Assembly: GCF_001685355.1 (NCBI RefSeq) | Contig: NZ_CP016438.1 | Coordinates: 2,604,001-2,668,000 of the forward strand | Source: Streptomyces lincolnensis | GTDB lineage: Bacteria; Actinomycetota; Actinomycetes; Streptomycetales; Streptomycetaceae | DNA: 64,000 nucleotides | Reading direction: 5' to 3' | Shown here: one piece after another, positions 1 to 64,000 of the stretch | How positions within the stretch are numbered: the stretch's first letter is position 1 | Layout: the number at the start of each line of letters is the position of its first letter | The notes under the pieces: model-generated | Told to the model about the DNA's origin: nothing | Database searches by the model: none | Seen by the model: only the letters and a program-made list of their open reading frames with translations | Position numbers and translations under genes: made by a program

Positions 1-1
1 C

Positions 2-610
2 GTGAAGCTCCCGGAGCACGTCCGCACCCAGGACGCGGCCCTGGTGGAGCCCCTGTCGTGCGCGGTGCGCGGCTACGACGTCCTGAACTCCCGCCTCGGC
101 GCGCACGTCCTGATCTACGGCTCCGGCACCATGGGCCTGATGATGCTGGAGCTCGCCAAGCGGACGGGCGCCTCCAGTGTCGACGTGGTGGACCTGAACC
201 CGGCACGGCTGGAGACGGCCGTACGGCTCGGCGTGTCCGGATCGGCGGCGAACCCGGACGAGCTGGACCGGCCACAGGGCTGGGACGTGGTCGTCGACGC
301 CACGGGCAACGCCGCCGCCATCCAGGACGGCCTGGACCGTGTCGCGAAGGCCGGCACCTTCCTCCAGTTCGGCGTCGCCGACTACGCGACCCGCGTGACG
401 ATCGACCCGTACCGCATCTACAACCAGGAGATCACGATCACCGGCTCCATGGCCGTGCTCCACAGCTTCGAACGCGCGGCGGAGCTGTTCGCGAACGGGG
501 TCCTCGACCCGGACGTCTTCATCAGCGACCGCATCCCGCTGGAGCGGTACCCGCAGGCGCTGGAGCAGTTCGCGTCGGGGGTGGGGCGGAAGATCGTGGT
601 GGTGCCGTAG
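2..610 (+). CDS. Zinc-dependent alcohol dehydrogenase, C-terminal part
   Basis: This is the last 200 or so residues of a medium-chain (zinc) dehydrogenase of the sorbitol/threonine dehydrogenase type, which oxidises an alcohol or polyol with NAD(P). The N-terminal catalytic zinc domain lies before the window. The visible part opens at the domain junction (EPLSCAVRGYDVL) and contains the Rossmann glycine motif (YGSGTMGLMML), the acidic residue ending beta-2 (VVDLNPAR) and the family C-terminus (GRKIVVVP). Substrate cannot be read from this part. The GTG at position 2 is probably internal, not the true start. A strong hairpin follows the stop codon. Confidence 0.85.
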   Translation: MKLPEHVRTQDAALVEPLSCAVRGYDVLNSRLGAHVLIYGSGTMGLMMLELAKRTGASSVDVVDLNPARLETAVRLGVSGSAANPDELDRPQGWDVVVDATGNAAAIQDGLDRVAKAGTFLQFGVADYATRVTIDPYRIYNQEITITGSMAVLHSFERAAELFANGVLDPDVFISDRIPLERYPQALEQFASGVGRKIVVVP

Positions 611-630
611 CGGTTCCGGGCCCCTCTCCT

Positions 631-670
631 CACGGGCCGGACGGGCTGGTGTCAGCCCGTCCGGCCCGTG
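631..670 (+). terminator. Terminator hairpin after the dehydrogenase
   Basis: A perfect 17-bp inverted repeat (631-647 with 654-670) and a 6-nt loop lie 21 bp after the stop codon. There is no T-tract, which is usual for Streptomyces terminators. Confidence 0.8.
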
Positions 671-740
671 GCGAACAGCCGGGTCCGTCGATTGGCCCTC
701 GGTAAGGGAACGGTAAAGCGGGCTCACTCGTTCACCCCGC

Positions 741-1979
741 ATGACAGCTATGACCCCCGGCTCGAACATCCCCCTCTCCGCCGCCCGCGTGACGGTGGAC
801 GTCGCCGCGCCCGTGCGGCTCGACGTATCGGGCCTGCTGCTCACCGCCGACGGCAAGGTGCGCTCCGACGACGACTTCATCTTCTACAACCAGCCGACGG
901 GCCCGGGCGTGACGTACCGCTCGGGCGGCGGCGCGGCCCCTGACGCGATCACCGTCGACACGTCCGCCGTACCCCCCGGCATCGAGAAGATCGTCGTCAC
1001 CGCCAGCCCGGACGCCGCGGGCCAGACCTTCCAGGGCGTCGAACCCACGGCCACGATCCGCAACGCGGACGACAACAGCGTCCTGGCCACGTTCACGCCC
1101 CCGCAGCTCGGCAGCGAGACGGCCCTGGTGATCGTCGAGGTCTACCTGCGCAACGGCGCCTGGAAGGCCCGCGCGGTCGGCCAGGGCTACGCCAACGGCC
1201 TGGCCGGCATCGCCACCGACTTCGGCGTCACGGTCGAGGAACCGGCTCCGGCGCCCGTCGCCCAGCCGGTCGCCCCGCCCCCGCCGCCGCCCGCCATGCA
1301 GCCCCCGGCCACCCCGCCCGCCCCGCCGATGGACCCGCGCCTGGCCGCGCCCCCGGCCCCCGCCGCTCCCCCGGCGCCGGCCGCCCCGGCCCCCGGAGCC
1401 GGGAAGATCAACCTCGACAAGGGCCGGGTCAGCCTCCAGAAGAACCAGACCGTCTCCCTGGTCAAGGGCGGCCGCCCGCTGCTCTCCCAGGTCAAGATGG
1501 GCCTCGGCTGGGAGCCGGCGTACCGCGGCAAGGACATCGACCTCGACGCCTCGGTCATCGCCTACGGCCCGCAGCGCAACCACATCGACAGCTGCTACTT
1601 CGGCAAGCTGTCCATCGTCAACGGAGCGATCAAGCACTCCGGCGACAACCTCACCGGCGAGGGCGGCGGCGACGACGAGGTGATCGTCGTGGACCTCGGG
1701 CGGCTGCCCCAGGACGTCACCGGACTGGTCTTCACGGTGAACTCCTTCTCCGGCCAGAAGTTCACCGAGGTCGCCAAGGCCTACTGCCGCCTCATCGACG
1801 CGGCCACCGGCGAGGAGCTGGTCCGCTTCGACCTCACCAACGCCGAAGCGCAGACCGGCGTGATGATGGCCAAGCTGATCAAGCAGTTCACCGGCGAGTG
1901 GGATATGACGGCGATGGGCGACTTCGTGAAGGCCCGCACCGTACGGAACATGGTGAAGCCGGCCGCGCAGGCACTGTAG
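741..1979 (+). CDS. TerD family protein with two TerD domains
   Basis: A cytoplasmic calcium-binding stress protein of the TerD/CABP family (tellurite and general stress associated). Residues 1-165 form one TerD-like domain (DVSGLLLTADGKVRSDDDFIFYNQ). Residues 166-220 are a Pro/Ala-rich linker. Residues 225-412 are a canonical TerD domain with KMGLGWEP, DIDLDASVI and the acidic GDNLTGEGGGDDE segment that binds calcium in this family. The start could be ATG 741 or ATG 750; neither has a good ribosome site. It stands alone, unlike the terZABCDE clusters. The exact role is unknown. Confidence 0.9.
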   Translation: MTAMTPGSNIPLSAARVTVDVAAPVRLDVSGLLLTADGKVRSDDDFIFYNQPTGPGVTYRSGGGAAPDAITVDTSAVPPGIEKIVVTASPDAAGQTFQGVEPTATIRNADDNSVLATFTPPQLGSETALVIVEVYLRNGAWKARAVGQGYANGLAGIATDFGVTVEEPAPAPVAQPVAPPPPPPAMQPPATPPAPPMDPRLAAPPAPAAPPAPAAPAPGAGKINLDKGRVSLQKNQTVSLVKGGRPLLSQVKMGLGWEPAYRGKDIDLDASVIAYGPQRNHIDSCYFGKLSIVNGAIKHSGDNLTGEGGGDDEVIVVDLGRLPQDVTGLVFTVNSFSGQKFTEVAKAYCRLIDAATGEELVRFDLTNAEAQTGVMMAKLIKQFTGEWDMTAMGDFVKARTVRNMVKPAAQAL

Positions 1980-2138
1980 GGGAAGGGGCTGGCGGTGGCC
2001 GCGGGGCTGCTCGATCGCCTCGATCGCGGGGCGCGACGAGCCTCCGTGGCCACCGGCCGGCCGATGGATTTCACGGGGCCGCGTGCACACCGGTCCGTGT
2101 GTGCGCCGAGTCGAGAACGGTGGGGAGAGGTGAGGCCG

Positions 2139-2171
2139 ATGACCGCGCTCAAGGCCACTGGCCCGTCATGA
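2139..2171 (+). CDS. Possible 10-codon leader peptide before the acetyltransferase
   Basis: An ATG at 2139 has a good ribosome site (GGGGAGAGG at 2122-2130) and encodes MTALKATGPS. Its TGA overlaps the ATG of the following gene as ATGA. The GNAT start itself has no ribosome site, so the short frame may supply translation by coupling. It is too short to judge by codon use. Confidence 0.3.
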   Translation: MTALKATGPS

Positions 2172-2683
2172 CCATGCGCACCGAGTGGGTCACCCGCGCC
2201 GAGACCGGCGCCGATGTCCCCGCCGTCCGCGAGATCGAGCTGGCCGCCTTCGACACCCCGCTGGAGGCCGACCTCGTCGACGCCCTGCGCACCGACGCCG
2301 CCTGGATCGACGGCCTGTCCGTCGTCGCCGGCGGCCGAGACGGCCGGCTCGTCGGCCACGCCCTGCTGACCCGCTGCCACATCGGCGACACCCCGGCCCT
2401 CTGTCTGGGCCCCGTCGCGGTCCTCCCCGCCCACCAGAAGACCGGCGCCGGGGCCGCCGCGATCCGCGCCGCGCTGGAGGCCGCCAAGGACCAGGGCGAG
2501 CGGTTCGTCACCGTCCTCGGCCACCCGGCCTACTACCCCCGCTTCGGCTTCACCCGGGCCTCCGCCCACGGCATCACCATCGCCCTCGACGTCCCGGACG
2601 AGGCCCTGATGGCCCTCTCCCTCGACCCGGACCAGCCCCTGCCGAGCGGCACGATCCGCTACGCGCCGCCGTTCGGCATCTGA
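2168..2683 (+). CDS. GNAT family N-acetyltransferase
   Basis: About 171 residues with the GNAT fold, which transfers an acetyl group from acetyl-CoA to an amine. Visible are the beta-4 strand and pyrophosphate loop region (LGPVAVLPAHQKTGAGAAAIRAAL) and the later VTVLGHPAYYPRFGF motif typical of the YhbS-like subgroup. The target is not known. ATG 2168 is chosen because homology begins at MRTEWVTRAE and because of the ATGA overlap with a short upstream frame. ATG 2174 is an alternative. The frame is open further upstream but that part looks non-coding. Confidence 0.85.
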   Translation: MTMRTEWVTRAETGADVPAVREIELAAFDTPLEADLVDALRTDAAWIDGLSVVAGGRDGRLVGHALLTRCHIGDTPALCLGPVAVLPAHQKTGAGAAAIRAALEAAKDQGERFVTVLGHPAYYPRFGFTRASAHGITIALDVPDEALMALSLDPDQPLPSGTIRYAPPFGI

Positions 2684-2872
2684 CGGCAGCCGGCGGGCGC
2701 AGGTCCGCGGAGCCGGCCGAGGGCCAGGGGGCTTCCGACGGATCCGCGGCGTCCGGTGCTCACTCCCCCATGCCCGAACAACCTCGCGCTCGCGCCGGGC
2801 CCATGACGCCGCTCCTTCCTCCGCGGAGATCCGTCAGAAGCCTCCTGAGCGGTCTCGGCGAAGTCCGGTGCT

Positions 2873-2907
2873 GTATCGATATGCGGCTCCGCCGCGTGGA
2901 CGCGACC
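2873..2907. repeat. Streptomyces intergenic repeat, copy 1
   Basis: A 35-bp element with a small hairpin core (GCGGC-TCC-GCCGC). A second copy at 8578-8612 differs at two positions. It lies between the GNAT gene and a convergent TetR gene. Confidence 0.7.
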
Positions 2908-2956
2908 CGCCCCCCACCGGCCCGCAGGTTTGTCACTGTTCTTCCAGCGGAGCGCC

Positions 2957-3526
2957 TCAGCCCCGCCGCAAGCCCTCCGTCAGCAACGTCAGATACCGCC
3001 GCACGGCCTCGTGGCCCGCCCCCGCCAACTCCGCCGCCACAGCCACCCCGTGGGCCAACCGCAGCACCTCCATCGGCTCCACGTCCGCCCGCAGCGTCCC
3101 CTCCCCCTGCGCCGCCTCCACCAGCCGCGTCGCCGCCGCCCTCATCCGGTCCGCGCACACCGTGGCCGCGGCCGATCCCCCGTCCGCGACGGCCGATCCC
3201 AGCAACGCCTTCATCCCCCGGACCTGGATCGTCCCCACGGCGAGTTCGTTCAGCCACGCCACCAGCGCCTCCCCCGGAGGCAACTCCCGCGCGAACACCT
3301 CGGCCCGCCCCGCGATCGCCTCGATACGGTCGACGTAGGCGGCCTCCAGCAACGCCTGCCGGGTGGGAAAGTGCCGGTACAGCGTGCCGACCCCGACCCC
3401 CGCCCGCCGCGCGATCTCGTCGAGCGACGCCCCCTCCCCGTGCTCGGCGAACGCCTCCGCCGCCACCTCAAGCAACCGCTCGTGGTTGCGCCGGGCATCC
3501 GCACGCATGGACCTGACCTGCGCCAT
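2957..3526 (-). CDS. TetR family transcriptional regulator
   Basis: A 189-residue repressor-type regulator. The N-terminal helix-turn-helix is complete (residues 15-60: ERLLEVAAEAFAEHG, LDEIARRAGVGVGTLYRHF, RQALLEAAY). The C-terminal half is the ligand-sensing domain, of the kind often paired with transporters or oxidoreductases. It is convergent with the GNAT gene and transcribed away from the MafI-like small gene. Ligand and targets cannot be inferred. The start at 3526 places the HTH at the usual distance. Confidence 0.88.
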   Translation of the reverse strand: MAQVRSMRADARRNHERLLEVAAEAFAEHGEGASLDEIARRAGVGVGTLYRHFPTRQALLEAAYVDRIEAIAGRAEVFARELPPGEALVAWLNELAVGTIQVRGMKALLGSAVADGGSAAATVCADRMRAAATRLVEAAQGEGTLRADVEPMEVLRLAHGVAVAAELAGAGHEAVRRYLTLLTEGLRRG

Positions 3527-3600
3527 CCCGTCACTCCTCGCACCCCGGGGCCCCTGTCCGCACCCTACCGAGCGCGTGTCCCCGAGTGTCGGCGCACCTC

Positions 3601-3930
3601 TCAGCCGGCCACGAACCGCTCGACTCCGACCTCCGCGAGCGAATCCATGGCGTCCAGTCGCGAGGCCGCCGCGACGAGATCGTCGTACTCCCTCCGCACG
3701 ATGCGGATACCGAAATGGGCGATCACGCGCACGAGATCGTCCACGGCCAGCTCCGCCTCGTCGTTGTCGACCATGTCCACGACCGACCGAAGCGCGCCGA
3801 CCGGGCCCTTCTCCCCCGCCGACCGCCGCGCGATGCTCTCGGCGACGGCGCGGACGAGCACCCCGGGCGATCCGGGGACGTCATGCGGGTCCGGTGCGTC
3901 CATGTGCCGGGTCCTCCTCGTCGTGGCCAT
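3601..3930 (-). CDS. Small acidic hypothetical protein
   Basis: A 109-residue soluble acidic protein with no signal peptide or membrane helix. The pattern of short helices (VDMVDNDEAELAVDDLVRVI then REYDDLVAAASRLDAMD) recalls the MafI family of small immunity proteins, but this is a weak impression from sequence only. A second ATG ten codons in (MDAPDP) could be the start. It begins 3 bp from the end of the sugar permease gene and may be the last gene of that operon. Confidence 0.55.
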   Translation of the reverse strand: MATTRRTRHMDAPDPHDVPGSPGVLVRAVAESIARRSAGEKGPVGALRSVVDMVDNDEAELAVDDLVRVIAHFGIRIVRREYDDLVAAASRLDAMDSLAEVGVERFVAG

Positions 3931-3933
3931 GTC

Positions 3934-4806
3934 TCACATCTTCGTCGCCCCCGCCGCCAGGTCCCGCAGGAAGTGCCGCGCACCCAGCAGGAACACGATG
4001 ATCAGTGGGACGACGCTCATGAGGGAGCCGGCCATCACGAGGGAGTAGTCGGTGTTGTAGAGCGTGTTGAGGTTGGCCAGGGCGACCTGGAGGGTGACCC
4101 TCTCGGGGTCGATGAGGACGACCAGGGGCCAGATGTAGTCGTTCCAGAGGCCGATGAAGGTGAAGATGCCGAGGAAGGCGAGGGCGGGGCGGAACAGCGG
4201 CAGCGCGACCGTCCAGTAGAGGCGGAAGAAGCCGGCGCCGTCGATCCGGCCCGCGTCCAACAGCTCGTCGGGCAGGGAGTTCTGGGCGTACTGGCGCATC
4301 CAGAAGATGCCGAAGGCGTTGGCGGCGCTGGGGATGATCAGGGCGTTCAGGGAGCCGGCCCAGCCGAACTCGGCCATGGTGACGAACTGCGGCACCAGGG
4401 AGAGCTGGGCGGGAATCATGTAGGTGACGAGCAGCATCCCGAAGAGGAGCTTCTTCGCCGGGAACTCGTACTTGGCGAAGGCGAACGCCGCCAGCGAGTC
4501 GAAGAACAGCACCAGCAGGGTCCCGAGCACGGCGACCACGACGGTGTTGAACAGCGAGCCGAAGAAGTCGACGGTGTCGAGCACCCGCCCCATGTTGTCC
4601 AGCAGATGCGGGCCCGGCACCAGCTTGGGCGGGTAGCGGTAGATGTCCTGGGTGGTGCCGGAGGCCAGCACCACCAGCCAGTAGAAGGGGAACAGCGAGA
4701 TCAGCACACCGAACAGCAGCACCACTCGGACGCAGATCCGGGTGAGCCTGCTGCCGGAGCCGATGGCGAGGCCCGCGCTGCCGGTCGTCCTGTCCTCAGC
4801 GGCCAT
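3934..4806 (-). CDS. Carbohydrate ABC transporter permease (MalG type)
   Basis: A 290-residue inner-membrane subunit of a CUT1 sugar importer. It has about six membrane spans and the EAA loop that docks the ATPase (DAGRIDGAGFFRLYWTVALPLFRP). Its start overlaps the end of the partner permease by 11 bp, which suggests translational coupling. No ATPase gene is present in the cluster. Streptomyces CUT1 systems commonly share the MsiK ATPase encoded elsewhere. Confidence 0.93.
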   Translation of the reverse strand: MAAEDRTTGSAGLAIGSGSRLTRICVRVVLLFGVLISLFPFYWLVVLASGTTQDIYRYPPKLVPGPHLLDNMGRVLDTVDFFGSLFNTVVVAVLGTLLVLFFDSLAAFAFAKYEFPAKKLLFGMLLVTYMIPAQLSLVPQFVTMAEFGWAGSLNALIIPSAANAFGIFWMRQYAQNSLPDELLDAGRIDGAGFFRLYWTVALPLFRPALAFLGIFTFIGLWNDYIWPLVVLIDPERVTLQVALANLNTLYNTDYSLVMAGSLMSVVPLIIVFLLGARHFLRDLAAGATKM

Positions 4807-5818
4807 TGCGGGCCCCCTTCCGGCGCAGCAGTCCGGCGAGGCCGGGACGGCGGTCGTCGCGGTCGGATCCGGACACCAGCCGCCAGTTGATGATCGTGAA
4901 GACCGCGATGATCGCGAAGAGGAGCCAGCCCATCGCGGCGCCGTAGCCGAACTGGTGCTCCTTGAAGGCCTTCTGCCACAGATAGAGCACGATGGTCATC
5001 CCTTCCTGACCGGGTCCGCCCGTGGTGCCGACGTCGGTGGACTGGAAGAGCACCTGCGACTCGGTGAAGATCTGAAGGCCGTTGATGGTGGAGGTGACGG
5101 CGGCGAAGAGGATCACCGGGCGCAGTTGCGGCACCACCACCCGGAACAGGGTCTGCCAGCTGTTCGCGCCGTCGACGCGGGCGGCCTCGAAGTGCTCGGT
5201 GGGGATGGCCTGGAGGCCCGCGAGGAAGATCAGCGCGTTGTAGCCGACCCACCGCCAGATGATCATGATGGAGACGGAGGACTTGATGCCCCACTCGGAG
5301 GACAGCCAGCCGATCCCGTCCAGCCCGATCGCCCTGAGCGCCGAGTTGGCGAGACCCGACTGGGCGAAGACCGAGCCGAAGACGATGGTCATGGCGACCA
5401 TCGAGGTCACGTTGGGGATGAAGTACGCCACCCGGTAGGCGCCGGTGAACCGCACCTGCGAGTGCAGCAGGAACGCCAGCACCAGGGCCAGGAACAGCAT
5501 CGGCACCGTGGACAGGAACCAGATCTCGAAGGTGTTGAGCACCGAGTGCCAGAACACCGAGTCCTGAAGCAGCCAGCCGTACTGCTGGAGCCCGACGAAC
5601 CGCATGTCGCCGATGCCGTCCCAGTCCTGGAAGGACAGATACAGCGAGAACACCACCGGGAAGACCCCGAAGACGGCGAACAGCACATAGAACGGCGAGA
5701 TGGCGAGCAGCGGCGGAACATGCCGCCGGCGTCCGCCCGGAGCGGTGGACCGGCTACGACGGTCGGGGCGCCGTTCGTCGGCCGCCGGCGCGCCCGCCGG
5801 ATCGAGAACCGTGGCCAT
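4796..5818 (-). CDS. Carbohydrate ABC transporter permease (MalF type)
   Basis: A 340-residue partner permease. A charged N-terminal region of about 40 residues precedes the first membrane helix (ISPFYVLFAVFGVFPVVFSLYLSF). The EAA loop is FEAARVDGANSWQTLFRVVVPQLRP. It lies 1 bp downstream of the binding-protein gene and overlaps the MalG-type gene, so all three are one transcription unit. Substrate is not evident. Confidence 0.93.
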   Translation of the reverse strand: MATVLDPAGAPAADERRPDRRSRSTAPGGRRRHVPPLLAISPFYVLFAVFGVFPVVFSLYLSFQDWDGIGDMRFVGLQQYGWLLQDSVFWHSVLNTFEIWFLSTVPMLFLALVLAFLLHSQVRFTGAYRVAYFIPNVTSMVAMTIVFGSVFAQSGLANSALRAIGLDGIGWLSSEWGIKSSVSIMIIWRWVGYNALIFLAGLQAIPTEHFEAARVDGANSWQTLFRVVVPQLRPVILFAAVTSTINGLQIFTESQVLFQSTDVGTTGGPGQEGMTIVLYLWQKAFKEHQFGYGAAMGWLLFAIIAVFTIINWRLVSGSDRDDRRPGLAGLLRRKGARNGR

Positions 5819-5819
5819 G

Positions 5820-7130
5820 TCAGCTCACCCCCAGCCGGGACAGCGTGGTCGCGGCGGTGTTCACGGCGTCCCGCCAGGCCCGCTCGGGGTTCTTGCCGAG
5901 CATCTCCACGTTGGTCAGCTCCTGGAAGAACGGGATGTTGGCGCTCTCCTCGTACGGGCTGAAGTAGACGACCGGGGCCTTCTCGGCGGCCGGGCCGAAG
6001 ACGTCGATGGGCTGCTGGCCGCCGAAGAAGGGGTCGGGCGTGTGCATCGCGGGGTCGGCGTAGGAGGCCGGAGTCGTGGGGAACAGGGCCATCTCCTGGT
6101 AGCTCTTGAGCTGGTTCTCCGGGCTGAGCAGCCACGTCAGGAAGGCGAAGCCCGCTTCCGGGTCCCGGCAGTAGCGGGTCAGGGTCATGTAGGAGCCGCC
6201 GTAGTTGCCGGGGCCGTCCGGCAGGGTGGTCAGCCGCCAGGCACCGGAGGTCTTCGGCGCGGAGTCCTTCAGGCCGTAGATGGCCCACACCGCCGTGGTC
6301 ATGGTGGCGACGCGGCTGCCGCTCATGGCCGAGTTGTAGTCGGGGGTGCCGTCCGTGATCCGGGCGCTGAGGCCCTGGCGGAGGATCTCCACGGACAGGT
6401 CCCAGGCGCGTCGGACGTGCTGCTGGTCGCCGATGAAGCGGTTGTCGGCGTCCACGAACTGCCGGGTGCTCTGGAGGAGGATCTGCTGGAAGACGTTGCC
6501 GATGTTGCTCACCAGGTACGGCCTGCCCGGGGCCTTCGCCCGCAGGGTCTTCCCGGCGGCGATGAACTTCTCCCAGGTGGGGGCGGCCTCGGCGACGTCC
6601 TTCGGTTCGTAGGCCAGACCGGCCTGGCGGAAGAGGTCCCTGCGGTAGTAGAGGGCGGTGGGGCCGGCGTCGAGGGGGAAGCCGATCATCCGGCCCGACG
6701 GGGTGAAGCAGCTCTTCCACTTCCAGTCGAGGTACCGGTCGCGGACCTTCTCCGCGCCGAGCTCCCGGAGGTCCAGGAACTCGTTCTCGTCGGGGAAGAA
6801 GGTGGCGAGGTTGTCCGAGTTCGCGACCGTGATGTCCGGGACGTAGGCGCGGGCGGCAAGGCTGGTGCGCACCTTGGAGTCGATGTCGCTGTCCGGGATC
6901 TGCGAGCCCCGCACCTTCAGGCCCGGCCGGCCGGGGACACCGCGCCGGGCGGTGGCGAGGAGCTTGTCGCTCAGGGAGCCCTTCCAGTACCACAGGCTCA
7001 GATGGTCGGTGCCCGCGGAGGCCGAGCCGCTGCTCGCCCCGCATCCCGACAGGCCCAGCAGGGCTCCGCCCACGCCACCGAGGGAGACCCCCAGCAGACG
7101 TCGGCGGGACAGCGTTCGGTGTTCCATCAC
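5820..7130 (-). CDS. Sugar ABC transporter substrate-binding lipoprotein
   Basis: A 436-residue family 1 extracellular solute-binding protein. The signal peptide carries twin arginines (SRRRLLG) and a lipobox (LSGC), so it is a lipoprotein, perhaps Tat-exported. Typical later features are TVANSDNLATFFPDE, AGPTALYYRRDLFRQAGL and AFLTWLLSPENQ. The start is GTG 7130 or the adjacent ATG 7127; no clear ribosome site precedes them. It is the first gene of the uptake operon, directly downstream of a predicted promoter and LacI-type operator. Confidence 0.92.
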   Translation of the reverse strand: MMEHRTLSRRRLLGVSLGGVGGALLGLSGCGASSGSASAGTDHLSLWYWKGSLSDKLLATARRGVPGRPGLKVRGSQIPDSDIDSKVRTSLAARAYVPDITVANSDNLATFFPDENEFLDLRELGAEKVRDRYLDWKWKSCFTPSGRMIGFPLDAGPTALYYRRDLFRQAGLAYEPKDVAEAAPTWEKFIAAGKTLRAKAPGRPYLVSNIGNVFQQILLQSTRQFVDADNRFIGDQQHVRRAWDLSVEILRQGLSARITDGTPDYNSAMSGSRVATMTTAVWAIYGLKDSAPKTSGAWRLTTLPDGPGNYGGSYMTLTRYCRDPEAGFAFLTWLLSPENQLKSYQEMALFPTTPASYADPAMHTPDPFFGGQQPIDVFGPAAEKAPVVYFSPYEESANIPFFQELTNVEMLGKNPERAWRDAVNTAATTLSRLGVS

Positions 7131-7218
7131 GCGGCACTCGCTTTACGAGGAGGGGGGAGGCGAACAAGGGTGGACAACGATGTCGGCGGGGAGCTCGGTG
7201 GGGGCTCGGTGGGGGGCC

Positions 7219-7242
7219 GTGAACGTTCACGTGAACGTTGCC
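7219..7242. promoter_or_regulatory. LacI-type operator of the sugar uptake operon
   Basis: The perfect palindrome GTGAACGTTCAC (7219-7230) is followed directly by a second near-copy, GTGAACGTTGCC (7231-7242). Together they also create the 18-bp palindrome AACGTTCACGTGAACGTT. A central CG flanked by inverted arms is the usual LacI/GalR operator form. The site lies at the predicted transcription start of the operon, where binding would block transcription. Confidence 0.7.
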
Positions 7243-7246
7243 GTCG

Positions 7247-7276
7247 AGTATTGGGGCGGCCGAAAACCACTGTCAA
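7247..7276 (-). promoter_or_regulatory. Predicted promoter of the sugar uptake operon
   Basis: On the minus strand a perfect -35 box TTGACA (7276-7271) is followed after 18 bp by AATACT (7252-7247) as the -10 box. Transcription would start near 7240, inside the LacI-type operator. Confidence 0.6.
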
Positions 7277-7325
7277 GACATGTACATCGGTGATGTGCCG
7301 GCACCTTGTCGGCGCGGCCGGCCGG

Positions 7326-8372
7326 TCACGCGGAGGACCGCACCACCAGCTCGGGGATCACCCACGCGTCCGCGCCGCTCAGCGGCTCCTCGCCCGCGCG
7401 CAGGCGGGCCACCTGCTCGACGGCCAGCCGTCCCAGCCGGCGTTTGTCGAGGTGGAGCGTGGTCAGGGCGGGCTCCACCAGCTCGCCCAGCGAGAGCCCG
7501 TCGAAGCCCATCACGGCCAGGTCCGCCGGGACCTGCCGGCCGTGGCGCCGGGCGGCCCGGATCGCGCCGACGGCGATGAGGTCGTTGAACCCGAAGACGG
7601 CCGTCATCTCCGGCCGCGCGGCCAGAAGTCGCTCCATACCCGCCTCGCCGCCCGCGACGCTGTGCTCGGGGCACAGCACGACCCAGCTGTCGTCGACCGG
7701 CAGGCCGTGCCGCCGGGCCTCCGCGAGGAAGGCCTCCCGACGCGGCCCGGGGGCGTCGAGCCGGTCGCCGTCCAGCATCCCGATCCTGCGGTGCCCGGTG
7801 CGCACCAGGTGGGCGATGCCCTGCTCCAGACCGGCGGCGGCGTCGATGCCCACGGCCGCGAACCGGGTCTGGTGCGGGCCGCGTTCCAGCAGCACGAGCG
7901 GCATGCCGCCGAGGTGCCGGGCGAGGACGTCGTCGTCGTTCTTGAAGTAGCCGACGACCGCGTCCGCCTGGTGGGAGAGCACGTCGAGCGCCTCCCGCTC
8001 GCGGGCGTCGTCGGTACGGATGTCCCACACCACGACCTGCCAGCCGCGCTGTTCGGCGGCCTCCAGCACCCCGGCGGCCACCTCGGGGAAGAACGGGTTC
8101 ATCAGGTCCGGGATCACCAGCCCCGCCGTCACCGTGCCCTTGCGGACCAGCCCGCGCGCGAACCGGCTCGGCCGGTAGTCCAGCATGCGGGCCGCCTCCA
8201 GCACCCGCTCCTTCGTCGCCGGGTCGATCTCGCCCTTGTCGTTGACCGCCCGCGACACCGTCTGCCTCGACACCCCGGCAAGCCGGGCCACGTCATGGAT
8301 CGTCGCCCGCCGACGGAGCCCGCCGTCGGACTCCTCGCCACGCGGCTCCCGCTGCTGGTTGTCGGCCCACAC
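7326..8372 (-). CDS. LacI family transcriptional regulator
   Basis: A 348-residue regulator, likely the repressor of the neighbouring sugar uptake operon. The N-terminal LacI helix-turn-helix and hinge are complete (RRATIHDVARLAGVSRQTVS and YRPSRFARGL), followed by a periplasmic-binding-protein-like sensor domain (GLVIPDLMNPFFPEVAAGV to MGFDGLSLGELVEPALTT). The frame is open to 8618, but that stretch is repeat-rich and not regulator-like. I place the start at GTG 8372, with GTG 8381 three codons earlier as alternative. Both put the HTH about 20 residues from the N-terminus. Confidence 0.88.
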   Translation of the reverse strand: MWADNQQREPRGEESDGGLRRRATIHDVARLAGVSRQTVSRAVNDKGEIDPATKERVLEAARMLDYRPSRFARGLVRKGTVTAGLVIPDLMNPFFPEVAAGVLEAAEQRGWQVVVWDIRTDDAREREALDVLSHQADAVVGYFKNDDDVLARHLGGMPLVLLERGPHQTRFAAVGIDAAAGLEQGIAHLVRTGHRRIGMLDGDRLDAPGPRREAFLAEARRHGLPVDDSWVVLCPEHSVAGGEAGMERLLAARPEMTAVFGFNDLIAVGAIRAARRHGRQVPADLAVMGFDGLSLGELVEPALTTLHLDKRRLGRLAVEQVARLRAGEEPLSGADAWVIPELVVRSSA

Positions 8373-8511
8373 GCTGTGCACTGTATCCGGCCGCCCCGGG
8401 GAGCCGATCGGCACGGAGACCGGAACAGTGCGTCGAGCGAGGCCGCGCGGATGGCCGGACGCGGCCCGCGGAGCTTCCACCACACCGGCCACCGCGATCG
8501 GCCGCACGTGG

Positions 8512-8683
8512 CCCCCAGACGGCGAAACCCGCACGCCCGCCCCACGGCAAGCACACCCACCCAAGGGGCGCGGGGCCGTATCGATGTGCGGCTCCGCCGC
8601 GTGGGCGCGACCAGCCACAACGCACCCGCAGCCGCCCTACGACCGGACGCGGCACCCCCAGACGGCGAAACCCGCACGCCCCG
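8512..8683. repeat. Intergenic repeat cluster between lacI-type gene and acdS
   Basis: The 329-bp gap 8373-8701 has no convincing gene. A 28-29 bp direct repeat beginning CCCCCAGACGGCGAAACC occurs at 8512-8540 and 8655-8683. Between the copies lies the 35-bp Streptomyces intergenic repeat (8578-8612) whose sister is at 2873-2907, joined to CCAGCCACAACGCACCCGC. Confidence 0.65.
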
Positions 8684-8701
8684 CCCCGCAAGGCGCCGCC
8701 C

Positions 8702-9736
8702 TCAGAACAGCGCGCTGTACGCGTTGAGTGCCGGCTGGCCGCCCAGGTGGGCGTAGAGGACCGTGGAGTCCGCGTCGATCTCGCCGCGGGCGACCAGGTC
8801 GATCATCCCGGCCATCGACTTGCCCTCGTAGACCGGGTCGGTGACCATGCCCTCGGTGCGGGCGGCGAGACGCATCGCCTCCAGGGTGGTCTCGTCGGGG
8901 ATGCCGTAGACGCCCGCGTGGTACCGCTCGTCGAGTTCGACGTCGGAGACCGTCAACTCCTTCTGTACGCCGATGAGTTGGCCGGTGCGGTGGGCGATCC
9001 GCGCGATCTGCTCCCGGGTGGTGGCGGGCTTGGCCGAGGCGTCGATGCCCAGGACGCGCCGGGGCCGCCCGCCCGCCTCCTCCAGCGCCTGGAACCCGGC
9101 GACCATGCCGGCCTGCGTGGACCCGGTCACCGAGCACACCACGACGGTGTCGAAGAAGACGCCCAACTCCTGTTCCTGCTCGGCGACTTCATGGGCCCAG
9201 CCGGCGAAGCCGAGGCCGCCGAGCGGATGGTCGGAGGCGCCGGCGGGAATGGCGTACGGCTTGCCGCCGCCCTCCTCGACCTCCCTGAGCGCCTGCTCCC
9301 AGCTCTCCTTGAACCCGATGCCGAACCCTGCCTTCACCAGCCGCACGTCGGCCCCGGCGAGCCGGCTGATCAGGATGTTGCCGACCTTGTCGTACACGGC
9401 GTCCGGCCACTCCACCCAACTCTCCTGCACCAGCACGCACTTGAGCCCGGCACGGGCGGCACAGGCGGCGACCTGACGGGTGTGGTTGGACTGCACGCCG
9501 CCGATCGAGACGAGGGTGTCGCAGCCCTGGGCGATGGCGTCGGCGACCAGGTACTCCAGCTTGCGCGTCTTGTTCCCGCCGTACGCGACACCGGAGTTGC
9601 AGTCCTCGCGCTTGGCCCACAGGGAGGCACCGCCGAGGTGTGCGGTGAGCCGCTGAAGGGAGTGGACGGGCGAGGGACCGAAGAGGAGGGGGTAACGCTC
9701 GTACGAGGAGAGGGACTTGGGTGCTGCGGTTGCCAT
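8702..9736 (-). CDS. acdS: 1-aminocyclopropane-1-carboxylate deaminase
   Basis: A 344-residue PLP enzyme that opens the ring of ACC, the plant ethylene precursor, to give 2-oxobutyrate and ammonia. The PLP lysine motif ([11 protein letters not shown]), the substrate Ser/His region ([13 protein letters not shown]) and the phosphate-binding loop (SVTGSTQAG) are present. DPVYEGKSM and [11 protein letters not shown] carry the Glu and Leu that separate true ACC deaminases from D-cysteine desulfhydrases (which have Thr at both positions). ATG 9736 has a good ribosome site (GGGAGG). It lies 13 bp after a GntR regulator gene in the same direction, so the two are probably co-transcribed. Confidence 0.92.
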
Positions 9737-9749
9737 GGATCCTCCCGGA

Positions 9750-10397
9750 TCAGTCGCTGTCGGCGAGCTCGGCCAGGCCTCGCCAGATCTCCGCGGTGAC
9801 CCGGACGGCGTCGTCCACGTCACCGGCCGCGCAGGCCTCGATCAGCCGCTCGTGCAGACCGGCCGAACGGCAGTTGCCGCCCTCGCCGAAGCGCCGTCGC
9901 TCCAGCCGGCGGATGAGAGGGGTGTAGCGGGCCGCGGTGGCGGCGGCCGCCCGGTTGCCGCTGGCGCGGACCAGGACGTCGTGGAGTTCGTCGTCGGCGT
10001 GCAGGGCCGAGTCCACGTCACCGGCGCCGACGGCGGCCGCGAACCGCGCGTTGGCCGCGCGCATCGCCTCGACGTCGGCGGCGAACAACCGCGGCACGGC
10101 GACCCGGGTGACCAGCTCGTGCATGGCCCCGACCACGGCGGCGGCGTCCCGCACATCGGCGGCCACCACCTGGGTCACCCGGGTGTAGCTCTGCGGCTTG
10201 CTCTCCAGCAGCCCCTCGTCCACCAGCCGCGCGAAGGCCTCCCGCACCGGCGCCCGCGACAGCCCGAGCCTCTCGGCGAGCTCGGCGTCCCGCACGACCG
10301 CACCGGGCTCGATCTCCCCGGCGACGATGGCGTCCCGGATGGAGGCGTAGGCACGGTCCCGGAGCAGGGTGCGGCCGACGGGGCGAAGGGCTTCCAT
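9750..10397 (-). CDS. GntR family regulator (FCD type), likely controls acdS
   Basis: A 215-residue regulator. The winged helix occupies residues 10-75 ([41 protein letters not shown]). The C-terminal FCD effector domain (residues 85-210) has the metal/ligand His and Asp-rich pattern ([25 protein letters not shown]). FCD regulators usually sense small carboxylic acids. Direct coupling to acdS suggests it responds to ACC or 2-oxobutyrate, an inference from position. An AT-rich stretch (10403-10421) just before the start probably holds its promoter and operator. Confidence 0.9.
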
Positions 10398-10438
10398 GAA
10401 CTGACATGTTAGATATCAATCATGGCGCGGGCAAGGGT

Positions 10439-10471
10439 GTGGCCCGCACCCCCCGTAGAAGTGCGGGCCAC
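10439..10471 (-). terminator. Terminator of the TROVE protein gene
   Basis: A perfect 11-bp stem (GTGGCCCGCAC at 10439-10449 with 10461-10471) and 11-nt loop lie 15 bp after the TROVE stop codon. Confidence 0.75.
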
Positions 10472-10485
10472 GCTTGCGGCAGGGC

Positions 10486-12066
10486 TCAGGCGGCCCAGGG
10501 CCAGTCGGCGTCCCGGGCGGCCTCGATCAGCGGAACCATGCGGAAGGCCGCGTCCGAGAGGCCCGCGAAGGTGTGCCGGTTCGCCTTGCCCGACGGGCCG
10601 TGGCCCGCCCGGTAGCCGGCGAGGTTCCAGGTGTAGACCGGCACACCCGCGGGGACCTGCTCGGTCGGGTCGCCGTGGCGGTTGTAGGAGTACTGCTCGT
10701 CGGTGACGATCAGCACCCGGTCCTGGCCCCGGTAGTGCGCGCGCACCGCCGAGGTGGTGTCGGTGCCGCCCAGGTCGCCGAAGCGGCCGAGGATCTTGAG
10801 CACCGACTCGCCCTCGCCGAAGGCCAGACGCCGGCTGGTGGTGCCGAACTCGACGAGATCCGCGTCCGCCGCCCGCAGCGCGAGCGCCGTACCGAAGATC
10901 GCCGCCGCGTCGGCCCGGTTGAGCTGCGAGCGGTCGGACAGCGGCGCCCACATCGAGCCCGAGCGGTCGACCAGCACCAGCGTCCGGCCGGGCAGCGCGG
11001 GCACGTTGGCCAGCGAGTGACCGAGCGCCCGCTCCAGCGGGTACGACCAGCGCAGCGAGGGCGCGTGCCGGTACGCGGCCAGGTACCGGAAGGGGAACTG
11101 CCGCGAGCGCGCGACCTCGGCGGGGTCACTGATCCGGGCGGCGACCCGGGCCGCCACCTCGTCCGAGACCCCGGCCTCGTCGAAGTTGCGCAGGTTGCGC
11201 ACCAGCGCCATCGAACCCATGGACGGGATCACGGCCTCCCAGGCCGCCCTGTCCATCGGGCCCTGGAGCCAGCCGGCCAGCGCCTCCCACGTCATCCCGG
11301 CCGCGGCGAGCCGCTCGGCACCGCCGCCGGAGGTGACCACCGCGCGCCGCCGCCGCACCGGCAGCGCCATCAGCTCGCGGTGCGCGGTCAGCACCCGGTT
11401 CGACGCGGGCGGTACGGCCGTCTCCGGGTTGTGCCGGCGGTCGAGGGCGTACCGGAACAGCTCGCCCTGCCACGGCTTGTCCGGGTCCGGCGCCGCGTGC
11501 ACCAGGTTGAGGATGTCGCCGAACCGGTAGCCCTTGGACACGGTGTCGTACTTCAGCAGCGACCTGCCGCCGTACAGCCGCCGTACGGCGTCGGCGACAC
11601 CGCGCTTGACCGGCTTGGGGACGGCACGGCCGTACGTCGCCGTCCAGTACGCGAGCAGTTCGCCGGGCTCGTCGGGCCGCTGGAGCACGGAGTCGACGAC
11701 CTGCCGGTTCGACGGGCCCTCGGTGCTGCCCGCGTCGAGGCGGGCCTTCACGTACTCGGCGGCGCCCACGATCGCGACCGTGCGCAGGTTGCCCTCGGCA
11801 CGCAGCCAGCCGAGCAGGCCGGCCGTCCACTGCGCGTCGGTGACGGCGAGGTCGCGCACGAGGCGCGCGAACCGCTGGTCCCGGCTGTCGCCCGTCTCGT
11901 AGAAGGTCCGCTCGGAGACGAAGTGGGAGACCGCCAGCAGAAAGAGCTCGGAGCGCGCGTCGCGCTCACGGCCGCGGCCGCCCTCGAAGGTACGCAGCAC
12001 CCGTCCCGTCGACGTCACACGCGACGTGGGCTGCGCCTTGGCGGCCCGGGTGTTGAATCGTGCCAT
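10486..12066 (-). CDS. TROVE domain protein, bacterial Ro60 orthologue (Rsr)
   Basis: A 526-residue RNA-binding protein of the Ro60/Rsr family. In characterised bacteria Rsr binds Y RNA, which tethers it to PNPase for RNA decay and rRNA maturation. Residues 20-320 are the ring of helical TROVE repeats (FEGGRGRERDARSELFLLAV, RRLYGGRSLLKYDTVSKGYRFGDILNL). The C-terminal 200 residues are a von Willebrand A domain with an intact MIDAS: DRSGS, then GTDTT and VTDEQ. ATG 12066 is chosen at MARFNTRAAKAQ. The gene lies just downstream of tRNA-like Y RNA modules on the same strand, which fits this function. It is not linked to rtcB or other RNA-repair genes here. Confidence 0.93.
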   Translation of the reverse strand: MARFNTRAAKAQPTSRVTSTGRVLRTFEGGRGRERDARSELFLLAVSHFVSERTFYETGDSRDQRFARLVRDLAVTDAQWTAGLLGWLRAEGNLRTVAIVGAAEYVKARLDAGSTEGPSNRQVVDSVLQRPDEPGELLAYWTATYGRAVPKPVKRGVADAVRRLYGGRSLLKYDTVSKGYRFGDILNLVHAAPDPDKPWQGELFRYALDRRHNPETAVPPASNRVLTAHRELMALPVRRRRAVVTSGGGAERLAAAGMTWEALAGWLQGPMDRAAWEAVIPSMGSMALVRNLRNFDEAGVSDEVAARVAARISDPAEVARSRQFPFRYLAAYRHAPSLRWSYPLERALGHSLANVPALPGRTLVLVDRSGSMWAPLSDRSQLNRADAAAIFGTALALRAADADLVEFGTTSRRLAFGEGESVLKILGRFGDLGGTDTTSAVRAHYRGQDRVLIVTDEQYSYNRHGDPTEQVPAGVPVYTWNLAGYRAGHGPSGKANRHTFAGLSDAAFRMVPLIEAARDADWPWAA

Positions 12067-12113
12067 GGTGAATTCCCCCGAATTCTTTGGTGTTTCGGAG
12101 GGAGGCACAGCAA

Positions 12114-12270
12114 ATGGAGGGTGCCCGAGATCAGAAGTCGGCCACGGAACTTATTCGGATGCTCTGCCTGATTGAGCTACATCGGCCCGAAGCCGATGAC
12201 GAGGACTCGAACCCCGCAACCTTCCGATCCCAATGAAGTAGCCGTTGCCTGCGCACCGGGCACCCACCAT
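12114..12270 (-). ncRNA. Y RNA 2 with permuted tRNA-like domain
   Basis: About 157 nt, directly upstream of the TROVE gene. The ends pair: GGGTGCCCG (12265-12257) with CGGGCACCC (12127-12119), extended by ATGG/CCAT beyond one mismatch. Inside, in 5'-3' order, are a T-arm (12216-12200, loop TTCGAGT), a 7-bp acceptor-like stem CATCGGC/GCCGATG closed by a 5-nt loop (12198-12180), then TA and a D-arm GCTC/GAGC (12177-12161). T-arm before D-arm with the acceptor stem closed by a loop is a circular permutation of tRNA, as expected for the effector domain of YrlA-type Y RNAs. End positions are the minimum from pairing. Confidence 0.85.
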
Positions 12271-12274
12271 GAGC

Positions 12275-12309
12275 TGCGCCTCCCGAGATCAAGTCGCACC
12301 GGGAGGTGC
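12275..12309 (-). ncRNA. Mini Y RNA-like hairpin lacking the tRNA-like domain
   Basis: Between the two Y RNAs, CCTCCCG (12306-12300) pairs with CGGGAGG (12285-12279), and the outer TGC/GCA extends it past one mismatch. The loop joins CCCGGTGCG to GATCTCGGG, exactly the 5' and 3' sequences that flank the stem of Y RNA 2. It looks like a Ro-binding stem with the whole tRNA-like insert deleted. Whether it is a separate RNA or part of a longer transcript is unknown. Confidence 0.5.
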
Positions 12310-12322
12310 ATGAAGTTGTGGT

Positions 12323-12458
12323 GTCCAGAGTTCAGGTCGGCGGAACCGACGTAGGTGCTCTGCCCCTGAGCTACACCGGCGCGTTGTACCGGTGGCGGGA
12401 TTCGCACCCGCGGCCGCCCCATTATGAGTGGAAGTAGGTCCTGCCTTCGCACCTGGAC
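12323..12458 (-). ncRNA. Y RNA 1 with permuted tRNA-like domain
   Basis: At least 136 nt. The closing stem is GTCCAG (12458-12453) with CTGGAC (12328-12323). The tRNA-like core is a T-arm GCGGG/CCCGC with loop TGCGAAT (12411-12395), a 7-bp acceptor-like stem CACCGGT/GCCGGTG with one wobble and a 7-nt loop (12394-12374), then TA and D-arm GCTC-AGGGGCA-GAGC (12371-12357). It shares GGTGCG-AGGCA and CTACTTC blocks with Y RNA 2, while the helices differ in sequence but keep pairing. The RNA may extend upstream to about 12480. Confidence 0.82.
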
Positions 12459-12504
12459 GTTCCTCGCTCTAGGAGGCGTGCCGCGGGGTGGGCGACCGAA
12501 TTAA

Positions 12505-13950
12505 TCAGCCGCGCTTCTGCCGCTTCCACGGCCCGGTAATGGCCACCATGATGCCCGGGTCCTGGATGTTTGCGTACAGGGTCCGCCCGTCGCACGAGAA
12601 GGTGACGCCGGTGAACTCGCTGTATTCCGGCTCCTCTTCGGTGCCGATGTTCAGGTCGTTGCGGGCGATCGGGTAGGTGCGGCCGCTGTCGGTGGCGCCG
12701 AAGAGGTGGGAGACGCCCTCGCCGTCCTCGGCGATGACGAGGCCGCCGTAGGGGGAGACGGTGATGTTGTCGGGGCCGTCGAACGCGCCGTCCTTGGAGG
12801 GGTCGGGGTTGACGCCGAGGAGCACCTTCAGGGTGAGCGTGCGGCGCTTGGGGTCGTAGAACCAGACCTGGCCGTCGTGCTGGACGGGGCTCTCCTCACG
12901 GGCGTAGGAGGAGACGATGTAGGCGCCGCCGTCGCCCCACCACATGCCCTCCAGCTTGCGCGCACGGGTGATCTCGCCCTCGCCGAACTGCTTGCGCACC
13001 TCGACCGTCTTGCCGTCGCGGTCCGGTACGTCCACCCAGTCGACGCCGTAGACCGTGCCGGTCTTCGTGGCGCGGGAGAGGTCGTCGACGTACTTGCCGC
13101 CGGAGTCGAAGCACCTGGGGGCCTGGAGGACACCGGCGTCGTCGGCGAGGGTGCGGAACTTCCCGCGGCCGTGTTCGAAGCCCTTGGGCGGGGTCCAGCG
13201 GAAGAAGAGGCCGTTGGGCTCGCTGTCGTCCTCGGTGAGGTAGGCGTGGCCGCGCTTGGGGTCGATGACGACGGCCTCGTGGTCGTAGCGGCCGAAGAAC
13301 TTCAGGGGCTTGGGGTTCTTGTTGGCGCGCCGGTCGATGGGGTCGACCTCGAAGACGTAGCCGTGGTCCTTGGTCATGCCGTTGGTGCCGGCGCGGTCGG
13401 AGTTCTCCTCGCAGGTGAGCCAGGTGCCCCAGGGGGTGCTGCCGCCCGCGCAGTTGGTGGAGGTGCCGGCGATGCCGACCCACTCGGCGACGCGTCCGTC
13501 GGGGCGGACCTCGACGACCGTGCAGCCGCCGGACGCGGCGGGGTCGTAGACGAGGCCCTCGGTGAGCGGGACGGGGTACGTCCAGTTCGCGCGCGGGCCC
13601 TTCAGCTCGTGGTTGTTGACGAGGAGGGTGGTGCCGCGCGGGCCGTCGAAGGCGGCGGTGCCGTCATGGTTGGAGGGGGTGAACTCGTCCGACTCCAGCT
13701 TGGTCTTTCCGCTGTGGGTGATGACGCGGTACCGGAACCCGGCGGGCAGCGCGAGGATGCCCTCGGGGTCGGGGATCAGCGGGCCGTAGCCGACTCCGCC
13801 GTAGGTCTGTGCGGAGGTCTCCGCGCCCTCGGTCTCGGTGGAGGCGAGGGCGTTCGGAGCGGTGGCGAGGGCGCCGACACTGCCCGCCAGCGCGACACCG
13901 GCACCGGTGATCGCGGACGTTCTGGCGAAGTCCCTGCGGGTGAGCGACAT
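12505..13950 (-). CDS. Tat-exported PhoX-type phosphatase (DUF839)
   Basis: A 481-residue secreted protein. The Tat signal (TRRDFARTSAITGAGVALAG, ending near ALA) is followed by a PhoX/DUF839 beta-propeller, a family of calcium- and iron-dependent alkaline phosphatases that release phosphate from esters outside the cell. Family motifs visible are LVNNHEL, GTWLTCEENSD, YVFEVDP, GRYDHEAVVIDP, YLTEDDSEPNG and DGPDNITVSPYGGLVIAEDG. ATG 13950 has a good ribosome site (AGGAGAC). No PHO box was recognised in the 160 bp upstream. Its end is 25 bp before the Y RNA region. Confidence 0.88.
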   Translation of the reverse strand: MSLTRRDFARTSAITGAGVALAGSVGALATAPNALASTETEGAETSAQTYGGVGYGPLIPDPEGILALPAGFRYRVITHSGKTKLESDEFTPSNHDGTAAFDGPRGTTLLVNNHELKGPRANWTYPVPLTEGLVYDPAASGGCTVVEVRPDGRVAEWVGIAGTSTNCAGGSTPWGTWLTCEENSDRAGTNGMTKDHGYVFEVDPIDRRANKNPKPLKFFGRYDHEAVVIDPKRGHAYLTEDDSEPNGLFFRWTPPKGFEHGRGKFRTLADDAGVLQAPRCFDSGGKYVDDLSRATKTGTVYGVDWVDVPDRDGKTVEVRKQFGEGEITRARKLEGMWWGDGGAYIVSSYAREESPVQHDGQVWFYDPKRRTLTLKVLLGVNPDPSKDGAFDGPDNITVSPYGGLVIAEDGEGVSHLFGATDSGRTYPIARNDLNIGTEEEPEYSEFTGVTFSCDGRTLYANIQDPGIMVAITGPWKRQKRG

Positions 13951-14111
13951 GCTGTCTCCTGTGACGGGGGGTGTGCCGTGGAGGGTGGCGGACCTCGGTC
14001 CGCGACACCGTCCCGCCCACGTCTGAACGCCGGTTGAACTCCGGGCGACGGCACCGGGCCCGCTTGCGATACTCCCTGCGGGCGGTGCGGTGACCGGGGC
14101 GCCGACAAGAC

Positions 14112-14597
14112 CTAGCCGACGCCCAGGACGGACACGGTCACGCCGAGGCAGAGCATCAGGCCGGTCCAGGGCATCGCCCGGGTGAGGTGGCGGTTCTTGG
14201 CGTGGGCGATGCAGCCCAACAGGCGGGCCATGTCCCAGAGTTGGGCGCACAGCTTGCGGGGGTCGGTGGCCGGTGGGATGTCCAGGCCCATGAAGCCGAA
14301 GGGGCTGCGCGGCAGCGGGGTGTGCAGCCGGGGCCGCATCGCCCGTCCGAGGTGGAACCCGGAGACGAGGAAGGCGCAGGCGAACGCGCCCAGCACGATC
14401 CGTCCCGCCGTTCCGAACCGCTGGCCACCGGGCGCCCCCAGGGTGGTCACCACGGCGACCACTCCCCCGGTGTGTGCGACGAGCATGCTGTTGATCTTCG
14501 CGTCGGCCTCCTGAACGTATCCCTGGAACGCGGTGAGCGCCCCGAGTCCCGCCGCCAGCGCCATCTCGACGGTCCGCCCGTCCCCGTAGTCGGTCAT
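14112..14597 (-). CDS. PycTM-like membrane protein (possible Pycsar effector)
   Basis: A 161-residue membrane protein. Its layout matches the Pycsar effector TM domain: an N-terminal amphipathic segment ending in EADAKINSMLVAHTG, two close membrane helices (about residues 36-54 and 65-83), RPRL after the second, a cytoplasmic helical stretch (LCAQLWDMARLLGCIAHAKNRHL), and a final membrane helix (143-161). In Pycsar systems such proteins damage the membrane when a cyclic pyrimidine nucleotide is made on phage infection. The gene is last in a row of three, 68 bp after a nucleotidyl cyclase gene. The start has a strong GGGGGA ribosome site. The assignment rests on pattern and neighbourhood. Confidence 0.68.
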   Translation of the reverse strand: MTDYGDGRTVEMALAAGLGALTAFQGYVQEADAKINSMLVAHTGGVVAVVTTLGAPGGQRFGTAGRIVLGAFACAFLVSGFHLGRAMRPRLHTPLPRSPFGFMGLDIPPATDPRKLCAQLWDMARLLGCIAHAKNRHLTRAMPWTGLMLCLGVTVSVLGVG

Positions 14598-14665
14598 CGA
14601 CTTCCCCCTGGTCCCTCATCTGCTTCCAGGATCGGCGCGCGGGCGGCGCGGTCCCGTATCGCCCG

Positions 14666-15871
14666 TCAGGTGACGGGGTGGCTCCGGGGCGCGGACGCGT
14701 ACGACAGCGCGCCCGCGGGGAGCGGACACCGCACGAGCGTCTCGCCGAGGACGAACACGGCGGTGCCGTAGCCGTGGACGACCGTCCCGCGCCGTTGGAC
14801 CAGGAACCCGCCGCAGGCCACCCGTGCCGTGAGCGGTGCCGCGTGGATGACCCCCGGCACCTGGGCCGCCCGCTGCCGGACGCCCACGCCGGCCGTGTCC
14901 CGCGCGCCGGTGTCCGGCGCGGGCGTGGCGGCCGGGCCCGTGGTGGGCGAGGGGGTCAGGCCCGGCCGGTCGTCGGAGCGTGAGGTCGACGGTTCGGGCC
15001 GGTCGGGATCGGGCGCGACGGTGGCCGTGGCCCAGGCCGAGGCCTCCCGCGAGGCGCCCGGGCCCGACGACCAGGACGTCAGGGAGGACAGCAGGACGGC
15101 CGCCGCGGCGACCGCCACCGCGGGCACCAGGGTCGCCACCAGCATCTTGGGGGTCTTCCTGACCGCCTGGGCGGCACGGCCGGCCCTCGATGTCAGCGTC
15201 CGGCCCAGGAAGCGCCCGAACCGGGCCAGGAGCCCCTCCGGCCGCATCGCCCTGGCGACCTCGTCCGCCGAGTGTCCGGGCATCCCGATCCAGGCCTTGT
15301 AGGTCTGCTCGTGCTTGGCCCGCACGTCGACCGGGGTGAAGTCGCCCGGCTCGATGTCGGTCCATCGCTGCTGAATCGTTTGCTCGAAGACATGCCTGCT
15401 GATGATCAGCACCACCGGCTGCTCCGTGAGCACCTGCTGGACCCGTTTCGCCTGCGCGCAGTTGACCAGTCGCTGCGCCTCGACGGCGGCTCTGCCCGCG
15501 ATGCCCATCGCGCTGTCCGCCACCAGACCCGTGACCACCGCGAGGCGGACCCGCAGCGGCCGGTCGAAGCCCCGCTTCAGGCTCTCCTCGGCGAGGCTGT
15601 CGCAGAACGCCGGGACGTACTTGGCGAGGACGTCGTTCACCCGGTGGCTGATCCACTGGGCGAGGAACCCGTCCCCCAGCTCCTGCACCCCGAGGGTGTC
15701 GGCGCTCACCGCGACCGCCGTCTCGTGCGCCCTGCTGAGCGCCTCCTGCGCCGCGTTCATCTGGCGGACGTTCATCGTGCTGTACTCGCACAGATCCACG
15801 CCCAGGAGGACCCGGTCGGATGGCTGGCCGGACCCGGCTCCCGCGGCGGAGTCGGACAGGTTGTCGGTCAA
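14666..15871 (-). CDS. Membrane-anchored class III nucleotidyl cyclase-like protein
   Basis: A 401-residue protein. Residues 18-190 resemble a class III cyclase: the first metal-binding Asp is D26 (GVDLCEYS), the second D67 (ELGDGFLAQW), and GRAAVEAQRL (126-135) sits where the catalytic Asn/Arg pair occurs in classical enzymes, with Glu at the Asn position. A membrane helix at about 243-264 is followed by a Pro/Thr-rich linker and an extracytoplasmic tail of about 75 residues with two Cys. The start is a TTG with GGAGAGG upstream; no suitable ATG fits. Flanked by a CRP-like gene and a PycTM-like gene, so it probably makes a cyclic nucleotide messenger. Which nucleotide is unknown. Confidence 0.72.
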   Translation of the reverse strand: MTDNLSDSAAGAGSGQPSDRVLLGVDLCEYSTMNVRQMNAAQEALSRAHETAVAVSADTLGVQELGDGFLAQWISHRVNDVLAKYVPAFCDSLAEESLKRGFDRPLRVRLAVVTGLVADSAMGIAGRAAVEAQRLVNCAQAKRVQQVLTEQPVVLIISRHVFEQTIQQRWTDIEPGDFTPVDVRAKHEQTYKAWIGMPGHSADEVARAMRPEGLLARFGRFLGRTLTSRAGRAAQAVRKTPKMLVATLVPAVAVAAAAVLLSSLTSWSSGPGASREASAWATATVAPDPDRPEPSTSRSDDRPGLTPSPTTGPAATPAPDTGARDTAGVGVRQRAAQVPGVIHAAPLTARVACGGFLVQRRGTVVHGYGTAVFVLGETLVRCPLPAGALSYASAPRSHPVT

Positions 15872-15988
15872 GGTCGTCGGACCTCTCCATGGCAGGAGAC
15901 GAAGTGAAGCTAGGTGACTGTCCGTGATAGCACGAGCACAGGGCCCATGTCATTCGGCCGATCGGTCATCGGACGCGTCCCTGACCGG

Positions 15989-16708
15989 TCACTCGGTTCC
16001 GGCCACCGTCCGCAGCCCCGGCAGGTCCGTGACGATGATCCGCCGGTGCTGGGCGTCGACGAGGCCGCGCAGCTCCCTGAGCGCCCGGTACGCCGTGCTC
16101 TCCGAGACCCCGATCAGGTCGCCCCACTCCACCTGTTTCAGGTCAACCGGAAGGATGATGTCGCGCCCGCGCACCGATTGACCGAAGTCGTCGGCCATCT
16201 CCACCAGCACCCGGGCCAACCGCCCTTTCGGACTCCTGCGGTTGTAGTCGATACGGCGCCGGGTGGCCGCCGCCAGCTTCCGGCCGACGGACTCCTGGAG
16301 GCCGTGCTGTACGACCGGATGGGCGTCCTTCACCTCGTCGAAGTCGCCCCACGCGAGCCGCACCGCCGTCACCGGTTCGCTGCCGCAGGCCATGACCGAC
16401 GCGCTGCGCGGCACTCCGGCCATCCCGGCGAGCTCCCCCACCAGGTCGCCGCCGGTACGTACGGCGAGCAGGCTCCAGCCGCCGCCCGCCAGGGCGGCGG
16501 TGACCTTGACGTAGGAGGAGAGCAGCAGGAAGACGTCCGAGGCGGGCTCGCCCTCCCGGATCAGCAGGGTGCCGCGCGGGAAGGCGGCCCGCTGTCCGCG
16601 CCCGACGAGGGCGAGTTGGGCGGCCGGACCCAGGCCGCCGAGGAAGCTGCCGCCGCGCCAGTGGCGGCGCGCCTCCTGGAGCAGTCGTTCAGCAGCAGCC
16701 GCGTCCAT
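15989..16708 (-). CDS. CRP/FNR family cyclic-nucleotide-binding regulator
   Basis: A 239-residue CRP-like protein. Residues 20-130 are a cyclic-nucleotide-binding fold whose phosphate cassette keeps the key residues (GELAG with Glu, PRSASV with Arg). A dimer helix follows, then a C-terminal winged helix (VEWGDLIGVSESTAYRALRELRGL). Retention of the Glu/Arg pair suggests it really binds a cNMP. It lies 117 bp upstream of the cyclase gene in the same direction. The frame is open to 16810, but ATG 16708 has GGCGGAG upstream and gives the usual CRP length. Confidence 0.83.
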   Translation of the reverse strand: MDAAAAERLLQEARRHWRGGSFLGGLGPAAQLALVGRGQRAAFPRGTLLIREGEPASDVFLLLSSYVKVTAALAGGGWSLLAVRTGGDLVGELAGMAGVPRSASVMACGSEPVTAVRLAWGDFDEVKDAHPVVQHGLQESVGRKLAAATRRRIDYNRRSPKGRLARVLVEMADDFGQSVRGRDIILPVDLKQVEWGDLIGVSESTAYRALRELRGLVDAQHRRIIVTDLPGLRTVAGTE

Positions 16709-16845
16709 GCGCACTCCGCCGATCCGAAGGGTGACCCGCACGGGGATGGTGCCCGCCCGACGGGCCGGAGTCACCTCGGGGCGCGGGACGGGCCGATTCC
16801 GGTCCCTCACAGAGGGACTGAGGCACCGTCACCCCACGGATTCGC

Positions 16846-18276
16846 TCAACTCCCGTGCTGCGAGCGCGCCTTGAACGCCGCCTTCCGCGCTTCCTTCGCG
16901 ACCCGCTTGTCCGGGTGCAGCCGTCCCATCGCCTCCAGCACGTCCGCCGTCGCCGGGTGGTCCACCCGCCAGGCCGCCGTGAAGAAGCCGCTGTGCTGCT
17001 GGGCCAACCCCTCGACCAGGCCGCGCAGTTCGTCGGAGTTGCCCTCGGCGGCGAGCTGCGCGGCGACGGTGTCGACGGTCAGCCAGAAGACCAGGTCCTC
17101 GGAGGGCGCGGGCACGTCGGGCGCACCCCGTTCGGTGAGCCAGACGCGGGCCAGTCCGCCCAGTTCGGGGTCGTCGAGCACCGCGCGCAGGGCGGGTTCG
17201 GCCTCGGTGCCGACCAGGGACAGCGCCTGCTGGCAGCGCAGCCGGCGCAGCGGCGCTCCGGCGTCCAGGCCCTTGGCCGCGGCCAGCAACTCCCGGGTGG
17301 CGGCGAGGGGTTCGCGGCGGGCCAGCCACTGTTCGGTCTCGGCCTGGGCCGCCGCGGGCGGGAAGCCGGCCGTCCCGTCGAGGAGCGCGTCGGCGCCCTT
17401 GTCCGCGAGGTCTCCGACGGCGGGCGCCTCGAAGCCGGCGTCCAGCAGCCGGGCGCGCAGGCCGTACAGGCCGAGCGGGGTCAGCCGGACCATGCCGTAG
17501 CGCGAGACGTCGGTGTCGTCGACCGGGGCCGCCGGCTCCTCGTCGGTGTCGGCCATCAGCGCCTCGTCGACCGGCTGGTAGTCCACGAGCCCGACCGGCT
17601 CCAGCAGCCGGAACTGGTCGTCCAGGCGCATCATCGCGTCGGACACCTGCTCCAGCACGTCGTTGGTGGGCTCCCCCATGTCGCTGGGCACGATCATCGA
17701 GGCGGCCAGCGCGGGCAGCGGCACGGGGCTCTCGCCCGGTCCGTCCTCGGTGACGGTGAGCAGGTAGAGGTTGCCGAGCACGCCGTCCAGGAACTCGGAC
17801 TCGGCCTCCGGGTCCCAGTCGAGGGAGGAGAGGTCGACCTCGCCTTCTTGCGCGCTCATGGCGTCGACGATGTCGTCCAGGTCGGGCACGCTCGCGTCGG
17901 CGAGCACGGTCTCCAGCGCGCCGAGCCACACCCCGAGCACGTCGTGCGGGGCGCCCCCGGTCAGCAGGGCCAGGTCCTCGCCGGCCGCGACGGTGCCCGC
18001 CTCCTCGTCGACGATCTCGACGAGCCCGGTGTCGACGGCGACCCGCCATGCCTCGCTCGCGTACGCGGCGGCCTCGTCCCCGTCGAGCCCGAGGGCCTCG
18101 GCCGCCGCGGGCAGCTGCTCGTCGACGAGTCCGCCCCCGGCGTCGACGCGGGTGTCCGGGCCGGCCCAGCGGGCGAGCCGTGCGGCGCGCGACAGCAGGG
18201 GCGTGGACAGCGCGTCCCGCGCCAGCTCCGCTTCGGGGTGCAGTCGCACCGGCGGCAAGGGGGAGCTGTCTGTCAT
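16846..18276 (-). CDS. Conserved hypothetical acidic protein with helical repeats
   Basis: A 476-residue, very acidic, Ala/Leu-rich cytoplasmic protein with no membrane helices. The N-terminal part (residues 15-100) reads like a winged-helix or helical domain (LLSRAARLARWAGPDTRVDAGG). The C-terminal 130 residues look like short HEAT-type helical repeats (RLRCQQALSLVGTEAEPALRAVLDDPELGGLARVWL) ending in a basic tail. I do not recognise a characterised family. It is common in Streptomyces by general impression. It is divergent from the secreted nuclease gene. Confidence 0.75.
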   Translation of the reverse strand: MTDSSPLPPVRLHPEAELARDALSTPLLSRAARLARWAGPDTRVDAGGGLVDEQLPAAAEALGLDGDEAAAYASEAWRVAVDTGLVEIVDEEAGTVAAGEDLALLTGGAPHDVLGVWLGALETVLADASVPDLDDIVDAMSAQEGEVDLSSLDWDPEAESEFLDGVLGNLYLLTVTEDGPGESPVPLPALAASMIVPSDMGEPTNDVLEQVSDAMMRLDDQFRLLEPVGLVDYQPVDEALMADTDEEPAAPVDDTDVSRYGMVRLTPLGLYGLRARLLDAGFEAPAVGDLADKGADALLDGTAGFPPAAAQAETEQWLARREPLAATRELLAAAKGLDAGAPLRRLRCQQALSLVGTEAEPALRAVLDDPELGGLARVWLTERGAPDVPAPSEDLVFWLTVDTVAAQLAAEGNSDELRGLVEGLAQQHSGFFTAAWRVDHPATADVLEAMGRLHPDKRVAKEARKAAFKARSQHGS

Positions 18277-18417
18277 CGGCTGGTTCTCCTAGGGGCGCGT
18301 GCTACCACTCAGCCGCTCAGCCTAGACGGATTTCGACCCATGCCGCCCGGTTCATCTCCCGGCCCGCCTCCGTACATGGCTGAAACCTTGACAAGTGGGC
18401 TGACCAGGCAGGAGATT

Positions 18418-18470
18418 GACGCGCGTAGAAATCCGGCGGACATGTGTTCACTGTATTTTCTACGCGCGTC
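18418..18470. promoter_or_regulatory. 14-bp inverted repeat upstream of the secreted nuclease
   Basis: GACGCGCGTAGAAA (18418-18431) and its exact complement TTTCTACGCGCGTC (18457-18470) are separated by 25 bp. The pair lies 84 bp before the nuclease start, in the 277-bp divergent region. A TTGACA (18389-18394) precedes it. It may be an operator or a 5'-UTR hairpin. Confidence 0.55.
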
Positions 18471-18553
18471 GTCACCGCCCCACAGGTGCGGCTCCCACGG
18501 TTCCACGTTCCACCCTCGTCCCGGCGCCCATGTACGTCCCCGGAGGGATCCCG

Positions 18554-20383
18554 TTGCCGAGCAAGTCTTCCACGCGTCTCGCCGCGCTCACCGTCGCCGC
18601 CGTCTGTTCCGCGGCGTCCACCGTCGTCCTCACCTCGCCCGCGCACGCCGCTGACGTCGCTGTTCACGACATCCAGGGCACCACCCGGATATCGCCGTAC
18701 GCCGGTCAGGCGGTCACGGGCGTGACCGGCATCGTCACCGGCGTCCGCACCTACGGTCAGTCCAAGGGCTTCTGGATCCAGGATCCGAACCCGGACGCGA
18801 ACCCGGCGACCAGTGAGGGCGTCTTCGTCTTCACCAGCTCCACGCCGAAGGGGGTCGCGGTCGGCGACGCCGTGACCGTCTCCGGCACGGTCTCGGAGTA
18901 CGTGCCGGGCGGCACCTCCTCCGGCAACCAGGCGCTGACCGAAATCGTGCGCCCGACGTTCACCGTCGTCTCCAGCGGCAACCCGGTCCCGGCCGCCACC
19001 GTCATCTCCGCGCGGTCGGTGCCGGACGCCTACGCCCCGGCCGGCGACCCCGCCGCGAGCAACTCGGTCAACGGCCTGACCCTCCGGCCGAAGAAGTACG
19101 CCCTGGACCTCTACGAGTCCCTGGAGGGCATGAACGTCCAGGTCTCCGACACCCGCGTGGTCGGCGCCACCGACCCGTTCACCGAGCTGTGGGTCACGGT
19201 GAAGCCGCGCGAGAACGCCAACCGGCGCGGCGGCACGGTCTACGGCTCCTACGCGTCGCAGAACACCGGCCGCATCCAGATCCAGTCGCTGGGCGCCACC
19301 GCGGAGTTCCCCGACGCGAACGTCGGCGACACCCTCACCGGCGCCACCGCGGGCCCGCTCGACTACAACCAGTTCGGCGGTTACACCCTGGTCGCCAACA
19401 GGATCGGCACGCTGAAGAGCGCCGGTCTCGCGCGCGAGACGACCGAGAAGCAGAAGAAGGGCGAGCTGGCGGTCGCGACGTACAACGTCGAGAACCTCGA
19501 CCCGGGCGACGCCACCTTCGAGGAGCACGCCGCCGCGATCGTGCACAACCTCAAGGCTCCCGACATCGTGTCCCTGGAGGAGATCCAGGACAACGACGGC
19601 GCGAAGAACGACGGCACGGTGGCCGCCGACCAGACGGTGACCAAGCTGATCGACGCGATCGTCGCGGCGGGCGGCCCGAAGTACGACTGGCGCTCCATCG
19701 ACCCGGTGAACAACACCGACGGCGGCGAGCCGGGCGGCAACATCCGCCAGGTGTTCCTGTTCAACCCGGAGCGGGTCTCCTTCACCGACCGCGCGGGCGG
19801 CGACGCCACCACCGCCGTCGGCGTCACCAAGGACCACGGCAAGGCGGCCCTGACGGTCTCCCCCGGCCGGATCGAGCCGGCGAACGCCGCCTGGGCCAAC
19901 AGCCGCAAGCCGCTGGCCGGCGAGTTCGTCTTCCGCGGCCGGACGGTCTTCGTGATCGCCAACCACTTCAACTCCAAGGGCGGCGACCAGGGTCTGACCT
20001 CGCAGTACCAGCCGGTGGCGCGCAGTTCGGAGGTCCAGCGCCACCAGCAGGCGACGCTGGTGAACGCCTTCGTCAAGGACATCCTGGCCACCCAGAAGAA
20101 CGCGGACGTCGTCACCCTCGGCGACATCAACGACTTCGAGTTCTCCGACACCGCGAAGATCCTGGAGAGCGACGGCGCCCTCTGGTCGGCGATCAAGTCG
20201 CTGCCGAAGAGCGAGCGTTACTCCTACGTCTACCAGGGCAACGCGCAGGTCCTGGACCAGATCCTGGTCAGCCCGTCGATCCGGAAGTCCTGCGACTTCG
20301 AGTACGACAGCGTGCACGTCAACTCGGAGTTCCACGACCAGATCAGCGACCACGACCCGCAGGTCCTGCGTTTCGAGCCGTAG
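18554..20383 (+). CDS. Secreted endonuclease/exonuclease/phosphatase family nuclease
   Basis: A 609-residue exported protein. The signal peptide is MPSKSSTRLAALTVAAVCSAAS to AHA-AD. Residues 35-290 contain an OB-type nucleic-acid-binding region (YhcR/ExeM-like: TGIVTGVRTYGQSKGFWIQDP). Residues 300-609 are an EEP nuclease with all motifs: TYNVENLDP, SLEEIQDND, FVIANHFNSKGGD, LGDINDFEFSD, LDQILVSPSI and QISDHDPQVL. It probably degrades extracellular DNA or RNA. TTG 18554 is chosen because GGAGGG lies 6 bp before it and the signal peptide then starts correctly. Upstream ATGs lack a ribosome site. Confidence 0.88.
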   Translation: MPSKSSTRLAALTVAAVCSAASTVVLTSPAHAADVAVHDIQGTTRISPYAGQAVTGVTGIVTGVRTYGQSKGFWIQDPNPDANPATSEGVFVFTSSTPKGVAVGDAVTVSGTVSEYVPGGTSSGNQALTEIVRPTFTVVSSGNPVPAATVISARSVPDAYAPAGDPAASNSVNGLTLRPKKYALDLYESLEGMNVQVSDTRVVGATDPFTELWVTVKPRENANRRGGTVYGSYASQNTGRIQIQSLGATAEFPDANVGDTLTGATAGPLDYNQFGGYTLVANRIGTLKSAGLARETTEKQKKGELAVATYNVENLDPGDATFEEHAAAIVHNLKAPDIVSLEEIQDNDGAKNDGTVAADQTVTKLIDAIVAAGGPKYDWRSIDPVNNTDGGEPGGNIRQVFLFNPERVSFTDRAGGDATTAVGVTKDHGKAALTVSPGRIEPANAAWANSRKPLAGEFVFRGRTVFVIANHFNSKGGDQGLTSQYQPVARSSEVQRHQQATLVNAFVKDILATQKNADVVTLGDINDFEFSDTAKILESDGALWSAIKSLPKSERYSYVYQGNAQVLDQILVSPSIRKSCDFEYDSVHVNSEFHDQISDHDPQVLRFEP

Positions 20384-20395
20384 TCACGGCCCCGG

Positions 20396-21142
20396 TCAGG
20401 GCTGGTCGAACACGCCGTTCAGCCAGCCCTGCCACGCGGTCTCGCACTCCTTGATGTCCGTGCCCGGGGTGAAGTCGTGCAGGGAGATGCCGACCGGGTG
20501 GCCCCAGTGGTTGCGCCCGAACACACGGGTGAGGCCCCGGTCGGTGCGCAGGCCGATGAAGTACGGGTCGCGGTAATCGACCACGGCCTCGAACTCGTCA
20601 GGGCCATGGACCGTCACGCGTGTACCCGCGGGCACGTCCTCCCCGACGCCGAGCGCCCGTCCCACGGCGGCCAGGGCGTCGGCGGCCTTCGACGCCTCGG
20701 GCCCGTCGAAGGTGGCGAAGGCGGCCGGGCGGGGCGCGAAGCGGACCAGGTACTCGCGCAGGGTGTGCAGGTAGAAGTCGGTGTGCTTGGCGGCGCCGTC
20801 GTACTGGTTGTCCCAGTCGTCGACGAAGATCCCGCTGTGCACGTACCGCACCCAGGCGCGACGGCCGTCGTCGCGGGGCTCGACGGTGTAGTCGAGCTGG
20901 TTCATCGTCTGCTCGGAGATGCCGTCGACGTCCTCGACGCGGTTGGTGTAGCGGTGCGGCGGGTCCCACGCGGTGATGGTGGACCCGAAGGGCCCGCGGC
21001 CGCCGACCCGGGGCTCCGGCGGCTCCATCGGCCACAGATAGCCACCGGTTCCGGTGGTGATCGCCTGCCACACCTCCTCCGGCGTGGCGTCGACCTCGAA
21101 CTCGCGGGCGATCTCGAATTCCCTGGGCGCGTCCTGGGACAT
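20396..21142 (-). CDS. SRPBCC (AHSA1-like) domain protein
   Basis: A 248-residue cytoplasmic protein. The N-terminal 145 residues are a START/Bet v 1-like lipid or ligand pocket (EIAREFEVDATPEEVWQAITTGTGGYLWP, YTNRVEDVDG). The C-terminal part (LRTDRGLTRVFGRNHWGHPVGISLHDF) is a second, smaller region of unknown role. ATG 21142 has an AGGAG ribosome site. It starts 13 bp after an ArsR-type regulator gene; this regulator/SRPBCC pairing is common in actinobacteria, but the ligand is unknown. Confidence 0.82.
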   Translation of the reverse strand: MSQDAPREFEIAREFEVDATPEEVWQAITTGTGGYLWPMEPPEPRVGGRGPFGSTITAWDPPHRYTNRVEDVDGISEQTMNQLDYTVEPRDDGRRAWVRYVHSGIFVDDWDNQYDGAAKHTDFYLHTLREYLVRFAPRPAAFATFDGPEASKAADALAAVGRALGVGEDVPAGTRVTVHGPDEFEAVVDYRDPYFIGLRTDRGLTRVFGRNHWGHPVGISLHDFTPGTDIKECETAWQGWLNGVFDQP

Positions 21143-21155
21143 GGTGAACTCCTGA

Positions 21156-21770
21156 CTAATCCTGCTCGGTCTGCTCGGTCTGCTCGGTCTGCTTGAGCGT
21201 GGGATGGAGGGCCACGACGATCCGGTGGTCACGGCCGCCCTCGGCGTCCGGAGCGTCGTACTTGCGGATCAGGGCGGTGACTCCCGCCGTCAACTCCTGG
21301 ACGAACGCGGCCCGTTCGGCGGCCGAGGCGAAGCGCACCTCGCCGTCCAGCGCGTACGTCGCGAGCCGTTGCTGTGCCTTCGTGGCGCCGGTGATCAGCG
21401 AGCCGACGTCCCGGACCAGCCGGGCGCCGAGCGCGAGCAGCCAGCGCGCGGAGAGCTGGTCCCGGAAGCGGTCCGGGTCCGGCTGCACGGCGGCGAGCGC
21501 GAGCGGCGAGATGACGTACGACGCGGCGGTCGCCCGCATCAGCCGCTCGGTGACGTTGCCCTTGCGGCGCTCGTCGGCCAGTTCGACCAGGCCGTGCCGC
21601 TCCAGTGCCTTGAGGTGGTAGTTCACCTTCTGGCGGGGCAGCCCGACCTGACCGGCCAGCATGGCGGCCGACGCGGGGCCGGCCGCCAGCTCGGCGAGCA
21701 GCCTGGCCCTGATGGGGTCCAGGGAGACGGCTGCGGCCTCGGGGTCCTCGATCACGGTGACGTCCAGCAT
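21156..21770 (-). CDS. ArsR-type HTH transcriptional regulator
   Basis: A 204-residue regulator. The winged helix is at residues 15-75 (LDPIRARLLAELAAGPASAAMLAGQVGLPRQKVNYHLKALERHGL). It lacks the Cys metal sites of true ArsR, so it probably senses something else or acts through its C-terminal domain. The C-terminus is a three-fold TEQ repeat (KQTEQTEQTEQD) encoded by a 9-bp tandem repeat. It heads a two-gene operon with the SRPBCC gene, preceded by a 10-bp inverted repeat. Confidence 0.85.
   Translation of the reverse strand: MLDVTVIEDPEAAAVSLDPIRARLLAELAAGPASAAMLAGQVGLPRQKVNYHLKALERHGLVELADERRKGNVTERLMRATAASYVISPLALAAVQPDPDRFRDQLSARWLLALGARLVRDVGSLITGATKAQQRLATYALDGEVRFASAAERAAFVQELTAGVTALIRKYDAPDAEGGRDHRIVVALHPTLKQTEQTEQTEQD
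21162..21188. repeat. 9-bp tandem repeat inside the regulator gene end
   Basis: Three perfect copies of CTGCTCGGT encode the repeated Thr-Glu-Gln at the C-terminus of the ArsR-type protein. Confidence 0.85.
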
Positions 21771-21779
21771 GCGTCCACC

Positions 21780-21829
21780 GTCTCACCGAAAACTTTTTTT
21801 GTCCAGGGCAACATAGTTGTCGGTGAGAC
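21780..21829. promoter_or_regulatory. Inverted repeat at the arsR-type promoter
   Basis: GTCTCACCGA (21780-21789) and its complement TCGGTGAGAC (21820-21829) flank an AT-rich 30-bp core containing a T7 run and CAACATAGTTG. The element ends 9 bp before the regulator start. It is a good candidate for autoregulation, or a 5'-UTR stem. Confidence 0.55.
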
Positions 21830-21831
21830 GG

Positions 21832-21880
21832 CGAGATCAGCGAGATCAGCGAGATCAGCGAGATCAGCGAGATCAGCGAG
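21832..21880. repeat. 9-bp tandem repeat, five copies
   Basis: Five perfect tandem copies of CGAGATCAG plus a partial sixth lie between the divergently facing inverted repeat and the end of the ABM gene. They end 5 bp before that gene's stop codon. Confidence 0.9.
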
Positions 21881-21885
21881 GGGAT

Positions 21886-22587
21886 CTAGTCGGGAACCAG
21901 GCCGAGCGCGTGGTCGTAGCGGCTGACCGTGGTGTGCTTCAAGCCCGGCCAGGTCTGTACGCGCTCCCACTTCTCCGTCGCGGAACCGATGCCGGCGCCC
22001 GGGGCGGCGAGCGCCTCGATGTGGGCCTGGGCGCTCTCCCACTCGGCGTAGTTGAGGACGCGGGTGCCGTCGGTGCTGAGGTGGAAGTGGGCGGACATCC
22101 CGCCGGGGTGGAGGTGCGACTCGCTCTCCAGCGCCTCGAAGACGGCGTCGACCCAGGCGCGCTGCCGGTCGGGGTCCGGGCTCTCGAACTCGATGTCGAC
22201 GATCACGACACAGCCCGGGACCCGGGTGTCGCCGTCCCGGGTGCCGCTGCGGTAATGCCGGTAGCGGCCGAGCCAGAGCCGTTCGATGCCGGGTACGGCG
22301 GTGTCGATCTCGTCGTTGCGCTCCTGCCGGTGGACCTTGGTGAAGGCCTCGTAGGCCTGCTCGTCCCTCCACTGCGAGTAGTGGAGCAGGCTGGAGGCGT
22401 CCTCGCCGGTGTAGACGTGGTAGCCGAGCAGGCCGTCGGCGGGCCAGGGGCGGCGCTCCCAGGTGCGGGCGATCGCCTCCACGGTCTGCCGCTGCCGCAG
22501 CGGGGTGCCCACCCGCCACGTGCTGAACAGGCGGGCTCCGGCGTCGGCGCGGGTGAGGTCGGGGTGGTTCTCGGTACGGCGGGTCAT
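21886..22587 (-). CDS. Antibiotic biosynthesis monooxygenase (ABM) domain protein
   Basis: A 233-residue protein with two tandem ferredoxin-like ABM domains. The first (residues 10-110) has the QTVEAIARTWERRPWPADGLLGYHVYTG and SLLHYSQWRDEQAYEAF pattern. The second (120-230) has CVVIVDIEFESPDPDRQRAWVDAVFEALES and VLNYAEWESAQAHIEAL. Family members are small cofactor-free oxygenases or heme-degrading enzymes; activity here is unknown. ATG 22587 is chosen at MTRRTENHPDL. It is divergent from the BrkB-like gene. Confidence 0.8.
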   Translation of the reverse strand: MTRRTENHPDLTRADAGARLFSTWRVGTPLRQRQTVEAIARTWERRPWPADGLLGYHVYTGEDASSLLHYSQWRDEQAYEAFTKVHRQERNDEIDTAVPGIERLWLGRYRHYRSGTRDGDTRVPGCVVIVDIEFESPDPDRQRAWVDAVFEALESESHLHPGGMSAHFHLSTDGTRVLNYAEWESAQAHIEALAAPGAGIGSATEKWERVQTWPGLKHTTVSRYDHALGLVPD

Positions 22588-22691
22588 GGCTGTCTCCGTC
22601 ACTCGGTGCGGACTGCGGAACAGGTGCAGCCACCACCTTTCAACCTCAACCAAGATTCAGGTCAAGCAGCCGATTCGAGTGGCGGATTCGG

Positions 22692-23696
22692 GTGACCCGC
22701 CTGTCCATGGACGAGAAGGCCGAAGAGACGGGCCGGGCCGAGGAGCCCGAGATGGACAGTCCTTCCGAGTTGCCCGCACGGTCGTGGCGGGCGGTGGCGC
22801 GGCGCACGTTCAAGGAGCTGCTGGACGACGAACTGGCCGACCGGGCCGCCGCGTTGACGTACTACGGCGTCCTGTCCCTGTTCCCGGCGCTGCTGGTGAT
22901 GGTGTCCCTGCTGGGTGTGGTGGGACAGCGGGCGACGGACAAGATCCTCGACAACATCGGGGACCTCGCCCCGGGGCCGGCCCGGGACATCCTGCGCGAC
23001 GCGGTGGTCCAGCTGGGCGACAGCGGCGGTACGGGCAGTGTGCTGGCCATCCTCGGCCTGCTCGCCGCGCTGTGGTCCGCGTCCGGGTACGTCGCCGCGT
23101 TCATCCGTACGTCCAACGCGGTGTACGACCTGCCCGAGGGCCGTCCGGTGTGGAAGCTGACCCCGCTGCGGCTGGCCCTGACCGTGGTCCTGATGCTGAT
23201 GCTGGCCGCGAGCGCGCTGATCGTGGTGTTCACGGGTCCGCTGGCCGAGCGGGCCGGCACGACGATCGGACTCGGCGACGAGGCGATCACGGCGTGGGGC
23301 ATCGCCAAGTGGCCGGTGCTGCTGCTTCTGGTGATCCTGATGATCGCCCTGCTGTACTGGGCCGCCCCCAACGTCCGTGGCCGCGGCTTCCGCTGGATCA
23401 GCCCGGGCAGTGTCCTCGCCACCCTGATCTGGCTCGCCGCCTCGGCCGGCTTCGCCCTCTACGCCGCCAACTTCGGCTCCTACAACAAGACCTACGGCAC
23501 CCTCGCCGGCGCCATCATCTTCCTCGTCTGGCTCTGGCTCACCAACCTCGCCATCCTCCTCGGCCTCGAATTCGACGCGGAACTCGCCCGCGAGCGCGCG
23601 ATCTCCGACGGCCAGCCACCGACGCAAGAGCCGTACGTGGAACCCCGCGACACCCGAAAGTGGCCGGCACGGTTGAGGGCGGCGCGAGGGAAGTGA
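22692..23696 (+). CDS. YihY/BrkB family membrane protein
   Basis: A 334-residue integral membrane protein of the YihY family, once called ribonuclease BN. An acidic N-terminal tail of about 50 residues precedes the family signature (DDELADRAAALTYYGVLSLFPALLVMVSLLGV). About six membrane helices follow, with YNKTYGTLAGAIIFLVWLWLTNLAILLG before a charged C-terminus. Function of the family is uncertain. GTG 22692 or ATG 22707 may be the start; neither has a strong ribosome site. Confidence 0.88.
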   Translation: MTRLSMDEKAEETGRAEEPEMDSPSELPARSWRAVARRTFKELLDDELADRAAALTYYGVLSLFPALLVMVSLLGVVGQRATDKILDNIGDLAPGPARDILRDAVVQLGDSGGTGSVLAILGLLAALWSASGYVAAFIRTSNAVYDLPEGRPVWKLTPLRLALTVVLMLMLAASALIVVFTGPLAERAGTTIGLGDEAITAWGIAKWPVLLLLVILMIALLYWAAPNVRGRGFRWISPGSVLATLIWLAASAGFALYAANFGSYNKTYGTLAGAIIFLVWLWLTNLAILLGLEFDAELARERAISDGQPPTQEPYVEPRDTRKWPARLRAARGK

Positions 23697-24297
23697 GCGC
23701 GGCGCGGGAACGTTGTGCGGCGCCGACTGGACGCGCACGGCCATCGGACCGGTCCGGGTTCGTGCGTGCGGCGTCCACGCGGAGCCAGGGGGATAGCGCC
23801 TGGGCCACGCTCCGCGGAGGGATGTAGGCGCCGCCGCGGACCCGAACGCGGCAGGGTCCGACCGCCGGGGCGGAGTTCCGCGCCTGCGGTCGGACCACGC
23901 CGCGCAGCGCGAGGCGCAGCCGGGTTCGGGCGGGGCAGCGGGCCGGGAAGAGCGGCGGCGGTCCGAGGCCCGGTCACGCCGCGACACGCGAAGCGGAGCA
24001 CACAGACAGTCGCCGGTCGCACTCCACGGGGGCGAAATGAGCCGTCGGCAGGGGCACGAACGTGCCGACGGCCGGGCGGGGTCTACGGCCAGGCCACATC
24101 CGGCGATGTACAGCACGGCCGGTCCCCGGGCACGCTCAACGCAGAGGCAGGAAGCGCCGGCACAGGCGCGCACGTGCGGCGGCGGTCAGCCCCCTCGGAG
24201 GGGAGCCCGCACCCGGCAGCCGGGCCGCGCAGCGCAGCGCGGAGCGCCGGTCAGGGCGGCGGAAGCAGGGCGCAGAAGAGCGGAGGCTGACCGCCAG

Positions 24298-24475
24298 GAC
24301 GCGCAAGCGGTCGGCGTGCCCGGACATGGCCGAGACTGCCTGCCGTGACGCGAAAGCGGTCGACGTGCCCCGACGGCCGAGACCGCCTGCCAGGACGCGC
24401 AAGCAGTCGACGTACCCGGACCTAGCCCAGACTGCCCGCCAAGACGCGAAAGCAGTCGCCGCACCCAGACACCGC
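24298..24475. repeat. Degenerate 47-49 bp tandem repeats in a long gene-free stretch
   Basis: The 852-bp gap 23697-24548 lies between two convergent genes and holds no gene I can support. From 24298 four units begin with GACGCGmAAGCrGTCG, at 24298, 24347, 24394 and 24443; the first three are 49, 47 and 49 bp and the last is truncated. The rest of the gap is GC-rich and featureless apart from short inverted repeats. Confidence 0.75.
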
Positions 24476-24478
24476 GAA

Positions 24479-24509
24479 GGCCGCGCCCCGTCTTCGACAG
24501 GGCGCGGCC
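24479..24509. terminator. Terminator hairpin between convergent genes
   Basis: A 10-bp stem GGCCGCGCCC/GGGCGCGGCC with an 11-nt loop lies 40 bp beyond the stop of the DUF3618 gene. Confidence 0.7.
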
Positions 24510-24548
24510 CGCAGCGGATACCGCCGTCTTCCTCCGTCAGCTACCCGC

Positions 24549-25106
24549 TCACCGCCGGGGGTACCGCCACGCCACCACCACGACGAATCCGACGGCCGCG
24601 CCGATGACGAGGGCGGGGCGGGGGTGCCGGATCGCCGCCTGGACGACGGGTCGGGCGGGCCACGGGACTCCGTGCTCCGCCCGGCGCTCCAGCGTGTGGC
24701 CTGTCCGTGTCACCTTGTCCTGGGCGGTGTGACCGGTCCGCGAGGCCTTGTCCTGTACGACGTGCCCGGCGTGCGTGGCCCGCTCCTGCACCGCGTGCCC
24801 GGCGTGCGAGGCCTTGTCCTGCACGGTGTGCCCGGCGTGCGACGCCCGCTCCTGCATCAGGTGGCCGGCGTGCGCGGCGCTGCTGCGGAGCTGGACCGTC
24901 ATCGCGCCCGCCTTGTCCCGGAGGTCGGCCGCCCGGGCCCGTGCGCGTCCCTTGACATCCATCTTTTCCGCCAACTCCTCCACCGTGTCGCCGAGTTCAC
25001 TGCGGGTGCGTTCGATCTGCCGCCGCAGCTCGTCGGGCCCCTTGGCGCCGATCTCCTCCGCGGCCCCGCCACCCGGTTGCCGTCCCTGTGCCGCCTTGTC
25101 CGTCAT
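24549..25106 (-). CDS. DUF3618 protein with 11-residue amphipathic repeats
   Basis: A 185-residue protein. Residues 25-60 match the DUF3618 pattern (LRRQIERTRSELGDTVEELAEKMDVKGRAR). Residues 78-145 contain about six 11-residue units of the form xHAGHxVQ(D/E)(K/R)A, an amphipathic helix repeat similar in periodicity to LEA or apolipoprotein repeats. One membrane helix (ALVIGAAVGFVVVVAWRY) ends the protein. It overlaps the holin-like gene by 4 bp, so the two membrane proteins are probably made together, perhaps for envelope stress. Confidence 0.85.
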   Translation of the reverse strand: MTDKAAQGRQPGGGAAEEIGAKGPDELRRQIERTRSELGDTVEELAEKMDVKGRARARAADLRDKAGAMTVQLRSSAAHAGHLMQERASHAGHTVQDKASHAGHAVQERATHAGHVVQDKASRTGHTAQDKVTRTGHTLERRAEHGVPWPARPVVQAAIRHPRPALVIGAAVGFVVVVAWRYPRR

Positions 25107-25522
25107 CGGTGCGCCCTTTCCCTGATCTCCTCGACATCGGCCCTGACGCTCCCGAGGGCCTCCTCGGGTGTGGGCGGTGCGGCGCGCCGCAGCTGGGCGC
25201 GGCCGGTCGCCGCGAGCAGACCGGCGAGCGCGAACAGCACGGCCGTCACGATGAGCGCCGCGGCCCAGACGGGCAGCGCCAGCGAGAGTGCGGCGGCGGC
25301 CGTGGCCGCCAGGGCGAGGAAACCGGCGTAGGCGACGGCGCCCGCGGCGCCGATCAGTCCGCCGCCGCGTCCCGCCCGGCGTCCCTTCTCGGTCAGTTCT
25401 TCCTTGGCGAGGGCGACTTCCTGCCGTACGAGCCGGGAGAGCTGTTCGGTGGCCTGTCCGACGAGGTCGCCCACCGAGTGGTGTTCGTCGTGGGTCGGCC
25501 TGGGGGCCGTGGTACCGGTCAC
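25103..25522 (-). CDS. Phage holin family (actinobacterial holin-X like) membrane protein
   Basis: A 139-residue protein of the Phage_holin_3_6 type: a cytoplasmic N-terminus with the signature DLVGQATEQLSRLVRQEVALAKEELTEKGRR, two adjacent membrane helices (residues 60-80 and 85-110), and a charged C-terminus. Despite the name such genes are ordinary chromosomal genes in Streptomyces and there is no prophage here. Starts at GTG 25522. Coupled by ATGA to the DUF3618 gene. Confidence 0.85.
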   Translation of the reverse strand: MTGTTAPRPTHDEHHSVGDLVGQATEQLSRLVRQEVALAKEELTEKGRRAGRGGGLIGAAGAVAYAGFLALAATAAAALSLALPVWAAALIVTAVLFALAGLLAATGRAQLRRAAPPTPEEALGSVRADVEEIRERAHR

Positions 25523-25576
25523 GATGTTCCGCCTCCTCTCGGTTCCGGAACCCCCGGGTACCCTGGCCGGCCCCCG

Positions 25577-26263
25577 CTACCCCTGCGGCGGCCCGCCCGG
25601 GCCCTGCCCGCCGAGCCTGGCGAGCTGGGCCTGGAACCAGTCGAGCCGGGCCTGCAACAGGGCGGCCTCCGCGGTGAGTTCGGGCACGCCGAGCCCCTCG
25701 GGCGGATCAAGCCCGGCGATCTTGTTCCCGGCGCCGGCCACCACCCGCAGCCGCTCTCCGGCCAGCCGGGCGAAGTCGGCGAGCGAGAGGGACGTACGGC
25801 CGCGTACACAGCCGGCGCAGGAGGGGGTCAGCGCGCGCCACCCCGGTCTGCCCCAGCCGGCGTCGGCCAGCGCCGCCGCGACCGTGCCGCAGGCGCAGGG
25901 GCCGACGGTGGCGGTGCGGACACGCTGGCGGGCGTAGCGGAAGCCGCGCTCGAAGCGGATGTAGCGGCCGAGGACGGAGACCTCCAGCAGGGCGGCGCTG
26001 CGGTGCTCGGCCGTGCACAGGAGCGCCTCGGCCGTCGCAAGGTCGTGCACGCAGTGGAAGCCGCAGTCGCAGCGGCGGTGCGGTGCCGTGTGCCGCAGTC
26101 CGTAGACGCAGGACGCGTCGGCCAGGACTCCGTACGGCAGCGCGCCGCCCAGCGACACACCGGTGAACCCGGCCCTGGCGCCGTCGTGGGACAGCACCGG
26201 GTGGGCGATCTTGTATCCGGTCGGTGGCTCCGTCGGGCGTTCCTCGGGGAGCCGCAGTCTCAT
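25577..26263 (-). CDS. Cysteine-rich hypothetical protein
   Basis: A 228-residue protein I do not recognise. It has Cys/His clusters that could bind zinc: CDCGFHCVHD (residues 65-74), CACG and CAGC further on. No signal peptide or membrane helix. Gly/Ala-rich with a coiled-coil-like tail (LTAEAALLQARLDWFQAQLARL). Its ATG overlaps the stop codon of a 42-codon gene in ATGA fashion, so the two are translationally coupled. Confidence 0.7.
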   Translation of the reverse strand: MRLRLPEERPTEPPTGYKIAHPVLSHDGARAGFTGVSLGGALPYGVLADASCVYGLRHTAPHRRCDCGFHCVHDLATAEALLCTAEHRSAALLEVSVLGRYIRFERGFRYARQRVRTATVGPCACGTVAAALADAGWGRPGWRALTPSCAGCVRGRTSLSLADFARLAGERLRVVAGAGNKIAGLDPPEGLGVPELTAEAALLQARLDWFQAQLARLGGQGPGGPPQG

Positions 26264-26388
26264 CGGGCGGCCGGGACCTCTTCGGGCGCCTTCAGTTCCT
26301 TGATCTCGTCGGGGAGTTCGAGTTCTTCGTCGTGGGCCTGCGGCCGCTCCTCCGCGACTCCGGTGGCCAGTGCCTTCCCGAGCTTCAT
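26260..26388 (-). CDS. Small acidic protein, 42 residues
   Basis: An ATG at 26388 with a strong ribosome site (GGGAGG, 5 bp before) encodes MKLGKALATGVAEERPQAHD and a Glu-rich tail ending in PEEVPAAR. Its TGA overlaps the ATG of the Cys-rich protein gene. The composition is strongly coding-like (Glu/Asp/Lys-rich). An in-frame ATG at 26400 is possible but would place the ribosome site inside the gene. Function unknown; perhaps a partner of the Cys-rich protein. Confidence 0.65.
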   Translation of the reverse strand: MKLGKALATGVAEERPQAHDEELELPDEIKELKAPEEVPAAR

Positions 26389-26551
26389 GACGCCTCCCAT
26401 GACCAGGGGTCGTTGACCGTCCTCGCCATGGTGACCCATGGGGACCTCACTTGGACATAGGGCCTTGCCGCAGGATTTCGCAGCATCCCTTATCGATACA
26501 TCGTAGAAGAATTAAGTGGAGCTTCACTGTCGGCGGGCCGACACTGACCCT

Positions 26552-27463
26552 ATGACGACACCTCGCCCCTTCGGCCGCACCCTGTGCGCCATGATCACGC
26601 CCTTCACCGCGTCGGGCGCGCTCGACCTCGACGGCGCGCAGGCCCTCGCCGACCGGCTGGTGTCGGAGGGGTGCGACGGCCTCGTCCTGTCCGGCACGAC
26701 GGGCGAGTCACCCACCACGACGGACGCGGAGAAGGCCGCGCTGGTCACGGCCGTCCGGGACGCGGTGGGCGGCCGGGCGTCGATCGTGGCGGGCGTGGGC
26801 ACCTTCGACACCCTGCACACCGTCGAACTGGCCCTGGCGGCCGAGAAGGCGGGCGCGGACGGCCTGCTGGTGGTCAGCCCGTACTACAGCAGACCCCCGC
26901 AGGACGCCCTGGAAGCACACTTCAGGCAGATCGCCGACGCCTCCGGCCTCCCCCTGGTCCTCTACGACATCCCGGGCCGCACCGGCACCCGCATCGAGCC
27001 CGACACCCTGATCCGCCTCGCCGGCCACCCCCGGATCGTCGCGGTCAAGGACTGCTCCTACGACTTCCTGGGCGCCCAGAAGGTCCTGGACCGCACGGAG
27101 TTGGCGTACTACGCGGGCTGCGACGAACACAACCTCGCGCTGTACGCGGTGGGCGGCACGGGGTACATCAGCACCGTCGCCAACGTGGTGCCGGCCCAAC
27201 TCCGCGCCGTCCTGGACGCGTTCGACGCGGGCGACACAGCGCGGGCGGCCCGCCTCCAGCAGCGCGCCACCCCGCTCGTCGAGGCGATCATATCCGCGGG
27301 CCTGCCCGGCACGGTCACCACGAAGGCCCTGCTCACCGAACTCGGCCTGCCCGCGGGCCCGGTCCGCGCACCGCTGCGGCCCGCCGGCCGCGAGGCGGTC
27401 GACGGGCTGCTGGCGGCGTACTCGGCGCTGATGACCACTGACGGCCAGCTGACGGCCCTCTGA
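26552..27463 (+). CDS. dapA: Dihydrodipicolinate synthase-like aldolase (DapA family)
   Basis: A 303-residue class I aldolase of the DapA/NAL family. The substrate loop GTTGESPTTT, the catalytic Tyr (VLYDIPGRTGTRI) and the Schiff-base Lys (IVAVKDCSYD) are present, so condensation of pyruvate with aspartate semialdehyde is likely. Streptomyces usually carry several DapA paralogues and this one is not next to dapB, so it may be a secondary copy. ATG 26552 is chosen at MTTPRPFGR; an AT-rich stretch with TATCGATACATCGTA (26492-26506) upstream probably contains the promoter. Its stop codon abuts that of the convergent gene. Confidence 0.85.
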   Translation: MTTPRPFGRTLCAMITPFTASGALDLDGAQALADRLVSEGCDGLVLSGTTGESPTTTDAEKAALVTAVRDAVGGRASIVAGVGTFDTLHTVELALAAEKAGADGLLVVSPYYSRPPQDALEAHFRQIADASGLPLVLYDIPGRTGTRIEPDTLIRLAGHPRIVAVKDCSYDFLGAQKVLDRTELAYYAGCDEHNLALYAVGGTGYISTVANVVPAQLRAVLDAFDAGDTARAARLQQRATPLVEAIISAGLPGTVTTKALLTELGLPAGPVRAPLRPAGREAVDGLLAAYSALMTTDGQLTAL

Positions 27464-28690
27464 TCAGCGTTCGACGAACAGGGGCGACCACTCCAGGGTC
27501 TCGGGGTCGTCGTCCAACCTCCGGGTACCGCTGAGCGGGACCGGCTTCCCGCTGCCGATCGTGACCAGCACGAGCCGGTCGTGGTACCCCTCGTCCAGTC
27601 CGGTGACCCGCTCCCAGGCGATGAGCCGCTTGTCGTCGGCCCAGGCGAGCAGTCGGCCGCCGCGGACCGTGGCGATCTCCTTGCCGGTGCGGGCGTCACG
27701 GACCGAGGAGTACGACCTGCCCGGCGATCCGTCGACCTCCTTCGTCAGCCCGAGGGCCGCCAGCGTGCCGTTCGGGGACAGCCGGGCGGGGACGTCCCAG
27801 CGCAGGTGCTTCTCGGCCGCGGGCGCGGCGACCCGGTCGCCCGAGAGGTCGTAGAACCTCTCCATGCCGTCCTTGGGCCCGACGACCTGGGCGTACAGCA
27901 GCCGGTCGTCGCGGGTGAAGGCGAAGTCCGCCCGGCCGAGGACCTCCCGGCCGTGCGACACCGGCGACCAGGAGGATCCGCCGCCGGCCAGGTCGACCAG
28001 CAGGAACCCGGTCCGGCTCGACTCGTGCGGCGGCATCCACGCCACCTCGCCGGTGTCGGCGTTCGTGGCCCTCACCAGCACATCGGGATTCTTCGCGTAC
28101 GTCGTCGCGACCAGCCGGCCGCCGTCACCGGAGAACGCCAGCCCGGCGGCCCCCTGCGGCACCGGGATCCACCGCTCGACCTCCCCCGTCGCGAGGTCGA
28201 GCAGCCCGATCCGGTGGGCGGGCAGGTTCCGCTCCAGCACGGCAGCGGTCCGCATCCCCGGCGCCACGGCGACGTAGGACCACCGGGTGTCCTTCTCGTA
28301 CCTGCCGGTCCGCGGGTCGAGGAGCCAGTACGTCCGTACGGTGCTCCCCTGCTCCTTGGTCCGCAGCACGGGCCGGCCCGTGTAGTACGCGGCGAGCACC
28401 GACCGCCCGGCCGCGATCATGTCCCTCGGCGGCGACTGGTCCGGGTGGGCCCGGGTGCCGTCCCGGTCGACGATGCCGGCGGGACGTACGTCGTCCTTGC
28501 CGGAGTCCAGCAGTGGTACGGCCACCGCGACGGCGACCACGGCGGCGGTGGCCGCGGCGACGCTCGCGAACCTGCGGGCGCGACGGCGGCGGCGGACGGC
28601 CAGCACCCGGTCGGCGAAGCCCGCTGAGGCCGGGGCCTGGGCGGCGGCCTGCTCCCGCAGGGTCTCGCTGACGAGTTCCTCGACGTTCAT
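27464..28690 (-). CDS. Membrane-anchored beta-propeller protein, putative sigma partner
   Basis: A 408-residue protein. A cytoplasmic N-terminus (residues 1-40, MNVEELVSETLREQA, then a basic RRRRRARR cluster) is followed by one membrane helix (43-60) and an extracellular WD40/TolB-like propeller (GLLDLATGEVERWIPVP, LAFSGDGGRLVATTY, ARLSPNGTLAALGL). It overlaps the sigma factor gene by 4 bp. The arrangement suggests an anti-sigma or sensor role, although no zinc-binding anti-sigma HxxxCxxC motif is present. Confidence 0.78.
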   Translation of the reverse strand: MNVEELVSETLREQAAAQAPASAGFADRVLAVRRRRRARRFASVAAATAAVVAVAVAVPLLDSGKDDVRPAGIVDRDGTRAHPDQSPPRDMIAAGRSVLAAYYTGRPVLRTKEQGSTVRTYWLLDPRTGRYEKDTRWSYVAVAPGMRTAAVLERNLPAHRIGLLDLATGEVERWIPVPQGAAGLAFSGDGGRLVATTYAKNPDVLVRATNADTGEVAWMPPHESSRTGFLLVDLAGGGSSWSPVSHGREVLGRADFAFTRDDRLLYAQVVGPKDGMERFYDLSGDRVAAPAAEKHLRWDVPARLSPNGTLAALGLTKEVDGSPGRSYSSVRDARTGKEIATVRGGRLLAWADDKRLIAWERVTGLDEGYHDRLVLVTIGSGKPVPLSGTRRLDDDPETLEWSPLFVER

Positions 28691-29244
28691 GGACGCACCT
28701 CCACGGGCGAGAAGTCACGGGACGGCCGCGGCGAGGCGTCCGCGGCGCGCAGGGCGGCCAGTTCGGGCGCGAGGGAGCGCAGCCGGGCGAGGGAGCGGTG
28801 GGTGGTGGACCGCACGGTGCCGACCGAGCAGCCCAGCAGCCGGGCCACCTCGGACTCGGGCAGGTCCTCGAAGTAGCGCAGCACCAGCATCGTGCGCTGG
28901 CGGGCGGTGAGCCTGGAGAGCGCCTGGCGCATCACCACGCGCAGCTCGGCCGCGGACGCCGGGTCGGCACCGGCGCCCGCCTCCGGCGGCTCGGCGACGG
29001 TGACCTCCCGGCGCGGCCATTTCAGCCGCCAGCGGCCGACCTGCTGGCGGTAGAGGATCCGCCGGACGTAGGCCTCGGGCTCGTCGATCCGCTGCCACTT
29101 GCCGACCGCCCTGGCCAGCGCGTTCTGCAACAGGTCCTCGCCGGCGTGCCGGTCTCCCCCGCAGAGCAGCACGGCCGTCTTCAGCAGCGCCGACGATCTG
29201 TTCTCCACGAACTCCCGGAAACCGTCCAGCTCCGCGGCGTCCAT
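28687..29244 (-). CDS. SigE-family ECF RNA polymerase sigma factor
   Basis: A 185-residue ECF sigma factor of the Streptomyces SigE-type subfamily. Region 2 spans residues 8-75 (FREFVENRSSALLKTAVLLCGGDRHAGEDLLQNALARAVGKW, then AYVRRILYRQQ). Region 4 spans 105-165 (LSRLTARQRTMLVLRYFEDLPESEVARLLGCSVGTVRSTTHRSLARL). ATG 29244 is chosen at MDAAELDGF with an AGAAGG ribosome site; the frame runs further upstream without homology. Coupled to a membrane propeller protein that probably controls it. Confidence 0.88.
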   Translation of the reverse strand: MDAAELDGFREFVENRSSALLKTAVLLCGGDRHAGEDLLQNALARAVGKWQRIDEPEAYVRRILYRQQVGRWRLKWPRREVTVAEPPEAGAGADPASAAELRVVMRQALSRLTARQRTMLVLRYFEDLPESEVARLLGCSVGTVRSTTHRSLARLRSLAPELAALRAADASPRPSRDFSPVEVRP

Positions 29245-29372
29245 CGTCACCTTCTCTTTCCCGGCGGCCTCTGTGCCCCGCCCCTGTGCCCCTTGTGACG
29301 CGTGCGGCCCCCCGCCGCTATGCCGGCCGGCCCGGGAAAGTTTCCGACGGGCCTGAGGGAAGGCGCGGAAAA

Positions 29373-29414
29373 GGCCGGGGCCCGTACCGCGCACATGCGG
29401 TACGGGCCCCGGCC
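29373..29414 (-). terminator. Terminator of the small secreted protein gene
   Basis: A perfect 18-bp stem (29373-29390 with 29397-29414) and a 6-nt loop lie 15 bp beyond the stop codon of the 74-residue secreted protein gene. Confidence 0.85.
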
Positions 29415-29428
29415 CACGACGGGATCGA

Positions 29429-29653
29429 TCAGCTCCAGGAGTATCCGTCACCGAACAGCAGCACGTGTTCCAGCACGTCCTCCAACGGATCGTCCACCTG
29501 ACCGATGTTGACCAGCCCGACCCGCGGGCCGTTGTGCGCGTGACTGTTGGTCTCGTCGGCGTACGCGGTCCCGGCCGGCAGCCAGCACACGGCCGTCAGC
29601 GCCAGCGTCCCGCCCAGCCAACGCGCCACGGTCCTCGCCCGCTCGTTCCTCAT
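29429..29653 (-). CDS. Small secreted protein, 74 residues
   Basis: A signal peptide (RTVARWLGGTLALTAVCWLPAGTAYA-DE) is followed by a mature part of about 42 residues with GPRVGLVNIGQVDDPLEDVLEHVLLFGDGYS. This motif recurs in small secreted Streptomyces proteins of unknown role. No cysteines in the mature part, so not a chaplin with disulfides. ATG 29653 has GAGGGG upstream. Confidence 0.72.
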   Translation of the reverse strand: MRNERARTVARWLGGTLALTAVCWLPAGTAYADETNSHAHNGPRVGLVNIGQVDDPLEDVLEHVLLFGDGYSWS

Positions 29654-29767
29654 CGCCCGGCCCCTCGTTCGTCGTTTCGGCGTCTGATCGGACTCTGCGT
29701 CCACCCGTTCATCTGCCGAAAGGACCAGAAGGTCACGCCGAGCAACCCGTACGTGATCCTTTGGGCC

Positions 29768-30757
29768 TCAGTTGTGGCTGTGCAGGATCTCGTTCAGGCC
29801 GCCCCACTCGGCGTTGTTCGGGACGGCCTGGACCGTGCCGGTGACCGAGTTGCGGCGGAAGAGGATGCTGTCGGCGCCGGAGAGCTCGCGGGCCTTGACG
29901 ATCTGGCCGTCGGGCAGGGTGACCTTGGTGCCGGAGGTGAGGTAGAGGCCCGCCTCGACCACGCAGTCGTTGCCGAGGGCGATGCCGACGCCGGCCTCGG
30001 CGCCGATCAGGGACCGCTCGCCGATGGAGACGCGCTCCGTGCCGCCGCCGGAGAGGGTGCCCATGGTGGAGGCGCCGCCGCCGATGTCCGAGCCGTCGCC
30101 GACGACGACGCCCTGGGAGATACGGCCCTCGACCATGGAGGTGCCCAGCGTGCCGGCGTTGAAGTTGACGAAGCCCTCGTGCATGACGGTGGTGCCGGCC
30201 GCGAGGTGGGCGCCGAGGCGGACGCGGTCGGCGTCGGCGATGCGGACGCCGGCCGGGGCGACGTAGTCCGTCATCCGCGGGAACTTGTCGACACCGAAGA
30301 CGCTGACGTGCAGGCCGCGGGCGCGGGCGGCGAGCCGGACGGTCTCCAGGGTGTCCACGGCGACCGGGCCGAGGGAGGTCCAGGCGACGTTGGCGAGGTG
30401 GCCGAAGATGCCGTCGAGGTTCTGCCCGTTCGGCTTGACCAGGCGGTGCGAGAGCAGGTGCAGGCGCAGCCAGACGTCGTGGGAGTCCAGCGGCTTGTCG
30501 TCGAGGGAGGAGATGACCGTACGGACCGCGACGATCTCGACACCGCGCACCTCGTCCGTGCGCAGGGCGGCCACGCCGTGCTCGCCGAGCAGTTCACGGG
30601 TGCGTTCGGCGTCCAGGCGCTCGCTGCCGGCCGGCCCGGGATCGGCGGTGAGCTCCGGCGCGGGGAACCAGGTGTCGAGAACGGTGCCGTCGGCGGCGAC
30701 GGTGGCGAGGCCGGCGGCAACAGCGCCGGTGGTACGAGGAGCAGTCGTGTCGGTCAT
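29768..30757 (-). CDS. dapD: Tetrahydrodipicolinate N-succinyltransferase
   Basis: A 329-residue enzyme of lysine and diaminopimelate synthesis that succinylates tetrahydrodipicolinate with succinyl-CoA. It is the actinobacterial type: a 100-residue N-terminal domain, then left-handed beta-helix hexapeptide repeats ([44 protein letters not shown]) and a C-terminal tail ([18 protein letters not shown]). It stands alone here; the DapA-like gene is 2.3 kb away. The 168 bp upstream show no clear element. Confidence 0.93.
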
Positions 30758-30926
30758 GAGGGCAACCTAACCGCCGGGAGGCCGCCTAGGCCAACCAGCG
30801 CGGAGGGCGTCTCAGGTGCCGGGCGCGGCCGGTGCCCGCACCCCGGAACGGTGCCTTCCGCGGTGCGGTCGGCCGTGAGGCCGTGGAGCCCCGCCTCGCC
30901 CTGTCGTCCGGCGGCCCGCGAACGGT

Positions 30927-31472
30927 TCACGGACCCGTGGGGATCACTCGGCGCAGTGCTTCCCGCGCGTACTCCTCGTCGTACGACGTACCGGTCAGCA
31001 GCACCTGGAGGCAGATGCCGTCCAGCAGCGCGATCAGCGCCCGTACGGTGACCGGGTCGGTGCGGGGCGCGAGCCGCTCGGCGAGGTCGTCGGCCCATTC
31101 GGCGGCGACCGGGCGCAGGGCGGGGCGGCGCAGGGCGGCGAGGTAGAGCTCGTACTCCAGCTCGACGCCGGCGCGCTCGCCGGACAGCCACTCGCCCAGC
31201 AGGGCGGCGAGTTCGGCGGCCAGGTCGGTGTCCGGGTCGCTCAGGCCGCCACGGTCGGCGGCGGCCTTGGCGAAGCACTCGTTGCTCTGCCGCAGCGCCG
31301 CGACGATCAGCTCGTCGAGTGTGGCGAAGTGGTACGTCGTGGAGCCGAGCGGCACGTCGGCCTCGGCGGCGACGGTGCGGTGGGTCAGGCCGGCGAGGCC
31401 CTTGTCCCGCACGACCCGGATCGCCGCGTCGATGATCCGCTGCCGTCGCTCGGGGTCGTGGCGCCGGGCCAT
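30927..31472 (-). CDS. TetR family regulator of the adjacent SMR exporter
   Basis: A 181-residue regulator. The TetR HTH is at residues 10-55 (RIIDAAIRVVRDKGLAGLTHRTVAAEADVPLGSTTYHF). The C-terminal domain is helical and ends in EEYAREALRRVIP. Its ATG overlaps the stop codon of the SMR gene (TGATG), so the two are translated together and probably share one promoter with a palindromic operator. This makes it the likely drug-sensing repressor of the exporter. Confidence 0.88.
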   Translation of the reverse strand: MARRHDPERRQRIIDAAIRVVRDKGLAGLTHRTVAAEADVPLGSTTYHFATLDELIVAALRQSNECFAKAAADRGGLSDPDTDLAAELAALLGEWLSGERAGVELEYELYLAALRRPALRPVAAEWADDLAERLAPRTDPVTVRALIALLDGICLQVLLTGTSYDEEYAREALRRVIPTGP

Positions 31473-31792
31473 CAGTGCGCCCCGCCCAGGTTCAGCACGA
31501 CCACCCCGACGATGATCAGCGCGATTCCGGCGGCCTTGGCGGCGGTCACCCCCTCCCCCAGGAACACGATGCCGATGGTGACGATGGCCGCGGTGCCGAT
31601 GCCGGCCCAGATCGCGTACGCGGTGCCGACGTTGACGGTCTTCAGCGTCTGGGCGAGCAGCGCGAAGGACACGAGGTAACCGGCGACGGTCAGCAGCGAG
31701 GGCAGCAGCCTGCTGAAACCGTCGGTGTACTTCATCGCCGTCGTGGCGGCGACCTCGGCGGCGATGGCGCCGGCGAGCAACAGATATCCCAT
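31472..31792 (-). CDS. Small multidrug resistance (SMR) family transporter
   Basis: A 106-residue four-helix membrane protein of the EmrE/QacE type, which exchanges cationic compounds for protons as a dimer. The essential membrane Glu is E13 (AGAIAAEVAATTAMKYTDGFSRL), and the signature YAIWAGIGTAAIVTIGIVFLGE is complete. ATG 31792 lies directly against a 14-bp palindrome, so its mRNA may be leaderless. First gene of a two-gene operon with the TetR regulator. Confidence 0.9.
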   Translation of the reverse strand: MGYLLLAGAIAAEVAATTAMKYTDGFSRLLPSLLTVAGYLVSFALLAQTLKTVNVGTAYAIWAGIGTAAIVTIGIVFLGEGVTAAKAAGIALIIVGVVVLNLGGAH

Positions 31793-31793
31793 G

Positions 31794-31807
31794 TGTACGA
31801 GCGTACA
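31794..31807. promoter_or_regulatory. Operator palindrome at the SMR gene start
   Basis: TGTACGAGCGTACA is a 14-bp inverted repeat (TGTACG-N2-CGTACA) that ends 1 bp before the SMR start codon. It is the probable binding site of the TetR protein. Confidence 0.65.
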
Positions 31808-32019
31808 TAACGGCGCTCTCCCGGGCGAGACGCGGCGGGTGACCGAAAGGGCGGGGATGACGAGGGGGCACCAGGTCGGCCAAGATCCGGGATCGCTCGT
31901 TTCAAACGCCTGCCGCCAACTCCCTGGCTCCACTAGTGTTTCACTGTTCACCTACTTCCCCATCACTCCCCATCACAGCCGCAACCGCGACTCGCCGGGC
32001 GCCGCTGGAGGAATCGCGC

Positions 32020-32856
32020 ATGCCAATACGCCCGTCCCGCACCCCTCAGAACCAGCCATGGGAGAACGGCTGGTCACCGGAGAGTTCCCGGGTGCCGGGC
32101 ACGCGACGGCTGTGGCTGGCCGGAGCGATGGCGATAGCCACCGTCGCCGCGTGCGTGACGGCCATCGTCGTGACGGACCAGCACGACGGCGACAACGACG
32201 AGTCGGCCGCCCCGAACCCGACGACCTCCGCGTCACCGACCGGCCCCGGCCTCATCTCCTACGCCAGCGACTCCCCGACCCCGACCGCCTCACCGACCCC
32301 GAAGCGCGCCAAGCCGTCCGCCAGGCCCAGCACCGGCACCCCCACCGCCCCGCACGGCTCGGCCTCCGCGCCGACCCCCACCGCACCGGCGAAGTCCCCC
32401 ACCGCCAAGCCCGGTTCACCCCCCGCCAAGCCGTCGACGACCTGGCGCTCGGTCCGCTCGGTCAACTACCCCGACCGCTACTGGCACATCGGCGGCGGCC
32501 TGGTGAAGCTCGACCGCGTCGGCGGCTCGGAGTCCCGCGAGGACTCCACCTTCAAACTGGTCAAGGGCCTCGCCGACAGCTCCTGTTACTCCTTCGCCAC
32601 CTCCGACGGCACCTACCTGCGCCACCGCAGCTTCGTCCTCCGCTCGGAACGCGACGACGGCTCCTCCCTCTTCGACCAGGACGCCACGTTCTGCCCCCGC
32701 GGCTCCTACTACTCCGGCGCGATCATGCTGGAGTCGGTCAACTACCCGGGCCGCTTCCTGCGCCACAAGGACTTCACACTCCGCCTGGAGTCGTACCAGC
32801 ACAGCGGCCAGTACCAGGCGGACGCGGCGTTCCGGGTGGTGGCGGGGCTGGCCTGA
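32020..32856 (+). CDS. AbfB carbohydrate-binding domain protein, membrane anchored
   Basis: A 278-residue protein. A short cytoplasmic N-terminus and one membrane helix (LWLAGAMAIATVAACVTAIVV, residues 30-50) are followed by a Thr/Ser/Pro/Lys-rich extracellular linker (55-140). A C-terminal AbfB beta-trefoil (SVNYPDRYWHIGGGLVKLD, SFATSDGTYLRHRSFVLR, SVNYPGRFLRHKDFTLRLE) follows. In arabinofuranosidases this fold binds arabinose side chains. There is no catalytic domain, so it may be a surface lectin. ATG 32020 has GGAGGA upstream. Confidence 0.85.
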   Translation: MPIRPSRTPQNQPWENGWSPESSRVPGTRRLWLAGAMAIATVAACVTAIVVTDQHDGDNDESAAPNPTTSASPTGPGLISYASDSPTPTASPTPKRAKPSARPSTGTPTAPHGSASAPTPTAPAKSPTAKPGSPPAKPSTTWRSVRSVNYPDRYWHIGGGLVKLDRVGGSESREDSTFKLVKGLADSSCYSFATSDGTYLRHRSFVLRSERDDGSSLFDQDATFCPRGSYYSGAIMLESVNYPGRFLRHKDFTLRLESYQHSGQYQADAAFRVVAGLA

Positions 32857-32896
32857 GCAGGGGTCGGCCCGAGGGCCACGAACCCCGGGCACACGA

Positions 32897-32928
32897 AAGC
32901 GGCGGCGCCCCTCGGGGCACCGCCGCTT
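32897..32928. terminator. Bidirectional terminator between abfB-type gene and SUF operon
   Basis: A stem AAGCGGCGG/CCGCCGCTT (32897-32905 with 32920-32928) with inner GCCCC/GGGGC pairs lies between two convergent stop codons. Confidence 0.75.
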
Positions 32929-32946
32929 CGACGTACGTACGGGATC

Positions 32947-33279
32947 TCAGACGTTGAACCCGAGCGCCCGCAGCTGCTCGCGCCCGTCGTCCGTGATCTT
33001 GTCGGGGCCCCACGGGGGCATCCAGACCCAGTTGATGCGCAGTTCGTTGACGAGGCCGTCCGTGGCGGACTTGGCCTGGTCCTCGATGACGTCGGTCAGC
33101 GGGCAGGCCGCCGAGGTCAGGGTCATGTCGATCGTCGCGATGTTCGCGTCGTCGATGTGGATGCCGTAGATCAGGCCGAGGTTGACGACATCGATGCCCA
33201 ACTCGGGGTCGACGACGTCGTACAGGGCCTCGCGGACCTCCTCCTCGGAGGCCGGCTTCATCTCCAGGGTCTCGCTCAT
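32947..33279 (-). CDS. Metal-sulfur cluster assembly factor (PaaD/SufT-like)
   Basis: A 110-residue MIP18/PaaD-domain protein that helps deliver Fe-S clusters to target proteins. The signature is complete: LYDVVDPELGIDVVNLGLIYGI and the conserved Cys in MTLTSAACPLTDVIEDQ. Last gene of the SUF operon; its ATG overlaps the sufU stop region by 4 bp. Confidence 0.9.
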   Translation of the reverse strand: MSETLEMKPASEEEVREALYDVVDPELGIDVVNLGLIYGIHIDDANIATIDMTLTSAACPLTDVIEDQAKSATDGLVNELRINWVWMPPWGPDKITDDGREQLRALGFNV

Positions 33280-33746
33280 GCCGTCTTCCTTTCGACGTCG
33301 GCGTCGGCGCCCAGCGCCTGGGCCGTCGCGTCCTTCCACGCCATCCAGCTCAGGAGGGCGCACTTGACCCGGGCCGGGTACTTGGAGACACCGGCGAACG
33401 CGACCGCGTCCTCCAGCACCTCCTCCATCGCGTCGTCGGGCTCGATCTTCCCCTTGGACTGCATCAGCTCCAGGAAGGTCTCCTGGATCTTCCGCGCGTC
33501 GGACAGGTCCTTGCCGACGAGGAGGTCGTTCAGTACGGAGGCCGAGGCCTGGCTGATGGAGCAGCCCTGGCCCTCGTACGAGACGTCCTGGATCGTCGTG
33601 CCGTCGTACTTCACACGGAGGGTGATCTCGTCGCCACACGTCGGGTTCACGTGGTGTACCTCGGCGTCGCCATCCCTCAGACCACGCCCGTGCGGGTGCT
33701 TGTAGTGGTCCAGGATGACTTCCTGGTACATGGAGTCCAGTTTCAC
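33276..33746 (-). CDS. sufU: SUF system Fe-S scaffold/sulfur acceptor SufU
   Basis: A 156-residue SufU protein, the zinc-dependent sulfur acceptor of SufS. The three Cys ligands are visible (NPTCGDEI, GQGCSISQAS, VKCALLSW), and the SufU insertion relative to IscU is present (LVGKDLSDARKIQETFLELMQSKGK). The start is GTG 33746, or ATG 33731 five codons later. It begins 16 bp after sufS and overlaps the PaaD-like gene. Confidence 0.92.
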   Translation of the reverse strand: MKLDSMYQEVILDHYKHPHGRGLRDGDAEVHHVNPTCGDEITLRVKYDGTTIQDVSYEGQGCSISQASASVLNDLLVGKDLSDARKIQETFLELMQSKGKIEPDDAMEEVLEDAVAFAGVSKYPARVKCALLSWMAWKDATAQALGADADVERKTA

Positions 33747-33762
33747 CTTGTCAGCACGCCCC

Positions 33763-35019
33763 TCAGCCGAAGAAGTTCCGTACGTGCTCCAAGCCGTCGA
33801 CCAGTGCGTCGATCTCGGCCGGCGTGGAGTACAGATAGAACGACGCTCGCGTGGTCGCAGGAATTCCGTAGCGGAGGCAGACGGGCCGCGCGCAGTGGTG
33901 GCCCACACGTACCGCGATGCCCTCCTCGTCGAGGACCTGACCCACGTCGTGCGGGTGGATGTCGCCGAGCGTGAAGGAGATCGCCGCGCCCCGGTCCTCG
34001 GCCGTGGTGGGGCCGATGATCCTGAGGTCCGGAACCTCGCCCAGCCGCTTCACCGCGTACTCGGTGAGCGCGTGCTCATGGGCGAGGATCTTGTCCATGC
34101 CGATCGCGGACAGGTAGTCGATCGCCGCGCCGAGTCCGACCGCCTGAGCGATCGGCGGGGTGCCCGCCTCGAACTTGTGCGGGGCGGGAGCGTACGTCGA
34201 CGAGTGCATCGACACCGTCTCGATCATCTCGCCGCCGCCCAGGAACGGGGGCAGGTCCTCCAGGAGCTCCTGACGGCCCCACAGCACGCCGATGCCGGTC
34301 GGACCGCACATCTTGTGGCCGGTGAAGGCCACGAAGTCGGCCTGGAGGGCCTGGACGTCCATCGGCATGTGCGGCGCGGCCTGCGAGGCGTCGATGCAGA
34401 CGAGAGCGCCGACCTCCTGCGCGCGGCGGATTATCGTCTCGACCGGGTTGACCGTGCCCAGGATGTTCGACACCAGCACGAAGGAGACGATCTTCGTCTT
34501 CTCCGTGATGATCTCGTCGATGTTGGACAGGTCGAGCCGACCGTCGTCGGTGAGGCCGAACCACTTCAGCTTCGCGCCCGTGCGCTGCGACAGCAGCTGC
34601 CACGGCACGATGTTGGAGTGGTGCTCCATCTCCGTGATGACGATCTCGGTCTCGGAGTCCACGCGGTAGGGCTCGTCGGCCCAGCCCAGCATGTTCGCCA
34701 CGAGGTTCAGCGACTCGGAGGCGTTCTTGGTGAAGATCACCTCGTCGCGGCTGGGCGCGTTGATGAACGCGGCGACCTTGTCGCGCGCGCCCTCGTACAG
34801 CGCCGTGGCCTCCTCGGCGAGGACGTGCACGCCACGGTGGACGTTGGCGTTGTAGCGCTCGTAGTACTCGCCCAGGGCGTCCAGCACCTGGCGCGGCTTC
34901 TGCGAGGTCGCCGCGTTGTCCAGGTAGACAAGCTTCCGGTCGTCGTGGACCAGTCGGTCCAGGATGGGGAAGTCCTTGCGGATCGCCTCGGTGTCGAGGA
35001 GGCCCGACAGCTGTGTCAC
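33763..35019 (-). CDS. sufS: Cysteine desulfurase SufS
   Basis: A 418-residue PLP enzyme that removes sulfur from cysteine for Fe-S cluster assembly. The PLP lysine (AFTGHKMCGPTGIGVLWG), the cofactor His (TEMEHHSNIVPW) and the active-site Cys loop (RVGHHCARPVCLRYG) are all present. It is the group II (SufS) type. The start overlaps the end of sufC by 4 bp. Confidence 0.95.
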   Translation of the reverse strand: MTQLSGLLDTEAIRKDFPILDRLVHDDRKLVYLDNAATSQKPRQVLDALGEYYERYNANVHRGVHVLAEEATALYEGARDKVAAFINAPSRDEVIFTKNASESLNLVANMLGWADEPYRVDSETEIVITEMEHHSNIVPWQLLSQRTGAKLKWFGLTDDGRLDLSNIDEIITEKTKIVSFVLVSNILGTVNPVETIIRRAQEVGALVCIDASQAAPHMPMDVQALQADFVAFTGHKMCGPTGIGVLWGRQELLEDLPPFLGGGEMIETVSMHSSTYAPAPHKFEAGTPPIAQAVGLGAAIDYLSAIGMDKILAHEHALTEYAVKRLGEVPDLRIIGPTTAEDRGAAISFTLGDIHPHDVGQVLDEEGIAVRVGHHCARPVCLRYGIPATTRASFYLYSTPAEIDALVDGLEHVRNFFG

Positions 35020-35780
35020 GCGGATACGCCACCCTTCGTGTAAACCTCGTAGCCCTCGTTCTCCAGCTTGTCGGCGAGCTCGGCGCCGCCGGACTCGACG
35101 ATGCGGCCGCCGGAGAAGACGTGGACGAAGTCGGGCTTGATGTAGCGCAGGATGCGCGTGTAGTGCGTGATCAGCAGGGTGCCGACCTCGCCGGTCTCGC
35201 GGACGCGGTTGACGCCCTCGGAGACGACCCGGAGCGCGTCGACGTCGAGGCCGGAGTCGGTCTCGTCGAGGATCGCGATCTTCGGCTTGAGCAGCTCCAG
35301 CTGGAGGATCTCGTGGCGCTTCTTCTCACCGCCGGAGAAGCCCTCGTTGACGTTGCGCTCGGCGAAGGCCGGGTCCATGTTGAGACGCTCCATGGTCTCC
35401 CTGACCTCCTTCACCCAGGTACGCAGCTTGGGGGCCTCGCCACGGATGGCGGTGGCGGAGGTGCGGAGGAAGTTGGAGACCGAGACGCCGGGGACCTCGA
35501 CCGGGTACTGCATCGCCAGGAACAGGCCCGCGCGGGCGCGCTCGTCGACGGACATCTCCAGGACGTCCTCGCCGTCGAGGGTGACGGTGCCGCCGGTGAT
35601 CGTGTACTTGGGGTGACCCGCGAGGGAGTAGGCGAGGGTCGACTTGCCGGAGCCGTTGGGGCCCATGATGGCGTGCGTCTCGCCCTGCTTCACGGTGAGG
35701 TCGACGCCCTTGAGGATCTCCTTGGTGGAGTTGTCGGCCTCGACGGTGACGTGCAGGTCTCGGATTTCAAGCGTTGCCAT
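35016..35780 (-). CDS. sufC: Fe-S assembly ATPase SufC
   Basis: A 254-residue ABC-type ATPase of the SufBCD scaffold. Walker A is GPNGSGKST, the signature is FSGGEKKRHEILQ, and Walker B is KIAILDETDSGLD, with the SufC-specific D-loop. ATG 35780 is chosen at MATLEIRDLHV; the open frame upstream overlaps the Rieske gene in another frame. Confidence 0.95.
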   Translation of the reverse strand: MATLEIRDLHVTVEADNSTKEILKGVDLTVKQGETHAIMGPNGSGKSTLAYSLAGHPKYTITGGTVTLDGEDVLEMSVDERARAGLFLAMQYPVEVPGVSVSNFLRTSATAIRGEAPKLRTWVKEVRETMERLNMDPAFAERNVNEGFSGGEKKRHEILQLELLKPKIAILDETDSGLDVDALRVVSEGVNRVRETGEVGTLLITHYTRILRYIKPDFVHVFSGGRIVESGGAELADKLENEGYEVYTKGGVSA

Positions 35781-35787
35781 GGGTGCC

Positions 35788-36105
35788 TCAGGACTCCTGG
35801 GAAAGGGAGACGAGCACATCGTCCCCTTCGATCTGTACGGGGTATACGGGAACGGGGCGCGTCGCGGGAAGGCCGGACGGCTTGCCGGTGCGGAGGTCGA
35901 ACGCGGAGCCGTGCAGCCAGCACTCGATCTGGCAGTCCTCCACCTCGCCCTCGGAGAGCGAGACGTTCGCGTGCGAGCAGATGTCGTTGATCGCGAACAC
36001 CTCGCCCTCGGTGCGGACGACCGAGACCGGCGTGCCGTCGAGTTCCACCCGCTTCGGGGTGTCCTCCTCCAGCTCGCTGAGGCCACAGGCGCGTACGAAA
36101 GCCAT
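35788..36105 (-). CDS. Rieske-type [2Fe-2S] ferredoxin in the SUF operon
   Basis: A 105-residue Rieske ferredoxin of the dioxygenase-component type. The cluster ligands are CSH (near residue 43) and CWLHG (near 62). It sits between sufD and sufC and overlaps the sufD stop (TGATG). This position is conserved in actinobacterial SUF operons. It may supply electrons for cluster assembly, which is an inference. Confidence 0.92.
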   Translation of the reverse strand: MAFVRACGLSELEEDTPKRVELDGTPVSVVRTEGEVFAINDICSHANVSLSEGEVEDCQIECWLHGSAFDLRTGKPSGLPATRPVPVYPVQIEGDDVLVSLSQES

Positions 36106-37286
36106 CAGACTGTGGCCTCCAGCTCCTCGTCGATCTTCACGAGAAGGCGCTCTTCGATGTCGTCCACGCCGATCTGCTGGACCAGTTCGGCGAAGAAGCC
36201 GCGGACCACCAGGCGACGGGCCTCGTCGGCGGGGATGCCGCGGGCCATCAGGTAGAAGAGCTGCTCGTCGTCGAAGCGGCCGGTCGCACTCGCGTGACCC
36301 GCTCCGACGATCTCGCCGGTCTCGATCTCCAGGTTCGGCACCGAGTCGACCCGGGCGCCGTCCGTCAGGACGAGGTTCCGGTTCATCTCGTAGGTGTCCG
36401 TGCCCTCGGCCTTGGCCTCGATGAGCACGTCACCGATCCACACCGCGTGGGCGCCCTCGCCCTGGAGCGCGCCCTTGTAGACGACGTTGGACTTGCAGTG
36501 CGGGACGTTGTGGTCGACCAGGAGGCGGTGCTCCTGGTGCTGGCCGGCGTCCGTGAAGTACAGACCGAGCAGTTCGGCCTCGCCACCGGGACCGGCGTAC
36601 GCGACGCGCGGGTGGAGGCGGACGAGGTCGCCGCCGAAGGTCACGACGACCGACCTGAAGGAGGCGTCGCGGCCGATCAGCGCGTTGTGCTGGGCCACGT
36701 GCACGGCCTTGTCGTCCCAGTCCTGGACGGAGACGACGGTCAGCTTGGCGCCGTCCCCGAGGACGTAGTCGACGTTGGCGGCGAGCACGGCGTCACCGGT
36801 GTGGTCGATGACGACGACGGCCTCGGCGAAGGCGCCCAGCTCGATCACCTGGTGGGCGAAGGCGGTGCCGCCCTCGCCGTGCACGGCGATACGGATCGGC
36901 TCGGTGAGCACCGTCTCCTTGGGGACGGTGACCACGCCGGCCTTCTCGAACGCCGAGTACGCCTGGGCGGCGATGCGGTCCACCGGGGTGCCGGCCCTGC
37001 CGACCCGGGCGTCGTCACGGCCGACGGTCTCGATCGTGACGCCCTCGGGCGCCTCGATGGCGACCTTCAGGCCGTCGCCGGTGGCGACCGCGGTGCCGTC
37101 GTGCAGGCCGCGCAGCCGCTCCAGCGGGGTGAACCGCCACTCCTCCTCGCGGCCGTGCGGGACGGGGAAGTCCTGCACGTCGAAGGAGGGGGGCGCGCTC
37201 ATGCGCGTGGCGACGGTCGACTCGGCGGCAACGGCCACCGCGCCGGCGGTGGTGCTGCCCACCGGGATGTTCTGAGCCTCAGCCAT
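36105..37286 (-). CDS. sufD: Fe-S assembly scaffold protein SufD
   Basis: A 393-residue right-handed beta-helix protein, partner of SufB and SufC. The C-terminal family motif is clear (GAGHASATGRFDDEQLFYLMARGIPADEARRLVVRGFFAEL). N-terminal FPVPHGREEEWRFTPLERLRGL is typical for SufD. It follows sufB by 54 bp. Confidence 0.95.
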   Translation of the reverse strand: MAEAQNIPVGSTTAGAVAVAAESTVATRMSAPPSFDVQDFPVPHGREEEWRFTPLERLRGLHDGTAVATGDGLKVAIEAPEGVTIETVGRDDARVGRAGTPVDRIAAQAYSAFEKAGVVTVPKETVLTEPIRIAVHGEGGTAFAHQVIELGAFAEAVVVIDHTGDAVLAANVDYVLGDGAKLTVVSVQDWDDKAVHVAQHNALIGRDASFRSVVVTFGGDLVRLHPRVAYAGPGGEAELLGLYFTDAGQHQEHRLLVDHNVPHCKSNVVYKGALQGEGAHAVWIGDVLIEAKAEGTDTYEMNRNLVLTDGARVDSVPNLEIETGEIVGAGHASATGRFDDEQLFYLMARGIPADEARRLVVRGFFAELVQQIGVDDIEERLLVKIDEELEATV

Positions 37287-37340
37287 GGCTGTCGGTCTGC
37301 TCTCTTCCTGCGTAAGTGACTTGATGGAGACGGCCGTTGC

Positions 37341-38762
37341 TTAGCCGACCGCGCCTTCCATCTGGAGCTCGATCAGCCGGTTGAGCTCAAGGGCGTACTC
37401 CATGGGCAGTTCCTTCGCGATCGGCTCCACGAAGCCGCGCACGATCATCGCCATCGCCTCGAACTCGGTCAGACCGCGGCTCATCAGGTAGAAGAGCTGG
37501 TCCTCGGAGACCTTGGAGACGGTCGCCTCGTGGCCCATGGACACGTCGTCCTCGCGGACGTCCACGTAGGGGTACGTGTCCGAGCGGGAGATGGTGTCGA
37601 CGAGCAGCGCGTCGCACAGCACGTTCGACTTGGAGCCGTGGGCGCCCTCGCCGATCTCGACGAGACCGCGGTAGGAGGTGCGGCCGCCGCCTCGCGCCAC
37701 CGACTTGGAGACGATGTTGGAGGAGGTGTTCGGCGCCATGTGGACCATCTTGGAGCCGGCGTCCTGGTGCTGGCCCTCGCCCGCGAAGGCGATGGACAGG
37801 GTCTCGCCCTTGGCGTGCTCGCCCATCAGGTAGACGGCCGGGTACTTCATCGTCACCTTGGAGCCGATGTTGCCGTCGATCCACTCCATGGTCGCGCCCT
37901 CGTACGCCACGGCGCGCTTGGTGACCAGGTTGTAGACGTTGTTCGACCAGTTCTGGATGGTCGTGTAACGGCAGCGGGCGTTCTTCTTGACGATGATCTC
38001 GACGACCGCGGAGTGCAGCGAGTCCGACTTGTAGATCGGGGCGGTGCAGCCCTCGACGTAGTGCACGTAGGCACCCTCGTCGACGATGATCAGGGTCCGC
38101 TCGAACTGGCCCATGTTCTCCGTGTTGATGCGGAAGTAGGCCTGGAGCGGGATCTCGACCTGCACGCCCGGCGGCACGTAGATGAAGGAGCCGCCCGACC
38201 ACACCGCGGTGTTCAGGGAGGCGAACTTGTTGTCACCGACCGGGATGACGGTCCCGAAGTACTCCTTGAAGAGCTCCGGGTGCTCCTTCAGGGCGGTGTC
38301 GGTGTCGAGGAAGATGACGCCCTGCTCCTCCAGGTCCTCGCGGATCTGGTGGTAGACGACCTCGGACTCGTACTGGGCCGCGACACCGGCGACGAGGCGC
38401 TGCTTCTCCGCCTCCGGGATGCCGAGCTTGTCGTACGTGTTCTTGATGTCCTCGGGCAGGTCCTCCCAGGACTCCGCCTGCTTCTCCGTGGACCGTACGA
38501 AGTACTTGATGTTGTCGAAGTCGATACCGGAGAGGTCCGAGCCCCAGTTCGGCATGGGCTTCTTGTCGAACAGGCGCAGGCCCTTGAGACGGAGCTTGGT
38601 CATCCACTCCGGCTCGGACTTCTTCGCGGAGATGTCCTTGACGACATCCTCGCTCAGACCGCGCTTCGCAGAGGCGCCGGCTACGTCGGAGTCGGCCCAG
38701 CCGTATTCGTACGTACCCAGACCCTCGAGTTCGGGGTGGGCAGTCTCCGTGGGGAGAGTCAT
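37341..38762 (-). CDS. sufB: Fe-S assembly scaffold protein SufB
   Basis: A 473-residue scaffold on which new Fe-S clusters are built. Signature segments include [54 protein letters not shown] and [24 protein letters not shown]. The start overlaps the sufR stop by 4 bp (ATGA), so the two are translationally coupled. Confidence 0.96.
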
Positions 38763-39511
38763 GCGGGGTTCCTCCCGGCCGTGCTTGCGGATGCGTTATG
38801 TGTGGTTGTGGAAATCTTCGGGATGAACGTCGTGCAGACGCCGTCGCCGTGCGCGATGGTCGCCAGCCGCTGGACGTGTGTGCCGAGCAGCTGCGAGAAG
38901 ATCTCGGTCTCCGCCTCGCAGAGCTGCGGGAACTTCTCCGCGACGTGGGCCACCGGGCAGTGGTGCTGGCAGAGCTGCTCGCCCGTGTGCGGGAGGGGGG
39001 CGCTGCGCGCCGTAGCAGCGTACCCGTCCGCGCTCAGGGCCTTGGCCAGGGCTTCGGTGCGCTGCTCCGGCGGGGCCGCGTCTATCGCCTCGCGGTACGA
39101 GGCCGCCTGCTCGGCGATCCTCGCGCGGGCGAAGGCGACGACGGCCTCGTCCCCGCCGAGCCGGTCCCGGATCCAGTTCAGGGCGTCGGCGGCGAGCTTG
39201 TCGTAGGACTGGTCGAAGGCGTCCCGGCCGCAGTCGGTCAGCGCGAACACCTTCGCGGGGCGGCCGCGGCCGCGCGCTCCGTAGACCCGCTGCTCGCGTG
39301 CCTCCACGACGTCGTCGGCGACCAGTGCGTCCAGATGCCGGCGTACGGCCGCGGAGGTGAGCCCGAGACGTCCGGCCAGCTCGGTCACGGTCGACGGCCC
39401 GTGGTCCAGGATGGACCGCGCGACCCGGTTGCGCGTCGAGCGCTCACCGGTCGCTAGCTCCTCCTGCGGGGCCCCCATGGGGGTCTCCCGAGCCTCGCCG
39501 ACGTTTTTCAC
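38759..39511 (-). CDS. sufR: Fe-S cluster-sensing repressor SufR
   Basis: A 250-residue regulator and first gene of the SUF operon. The N-terminal winged helix (residues 20-85: [35 protein letters not shown]) precedes a helical core and a C-terminal cluster-binding Cys set ([23 protein letters not shown] and later GVCTTF). In Streptomyces SufR holds a [4Fe-4S] cluster and represses the suf operon. GTG 39511 is preferred: -35-like TTGCCT and -10-like AACAAT put the transcript start at or next to this GTG, giving a leaderless mRNA. ATG 39478 with GGGAGA upstream is the alternative. Confidence 0.92.
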
Positions 39512-39524
39512 AACGCCATTGTTG
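39511..39524. promoter_or_regulatory. SufR operator CAAC-N6-GTTG
   Basis: CAACGCCATTGTTG matches the CAAC-N6-GTTG palindrome reported for Streptomyces SufR. It overlaps the predicted -10 box of the suf operon and ends at the first base of the sufR GTG. Binding here would repress the whole operon. Confidence 0.8.
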
Positions 39525-39583
39525 CGTAATTCCTCTGGGCCAGGCAAGCCGCGTCCCGCGCACCGGACGGTGCCCTGCGTCAC

Positions 39584-39597
39584 TTAGGTTTACCTAA
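39584..39597. promoter_or_regulatory. Iron-box-like palindrome between sufR and AAC(3) gene
   Basis: TTAGGT-TT-ACCTAA contains the outer half-sites of a DtxR/DmdR iron box, but the spacer is 2 bp instead of 7. It lies 60 bp upstream of the suf operator and 76 bp before the AAC(3)-like gene. Confidence 0.4.
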
Positions 39598-39672
39598 TCT
39601 GACCTGCGCAAACGATCTCTGATCGATCAAATGGGTGGCATCACCGGGCCCGGTCCGGGACACTCCGGAGAC

Positions 39673-40485
39673 ATGCCCACACCCCCTCCGACCGGCCCAC
39701 TTGTCACTCGCGACACCATCGCCTCGGGATTGCGCGACATGGGCGTCCGCCCCGGCGAAACCCTCCTCCTCCACTCTTCCCTGAGCGCGCTCGGCTGGGT
39801 CTGCGGAGGCTCCGTCACGGTCGTCCGGGGAATTCTCGACGCCCTGGGCCATCAGGGCACACTCGCGGTCCCCACCCAGACCGGCGACCTCTCGGACCCG
39901 GCCCTGTGGAGCAGTCCGCCGGTGCCCCGGGAGTGGTGGGAGACGATCCGGGCCACGATGCCCGTCTACGACCCTCTCCTCACGCCCTCCCGCGGAGTCG
40001 GCGTGATCCCGGAGACCGTGCGGACCTGGCCGAGCGCCCGGCGCAGCGCGCACCCGCAGACCTCGTTCGCCGCCGTGGGCCCGCGCGCGGCGGAGATCGT
40101 CGACGGGCACGCGACCGACTGCCGTCTCGGCGAGCGGAGCCCTCTGGCCCGGCTGGAGGCGCTCGACGCCCGGGTGCTGCTGCTCGGCGCCGGCTACGGC
40201 ACCTGCACCGCCTTCCACCTCGCCGAGTACCGCATCCCCTCGCCGCTGGTGAAGGTGGGCCGCCCGGGCCCGGCGGGCTGGGAGGTGGTGACCGAGGTGT
40301 CGATCAGTTCGGACCGGTTCGACGAGCTGGGCTGGGACTTCGAACGGGACCGCCCCGTCGTACGGGGACGGGTGGGCGCGGCCGACGTACGGCTGTTCCC
40401 GATCGCCGACGCGGTGGCGTACGCGCGGCGGTGGCTGGCCGTGCACCGGCCCCGTGAGGAGGAGATCGCGCACCCGCCGCTCTGA
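39673..40485 (+). CDS. AAC(3)-like aminoglycoside N-acetyltransferase family protein
   Basis: A 270-residue protein of the antibiotic N-acetyltransferase family. Visible are GVRPGETLLLHSSLSALGWVCGG (acetyl-CoA site), GTLAVPTQTGDLSDPALW, the SRGVGVIPETVRTWPSARRSAHPQTSFAAVG block with the catalytic-region His, and RVLLLGAGYGTCTAFHLAEY. The family acetylates N3 of aminoglycosides. Many chromosomal members are cryptic and resistance cannot be assumed. ATG 39673 is chosen at MPTPPPTGP; the ribosome site is poorly spaced, so the start is uncertain. Confidence 0.85.
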   Translation: MPTPPPTGPLVTRDTIASGLRDMGVRPGETLLLHSSLSALGWVCGGSVTVVRGILDALGHQGTLAVPTQTGDLSDPALWSSPPVPREWWETIRATMPVYDPLLTPSRGVGVIPETVRTWPSARRSAHPQTSFAAVGPRAAEIVDGHATDCRLGERSPLARLEALDARVLLLGAGYGTCTAFHLAEYRIPSPLVKVGRPGPAGWEVVTEVSISSDRFDELGWDFERDRPVVRGRVGAADVRLFPIADAVAYARRWLAVHRPREEEIAHPPL

Positions 40486-40515
40486 GGCCCGCCGCACGAA
40501 CCTAGACTCGGGCCC

Positions 40516-41439
40516 ATGCGAAGTGAGCCCGTGGTCCAGGTCCAGGCCCTGGTGAAGCGGTACGGCACGAAGACCGCGGTGGACGGCCTCGACCTGGTGG
40601 CCGAAGCGGGTGTGACCGCCGTACTCGGTCCCAACGGTGCGGGCAAGACGACCACGGTGGAGAGCTGCGAGGGATACCGCCGACCCGACTCCGGCACGGT
40701 GCGTGTGCTGGGCCTGGACCCGGTCCGACAGTCCCGCGAACTGCGTCCCCGCATCGGCGTGATGCTCCAGTCCGGCGGGGTCTACTCGGGCGCGCGGGCC
40801 GACGAGATGCTCCGGCATGTAGCGAAGCTGCACGCCCATCCGCTGGACGTGGACGTGCTCATCGAGCGCCTGGGACTCGGCGGGTGCGGCCGGACGACGT
40901 ACCGCCGCCTCTCCGGCGGCCAGCAGCAGCGCCTCGCGCTGGCGATGGCGGTGGTCGGCCGCCCGGAACTGGTGTTCCTCGACGAGCCGACCGCCGGGCT
41001 GGACCCGCAGGCCCGTCGCGCCACCTGGGACCTGGTCCGCGATCTGCGCGCCGACGGCGTCTCGGTCATCCTCACCACGCACCACATGGACGAGGCCGAG
41101 CAGCTCGCCGACGACGTCGCGATCATCGACGCGGGCCGGGTCATCGCCCACGGCTCCCCGGAGGAGCTGTGCCGCGGCGGCGCCGAGAACACCCTCCGCT
41201 TCTCCGGCCGCCCCGGCCTGGACGTGGGCTCCCTGCTCAAGGCCCTGCCCGCGGACTCCTCGGCGGCCGAGCTGACACCGGGCTCCTACCGGGTCGTCGG
41301 CAAGGTCGACCCGCAGCTCCTCGCGACGGTCACCTCCTGGTGCGCCCAGCACGGCGTGATGCCGGAGAGGATCTCGGTCGAACGGCACACCCTCGAAGAC
41401 GTGTTCCTGGAGCTGACCGGCAAGGAGCTGCGCTCATGA
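40516..41439 (+). CDS. ABC-2 type transporter, ATP-binding protein
   Basis: A 307-residue ATPase of a DrrA-like exporter. Walker A is GPNGAGKTTTVE, the signature is RLSGGQQQRLALAMA, Walker B is ELVFLDEPTAGLD, and the switch His is TTHHMDEAEQ. The C-terminal 80 residues are the accessory domain of this class. Coupled by a 4-bp ATGA overlap to the permease gene. Confidence 0.93.
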   Translation: MRSEPVVQVQALVKRYGTKTAVDGLDLVAEAGVTAVLGPNGAGKTTTVESCEGYRRPDSGTVRVLGLDPVRQSRELRPRIGVMLQSGGVYSGARADEMLRHVAKLHAHPLDVDVLIERLGLGGCGRTTYRRLSGGQQQRLALAMAVVGRPELVFLDEPTAGLDPQARRATWDLVRDLRADGVSVILTTHHMDEAEQLADDVAIIDAGRVIAHGSPEELCRGGAENTLRFSGRPGLDVGSLLKALPADSSAAELTPGSYRVVGKVDPQLLATVTSWCAQHGVMPERISVERHTLEDVFLELTGKELRS

Positions 41440-42203
41440 CGGTAGGTACCTTCACGCCGAGGCCGGGCGCGGCCCCCCTGGGGCGCATGATCATGGCGCA
41501 GGCCGCGCTGGAGACGAAGATGCTCCTGCGCAACGGCGAGCAGCTGCTGCTGACGGTCGTGATCCCCACGCTGCTGCTGGTGCTGTTCAGCACGGTGGAC
41601 GTCGTGGACACGGGCGCGGGTGAGGCCGTGGACTTCCTGGCCCCCGGCATCCTCGCGCTGGCGGTCATGTCCACCGCCTTCACCGGCCAGGCCATCGCCA
41701 CGGGCTTCGAACGCCGCTACGGCGTCCTGAAGCGCCTCGCCTCCTCCCCGCTCCCCCGCTGGGGCCTGATGACCGCCAAGACGATCTCCGTACTGGCCAC
41801 GGAGATCCTCCAGATCATCCTGCTGACGGTGATCGCCCTCACCCTCGGCTGGTCCCCGCACGGCAACCCCTTCGCCGTCCTGCTCCTCCTGGTCCTCGGT
41901 ACGGCCGCCTTCTCCGGCCTCGGCCTGCTGATGGCCGGCACCCTCAAGGCCGAGGCCACCCTCGGCGCCGCCAACCTGGTCTTCATCCTGCTGCTCGTGG
42001 GCGGCGGCGTGATCGTCCCACTGGACAAGTTCCCGCCGGGCGCGCAGGACGTACTGGGCCTGCTACCGATCACAGCGCTGTCGGAGGGCCTGCGCGATGT
42101 GTTGCAGCACGGGGCGGGGGTGCCGTGGGGCGACCTGGGAATCCTGAGCGTGTGGGCGGTTCTGGGACTCGCGGCCGCCGGCAGGTTCTTCCGCTGGGAG
42201 TGA
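41436..42203 (+). CDS. ABC-2 type transporter permease
   Basis: A 255-residue membrane subunit with six helices of the ABC-2 type. Typical elements are QLLLTVVIPTLLLVLFSTVDV, TGFERRYGVLKRLASSPLPRWGL and the C-terminal PLDKFPPGAQDVLGLLPITALSEGLRDVL. With the ATPase it forms an exporter; substrate unknown. Its stop codon abuts the stop codon of the convergent SARP fusion gene in a TGATCA hexamer. Confidence 0.92.
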   Translation: MTVGTFTPRPGAAPLGRMIMAQAALETKMLLRNGEQLLLTVVIPTLLLVLFSTVDVVDTGAGEAVDFLAPGILALAVMSTAFTGQAIATGFERRYGVLKRLASSPLPRWGLMTAKTISVLATEILQIILLTVIALTLGWSPHGNPFAVLLLLVLGTAAFSGLGLLMAGTLKAEATLGAANLVFILLLVGGGVIVPLDKFPPGAQDVLGLLPITALSEGLRDVLQHGAGVPWGDLGILSVWAVLGLAAAGRFFRWE

Positions 42204-45200
42204 TCAGCGGACCCACATCTGGGAGACGAGGGGGCCGAAGCCGAGGGTGGTCTGGTAGTTGCCGAGGCGGGTTGAGGTGAAGGAGACCTGTTTGACGTTG
42301 GCCACCGGGATCCAGACGGCCTCGTCGACGGTCATGCGGTCGACCTGCTCCCACAGTCGACCGGCCCGGGCGGAGTCGGAGACCTCGGCGGCCTGGGCGG
42401 AGGCGACGAGGCGGTCGAAGGCGGGGGAACAGTACTCGGCGAGGTTCGGGTTGTTACCACCGTCGGCCGGACGAAAGCCGTCGCAGGTGAGGCTGGGCGT
42501 GAAGTACGTGGAGGCGGACGGATAGTCGGGCCACCACGCGTTGAACATCAGCTGCGCCCGCGTACGTGAGTCCCCCACGGTGTCCCAGTACGTCTCGTCC
42601 TTGGGCAGGACGTGCAGGGTGGCCCGGTAGCCGAGTTCCTTCAGGAGGTCCACGAAGTAGGAGGCGACACGGCGGGGCGACTCCACGCTCCAGGTCCACA
42701 CGCCGACCTCCATGCCCACGGTGCCCGACGCCTTGACCAGCTCCCTGGCGCGATCGAGGTCGGGTCCGGACCACCGGCCGCCGGGGCCGGGGGCGCGCGT
42801 GTACGGACAATAGGGGCGGTAGCCGGGATACCCCGGCGGCAGGGTCTGGCAGGTCACGGACGCGATCTCACGCCCACCCATCAAGGTCACCAGCCTGTTG
42901 CGGTCGACGGCGTAGGAGAGGGCCTGGCGGACCCGCTTGTCGTCGAAGGGCGGCACTCGGGTGTTGAAACTCTCGTAGATCATGAGGAACGCGGGGTCGG
43001 AGCGGAGCCGGCCCGGGTAGCGCACGGCGAGCCGCCGCAGGTCGAGCAGTCGGGGATGACTGTTGAGATAGATCGCGAGGTCCGCCCGGCCGGCGTTGAC
43101 CTCCGCGATCTGTTTCTCGGCCGTCGCGACCGTCCGCCAGCGGATGACGTCGGCGTAGCCCTCCGGCTGGGCGACATGGGACCACTGCCGGAAGTGCGGG
43201 TTCCGTACGAGGGTGAGCTGCTTCCCTTTCCGGTATTCGGAGATCCGGTACGGACCGGTCGAGGGAACGGGCCGGTCGCCGACGCCCTCGTCCGAGGTGC
43301 CCGGTGGCGTCGGTACGACGAACAGAGTGAGCTTGCCCAGGAAGTCCGGGTCGGGCTCAGTCAGCCGGAAGGTGACCGTGGACGCCGTGTCGTCGGTGAC
43401 GATCCCCCGTGAAAGGTCGCAGCGTTCGGGGTGGTCCAGGCACGCGGCCCCGCCGATGACCCTCGTGAAGTACACGGGGTTTCCCCCGCCGACGGTCAGC
43501 ACCCGCTCGACGCCCCGGCGGAAGTCCGAGGCCTTGACGAGTCTGCCGTCGGAATAGCGGATCCCCCGCCGCAGGGTGAAGGTGTAGGTGCGCCCACCGT
43601 CGGCGGGTCTCGGGAGTTCGGTCGCCAGGTCCGGGATGAGCGTGAGTTCCGAACCGCCGGGCACCTGACGCCACCCGACGAGATGGTCGTAGACCACGCT
43701 GAGCGCGAGGACCGCCTCCCCGACATAGACGTTCGCCGGATCGATACCCGCCTCGGCGGCCCCGCCGAACCCCAGCACGGTCAACGTCCCGCCCCGATGC
43801 GCCGCCGAGGCGAACGCCCGCGCCCCCACCCACACCGTCTCCCCGGCCAGCGCCAGCCCCCGCGGCGAACCACCCGTACGTACGGTCCGCACCGGCCGTG
43901 CCGTCCGCGGATCCAGCCGCACCACCGTCGCGTCGTACTCGTTGCTCACCCACACCCCGTCCGGCCCCGCCGCCACCGTGCGGGGCCCGTCGCCGACCTC
44001 GTGCGAGGTGACGACACCGGAACGCGTGTCGATACGGGAGACGGTGAGTGAGAGCCCGTTGGCGACCCAGACCGCGTCCTCGGTGACGGAGACGCTGCGG
44101 GGTCCGGTGCCGACCTGGATCGGTCCACGGGCCTGGCCGGAGGCGGCGTCGACCGGAGTCACCGTGCCGTCCAGGCTGTTGGCCGCCCAGACCGTGTCCT
44201 CGCCCACGCCGATGCCGGTGGGCGCCCTGCCCACGGCGACGGGCGGGCCCACCCGCCCCGAGTCGGGGTCGATGCGCCGGACGGCGTTGTCCCCGCTCAG
44301 CGCGACCCACACCCCACCGGGACCGGCGGCGACGGCCGAGGGCAGGTTGCCGACGGGCACGGTGTCGACGACCCGGTCCACGGAGGCGTTGATGCGCGAG
44401 ACCGTGCCGTCGCCGCTGTTGGCGACCCAGACGTCGTCGCCGTCCACCGCCACGGCGACCGGACCGGAGCCGACGGGGATCAACTGAACGGCGCGGGTGC
44501 GCGGATCGATGCGGCTGACCGAGTCGTCCCCGCTGTTCGCCGCCCACACCGACCCCGCCCCCCAGGCGAGCCCGTCCGGGCTCTGCCCGACGGGCACGGC
44601 AGGACCACCGCCGCCGTGCACGGCGCCGACGGTGTTGGCCTCCAGGGAGACGGGGACGGACCGGGGCGCACCAGCTCCGGAGAGAAGCCCCGTACACAGG
44701 GCGGTGATCGCGGCGAAGGAGAGGACCGTGCCCCGGACCCTGCGTCGCCGGGCCGTGCCCGGCGCGCCCGTCCGGTGAGGCGCGGCGACGGTCGGGTCGT
44801 GGGCCAGCACCGCCTGATGCACGCGCTGCACCGACTCGTCCGGATCCAGGCCCAGTTCGTCCGCCAGCCGGTCCCGTAACCGCCGGTAGTACGCCAGTGC
44901 CTCGGCCTGCCGACCGCAGCGGTACAGCGCGAGCATCAACTGCGCGCACAGCTGCTCCCGCAGGGGGTGGGCGGCGACCAGTTGCTCCAACTCGCCGACG
45001 ACGGCCGCGTGCCGTCCCGACGCCAGGTCCGTCTCGACGCGCGCCTCGATCGCGGACAGCCGTACGCCCTCCAGGCGCGCCGCCTCACGTCGTACGAAGC
45101 CGTAGTCGCCCAGATCCTCCAGGACGGCACCGCGCCACAGCCCGAGCGCCCCGCGGAGGATCCGGCCCGCCTCGGCATGCCGACCCGCGTCGAGCGCCGC

Positions 45201-45566
45201 CCGTCCCTCCCGGACCGACGCCTCGAAGCGGCCGGCGTCCGTGGCGGCGGGGTCGGTGCGCAGCAGATAGCCGCGGCCCTGCGTCACCAGCACCTCGGCG
45301 GGGGCGCCACGGGTCCGGTCCGGCTCCAGGATCCGGCGCAGGTGGAAGACGTACGTCTGTACCGAGGTGATCGCCCCGTCCGGCGGGTCACCGTCCCACA
45401 CCTCGTCGACCAGCCGGTCCAGCGGGACGACCCGGTTCGCCTCGATCAGCAGCAGGGCCAGCACCGCGCGCTGGCGCGGCCCGCCGAGCGGCAGTGCGGA
45501 GCCGGAACGCAGCACCCTGAGCGGGCCGAGCAGCCCGAACTCCGTGACCGTCTGCGTGGCTGACAT
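42204..45566 (-). CDS. SARP/BTAD regulator fused to extracellular propeller and peptide-binding domain
   Basis: A 1120-residue one-component membrane receptor. Residues 8-105 are an OmpR-type winged helix (LGGPRQRAVLALLLIEANRVV, SVQTYVFHLRRILEP). Residues 110-255 are the BTAD domain (DAGRFEASVREGRAAL to QRVHQAVLAHDP). A basic stretch and one membrane helix (280-298) follow. Residues 325-600 are seven or so propeller blades (ddxVWVANSGDGTVSRI type). Residues 610-1115 are a complete family 5 oligopeptide-binding protein (YTFTLRRGIRYSDGRLVKASDFRRGVERVL, DKRVRQALSYAVDRN). No frameshift is visible and codon use is uniform. It probably binds a peptide or glycan outside and regulates genes inside. 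Heptamer repeats lie just upstream. Confidence 0.88.
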   Translation of the reverse strand: MSATQTVTEFGLLGPLRVLRSGSALPLGGPRQRAVLALLLIEANRVVPLDRLVDEVWDGDPPDGAITSVQTYVFHLRRILEPDRTRGAPAEVLVTQGRGYLLRTDPAATDAGRFEASVREGRAALDAGRHAEAGRILRGALGLWRGAVLEDLGDYGFVRREAARLEGVRLSAIEARVETDLASGRHAAVVGELEQLVAAHPLREQLCAQLMLALYRCGRQAEALAYYRRLRDRLADELGLDPDESVQRVHQAVLAHDPTVAAPHRTGAPGTARRRRVRGTVLSFAAITALCTGLLSGAGAPRSVPVSLEANTVGAVHGGGGPAVPVGQSPDGLAWGAGSVWAANSGDDSVSRIDPRTRAVQLIPVGSGPVAVAVDGDDVWVANSGDGTVSRINASVDRVVDTVPVGNLPSAVAAGPGGVWVALSGDNAVRRIDPDSGRVGPPVAVGRAPTGIGVGEDTVWAANSLDGTVTPVDAASGQARGPIQVGTGPRSVSVTEDAVWVANGLSLTVSRIDTRSGVVTSHEVGDGPRTVAAGPDGVWVSNEYDATVVRLDPRTARPVRTVRTGGSPRGLALAGETVWVGARAFASAAHRGGTLTVLGFGGAAEAGIDPANVYVGEAVLALSVVYDHLVGWRQVPGGSELTLIPDLATELPRPADGGRTYTFTLRRGIRYSDGRLVKASDFRRGVERVLTVGGGNPVYFTRVIGGAACLDHPERCDLSRGIVTDDTASTVTFRLTEPDPDFLGKLTLFVVPTPPGTSDEGVGDRPVPSTGPYRISEYRKGKQLTLVRNPHFRQWSHVAQPEGYADVIRWRTVATAEKQIAEVNAGRADLAIYLNSHPRLLDLRRLAVRYPGRLRSDPAFLMIYESFNTRVPPFDDKRVRQALSYAVDRNRLVTLMGGREIASVTCQTLPPGYPGYRPYCPYTRAPGPGGRWSGPDLDRARELVKASGTVGMEVGVWTWSVESPRRVASYFVDLLKELGYRATLHVLPKDETYWDTVGDSRTRAQLMFNAWWPDYPSASTYFTPSLTCDGFRPADGGNNPNLAEYCSPAFDRLVASAQAAEVSDSARAGRLWEQVDRMTVDEAVWIPVANVKQVSFTSTRLGNYQTTLGFGPLVSQMWVR

Positions 45567-45580
45567 GGCACATCGCCTCG

Positions 45581-45608
45581 TTCCAAGCCGGTGCCAAGGC
45601 GTTCCAAG
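45581..45608. promoter_or_regulatory. SARP-type heptamer direct repeats
   Basis: On the minus strand CTTGGAA, CTTGGCA and CTTGGAA are spaced 10 and 11 bp apart, i.e. one helical turn. SARP and OmpR-type proteins bind such direct repeats. They lie 15-42 bp upstream of the SARP fusion gene and about 105 bp upstream of the divergent secreted protein gene. Confidence 0.6.
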
Positions 45609-45713
45609 CGCCTGTCGAGGAGGGTACCGCCGCCACGCGGTGAGGTGTGACCCAGTTCACGTAACAGCCGCTCGCCGGACGGGCGTTGCGGCCGGATTCC
45701 AGGGAGATTCACC

Positions 45714-46640
45714 ATGATCCATGCACTTGCGTCACGCCGTCCGGTGCTCTGGGGCACTGCGTTCGCCCTCTCCGCGGCCCTCGGCGGCCAGAGCCTCATG
45801 TCGACGCCGGCGTCGGCCGACCGGCTTCTTGATGAGCCCTCGGCAGTGTCCGGCTACACCTACGTCACGCAAACCAGCGCGTCCAACTCCGACTCCGCGC
45901 GTTCGGTCAGTGCACGGTGCCCCCGCGGCAAAGTGGTCCTGGCCGGTGGCGCGCGCATCGTGGGCGGCGGACTGCACGTGCTGCTTCGCGGCTCATATCC
46001 AGGCCACTCTTCCTCCAGGCACGAGTGGCTCGCAACGGCGGAGGAAATCCTGGGCGGCACCACGGCCAAGTGGTCCTTGCAGGCCTACGCGGTGTGCGCC
46101 ACCAAGCCTGCCGGGTTGGCGTACGTTCGAGCCGAGTCGCCCTTCAATTCGAACAGCCCCAAGGCTCACGCCGCCGTCTGCCCCCGTGGGACAGAACTCA
46201 TCGGTGTGGGCGCGAGGGTCAGGGGCGCAAGCCACAGGGTGGGCATCAACCGCATGACCATCCTCTCCCGGCGCTCCGACTCGGCCAGGGCCGCCGAAGT
46301 CGTGGGCACCGATCGGGCGTGGGCCGTAACAGCCCACGCCACGTGCGCCAAGTCACTCCAACAGTCCTTCCGGGAAAGCAGCGTGCGATCTGTCGTCGGC
46401 CCGGCCCGGTCGGGGACAGCCTTCGCCAGCTGCCCGTTCGGAAGTCGGGCGTACGGTGTCGGTTTCCAGACCGCCGGCAGCCTGACCACTCTCAACCGAC
46501 TCGCCCCGATGGAACTGCGTCCGACGCAAATACCGCTCCTCCCGGCCCTCCCGGTCGGAGGGTGGGCAACCGTGTCCGAACTGACCCCCGGGACGCTCAA
46601 CCAATGGTCCCTCAAAGCCCAGGTCATCTGCATCCGCTGA
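45714..46640 (+). CDS. Secreted protein with three internal repeats
   Basis: A 308-residue exported protein. The signal peptide runs to about residue 35 (LWGTAFALSAALGGQSLMSTPASA-D). The mature part has three related units of about 85 residues, each with a CPxG motif: SVSARCPRGKVVLAGGARIVGG, HAAVCPRGTELIGVGARVRG and AFASCPFGSRAYGVGFQTAG, and each ending in W(S/A)(L/V)xA(Y/H/Q)AxC. Two Cys per unit suggest one disulfide each. I do not recognise a function. Third-position GC looks lower than in neighbours, perhaps a sign of transfer. ATG 45714 has AGGGAG upstream; divergent from the SARP fusion. Confidence 0.78.
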   Translation: MIHALASRRPVLWGTAFALSAALGGQSLMSTPASADRLLDEPSAVSGYTYVTQTSASNSDSARSVSARCPRGKVVLAGGARIVGGGLHVLLRGSYPGHSSSRHEWLATAEEILGGTTAKWSLQAYAVCATKPAGLAYVRAESPFNSNSPKAHAAVCPRGTELIGVGARVRGASHRVGINRMTILSRRSDSARAAEVVGTDRAWAVTAHATCAKSLQQSFRESSVRSVVGPARSGTAFASCPFGSRAYGVGFQTAGSLTTLNRLAPMELRPTQIPLLPALPVGGWATVSELTPGTLNQWSLKAQVICIR

Positions 46641-46666
46641 CCCTCCGGCACGGGGGTACGGAGGAC

Positions 46667-46700
46667 AGGGGCGGGGCGCCCGAGGGAGCGCCCCGCCCCT
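46667..46700 (+). terminator. Terminator after the secreted repeat protein
   Basis: A 12-bp perfect stem (GGGGCGGGGCGC at 46668-46679 with 46688-46699) plus one A-T pair and a short T run lie 28 bp after the stop codon. Confidence 0.85.
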
Positions 46701-46743
46701 TTGGGCGCCCCCTCGTGAATGCGTGCACAAGCGGCCCCCTACG

Positions 46744-47751
46744 ATGGACGGCGTGCCAAACGTGACCCGCGCCGACGTCGTAGCAGCCGTCCGCAACCCG
46801 CTCGCCTTCATCGCCGCACGCTGGACACCGACCCCGAGGACGGTCCGGCGGGCGGCGCTCGCCGCGCTCGTGATGTCGGTGCTCATCGTGGTCACCGGTG
46901 GGGCGGTGCGGCTCACCGGGTCGGGGCTCGGCTGCCCGACCTGGCCGAAGTGCACCGACGACTCGCTGACCGCGACGAGCGCGATGGGCGTGCACGGCGC
47001 CATCGAGTTCGGCAACCGCATGCTGACGTACGTGCTGTGTGCCGCGGTCGGCTGGGCCATCATCGCCGCCCGCTCGGAGAAGCCGTACCGGCGGAGCCTG
47101 ACCCGGCTGGGCTGGGCGCAGTTCTGGGTCGTGATGAGCAACGCGGTGCTCGGCGGCATCGTGGTGCTGGTCGGCCTCAACCCGTACACGGTCGCCGCGC
47201 ACTTCGTGGCGACGTCGGCCCTGATCGCGATCGCCACGGTGATGTGGCAGCGCACCCGGGAGGGCGACGGGGAGCCCCGGCCGCTGGTCGGCAAGGCCGT
47301 GCAGCAACTGGTGTGGTTCCTGGTCGCGGCCTCGGTGCTGCTGATCCTGGTCGGCACGGTGGTGACCGGAGCGGGCCCGCACGCGGGCGACTCCAGCGAG
47401 GTCGAGCGGATGCCGCTGGACTGGGAGACCGTGAGCAAGGTGCACGCGGTGCTGGCCTGGATCGTGGTGTCGCTGACCTTCGCCCTGTGGTTCGTCCTCA
47501 AGGCGGTCGACGCCCCCAGGGTTCCGCTGGCCCGCACCCGCGACCTCTTCCTGATCCTGCTCGCCCAGGGCGTCATCGGGTACGTCCAGTACTTCACCGA
47601 CCTGCCGGAGATCCTGGTCGGCCTGCACATGCTCGGCTCCGCCCTGGTGTGGATCGCTGTCGTGCGCGTGCAGTTGTCGCTGCGGGAGCGGCCGGAGGTG
47701 GTGGCCGACGTGCCGGGCCCCTCCAGCGAGGCGACGCTGACCCGGGCGTGA
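46744..47751 (+). CDS. ctaA: Heme A synthase (COX15/CtaA)
   Basis: A 335-residue membrane protein with eight helices that converts heme O to heme A for cytochrome c oxidase. The conserved extracytoplasmic loop GGAVRLTGSGLGCPTWPKC and heme-ligand His residues (GVHGAIEFGNRML, NPYTVAAHFVATSAL, KVHAVLAWIVV, GLHMLGSALVW) are present. The start could be GTG 46723, ATG 46744 or GTG 46753; the conserved sequence begins at VPNVTRADVV. It pairs functionally with ctaB 2 kb away. Confidence 0.93.
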   Translation: MDGVPNVTRADVVAAVRNPLAFIAARWTPTPRTVRRAALAALVMSVLIVVTGGAVRLTGSGLGCPTWPKCTDDSLTATSAMGVHGAIEFGNRMLTYVLCAAVGWAIIAARSEKPYRRSLTRLGWAQFWVVMSNAVLGGIVVLVGLNPYTVAAHFVATSALIAIATVMWQRTREGDGEPRPLVGKAVQQLVWFLVAASVLLILVGTVVTGAGPHAGDSSEVERMPLDWETVSKVHAVLAWIVVSLTFALWFVLKAVDAPRVPLARTRDLFLILLAQGVIGYVQYFTDLPEILVGLHMLGSALVWIAVVRVQLSLRERPEVVADVPGPSSEATLTRA

Positions 47752-47767
47752 ACACCTGCGCCGTAGC

Positions 47768-48874
47768 TCAGCGCAAGCCGTAGACGCGCCGCGCGTTTCC
47801 CTCCGCGATCAGTCCCGCCACCCGCTGCGCGTCCGTCAGGGACCAGGCACCGTCGGCGACCCAGCCGCCCAGGACCCGGCCGAGCGCCTCGCGGAACAGG
47901 CGGGCGCCCACCACGTGGAGTTCGGGCAGGCCCTGGGCTCCGCTGGAGAAGAGGATCTTGCCGAAGGGGGCCAGTTCCAGGATCTCGGCGAGGACGGTCG
48001 CGGCCCGGGCGCCCGTGCGGACCAGGGCGGCGCCGGAGTCGGCGTAGACGTGGGGGAAGACGCCGGCGAGATGGGCGGCGTGGCGGTGGTAGGGGTAGCC
48101 GTGCAGGAGGACGAGGTCCGTGCCCAGGCCGGCCGTGGCGCGGACGAAGTCCGTCAGGAGCACGGGGTCCGTGCGGTCGATCCGCAGACCGGGCTCGCCG
48201 AGACCGGCGTGCAGCTGGAGGGGGCGGCCGGAGGCGATCGCGATCCACAGCAGATGGCGCAGCAGTACCGGATCGCTCAGTTCCCCGCCGACCCGGCGCC
48301 CCGCCAGCCAGCGGCCCGCCGCTCCCCGCACCTCCCCCGGTCCCGGCGGCTCGGGGGCGAGCGCGAGTCCGTGCCGTACGCCCGCCACGGAGGTGAAGGC
48401 CACGGCACCGGCGGCGGCGGCGTGGACGGACTCGGCGAGGTTGGCGAGGAAGGACTCGACGGTGCCGGAGGTGTCGGCGACCTGTTCGGCCAGGAGTTCG
48501 AGCCGCACGATCTCGCGGGCCTCGGCGCCCGCCGCCGAGGCCATCTCGTCGGGCCCGGTGAGGTCCCCGGGCAGTCCGGTGTCGACCAGATACGTCGTGA
48601 TTCCGCTGCCTCTGAGGAGCCTGCGGCCCGATTCCAGTACGCCGAGTTCACGGCGCCGGGCGAGATAGCGGGCGGGCGGGCAGTGCGGTTCCAGGCCGAG
48701 GAGCGGGGGGCACCAGCGGCGTACCGCGAACCCGGTCTGGGTGTCGAACAGCGTCGTCCCGGCCGCGGGCGGACCCTCGGTGCGGGCCAGCTGGGCCTCG
48801 AAGGTGCCGAGGCCCAGCTCCGTCCGCAGTACGCCGTGGCAGTACTGGTCCACGAGGGACGGCGTTTCGATCAT
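47768..48874 (-). CDS. Amidohydrolase family protein (FluG-like)
   Basis: A 368-residue TIM-barrel hydrolase of the amidohydrolase-2 type related to the N-terminal part of FluG proteins. Visible are the N-terminal DQYCHGVL, SGITTYLVDTG, the barrel strand LQLHAGLGEPGLRIDRTDP, LVLLHGYPYHRHAAHLAGVFPHVYADSGAAL and a late FSSGAQGLPELH. The first HxH metal motif of classical enzymes is reduced to a single His (CHG). Substrate unknown. Confidence 0.8.
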   Translation of the reverse strand: MIETPSLVDQYCHGVLRTELGLGTFEAQLARTEGPPAAGTTLFDTQTGFAVRRWCPPLLGLEPHCPPARYLARRRELGVLESGRRLLRGSGITTYLVDTGLPGDLTGPDEMASAAGAEAREIVRLELLAEQVADTSGTVESFLANLAESVHAAAAGAVAFTSVAGVRHGLALAPEPPGPGEVRGAAGRWLAGRRVGGELSDPVLLRHLLWIAIASGRPLQLHAGLGEPGLRIDRTDPVLLTDFVRATAGLGTDLVLLHGYPYHRHAAHLAGVFPHVYADSGAALVRTGARAATVLAEILELAPFGKILFSSGAQGLPELHVVGARLFREALGRVLGGWVADGAWSLTDAQRVAGLIAEGNARRVYGLR

Positions 48875-48956
48875 CCGGGCTCCCCGTGGGACGGACCATG
48901 TCCGAGGACCGTGTTCTCCTACGGTCCTCCACGGGGCCTAACGGGTGAACCCGGTG

Positions 48957-49313
48957 TCAGGTGTTGCTCGGGCCGCCCACCTGGATTCCGGCCATCCGCG
49001 TCCACTCGTACGGCCCGGTCCGCACCTTCGCGGCGAACTCCCCGTCGAACTCCTCGTGAACAGTGATGCCGGACTTCGCGACCGCCTTCTCGGCGATGTC
49101 GTACGACGGGGCCACCAGGTCGCCCCAGCCGCCGTCCTCGCCGACCAGGACGATCCGGGCGCCGCGCTCGCCGAGGTAGGCCACCTGGCCCTCGGCTCCG
49201 CCGTGCTTCTTGGAGAAGGCGCCGATCTGCTTGGCCAGGCGGGCCACCCTGCGCTCGGCCCGCGCGGCCTTCTTGGCGTCGGTGCCCTCGTCAACCTGCT
49301 GCGTGTCTGCCAT
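48957..49313 (-). CDS. Hypothetical basic-acidic cytoplasmic protein
   Basis: A 118-residue protein with a charged coiled-coil-like N-terminal part (DAKKAARAERRVARLAKQIGAFSKKH) and a compact alpha/beta C-terminal part (RIVLVGEDGGWGDLVAPSYDIAEKAVAKSGI, EWTRMAGIQVGG). No signal or membrane segment. Not recognised. ATG 49313 chosen at MADTQQVDEG. Confidence 0.75.
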   Translation of the reverse strand: MADTQQVDEGTDAKKAARAERRVARLAKQIGAFSKKHGGAEGQVAYLGERGARIVLVGEDGGWGDLVAPSYDIAEKAVAKSGITVHEEFDGEFAAKVRTGPYEWTRMAGIQVGGPSNT

Positions 49314-49350
49314 GGCCAGGATGCTACCGACGGGTAGATCAAACGGCGAC

Positions 49351-49386
49351 GGCCGGGGTGCGTGGCCTTGACCACGCACCCCGGCC
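49351..49386 (-). terminator. Terminator of ctaB
   Basis: A perfect 15-bp stem (49351-49365 with 49372-49386) with a 6-nt loop lies 20 bp after the ctaB stop codon. Confidence 0.85.
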
Positions 49387-49406
49387 GGGCCGGTGCGACA
49401 CAGGGA

Positions 49407-50357
49407 TCAGCGCAGGAAGGGGTCCACCGCGACCGCCACGAACAGGATCGACACATAGGTGATCGACCAGTGGAACAGCCGCATCTCCTTGAGCTTGGCG
49501 CCGGTCACCTCGGCCCTGGCCCGGTTCTGGAGGCCGTGCGCCTCCCAGAGCCAGAAGCCGCCGGACAGCAGCGCGACCGCCGTGTAGAACCAGCCGGTGT
49601 AGCCGAGCGGCTGAAGCAGCAGCGACACCGCGACCATCACCCAGCTGTAGAGCACGATCTGGCGGGCGACCACCTTGTTGGAGGCGACGACCGGCAGCAT
49701 CGGCACGCCCACGCGCGCGTAGTCCTCCTTCACCTTCATGGACAGCGGCCAGTAGTGCGGCGGCGTCCAGAAGAACATGACGAGGAAGAGGATGATCGGC
49801 GCCCACGACATGGAGTTGGTGACGGACGACCAGCCGATCAGCACCGGCAGGCAGCCCGCGATGCCGCCCCACACGATGTTCTGCGAGGTACGGCGCTTGA
49901 GGATCATCGTGTACACGACGACGTAGAAGAGGAGCGCGCCGAGCGAGAGCCAGGCCGACAGCCAGTTGACCGTGAGGCCGAACAGCAGCGTGGAGACGAC
50001 CGCGAGGGTGATGCCGAAGGCCAGGCACTCGCGCGGGCTGACCATGCCGGTGACCAGCGGGCGCTGCGAGGTGCGGTCCATCAGCGCGTCGATGTCGCGG
50101 TCGATGTACATGTTCAGCGCGTTGGCGCCGCCCGCGGAGAGGTAGCCGCCGACGCAGGTCAGCAGCACCAGCTTCAGGTCGGGCACACCCTGCTGCGCCA
50201 GGAACATCACCGGAACGGTGGTGATGAGCAGCAGCTCGATGATCCGCGGCTTCGTCAGCTCCACGAACGCCTTGACACGGGCCCCGAACGGCCGGTGACT
50301 CGAGCTCCTGCTCTTCTCCCCCAGCACACCGGCTGGACGGGATTCGACGGCCGTCAC
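49407..50357 (-). CDS. ctaB: Protoheme IX farnesyltransferase (heme O synthase)
   Basis: A 316-residue UbiA-type prenyltransferase with about nine membrane helices that adds a farnesyl group to heme B. The prenyl diphosphate site [22 protein letters not shown] and the second Asp-region [17 protein letters not shown] are complete. The start is GTG 50357 with an AGGGG ribosome site. Divergent from the transketolase gene. Confidence 0.94.
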
Positions 50358-50717
50358 GCACACCCCTACAGAGACATCCCAGCAAGCCTCGCCCGTGTGA
50401 AGTCCCGGTAAAGGCTCGCGCGTACCACGCCACTGTAGACGTTGCCCATACCCCGACATTCGCGGGGGTGGGGTCGTGTTGGGAGGCACCGCGGGACGAG
50501 CCCGCCGGCACTCGATTGAGCACTCGAACGAGCAGCACCGTATTCAGTTGCCGAACACGGAACGGCCCGGTGGGGAGGCGGATCCCCGACACTCCCGGCA
50601 GTCTGGAACGACTCGAAAAAACGCACGTACCGACGGGGGTAGGCTCGACAAAGGCCGCTGCGCCCCGTGCACCGGCATTCGACATGCGTGACATGTGGAG
50701 AGGAGCCCTGACCCAGG

Positions 50718-52805
50718 GTGAGCACCAAGCCGACCACCGCAGACCTCGAGTGGACCGAGTTGGACCAGCGGGCCGTCGACACGGCCCGTGTCCTGGCCGC
50801 CGATGCCGTACAGAAGGTCGGCAACGGCCATCCCGGTACGGCGATGAGCCTGGCGCCCGCCGCCTACACCCTCTTCCAGAAGGTGATGCGGCATGACCCG
50901 GCGGACGCCGACTGGGTCGGCCGCGACCGCTTCGTGCTGTCCGCGGGCCACTCGTCCCTGACCCTCTACACGCAGCTCTACCTGGCCGGCTTCGGCCTGG
51001 AGCTGGACGACCTCAAGGCGTTCAGGACCTGGGGTTCGAAGACCCCCGGTCACCCGGAGTACGGCCACACCACGGGCGTGGAGACAACGACCGGCCCGCT
51101 GGGCCAGGGTGTCGCCAACGCGGTGGGCATGGCGATGGCCGCCCGCTACGAGCGCGGTCTGTTCGACCCGGAGGCCGCGCCGGGCGAGTCCCCCTTCGAC
51201 CACTTCGTCTACGCCATCGCCGGTGACGGCTGCCTCCAGGAGGGCATCTCCGGCGAGGCGTCCTCGCTGGCCGGCCACCAGAAGCTCGGCAACCTGGTCC
51301 TGCTGTGGGACGACAACCACATCTCGATCGAGGGCGACACCGAGACGGCCGTCTCCGAGGACGTCGTCGCGCGGTACGCCGCGTACGGCTGGCATGTGCA
51401 GCGCGTCGAGCCGCAGGCCAACGGCGACCTCGACCCGGCCGCCATCTACGAGGCGATCCAGCAGGCCAAGACCGTCACGGACAAGCCGTCCTTCATCGCG
51501 ATGCGCTCGATCATCGCCTGGCCGGCCCCGAACGCCCAGAACACCGAGGCCGCGCACGGCTCGGCGCTGGGCGACGACGAGGTCGCGGCCACCAAGCGGG
51601 TGCTGGGCTTCGACCCGGAGCAGAGCTTCGAGGTGTCCGACGAGGTCATCACCCACACCCGCCAGGCCCTGGAGCGCGGTGCGCAGGCGAAGGCGGACTG
51701 GGAGAAGTCCTTCCAGCTGTGGCGCGACAACAACCCCGAGCGTGCCGCCGAGTTCGACCGCGTCCACGCGGGTGAGCTGCCGGCCGGGTGGGAGTCCTCG
51801 ATCCCGGTCTTCGAGACGGGCAAGGGTGTCGCCACGCGTGCCGCCTCCGGCAAGGTGCTCCAGGCGCTCGGCGCGGTGATCCCCGAGCTGTGGGGCGGCT
51901 CCGCCGACCTGGCCGGCTCGAACAACACGACGATCGACAAGACCTCGTCGTTCCTCCCGGCGGACAACCCGCTGCCGGAGGCCGACCCGTACGGCCGCAC
52001 GATCCACTTCGGCATCCGCGAGCACTCCATGGCCGCGGAGATGAACGGCATCGCCCTGCACGGCAACACCCGTATCTACGGCGGCACCTTCCTGGTGTTC
52101 TCCGACTACATGCGCAACGCGGTGCGCCTTTCGGCCCTCATGCACCTGCCGGTGACGTACGTGTGGACCCACGACTCCATCGGTCTGGGCGAGGACGGCC
52201 CCACCCACCAGCCGGTCGAGCACCTCGCCTCGCTGCGCGCCATCCCCGGCCTGAACGTGGTCCGTCCCGCCGACGCCAACGAGACGGCGATCGCCTGGCG
52301 CGAGATCCTCAGGCGCTGGACCAAGGAGTTCGGCAAGGGCGCCCCGCACGGCCTGGCGCTGACCCGTCAGGGCGTGCCGACGTACGAGCCCGACGAGAAC
52401 GCGGCCAAGGGCGGTTACGTCCTGTTCGAGGCCTCCTCGGGTACGCCCGAGGTGATCCTGATCGCGACCGGTTCCGAGGTGCACGTCGCCGTCGGGGCGC
52501 GCGAGCAGCTGGAGGCCGACGGTGTGCCCACGCGCGTCGTGTCGATGCCGTCCGTGGAGTGGTTCGAGGAGCAGGACCAGGGGTACCGGGACAGCGTCCT
52601 GCCGCCGTCCGTGAAGGCCCGTGTCGCGGTGGAGGCCGGTATCGGTCTCACCTGGCACAAGTACGTAGGGGACGCCGGTCGCATCGTTTCCCTGGAGCAC
52701 TTCGGTGCTTCGGCCGACGGCAAGGTCCTCTTCCGCGAGTTCGGCTTCACCGCCGAGAACGTGGCCGCCCAGGCGCGGGAATCGATCGCCGCAGCCCAGC
52801 GCTGA
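50718..52805 (+). CDS. tkt: Transketolase
   Basis: A 695-residue thiamine diphosphate enzyme of the pentose phosphate pathway. Motifs: [46 protein letters not shown], the TPP/Mg motif GDGCLQEG with DDNHISIEG, and the catalytic [16 protein letters not shown]. The start is GTG 50718, preceded by GAGGAG at a rather long distance. First gene of the tkt-tal-zwf-opcA-pgl operon. Confidence 0.96.
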
Positions 52806-52839
52806 CGCTGATACACGACACGTAGGAGATGCAATTTCC

Positions 52840-53958
52840 ATGACAGACGCACTCAAGCGCCTCTCCGAGGAAGGCGTCGCGATCTGGCTGGACGACCTCT
52901 CGCGCAAGCGGATCACGTCCGGCAACCTCGCCGAGCTGCTCGACCAGCAGCACGTCGTGGGCGTCACCACCAATCCGTCGATCTTCCAGAAGGCGATCTC
53001 CGAGGGCGACGGCTACGACCAGCAGCTGTCCGACCTCGCCGCCCGCAAGGTCACGGTCGAAGAGGCCATCCGCATGATCACCACGGCGGACGTCCGGGAC
53101 GCCGCCGACATCCTGCGCCCGGTCTTCGACGCCACCGGCGGTCAGGACGGCCGCGTGTCGATCGAGGTCGACCCGCGCCTGGCCCACAACACCAAGGCGA
53201 CGGTCGCCGAGGCCAAGCAGCTCGCCTGGCTGGTCGACCGCCCCAACACCCTCATCAAGATCCCGGCCACCAAGGCGGGTCTGCCGGCGATCACCGAGAC
53301 CATCGGCCTCGGCATCAGCGTCAACGTCACGCTGATCTTCTCGCTGGAGCGCTACCGCGAGGTCATGGACGCCTACCTGGCCGGTCTGGAGAAGGCCAAG
53401 GAGCGCGGACTGGACCTGTCGAAGATCCACTCCGTGGCGTCCTTCTTCGTGTCCCGGGTGGACACCGAGATCGACAAGCGGATCGACGCGCTCGGCACCG
53501 ACGAGGCCAAGGCCGCCCGCGGCAAGGCCGGCGTCGCCAACGCGCGCCTCGCCTACCAGGCGTACGAGGAGGTCTTCTCCGGTCCTCGCTGGTCGACGCT
53601 GGAGAACGCGGGCGCGAACAAGCAGCGTCCGCTGTGGGCCTCGACCGGTGTCAAGGACAAGGCCTACAAGGACACGCTGTACGTCGACGAGCTGGTGGCG
53701 CCGAACACGGTGAACACCATGCCGGAGGCCACGCTGTTCGCCACCGAGGACCACGGCCGGATCCGCGGCAACGCCGTCGCCGGCACCTACGAGCAGGCCC
53801 GCGCCGAGCTCGACGCCGTCGAGAAGCTCGGGATCTCGTACGACGACGTGGTGCAGCTCCTGGAGGACGAGGGCGTCGAGAAGTTCGAGGCGTCCTGGAA
53901 CGACCTGCTCAAGTCGACCGAGGCCGAGCTTCAGCGCCTCGCCCCTTCGGAGGGCTGA
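52840..53958 (+). CDS. tal: Transaldolase
   Basis: A 372-residue transaldolase of the long actinobacterial type. Motifs: [13 protein letters not shown], the Schiff-base Lys ([15 protein letters not shown]), [15 protein letters not shown] and [17 protein letters not shown]. It follows tkt by 34 bp. Confidence 0.95.
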
Positions 53959-53962
53959 CATC

Positions 53963-55501
53963 TTGTCGCCTATTTCCGGTTCCGGAGCGAACCCGCTTCG
54001 TGACCCCGCGGACCGACGGCTCCCGCGTATCGCGGGGCCGTCGGGCCTGGTCATCTTCGGCGTCACGGGCGATTTGTCACGAAAGAAGCTCATGCCCGCC
54101 GTGTACGACCTGGCGAACCGGGGCCTGCTGCCACCGGGTTTCTCGCTGGTCGGTTTCGCCCGGCGCGAGTGGCAGAACGAGGACTTCGCGGAAGTGGTCC
54201 ACGACGCCGTCAAGGAGCACGCCCGCACGCCGTTCCGTGAGGAGGTCTGGCAGCAGCTCATCCAGGGCATGCGCTTCGTCCAGGGCACCTTCGACGACGA
54301 CGACTCCTTCGAGCGGCTGCGCGACACCATCGACGAACTCGACAAGGCGCAGGGCACCGGCGGCAACTTCGCCTTCTACCTGTCCGTGCCGCCGTCCGCC
54401 TTCCCCGTGGTCATCCAGCAGCTGAAGAAGCACCGGCTGGCCGACCAGTCGAGCGGCTCCTGGCGGCGCGCGGTCATCGAGAAGCCGTTCGGCCACGACC
54501 TGAAGTCGGCCGAGGAGCTCAACACGACGGTCGAGGAGGTCTTCGCCCCGGACCAGGTCTTCCGCATCGACCACTACCTGGGCAAGGAGACCGTCCAGAA
54601 CATCCTGGCGCTGCGCTTCGCCAACACGATGTTCGAGCCGATCTGGAACCGGTCCTTCGTGGACCACGTGCAGATCACGATGGCCGAGGACATCGGCATC
54701 GGCGGCCGGGCCGGCTACTACGACGGCATCGGCGCCGCCCGTGACGTCATCCAGAACCACCTGCTCCAGCTGATGGCGCTGACCGCGATGGAGGAGCCCG
54801 CCTCCTTCGACGCGGACGCGCTGGCCGCGGAGAAGACCAAGGTCCTCGGCGCGGTCAGGCTGCCCAAGGACCTGGGCCGGGACACCGTGCGCGGCCAGTA
54901 CGCGACCGGCTGGCAGGGCGGCGAGAAGGCGGTGGGCTACCTCCAGGAGGAGGGGATCAACGCCAGCTCCAAGACCGACACGTACGCCGCGATCAAGCTG
55001 GAGGTCGACAACCGCCGCTGGGCGGGCGTCCCCTTCTATCTGCGCACCGGCAAGCGTCTGGGCCGCCGGGTCACCGAGATCGCGGTGGTCTTCCAGCGGG
55101 CGCCGCACTCCCCCTTCGACCACACGGCGACGGAGGAGCTGGGCAAGAACGCGATCGTCATCCGCGTCCAGCCCGACGAGGGCGTCACGGTCCGCTTCGG
55201 CTCCAAGGTGCCGGGCACCTCGATGGAGATCCGGGACGTGTCGATGGACTTCGCCTACGGCGAGTCCTTCACGGAGTCCTCGCCCGAGGCGTACGAGCGC
55301 CTGATCCTCGACGTGCTGCTCGGCGACTCGAACCTCTTCCCGCGCACCGAGGAGGTCGAGCTGTCCTGGAAGATCCTCGACCCGATCGAGGAGTACTGGG
55401 ACAGCAACGGCAAGCCCGCCCAGTACCAGTCCGGTACCTGGGGCCCCGTCGAGGCCGACGAAATGCTTGAGCGAGACGGACGGAGCTGGCGCCGGCCATG
55501 A
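53963..55501 (+). CDS. zwf: Glucose-6-phosphate 1-dehydrogenase
   Basis: A 512-residue NADP-linked enzyme that starts the oxidative pentose phosphate pathway. The nucleotide site is VIFGVTGDLSRKKLMPAVYDL, the catalytic motif RIDHYLGKETVQN, and the linker EKPFGHDL. The start is TTG 53963; its ribosome site GGAGGG lies inside the end of tal, 4 bp away, so translation is coupled. Confidence 0.95.
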   Translation: MSPISGSGANPLRDPADRRLPRIAGPSGLVIFGVTGDLSRKKLMPAVYDLANRGLLPPGFSLVGFARREWQNEDFAEVVHDAVKEHARTPFREEVWQQLIQGMRFVQGTFDDDDSFERLRDTIDELDKAQGTGGNFAFYLSVPPSAFPVVIQQLKKHRLADQSSGSWRRAVIEKPFGHDLKSAEELNTTVEEVFAPDQVFRIDHYLGKETVQNILALRFANTMFEPIWNRSFVDHVQITMAEDIGIGGRAGYYDGIGAARDVIQNHLLQLMALTAMEEPASFDADALAAEKTKVLGAVRLPKDLGRDTVRGQYATGWQGGEKAVGYLQEEGINASSKTDTYAAIKLEVDNRRWAGVPFYLRTGKRLGRRVTEIAVVFQRAPHSPFDHTATEELGKNAIVIRVQPDEGVTVRFGSKVPGTSMEIRDVSMDFAYGESFTESSPEAYERLILDVLLGDSNLFPRTEEVELSWKILDPIEEYWDSNGKPAQYQSGTWGPVEADEMLERDGRSWRRP

Positions 55502-56679
55502 AGATAGACCTCACGGACACCACGGCCGGCAAGGTCAACAAGGCGCTGGTGAAGGGCCGCCGGGCCATCGGCACACCAGCCGTCGGCATGGTGCTCACCC
55601 TGGTCATCGTCACGGACGAGGAGAACGCCTACGACGCCCTGAAGGCCGCGAACGACGCCTCGCACGAGCACCCCTCGCGCACGCTCGTGGTCATCAAGAG
55701 GGTCTCGCGTTCCCCCCGCGACCGTACGCAGTCCCGGCTGGACGCCGAGGTCCGGGTGGGCGCGGACGCGGGCACCGGCGAGACGGTGATCCTCCGGCTG
55801 TACGGCGAGGTCGTCGACCACGCCCAGTCGGTCGTCCTGCCGCTGCTGCTGCCGGACGCCCCGGTGGTGGTCTGGTGGCCGGTGAACGCGCCCCTGGATC
55901 CCGCGAAGGACCCGCTGGGCGCGCTGGCCCAGCGCCGGGTCACCGACACCTACGCCTCCGAGCAGCCGGTACGGGACCTCGGTGCCCGCGCGGACGCGTA
56001 CACGCCCGGGGACACGGACCTGTCCTGGACCCGGATCACGCCCTGGCGTTCGATGCTGGCGGCCGCTCTCGACCAGGTCACCTGCCGGGTCGAGGCCGTC
56101 GAGGTGGAGGGCGAGGAGTTCAACCCGAGCTGCGAGCTCCTCGCGATGTGGCTCGCGGACCGGCTGGACGTGCCGGTCAAGCGCTCCCTGTCCGGCGGGC
56201 CCGGTCTGACGGCCGTCCGCATGGACACGGACTGCGGCCCGATCGTCCTGGACCGTGCCGACGGATCGCTGGCCACGCTGTCCATCCAGGGCCAGCCGGA
56301 CCGTGCGGTGGCGCTCAAGCGCCGCGAGACGGCCGAGCTGATCGCCGAGGAGCTGCGGCGGCTGGACCCGGACGACACGTACGCGTCGGCGCTGCGCTTC
56401 GGCGTGGAGCGGCTGCACGGCGGTGCGGCTCCGGCGGTGCGGGGCGCCGAGGCGGCGATCGCCAAGGCGGCGCAGGCCGTCGCCCTGGCCGATGCCGCCG
56501 TGGCCAGGGCCGAGGAGTCACCGACCGAGCCGGCCAAAGGAGCAGGCGGCGACGACAAAGGAGACGGCAGGGGAGACGGCAAAGGAGAAGCGGTCGACAC
56601 TCCCGTCGAAGCCGCTGCGAAAGCTCCCGCGAAGGAAGCGACGGCGCCGGCCCCGCTGAAGAAGGCGGCGGCCAAGTGA
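55498..56679 (+). CDS. opcA: Glucose-6-phosphate dehydrogenase assembly protein OpcA
   Basis: A 393-residue OpcA protein needed for active Zwf in actinobacteria and cyanobacteria. The conserved part ends near residue 315 (VERLHGGAAPAVRGAEAAIAKAA). A C-terminal tail of about 70 residues is low complexity: Ala-rich helix, then Gly/Asp/Lys (GDDKGDGRGDGKG) and Ala/Lys. Overlaps zwf by 4 bp and pgl by 4 bp. Confidence 0.93.
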   Translation: MKIDLTDTTAGKVNKALVKGRRAIGTPAVGMVLTLVIVTDEENAYDALKAANDASHEHPSRTLVVIKRVSRSPRDRTQSRLDAEVRVGADAGTGETVILRLYGEVVDHAQSVVLPLLLPDAPVVVWWPVNAPLDPAKDPLGALAQRRVTDTYASEQPVRDLGARADAYTPGDTDLSWTRITPWRSMLAAALDQVTCRVEAVEVEGEEFNPSCELLAMWLADRLDVPVKRSLSGGPGLTAVRMDTDCGPIVLDRADGSLATLSIQGQPDRAVALKRRETAELIAEELRRLDPDDTYASALRFGVERLHGGAAPAVRGAEAAIAKAAQAVALADAAVARAEESPTEPAKGAGGDDKGDGRGDGKGEAVDTPVEAAAKAPAKEATAPAPLKKAAAK

Positions 56680-57458
56680 ACACTCCCCAGCTGGTCGTGC
56701 ACCACGACAAGGAGCTGATGGCCCAGGCCGCCGCGGCCCGCCTGATCACGAAGATCGTGGACGCGCAGGCCTCCCGCGGCTCGGCGTCGGTGGTCCTCAC
56801 CGGCGGCCGCAACGGCAACGGCCTGCTGGCCGCGCTCGCGGCCGCGCCCGCCCGGGACGCCATCGACTGGAGCCGCCTCGACCTCTGGTGGGGCGACGAA
56901 CGCTTCCTCCCGGAGGGCGACCCGGACCGCAATGTCACCCAGGCCCGCGAGGCCCTGCTGGACGCGGTGCCCCTGGACCCCAAGCGCGTGCACGCCATGC
57001 CCGCCTCGGACGGTCCGTACGGCGACGACGTCGACGCGGCCGCGGCCGCCTACGCGGAGGAGCTGGACCGGGCGGCGGGCCCCGAGAACCACGGCGCGGT
57101 GCCGACCTTCGACGTCCTGATGCTGGGCGTCGGTCCCGACACCCATGTGGCCTCACTGTTCCCGGAACTCCCCGCGGTACGGGAGACCGAGCGCACGGTG
57201 GTCGGCGTCCACGGCGCCCCCAAGCCCCCGCCGACCCGCGTCACCCTCACCCTCCCGGCGATCCGCGCCGCCCGCGAGGTGTGGCTCCTCGCCGCCGGCG
57301 AGGACAAGGCCAACGCCGCGGCCATCGCCCTCTCCGACGCAGGCGAGATCCAGGCCCCCGCAGCAGGCGCCCGAGGCCGCGCCCGCACCCTGTGGCTCCT
57401 GGACGCGGCAGCGGCTTCCCAACTGCCGCGGTCGCTGTACCCTCCGGCGTCCTCCTGA
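56676..57458 (+). CDS. pgl: 6-phosphogluconolactonase
   Basis: A 260-residue enzyme hydrolysing 6-phosphogluconolactone. Motifs: SVVLTGGRNGNGLLAAL, LDLWWGDERFLPEGDPDRN, and DVLMLGVGPDTHVASLFPE. The usual GxDGHxASLFP is here GPDTHVASLFP, a small change in the active-site loop. GTG 56676 overlaps the opcA stop (GTGA). Confidence 0.94.
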   Translation: MNTPQLVVHHDKELMAQAAAARLITKIVDAQASRGSASVVLTGGRNGNGLLAALAAAPARDAIDWSRLDLWWGDERFLPEGDPDRNVTQAREALLDAVPLDPKRVHAMPASDGPYGDDVDAAAAAYAEELDRAAGPENHGAVPTFDVLMLGVGPDTHVASLFPELPAVRETERTVVGVHGAPKPPPTRVTLTLPAIRAAREVWLLAAGEDKANAAAIALSDAGEIQAPAAGARGRARTLWLLDAAAASQLPRSLYPPASS

Positions 57459-57482
57459 CGGTCCGACGAGGACTCCCACGGG

Positions 57483-57510
57483 AAGCGGGCGGCCCTGTTG
57501 CCGCCCGCTT
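57483..57510. terminator. Bidirectional terminator between pgl and pgi
   Basis: AAGCGGGCGG (57483-57492) pairs with CCGCCCGCTT (57501-57510) around an 8-nt loop, with A and T ends suited to both strands. Confidence 0.8.
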
Positions 57511-57525
57511 CTCGCGTTCCCACCG

Positions 57526-59181
57526 TCACTGCCGGTCGCGCAGCTCCCGGTACGTCGTGACCAGGGCCTTGGTGGAGGCGTCGAGGTCCGGGATCCGGGT
57601 GCCTTCGGTGAGGGCGGGTTCGACGCGCTTGGCGAGGACCTTGCCGAGTTCGACGCCCCACTGGTCGAAGGAGTCGATGTTCCAGACGGCGCCCTGGACG
57701 AAGACCTTGTGCTCGTAGAGGGCGATGAGCTGGCCCAGGACGGAGGGGGTGAGTTCGCGGGCGAGGATCGTGGTCGTGGGGTGGTTGCCCTGGAACGTCT
57801 TGTGCGGGACCAGTGCCTCCGGGACTCCTTCGGCGCGTACCTCGTCCGGCGTCTTGCCGAAGGCCAGTGCCTGTGTCTGGGCGAAGAAGTTCGCCATCAG
57901 CAGGTCGTGCTGGGCCACGAGACCGGGCCGGAGGTCGGCGACCGGCCGGGCGAAGCCGATGAAGTCGGCCGGGATGAGCTTGGTGCCCTGGTGGATCAAC
58001 TGGTAGTAGGCGTGCTGCCCGTTGGTGCCGGGCGTGCCCCACACCACCGGCCCGGTCTGCCAGTCGACGGGCTTGCCGTCGCGGTCCACCGACTTGCCGT
58101 TGGACTCCATGTCCAGCTGCTGCAGGTAGGCGGTGAACTTGGACAGGTAGTGGCTGTAGGGCAGCACCGCGTGCGACTGGGCGCCGAAGAAGTTGCCGTA
58201 CCAGATGCCCAGCAGGCCCAGCAGCAGCGGGGCGTTGTCCTCGGCGGGCGCGTTCAGGAAGTGCTCGTCGACGATGCGGAAACCGTCGAGCATCTCCAGG
58301 AAGCGGTCCGGGCCGATGGCGATCATCAGGGAGAGACCGATCGCCGAGTCGAAGGAGTACCGGCCGCCGACCCAGTCCCAGAACCCGAACATGTTGTCCG
58401 CGTCGATACCGAACCCGGTGACCTTCTCGGCGTTCGTGGACAGCGCCACGAAGTGCCGGGCCACCGCCTTCTCGTCACCGCCGAGCCCCTCCAGCAGCCA
58501 GGAGCGCGCCGAGGTCGCGTTGGTGATCGTCTCGATGGTGGTGAACGTCTTGGACGCGACGATGAACAGGGTCTCCGCCGGGTCCAGGTCCCGGATCGCC
58601 TCGTGCAGGTCGGCGCCGTCCACGTTCGACACGAACCGGAACGTCAACTCCCGCGCGGTGTACGCCCGCAGCGCCTCATAGGCCATCGCCGGGCCCAGGT
58701 CGGAGCCGCCGATACCGATGTTGACGACGTTCCTGATCCGCCTGCCGGTGTGGCCGGTCCACTCACCCGAACGCACCCGGTCGGCGAAGGCACCCATCCG
58801 GTCCAGGACGGTGTGCACCTCGGGCACGACGTTCTCGCCGTCGACCTCGATCACCGCGTTGGCCGGGGCCCGCAGCGCGGTGTGCAGCACGGCCCGGTCC
58901 TCGGTCGTGTTGATCTTCTCGCCGCCGAACATGGCGTCCCGCAGCCCGAACACATCGGTCGCGGCGGCCAGCTCGCGCAGCAACCGCAGGGTGTCGTCGG
59001 TGACCAGGTGCTTGGAGTAGTCGATGTGCAGGTCACCGACCCGCAGGGTGTATCCGGTACCGCGACCGGGATCGGCGGCGAACAGCTCGCGCAGTCGCAC
59101 CTCGCCGAGTTCCTCACGGTGCTTCGCCAGAGCGGTCCACTCGGGCGTCTGGTTGAGCCTGGTACGGCCGTCTGCGTTCAT
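57526..59181 (-). CDS. pgi: Glucose-6-phosphate isomerase
   Basis: A 551-residue isomerase of glycolysis. Signatures: [36 protein letters not shown], and [21 protein letters not shown]. The catalytic Glu/His/Lys regions ([19 protein letters not shown]) are present. ATG 59181 gives the family length; the frame is open further upstream but overlaps the MFS gene and is not coding. Confidence 0.96.
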
Positions 59182-59246
59182 GTCGGACTTCAGCCTTCTT
59201 TCGTACCCGTGCCTGCTGCCCCGCTGCCGTTCCCCAACGTAGTTGA

Positions 59247-60515
59247 TCAGTGCGGGGCGTGAGCTGTCGTGGTGCCCTCTTCGGACGCACCCACAGATAC
59301 GTCCGCCCGGAGCACGGGTATCAGCGAGGCGACGGACAGGACGAAGAAGGCCGCCGCGAGCAGGGCCGGCGTGTTCAGCCCCCAGGCGGTGGCCACCACA
59401 CCGCCCAGCATGGCCCCCACCGGCGCTCCGGCGACCGCCAGGGTCCGGAAGGCCGCGCTGACCCGGCCCAGCATCTCGGCGGGACCGCGCTCCTGCATCA
59501 GCGTCCTGGTGTTGACGTTCCACACCATGCCCATGAACCCGAAGACGGCCATGGCCCCGACCAGCGCAGCGGTGTGCCGCACCGAGCCCATGACCACCAG
59601 CGCGCCGATCTGCGCCGTCCCCGCGAGCAGCACCGCGCGCATCCGCCCGAGCCGGGCGACGAGCCGGCCGCCCGCCACTCCCCCGGCCAGGCCACCGCTC
59701 GTGTACGCGGTCAGCGCGGCCGCGTAACCCGCCGTGCCCGCGTCCAGCCAGCCGGTGACCAGGAGCACCAGGCCGGCGATGAGGGCGCCCACGCCGACAT
59801 TGCACAGTGCCGTGGCGGCGCACAGCCCCCGCAAGGCCCGGTCCCGGCCGAGGACACGCAGTCCCTCGGCGATCTCGCGGCGCAGAGTGCTCCCGGCCGG
59901 TCTCGGTCTCCGCTCGGGTCCGGCGGTCTTCAGCGACGCGATCAGCACGGCGGCCGCCAGGAAGGTCGCCGCGTCGGCCACGAAGGGCAGGGTGGCACCG
60001 ACGGTCAGCAGCAGGGGCACCAGGGGTGCGCCCAGCAGGCCGCCCGCGATCTGCTGGCCGGTCATCAGGCGGGCGTTCGCGCTGCCCAGCATGTCGCGAT
60101 CCACCAGGGTGGGCAGCAGGGCGGTGGCGGCGTTGTCGAAGAGGGTCTGGAGCGTGGTCAGGGCGAAGGCCAGCGCGATCAGCAGCCCGATCGACGCGTG
60201 TCCGAAGGCGACGGCCACCGCGAAACAGGCGACCAGCAGCGCCCGTAGCGCGTCCACGGTCCACATCGCGCGCCGCTGGTCCACGCGGTCGGCGACGGCT
60301 CCGCCGAGCAGCCCGAAGATGATCCAGGGCAGATAGCCGCAGGCGGTGACCGCGGCCACGAGCAGCGGCCGGTCCGTCAGGGTCGCGGCCAGCAGGGGCA
60401 GCGCGGCGGTGCGCAGGGCGTCACCGAAGCTGGAGAGCACCGCGGCGCCCCACAACCGCCCGAATCCCCCACGCCACGCGGGCGCACGCCCGCCCACCGA
60501 CTCGACCGTCGCCAC
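59247..60515 (-). CDS. Major facilitator superfamily transporter
   Basis: A 422-residue exporter with twelve predicted helices, of the enterobactin-exporter (EntS)-like MFS group. The loop 2-3 motif is [14 protein letters not shown], and the related loop 8-9 motif [19 protein letters not shown]-terminal [23 protein letters not shown] is typical for this group. Starts at GTG 60515 with GGGGGAG upstream. Substrate unknown. Confidence 0.88.
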
Positions 60516-60678
60516 CGCTCCCCCTCACGATTCGCCGATGCACAAACCGTAGAGGTCACCACTGACAATCGGTCCGCGAGCGAGCGGCCGCCCTGCTAAG
60601 GACACGGCCCAGGACAGCGCTCAGGACAGAGCGCAGGCCAGAACTCCGGGCCATCCGCCGCCCGGGCCCCAAACGGAT

Positions 60679-60709
60679 CCGGCCGGGCATCCCTCGGATG
60701 CCCGGCCGG
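60679..60709 (-). terminator. Terminator of the rbpA-type gene
   Basis: A 14-bp perfect stem (60679-60692 with 60696-60709) with a 3-nt loop lies 9 bp after the stop codon. Confidence 0.85.
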
Positions 60710-60718
60710 TCTCGACGT

Positions 60719-61054
60719 CTAGATCTCGCCCCGCAGTTTGGCGAGCGCCTCGGCGAGGATCGCCTCGCCGTCCGCGTCGCTGCGCCGCTCCCGCACGTAG
60801 GCGAGGTGCGTCTTGTAGGGCTCGGTGCGCGGCGGATCCGGTGGGTTGTCCCGGTCCTGCCCTGCCGGAAAGCCGCAGCGCGGGCAGTCCCAGGTATCGG
60901 GAACCTGCGCGTCGCTCGCGAAGCTGGGCTGCGTCTCGTGCCCGTTGGAGCACCAGAAGGAGATGCGCAGCCGGGGCGCGGACTCGCCCCGCTCGGCCTC
61001 GCCCATCGGCCCCGCCCCGACCCGGCTTCCTCGGATCGCGTTGCCACTTGCCAC
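60719..61054 (-). CDS. rbpA: RbpA family RNA polymerase-binding protein
   Basis: A 111-residue transcription factor that binds RNA polymerase and the principal sigma factor in actinobacteria and helps open promoters. Elements: N-terminal AIRGSRVGAGPMGEAERGE, a zinc-type core (FWCSNGHETQPSFASDAQVPDTWDCPRCGFPAG), and the basic linker/sigma-interaction part (PPRTEPYKTHLAYVRERRSDADGEAILAEAL). GTG 61054 has GGGAG upstream. Streptomyces can carry two RbpA-type genes; which one this is cannot be told from the window. Confidence 0.88.
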   Translation of the reverse strand: MASGNAIRGSRVGAGPMGEAERGESAPRLRISFWCSNGHETQPSFASDAQVPDTWDCPRCGFPAGQDRDNPPDPPRTEPYKTHLAYVRERRSDADGEAILAEALAKLRGEI

Positions 61055-61120
61055 GGTCGTAACTCCCTGCGTGATGGTGCCGCAAAGCGAGTCGGCGTTT
61101 CGCTTCACTGCGAGCGCCTC

Positions 61121-61149
61121 AGTCTACGTAAGGCCCAACGCGCGTCCAG
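61121..61149 (-). promoter_or_regulatory. Possible promoter of the rbpA-type gene
   Basis: On the minus strand CTGGAC (61149-61144) and TAGACT (61126-61121) are 17 bp apart, close to a Streptomyces housekeeping promoter. The predicted start would be about 60 bp before the gene. Confidence 0.4.
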
Positions 61150-61267
61150 TGATTGGAGTTACAACCCCCATACACAGACGCAAGCCCCATGATAGGCCGC
61201 GCTCAGCTGCGCGTACCGAACATGGGGCGTTACGTGCGGAATGGACGTGCTGCGTGTGCGACGCTGA

Positions 61268-61498
61268 TCAGTTGTTGACCTTCATCAGGAGGCCGAGCAC
61301 GACAATGCACGCGAACCACAGCAGACCGACGACCACGGTGATGCGGTCGAGGTTGCGCTCGGCGACCGAGGAGCCGCCGACGGAGGACTGCATACCACCA
61401 CCGAACATGTCGGAGAGGCCGCCGCCCTTGCCCTTGTGCATGAGCACCAGCAGCATCATCAGCCCGCTGAAGACGATCAGGGCGATCGAGAACCCCAT
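61268..61498 (-). CDS. secG: Preprotein translocase subunit SecG
   Basis: A 76-residue membrane protein with two helices (FSIALIVFSGLMMLLVLMHKG and ITVVVGLLWFACIVVLGLLM) joined by the conserved GKGGGLSDMFGGG loop. It supports SecYEG export. ATG 61498. A GCCCCAT/ATGGGGC inverted repeat (61184-61190, 61222-61228) downstream may end its transcript. The position next to tpiA is typical. Confidence 0.93.
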   Translation of the reverse strand: MGFSIALIVFSGLMMLLVLMHKGKGGGLSDMFGGGMQSSVGGSSVAERNLDRITVVVGLLWFACIVVLGLLMKVNN

Positions 61499-61599
61499 AA
61501 CCACGGCTGGACCAACTTCCTCGGATCTGGATGGACGACAGGGGCACAGCCTCAGGCTGTGCCCCCGCAAGGGTACGACGGATCCCGCCTACCGCATAC

Positions 61600-62376
61600 T
61601 TACTGGTCCCGGAAGCGCGCGATCTTGACGAACTCGTCGACGTCGAGCGAGGCGCCGCCCACGAGGGCACCGTCGATGTCGGCCTGCGCCATGATCTCGG
61701 CGACGTTGCCGGACTTCACGGAGCCGCCGTACTGGATGCGGACCCGGTCGGCCAGCTCCTGGGTGTAGAGCTCGGCGACCTTGCCGCGGATGGCGGCGCA
61801 GACCTCCTGGGCGTCCTCGGCGCCGCAGACCTTGCCGGTGCCGATGGCCCAGACGGGCTCGTAGGCGATCACGACGGTCTCGGCCTGCTCGGCCGCGACG
61901 TCCTTCAGGCCGCCCTCGACCTGGGCGAGGGTGTGCGAGACGTGGTTGCCCGCCTCGCGGACGTCCAGCTCCTCGCCGACGCACAGGATCGGGGTCAGGC
62001 CGTGCTTGTAGGCGGCCTTGACCTTCGCGTTGACCAGTTCGTCGGTCTCGTTGTGGTACTGGCGGCGCTCGGAGTGGCCGATGGCCACGTAGGTGCACTT
62101 CAGCTTGGCCAGCATCGGGCCGGAGATCTCGCCCGTGTAGGCACCGCCGTCGTGCGCCGAGATGTCCTGGGCGCCGTACTTGATCTTGAGCTTGTCGCCG
62201 TCGACCAGGGTCTGCACGGAGCGCAGGTCGGTGAAGGGGGCCAGGACGGCGACCTCCACGGCGTCGTAGTCCTTGTCGGCCAGGGCGAAGGCGAGCTTCT
62301 GGACGTGGGCGATGGCCTCGAGGTGGTTGAGGTTCATCTTCCAGTTGCCCGCCATCAGCGGCGTACGCACGGTCAT
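61600..62376 (-). CDS. tpiA: Triosephosphate isomerase
   Basis: A 258-residue TIM-barrel enzyme. The catalytic His ([17 protein letters not shown]) and catalytic Glu ([16 protein letters not shown]) are present, as is the phosphate-binding YGGSVKSGN. It starts 5 bp after pgk, so they are co-transcribed. Confidence 0.96.
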
Positions 62377-62381
62377 GCGGT

Positions 62382-63593
62382 TCAGTCCTCCAGTGCGGCG
62401 AGGCCGGGGAGCGTCTTGCCCTCTAGGTATTCGAGGGAGGCGCCGCCACCGGTCGAGATGTGGCCGAATGCGGTCTCGTCGAAGCCCAGGATCCTGACCG
62501 CGGCGGCGGAGTCGCCACCGCCGACGACCGTGAAGGCCTGGGAGTCGAGGAGTGCCTGGGCGACCGCCTTGGTGCCCTCGGCGAATTCGGGGTGCTCGAA
62601 GACGCCCATGGGGCCGTTCCAGAAGACGGTGGCGGCGTCGGTGATCTTCGAGGCGTACAGCTTGTTGGACTCCGGACCGATGTCCAGGCCCATCCGGTCG
62701 GCCGGGATGGCGTCCGCGGCGACGGTGGTGGCACCGGCCGGAGCCTTGGTCTTCAGGTCCGGGAACCCGGGAGCGACCACGGCGTCGACGGGCAGCACCA
62801 GCTCGACGCCGGTCTTCTCCGCGCGCTCGATGTACTCCAGGACGGCCGGGATCTGGTCCTCCTGGAGGAGGGACGCGCCGATCTCGTGGCCCTTGGCCTT
62901 GAGGAAGGTGTACGCCATGCCGCCGCCGATGAGGATGCGGTCGGCCTTGCCGAGCAGCTGGTCGATGACGGCGAGCTTGTCGGAGACCTTGGCGCCGCCG
63001 AGGGCGACCACGTAGGGGCGCTGCACCTCGTCCGTGAGCTTCTTCAGGACACCGACCTCGGTGGCGATGAGGTAGCCGGCGTAGTGCGGCAGCCGGGCCG
63101 GAAGGTCGAAGACCGAGGCGTGCTTGCGGTGCACCGCGCCGAAGCCGTCGCCCACGTACACGTCGGCGAGGGCGGCGAGCAGGTCGGCGAAGGCGCCGCG
63201 CTCGGCGTCGTCCTTGGCGGTCTCGCCGGCGTTGAAGCGAAGGTTCTCGACGACCGCGACCTGGCCGTCGGTGAGGCCCGCGACGGTGGCGGTGGCGGAC
63301 TCGCCCACCGTGTCGGTCGCGAACGCCACGGAGGCGTCCAGGAGTTCACCGAGGCGCGCGGCGGCCGGGGCGAGGGAGAAGGCGGGGTCCGGGGCGCCCT
63401 TGGGGCGGCCCAGGTGGGAGGCGACGACCACGCGGGCGCCCGCCTCGGCAAGGGCCTTCACGGTCGGCAGCACGGCGCGGATACGGCCGTCGTCGGTGAT
63501 GGTGGTGCCGTCCAGCGGCACGTTGAGGTCGGCGCGGACGAAGACCCGCTTGCCCGCGACACCTTCGGCGAGCAGTTCGTCGATCGTCTTCAT
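62382..63593 (-). CDS. pgk: Phosphoglycerate kinase
   Basis: A 403-residue kinase making ATP from 1,3-bisphosphoglycerate. Motifs: [41 protein letters not shown], and [12 protein letters not shown] (GGGDS nucleotide loop). It lies between gap and tpiA. Confidence 0.96.
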
Positions 63594-63658
63594 TGGAAGG
63601 GACTCCCGAGTGGACTGGTGGTGCTCGTGATCGTAGGAGGGCCGGTCTGTACGTGAGT

Positions 63659-63698
63659 CAGGGCCCGGTCGGCGCGTCGCTGCGCCGCCCGAGCCCTG
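63659..63698 (-). terminator. Hairpin between gap and pgk
   Basis: An 18-bp stem with two mismatches (CAGGGC, CGG and CGGCGC paired with GCGCCG, CCG and GCCCTG) in the 134-bp gap. It may end or reduce read-through from gap, so gap can be expressed above pgk-tpiA. Confidence 0.6.
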
Positions 63699-63727
63699 CT
63701 CTCACATCGAGGTTCCTGCTGGGTCGA

Positions 63728-64000
<273 letters not shown>

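Follow-up and report, generated by a model that had tools for sequence, protein, structure and literature searches.

The sequence between a PhoX gene and a TROVE (Ro60) gene of Streptomyces lincolnensis raises the question of whether it encodes Y RNAs, the RNA partners of Ro60, and, if so, how many and of what kind. So far, only a small number of bacterial species have had their Y RNAs investigated. An initial annotation of the window (the whole 64,000-nucleotide stretch analysed here, in which all features given with coordinates below lie on the minus strand) had proposed a two-copy array of YrlA-type Y RNAs with permuted tRNA-like domains, followed on the same strand by a TROVE gene. We consider it very probable that the array encodes Y RNAs, clustered partners of Ro60 located in the leader of the TROVE gene, a reading that includes the proposals made below for its promoter, its docking site, its effector ends, and a gate-like role of a third, middle element.

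The downstream gene (10486..12066) encodes a protein of 526 amino acids from an ATG at position 12066, a start codon placed by means of the conserved leader. In line with the initial annotation, this protein matches positions 291-350 of the 442 in the Pfam profile PF05731 with 48.6 bits (cut-off 23), and profile matches to solved TROVE proteins were obtained for 9kop/9l5y (E 1.2e-31) and 1yvp (E 0.0037). In the vWA domain, the residues D367, S369, and S371 of a DxSxS motif, which we take to be a MIDAS-type signature, are invariant in 14 aligned proteins.

Upstream of this gene, three elements were distinguished: Y RNA A (12323..12458; 136 nt), which is distal to TROVE, the shortened middle element M (12277..12308; a 32-nt hairpin), and Y RNA B (12119..12265; 147 nt), which is proximal. 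The assignment of A is based on the Rfam YrlA family, covariation, and a tally of T-loops, that of M on our own covariance model R1 (E 2.9e-4 in its own genome), and that of B on YrlA, covariation, and the covariance model R3 (155.9 bits, with the window copy among the sequences used to build the model). The YrlA model (RF02553) aligns with both larger elements in permuted order, with 44.2 bits for B (E 1.4e-8) and 29.5 bits for A (E 2.4e-4). Because both scores are lower than the gathering score of 69, which is a curated threshold and not a structural feature, an Rfam scan at gathering level found nothing in the whole window; ARAGORN likewise found no tRNA in it. The two copies of the initial annotation thus correspond to A and B, in which the end-stem and acceptor-stem pairs that it quoted and the shared blocks GGTGCG(A/C)AGGCA and CTACTTC are indeed present, while M, between them, had been missed.

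This layout was compared among 81 TROVE loci, namely the window and the best 80 of 455 loci from named genomes, which are not a random draw; all 80 belong to Streptomyces, and the top match is S. lincolnensis with 94% identity. With 634 upstream bases per gene (292 for L010), patterns for all three elements were found in 50 of the 81 loci, including the window and L016, whose B has shrunk to 70 nt. Another 28 loci contain M and B, among them L010, where the absence of A reflects the end of the contig, and L049 contains A and M without B. In L011 and L020, A is accompanied by an M that the pattern missed on account of one extra G and that became apparent when the sequence was read directly; it is followed by the beginning of a B. 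A was therefore counted in 53 loci and B in 78, and M, by pattern and reading together, was found in 81/81.

In B, the end stem (12265-12257/12127-12119; GGGTGCCCG/CGGGCACCC) and a helix of 5 pairs equivalent to the anticodon stem (12227-12223/12159-12155; TCGGA/TCCGA) enclose a T arm (12217-12199), an acceptor-like stem (12198-12180; CATCGGC/GCCGATG), and a D arm (12177-12161). The T stem, of 6 bp, contains a paired insertion that makes it longer, a feature shared with L051, and both U55 of the T-loop and GG of the D-loop are retained. The helix equivalent to the anticodon stem covaries, with two-sided changes at 3/5 pairs in one form of B (class I) and at 5/6 in the other (Leu-like). The initial annotation had placed the RNA ends of both modules where a tRNA has its anticodon arm. 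This is true of B, where the anticodon stem is kept and the RNA exits and re-enters at the former anticodon-loop position; in L050, for instance, B closely matches tRNA-Arg(ACG) to either side of the opening (score 74, versus 65 for the next isotype). It is not true of A, which has a separate hairpin resembling an anticodon arm (12433-12417; loop CTCATAA) between its end stem (12458-12453/12328-12323; GTCCAG/CTGGAC) and the T arm (12411-12395), followed by an acceptor-like stem (12394-12374; CACCGGT/GCCGGTG) and a D arm (12371-12357).

The hairpin of A consists of 5 bp and a 7-nt loop, and 2 of its pairs change two-sidedly in a diverse set of A sequences. Among 65 sequences, the loop reads CTCATAA in 27 and CTGATAA in 16, with other loops, one of them of 6 nt, in the rest; its first two letters and its last letter are constant, and the middle of the would-be anticodon is variable. 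The hairpin therefore seems to preserve the fold of an anticodon loop rather than a decoding identity, to judge from these letters. One of 18 newly fetched A sequences (L181) has no such hairpin, which speaks against its being essential. The window A is alone among the 53 A sequences in having a T-loop without TTC (TGCGAAT, with U55 changed to G), and it retains GG in the D-loop. In YrlA-type Y RNAs, U55 of the T-loop is a target of TruB, and GG of the D-loop marks the site modified by Dus.

When compared with doubled tRNAs of the window's own genome, which served as the yardstick for all species, A, B, and the single RNAs of the O1 kind described below reach median scores of 51-66, against shuffle maxima of 30-38. 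B occurs in two forms: one without an extra arm, with the D arm GTAGCTCA or alike, in 40 of the 81 loci, and a Leu-like form, GTGGCGGAA...GACGCG, in 39; the remaining 2 loci were unassigned. In the latter, the best tRNA is Leu in 26/35 aligned sequences, 22/35 have a variable arm, and the stem of this arm changes in sequence while every counted cell pairs, with two-sided changes at 5/5 pairs. In the former, the best matches, given here for 38 of 39 sequences, are scattered (His 16, Arg-ACG 7, Lys 5, Asn 4, Pro 3, Met 2, and Gly 1), and class I in general could not be assigned to one tRNA isotype. Neither window element could be assigned to a single isotype, as the best scores are Gly 47 and Asn 44 for B and Thr 61 and Met 56 for A. 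On the TROVE tree, whose resolution is weak (33 of its 78 inner branches are open) and whose change counts are therefore rough, the form of B and the presence of A each change at least 16 times. By eye, the end stem of B bears an A-type tRNA domain in L179 and L188, and an O1-like domain in L178. Together with the changes in B form, these hybrids suggest, at the level of sequence, that docking end and effector end get exchanged.

The middle element has no such tRNA likeness: full-length M, of about 77 nt, consists of an end stem (CCTCCCG/CGGGAGG), an inner stem, and a pyrimidine-rich loop, and scores no higher against the doubled tRNAs than shuffled sequences do (median 22 versus 24). In 11/81 loci, including the window, M is reduced to 32-37 nt. 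The window copy reads CACCTCCCGGTGCG-ACT-TGATCTCGGGAGGCG and retains the end stem and an internal loop that is also present in A and B, where GGUGCG lies opposite, in most cases, [U/C]G-AN-C-U; GGTGCG was used in the patterns that found A, M, and B, and its constancy is thus partly a matter of choice, while the 3′ motif is missing in 2/48 A, 5/35 Leu-like B, and 3/11 O1 sequences. Since the same internal loop occurs in A and B, short M is just the part that the Y RNAs of the array have in common.

A somewhat doubtful but serious alternative is that the short M of the window is only the remnant of a deletion, a hairpin for processing or spacing, and not a Ro60-binding RNA. Its 32 nt are, to our knowledge, fewer than those of any known Y RNA, the same 11 loci have lost the upper stem and loop, and the letters of the remaining short loop vary, all of which would suit a spacer. 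However, every one of the 11 short copies retains the end stem and both sides of the internal loop (GGTGCG and GANCT) and has lost everything above them, and the state of M changes at least 8 times on the same weakly resolved tree. We lean towards reading short M as a Y RNA. The stem and internal loop shared by the three classes are presumed to be the Ro60 site, by analogy with known Y RNAs, which have this site in the lower stem; in Deinococcus radiodurans, the lower stem of the Y RNA is described as the site of Rsr (PMC4726728; PMC8394870).

The proposed structures were examined in six alignments. For A, these were a close set (48 distinct sequences of the 53) and a diverse set (32 of 66 distinct sequences, which drew on 17 of the 18 newly fetched ones, L181 being excluded). 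The M set held 66 distinct full-length sequences. For B, 74/76 distinct sequences were used (39 class-I and 35 Leu-like), with L016 (70 nt) and L078 (an insert) excluded; L011 and L020, whose M the pattern had missed, gave no B, and L049 has none. The O1 set comprised 11 sequences, namely 10/11 single RNAs away from TROVE, without L087, which is of another class, and with L206. In these sets 98.0-99.8% of the cells pair, and 0/500 shuffles match the paired percentage or the covariation score of any of them; with slid partners as a control, 27-58% pair. Two-sided changes were found at 8/38 pairs in class-I B (98.9% paired), 17/40 in Leu-like B (98.0%), 4/15 in M (99.1%), 12/34 in diverse A (99.5%), and 8/32 in O1; for class-I B and diverse A, 0/500 shuffles attain these values. 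In close A, whose members are close relatives that vary little, 2/34 pairs change two-sidedly, a number reached by 9/500 shuffles. The count of further pair types was reached by 55/500 shuffles for M, 500/500 for close A, 1/500 for diverse A, and 5/500 for O1. In the end stems of A, M, and B, 98-100% of cells pair, with two-sided changes in the B stems and at one pair in diverse A, and none in M. The initial annotation had taken the differences between A and B as helix covariation; these are divergence between paralogues, but covariation does exist among orthologues, and the test that it had named as a refutation, uncompensated loss of pairing in other Streptomyces, did not refute its reading when applied to the orthologue alignments.

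Folding without a given structure led to similar models. RNAalifold returned the end stem, the inner stem, and the T, acceptor, and D arms for class-I B, diverse A, and O1, together with the anticodon stem in class-I B and the anticodon-arm-like hairpin in diverse A and O1. For Leu-like B, it returned the end stem, the anticodon stem, the three arms, and, close to the 5′ side, an additional small helix; the variable arm was not recovered. Minimum-energy folding of the single window sequences did not recover the tRNA-like fold of A or B, the proposed fold being 11-13 kcal/mol less stable than the minimum (-52.2 versus -65.4 for B, and -42.4 versus -53.6 for A).

The array is preceded by a putative promoter. 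A -10 box (12466..12471) lies in front of A, and TANNNT is found at exactly -13 of A in 51/53 loci; the window, with TAGAGC, is off this pattern. An AT-rich box, TTAATTCG (12497..12504), lies upstream of the first RNA, by the stop codon of PhoX; the motif TTAATT[CG] occurs no more than 75 nt before the first element in 63/81 loci, and here 25 nt from the -10 box. As its -10 box deviates, A has lost U55, and M is shortened, part of the array may be decaying in the strain of the window, judging by its letters. At the other end of the leader, a GAATTC-GGGG-GAATTC hairpin (12070..12085) with a likely Shine-Dalgarno sequence in its loop lies 3 nt before the TROVE start codon. This motif is present in 78/81 loci, folds with -6.0 kcal/mol, and may control the translation of Ro60.

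From these features a mechanism can be proposed in which one promoter, with its -10 box fixed 13 nt before A, would transcribe A, M, and B together with TROVE, the individual RNAs would be released by processing, and the paired ends would hold each of them. The shared stem and internal loop would then dock Ro60. Above the docking site of A and B, the permuted tRNA-like domains would form an effector end that, by analogy with Deinococcus and Salmonella, could dock PNPase or enzymes that recognise tRNAs. M would bind Ro60 without an effector and thus act as a gate or filler for its ring, reduced here to the docking hairpin. A rival explanation regards the array as a leader that acts in cis on the TROVE mRNA, sensing tRNA enzymes or mediating autoregulation through Ro60, with no free RNAs released from it. 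It would account for the short distance of 45-92 nt between the end of B and the start of TROVE, seen in all 78 loci with a B, and for the conserved hairpin whose loop holds the likely Shine-Dalgarno sequence. However, the fixed distance between the -10 box and the end stem of A, the pairing of the ends of each element, and the relatives found away from TROVE, described next, speak against it, and we consider it improbable.

Genomes were searched with covariance models built on Streptomyces orthologues. Among 121 genomes of the genus, TROVE was found in 68, matches to the M model in 66, and both in 65 (Fisher p 2.3e-29, not corrected for kinship). The three TROVE genomes without an M match (G044, G059, and G081) have R3 matches of 65-142 bits, so that 68/68 TROVE genomes have at least one Y RNA model match. 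The only one of these 121 genomes that has M and no TROVE (G066) carries, next to M, a C-terminal remnant of TROVE with 74% identity over 70 amino acids, and the loss of the gene was seemingly a deletion; at this locus (L101, 5660-5989), the start of B runs into the codons of the last TROVE residues (455-524), and M looks intact. Of 148 genomes of the class, 18 have TROVE and 14 have matches to M (E up to 0.01); the latter include three other families, some genomes with two or three matches in a row, and one weak match (32.7 bits) in a TROVE-less genome (G234). In a further group of loci (L190-L197), an M-like RNA precedes a different TROVE gene, which is a second copy in G013, G016, G039, G101, G110, and G030, and the sole copy in G038 and G041.

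Among the matches listed, 17 genomes have Y RNAs far from TROVE or on another contig, and all of these genomes are TROVE-positive (hypergeometric p 2e-5, not corrected for kinship). They include single RNAs of the O1 kind in ten genomes, a single RNA of another kind in G052, a second pair of M and a tRNA-like RNA in G065, and seven loci of the O2 kind (G040, G101, G091, G024, G095, G053, and G013). O2 is an M-like RNA, which a tRNA-like RNA follows in three of the seven loci (L094-L100). In L094 and L096, the two loci whose neighbours were checked by Pfam, it is flanked by metK and by a gene encoding a PriA domain, and the setting of the other five is alike by gene lengths only. In all O1 RNAs (L083-L086, L088-L093, and L206 of G081), a TANNNT box precedes the end stem by 11-12 nt (11/11), and 10/11 have a common strong hairpin after this stem, a count made with no shuffled control, which suggests that such RNAs need no gene downstream. 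Of eleven single RNAs compared with tRNAs (with L087 and without L206), 7 are nearest to tRNA-Glu, and the exact O1 pattern occurs in 8/121 genomes, below the count obtained with the model.

In the window's own genome, with model matches accepted up to E 10, no Y RNA was found outside the array, neither O1 nor O2. Six further matches (15.6-18.9 bits, E up to 10) were rejected as Y RNAs: three (L106-L108) overlap or adjoin tRNA genes, and in the other three (L105, L109, and L110) inspection of the sequence revealed no Y RNA motif. R3 matches of about 50-55 bits, which occur in many genomes of the genus, were left uncounted because the one in the own genome spans two tandem tRNA-Asn genes. At this site (L104, 1496-1648), the genes lie 5 nt apart and their junction reads like a permuted tRNA domain (49.8 bits with the class-I B model); a tandem tRNA junction is a possible route of origin for the permuted domain. 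That the elements are merely decayed tRNA genes or functionless relics of tRNA-gene recombination, as their similarity to tRNAs and this match to a tRNA-Asn pair might suggest, is very improbable given their covariation, their co-occurrence with TROVE, and an M without tRNA similarity.

Other known RNAs place the array in a described class. Second Y RNAs without a tRNA-like domain exist, such as YrlB of Salmonella, and M resembles such RNAs; it differs from them in being the most constant element of its array and in its reduction to a short hairpin in some loci. A survey by Chen et al. in 2014 reportedly lists likely Y RNAs encoded close to Ro60 for more than 250 bacteria and phages, with at least one Y RNA per species having a tRNA-like domain, and the Streptomyces arrays may already be within its tables. 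That a bacterial Y RNA can be circularly permuted relative to tRNA has already been published, from the structure 6CU1 (PMC11472068). For YrlA (RF02553; Salmonella, 6CU1), a paired-end stem, permuted T, acceptor, and D arms, and a gene that adjoins the Ro60 orthologue are described, as observed here (PMC8394870; PMC11472068; PMC7790460). YrlA is also described as a substrate of DusA and TruB, in an article that covers the Rsr–PNPase machine as well (PMC8394870). In contrast to YrlA, the Streptomyces array comprises three RNAs, its A and B score below the Rfam gathering cut-off, its A has an anticodon-arm-like hairpin, its B has kept the anticodon stem, and the B of its relatives also occurs in a tRNA-Leu-like form with a long variable arm. 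Moreover, whereas the Salmonella operon is named rsr-yrlBA-rtcBA in PMC7790460, no RtcA or RtcB domain was found among the five neighbouring ORFs scanned here. The Rsr/PNPase system (RYPER) of D. radiodurans similarly unites a Ro60 orthologue and a Y RNA (PMC4726728; PMC8394870), a likeness drawn from published descriptions, and PNPase contact in Streptomyces is proposed by analogy only. Likewise, an actinobacterial TROVE with a Y RNA is mentioned for Mycobacterium smegmatis in the literature (Y RNA, PMC4726728; TROVE, PMC8628891), again a likeness by description. Within the literature collection searched, no paper on Streptomyces Y RNAs was found. The class is known, and the three-part layout, the swapped tRNA-like parts, and the scattered relatives look like new detail.

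A more far-reaching interpretation, which we find rather unlikely to hold in full, joins these observations as follows. Streptomyces would maintain a shifting set of Y RNAs in which the Ro60-docking end is constant and the effector end has time and again been exchanged for parts of different tRNAs (Met-, Leu-, Glu-, Tyr-, and Arg-like), both in the TROVE-linked array and at the loci away from it; the domains would have arisen from tandem tRNA junctions, the RNAs would be anticodon-less, isotype-specific decoys or guides, and the bare M hairpin would be an off-switch for the same ring. If this were true, the RNAs would guide Ro60 either to specific enzymes that handle tRNAs or to tRNAs that are damaged.

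For the biology of the genus, Streptomyces offers natural experiments, as near relatives differ in whether the mimicked tRNA is Leu-like or another, and loci exist with or without A, with M cut to a docking hairpin, or with Y RNAs away from Ro60. Part of this Y RNA repertoire would escape a search confined to the surroundings of Ro60. These differences make it possible to test how small an RNA can be and still be accepted by Ro60, and whether the identity of the mimicked tRNA matters.
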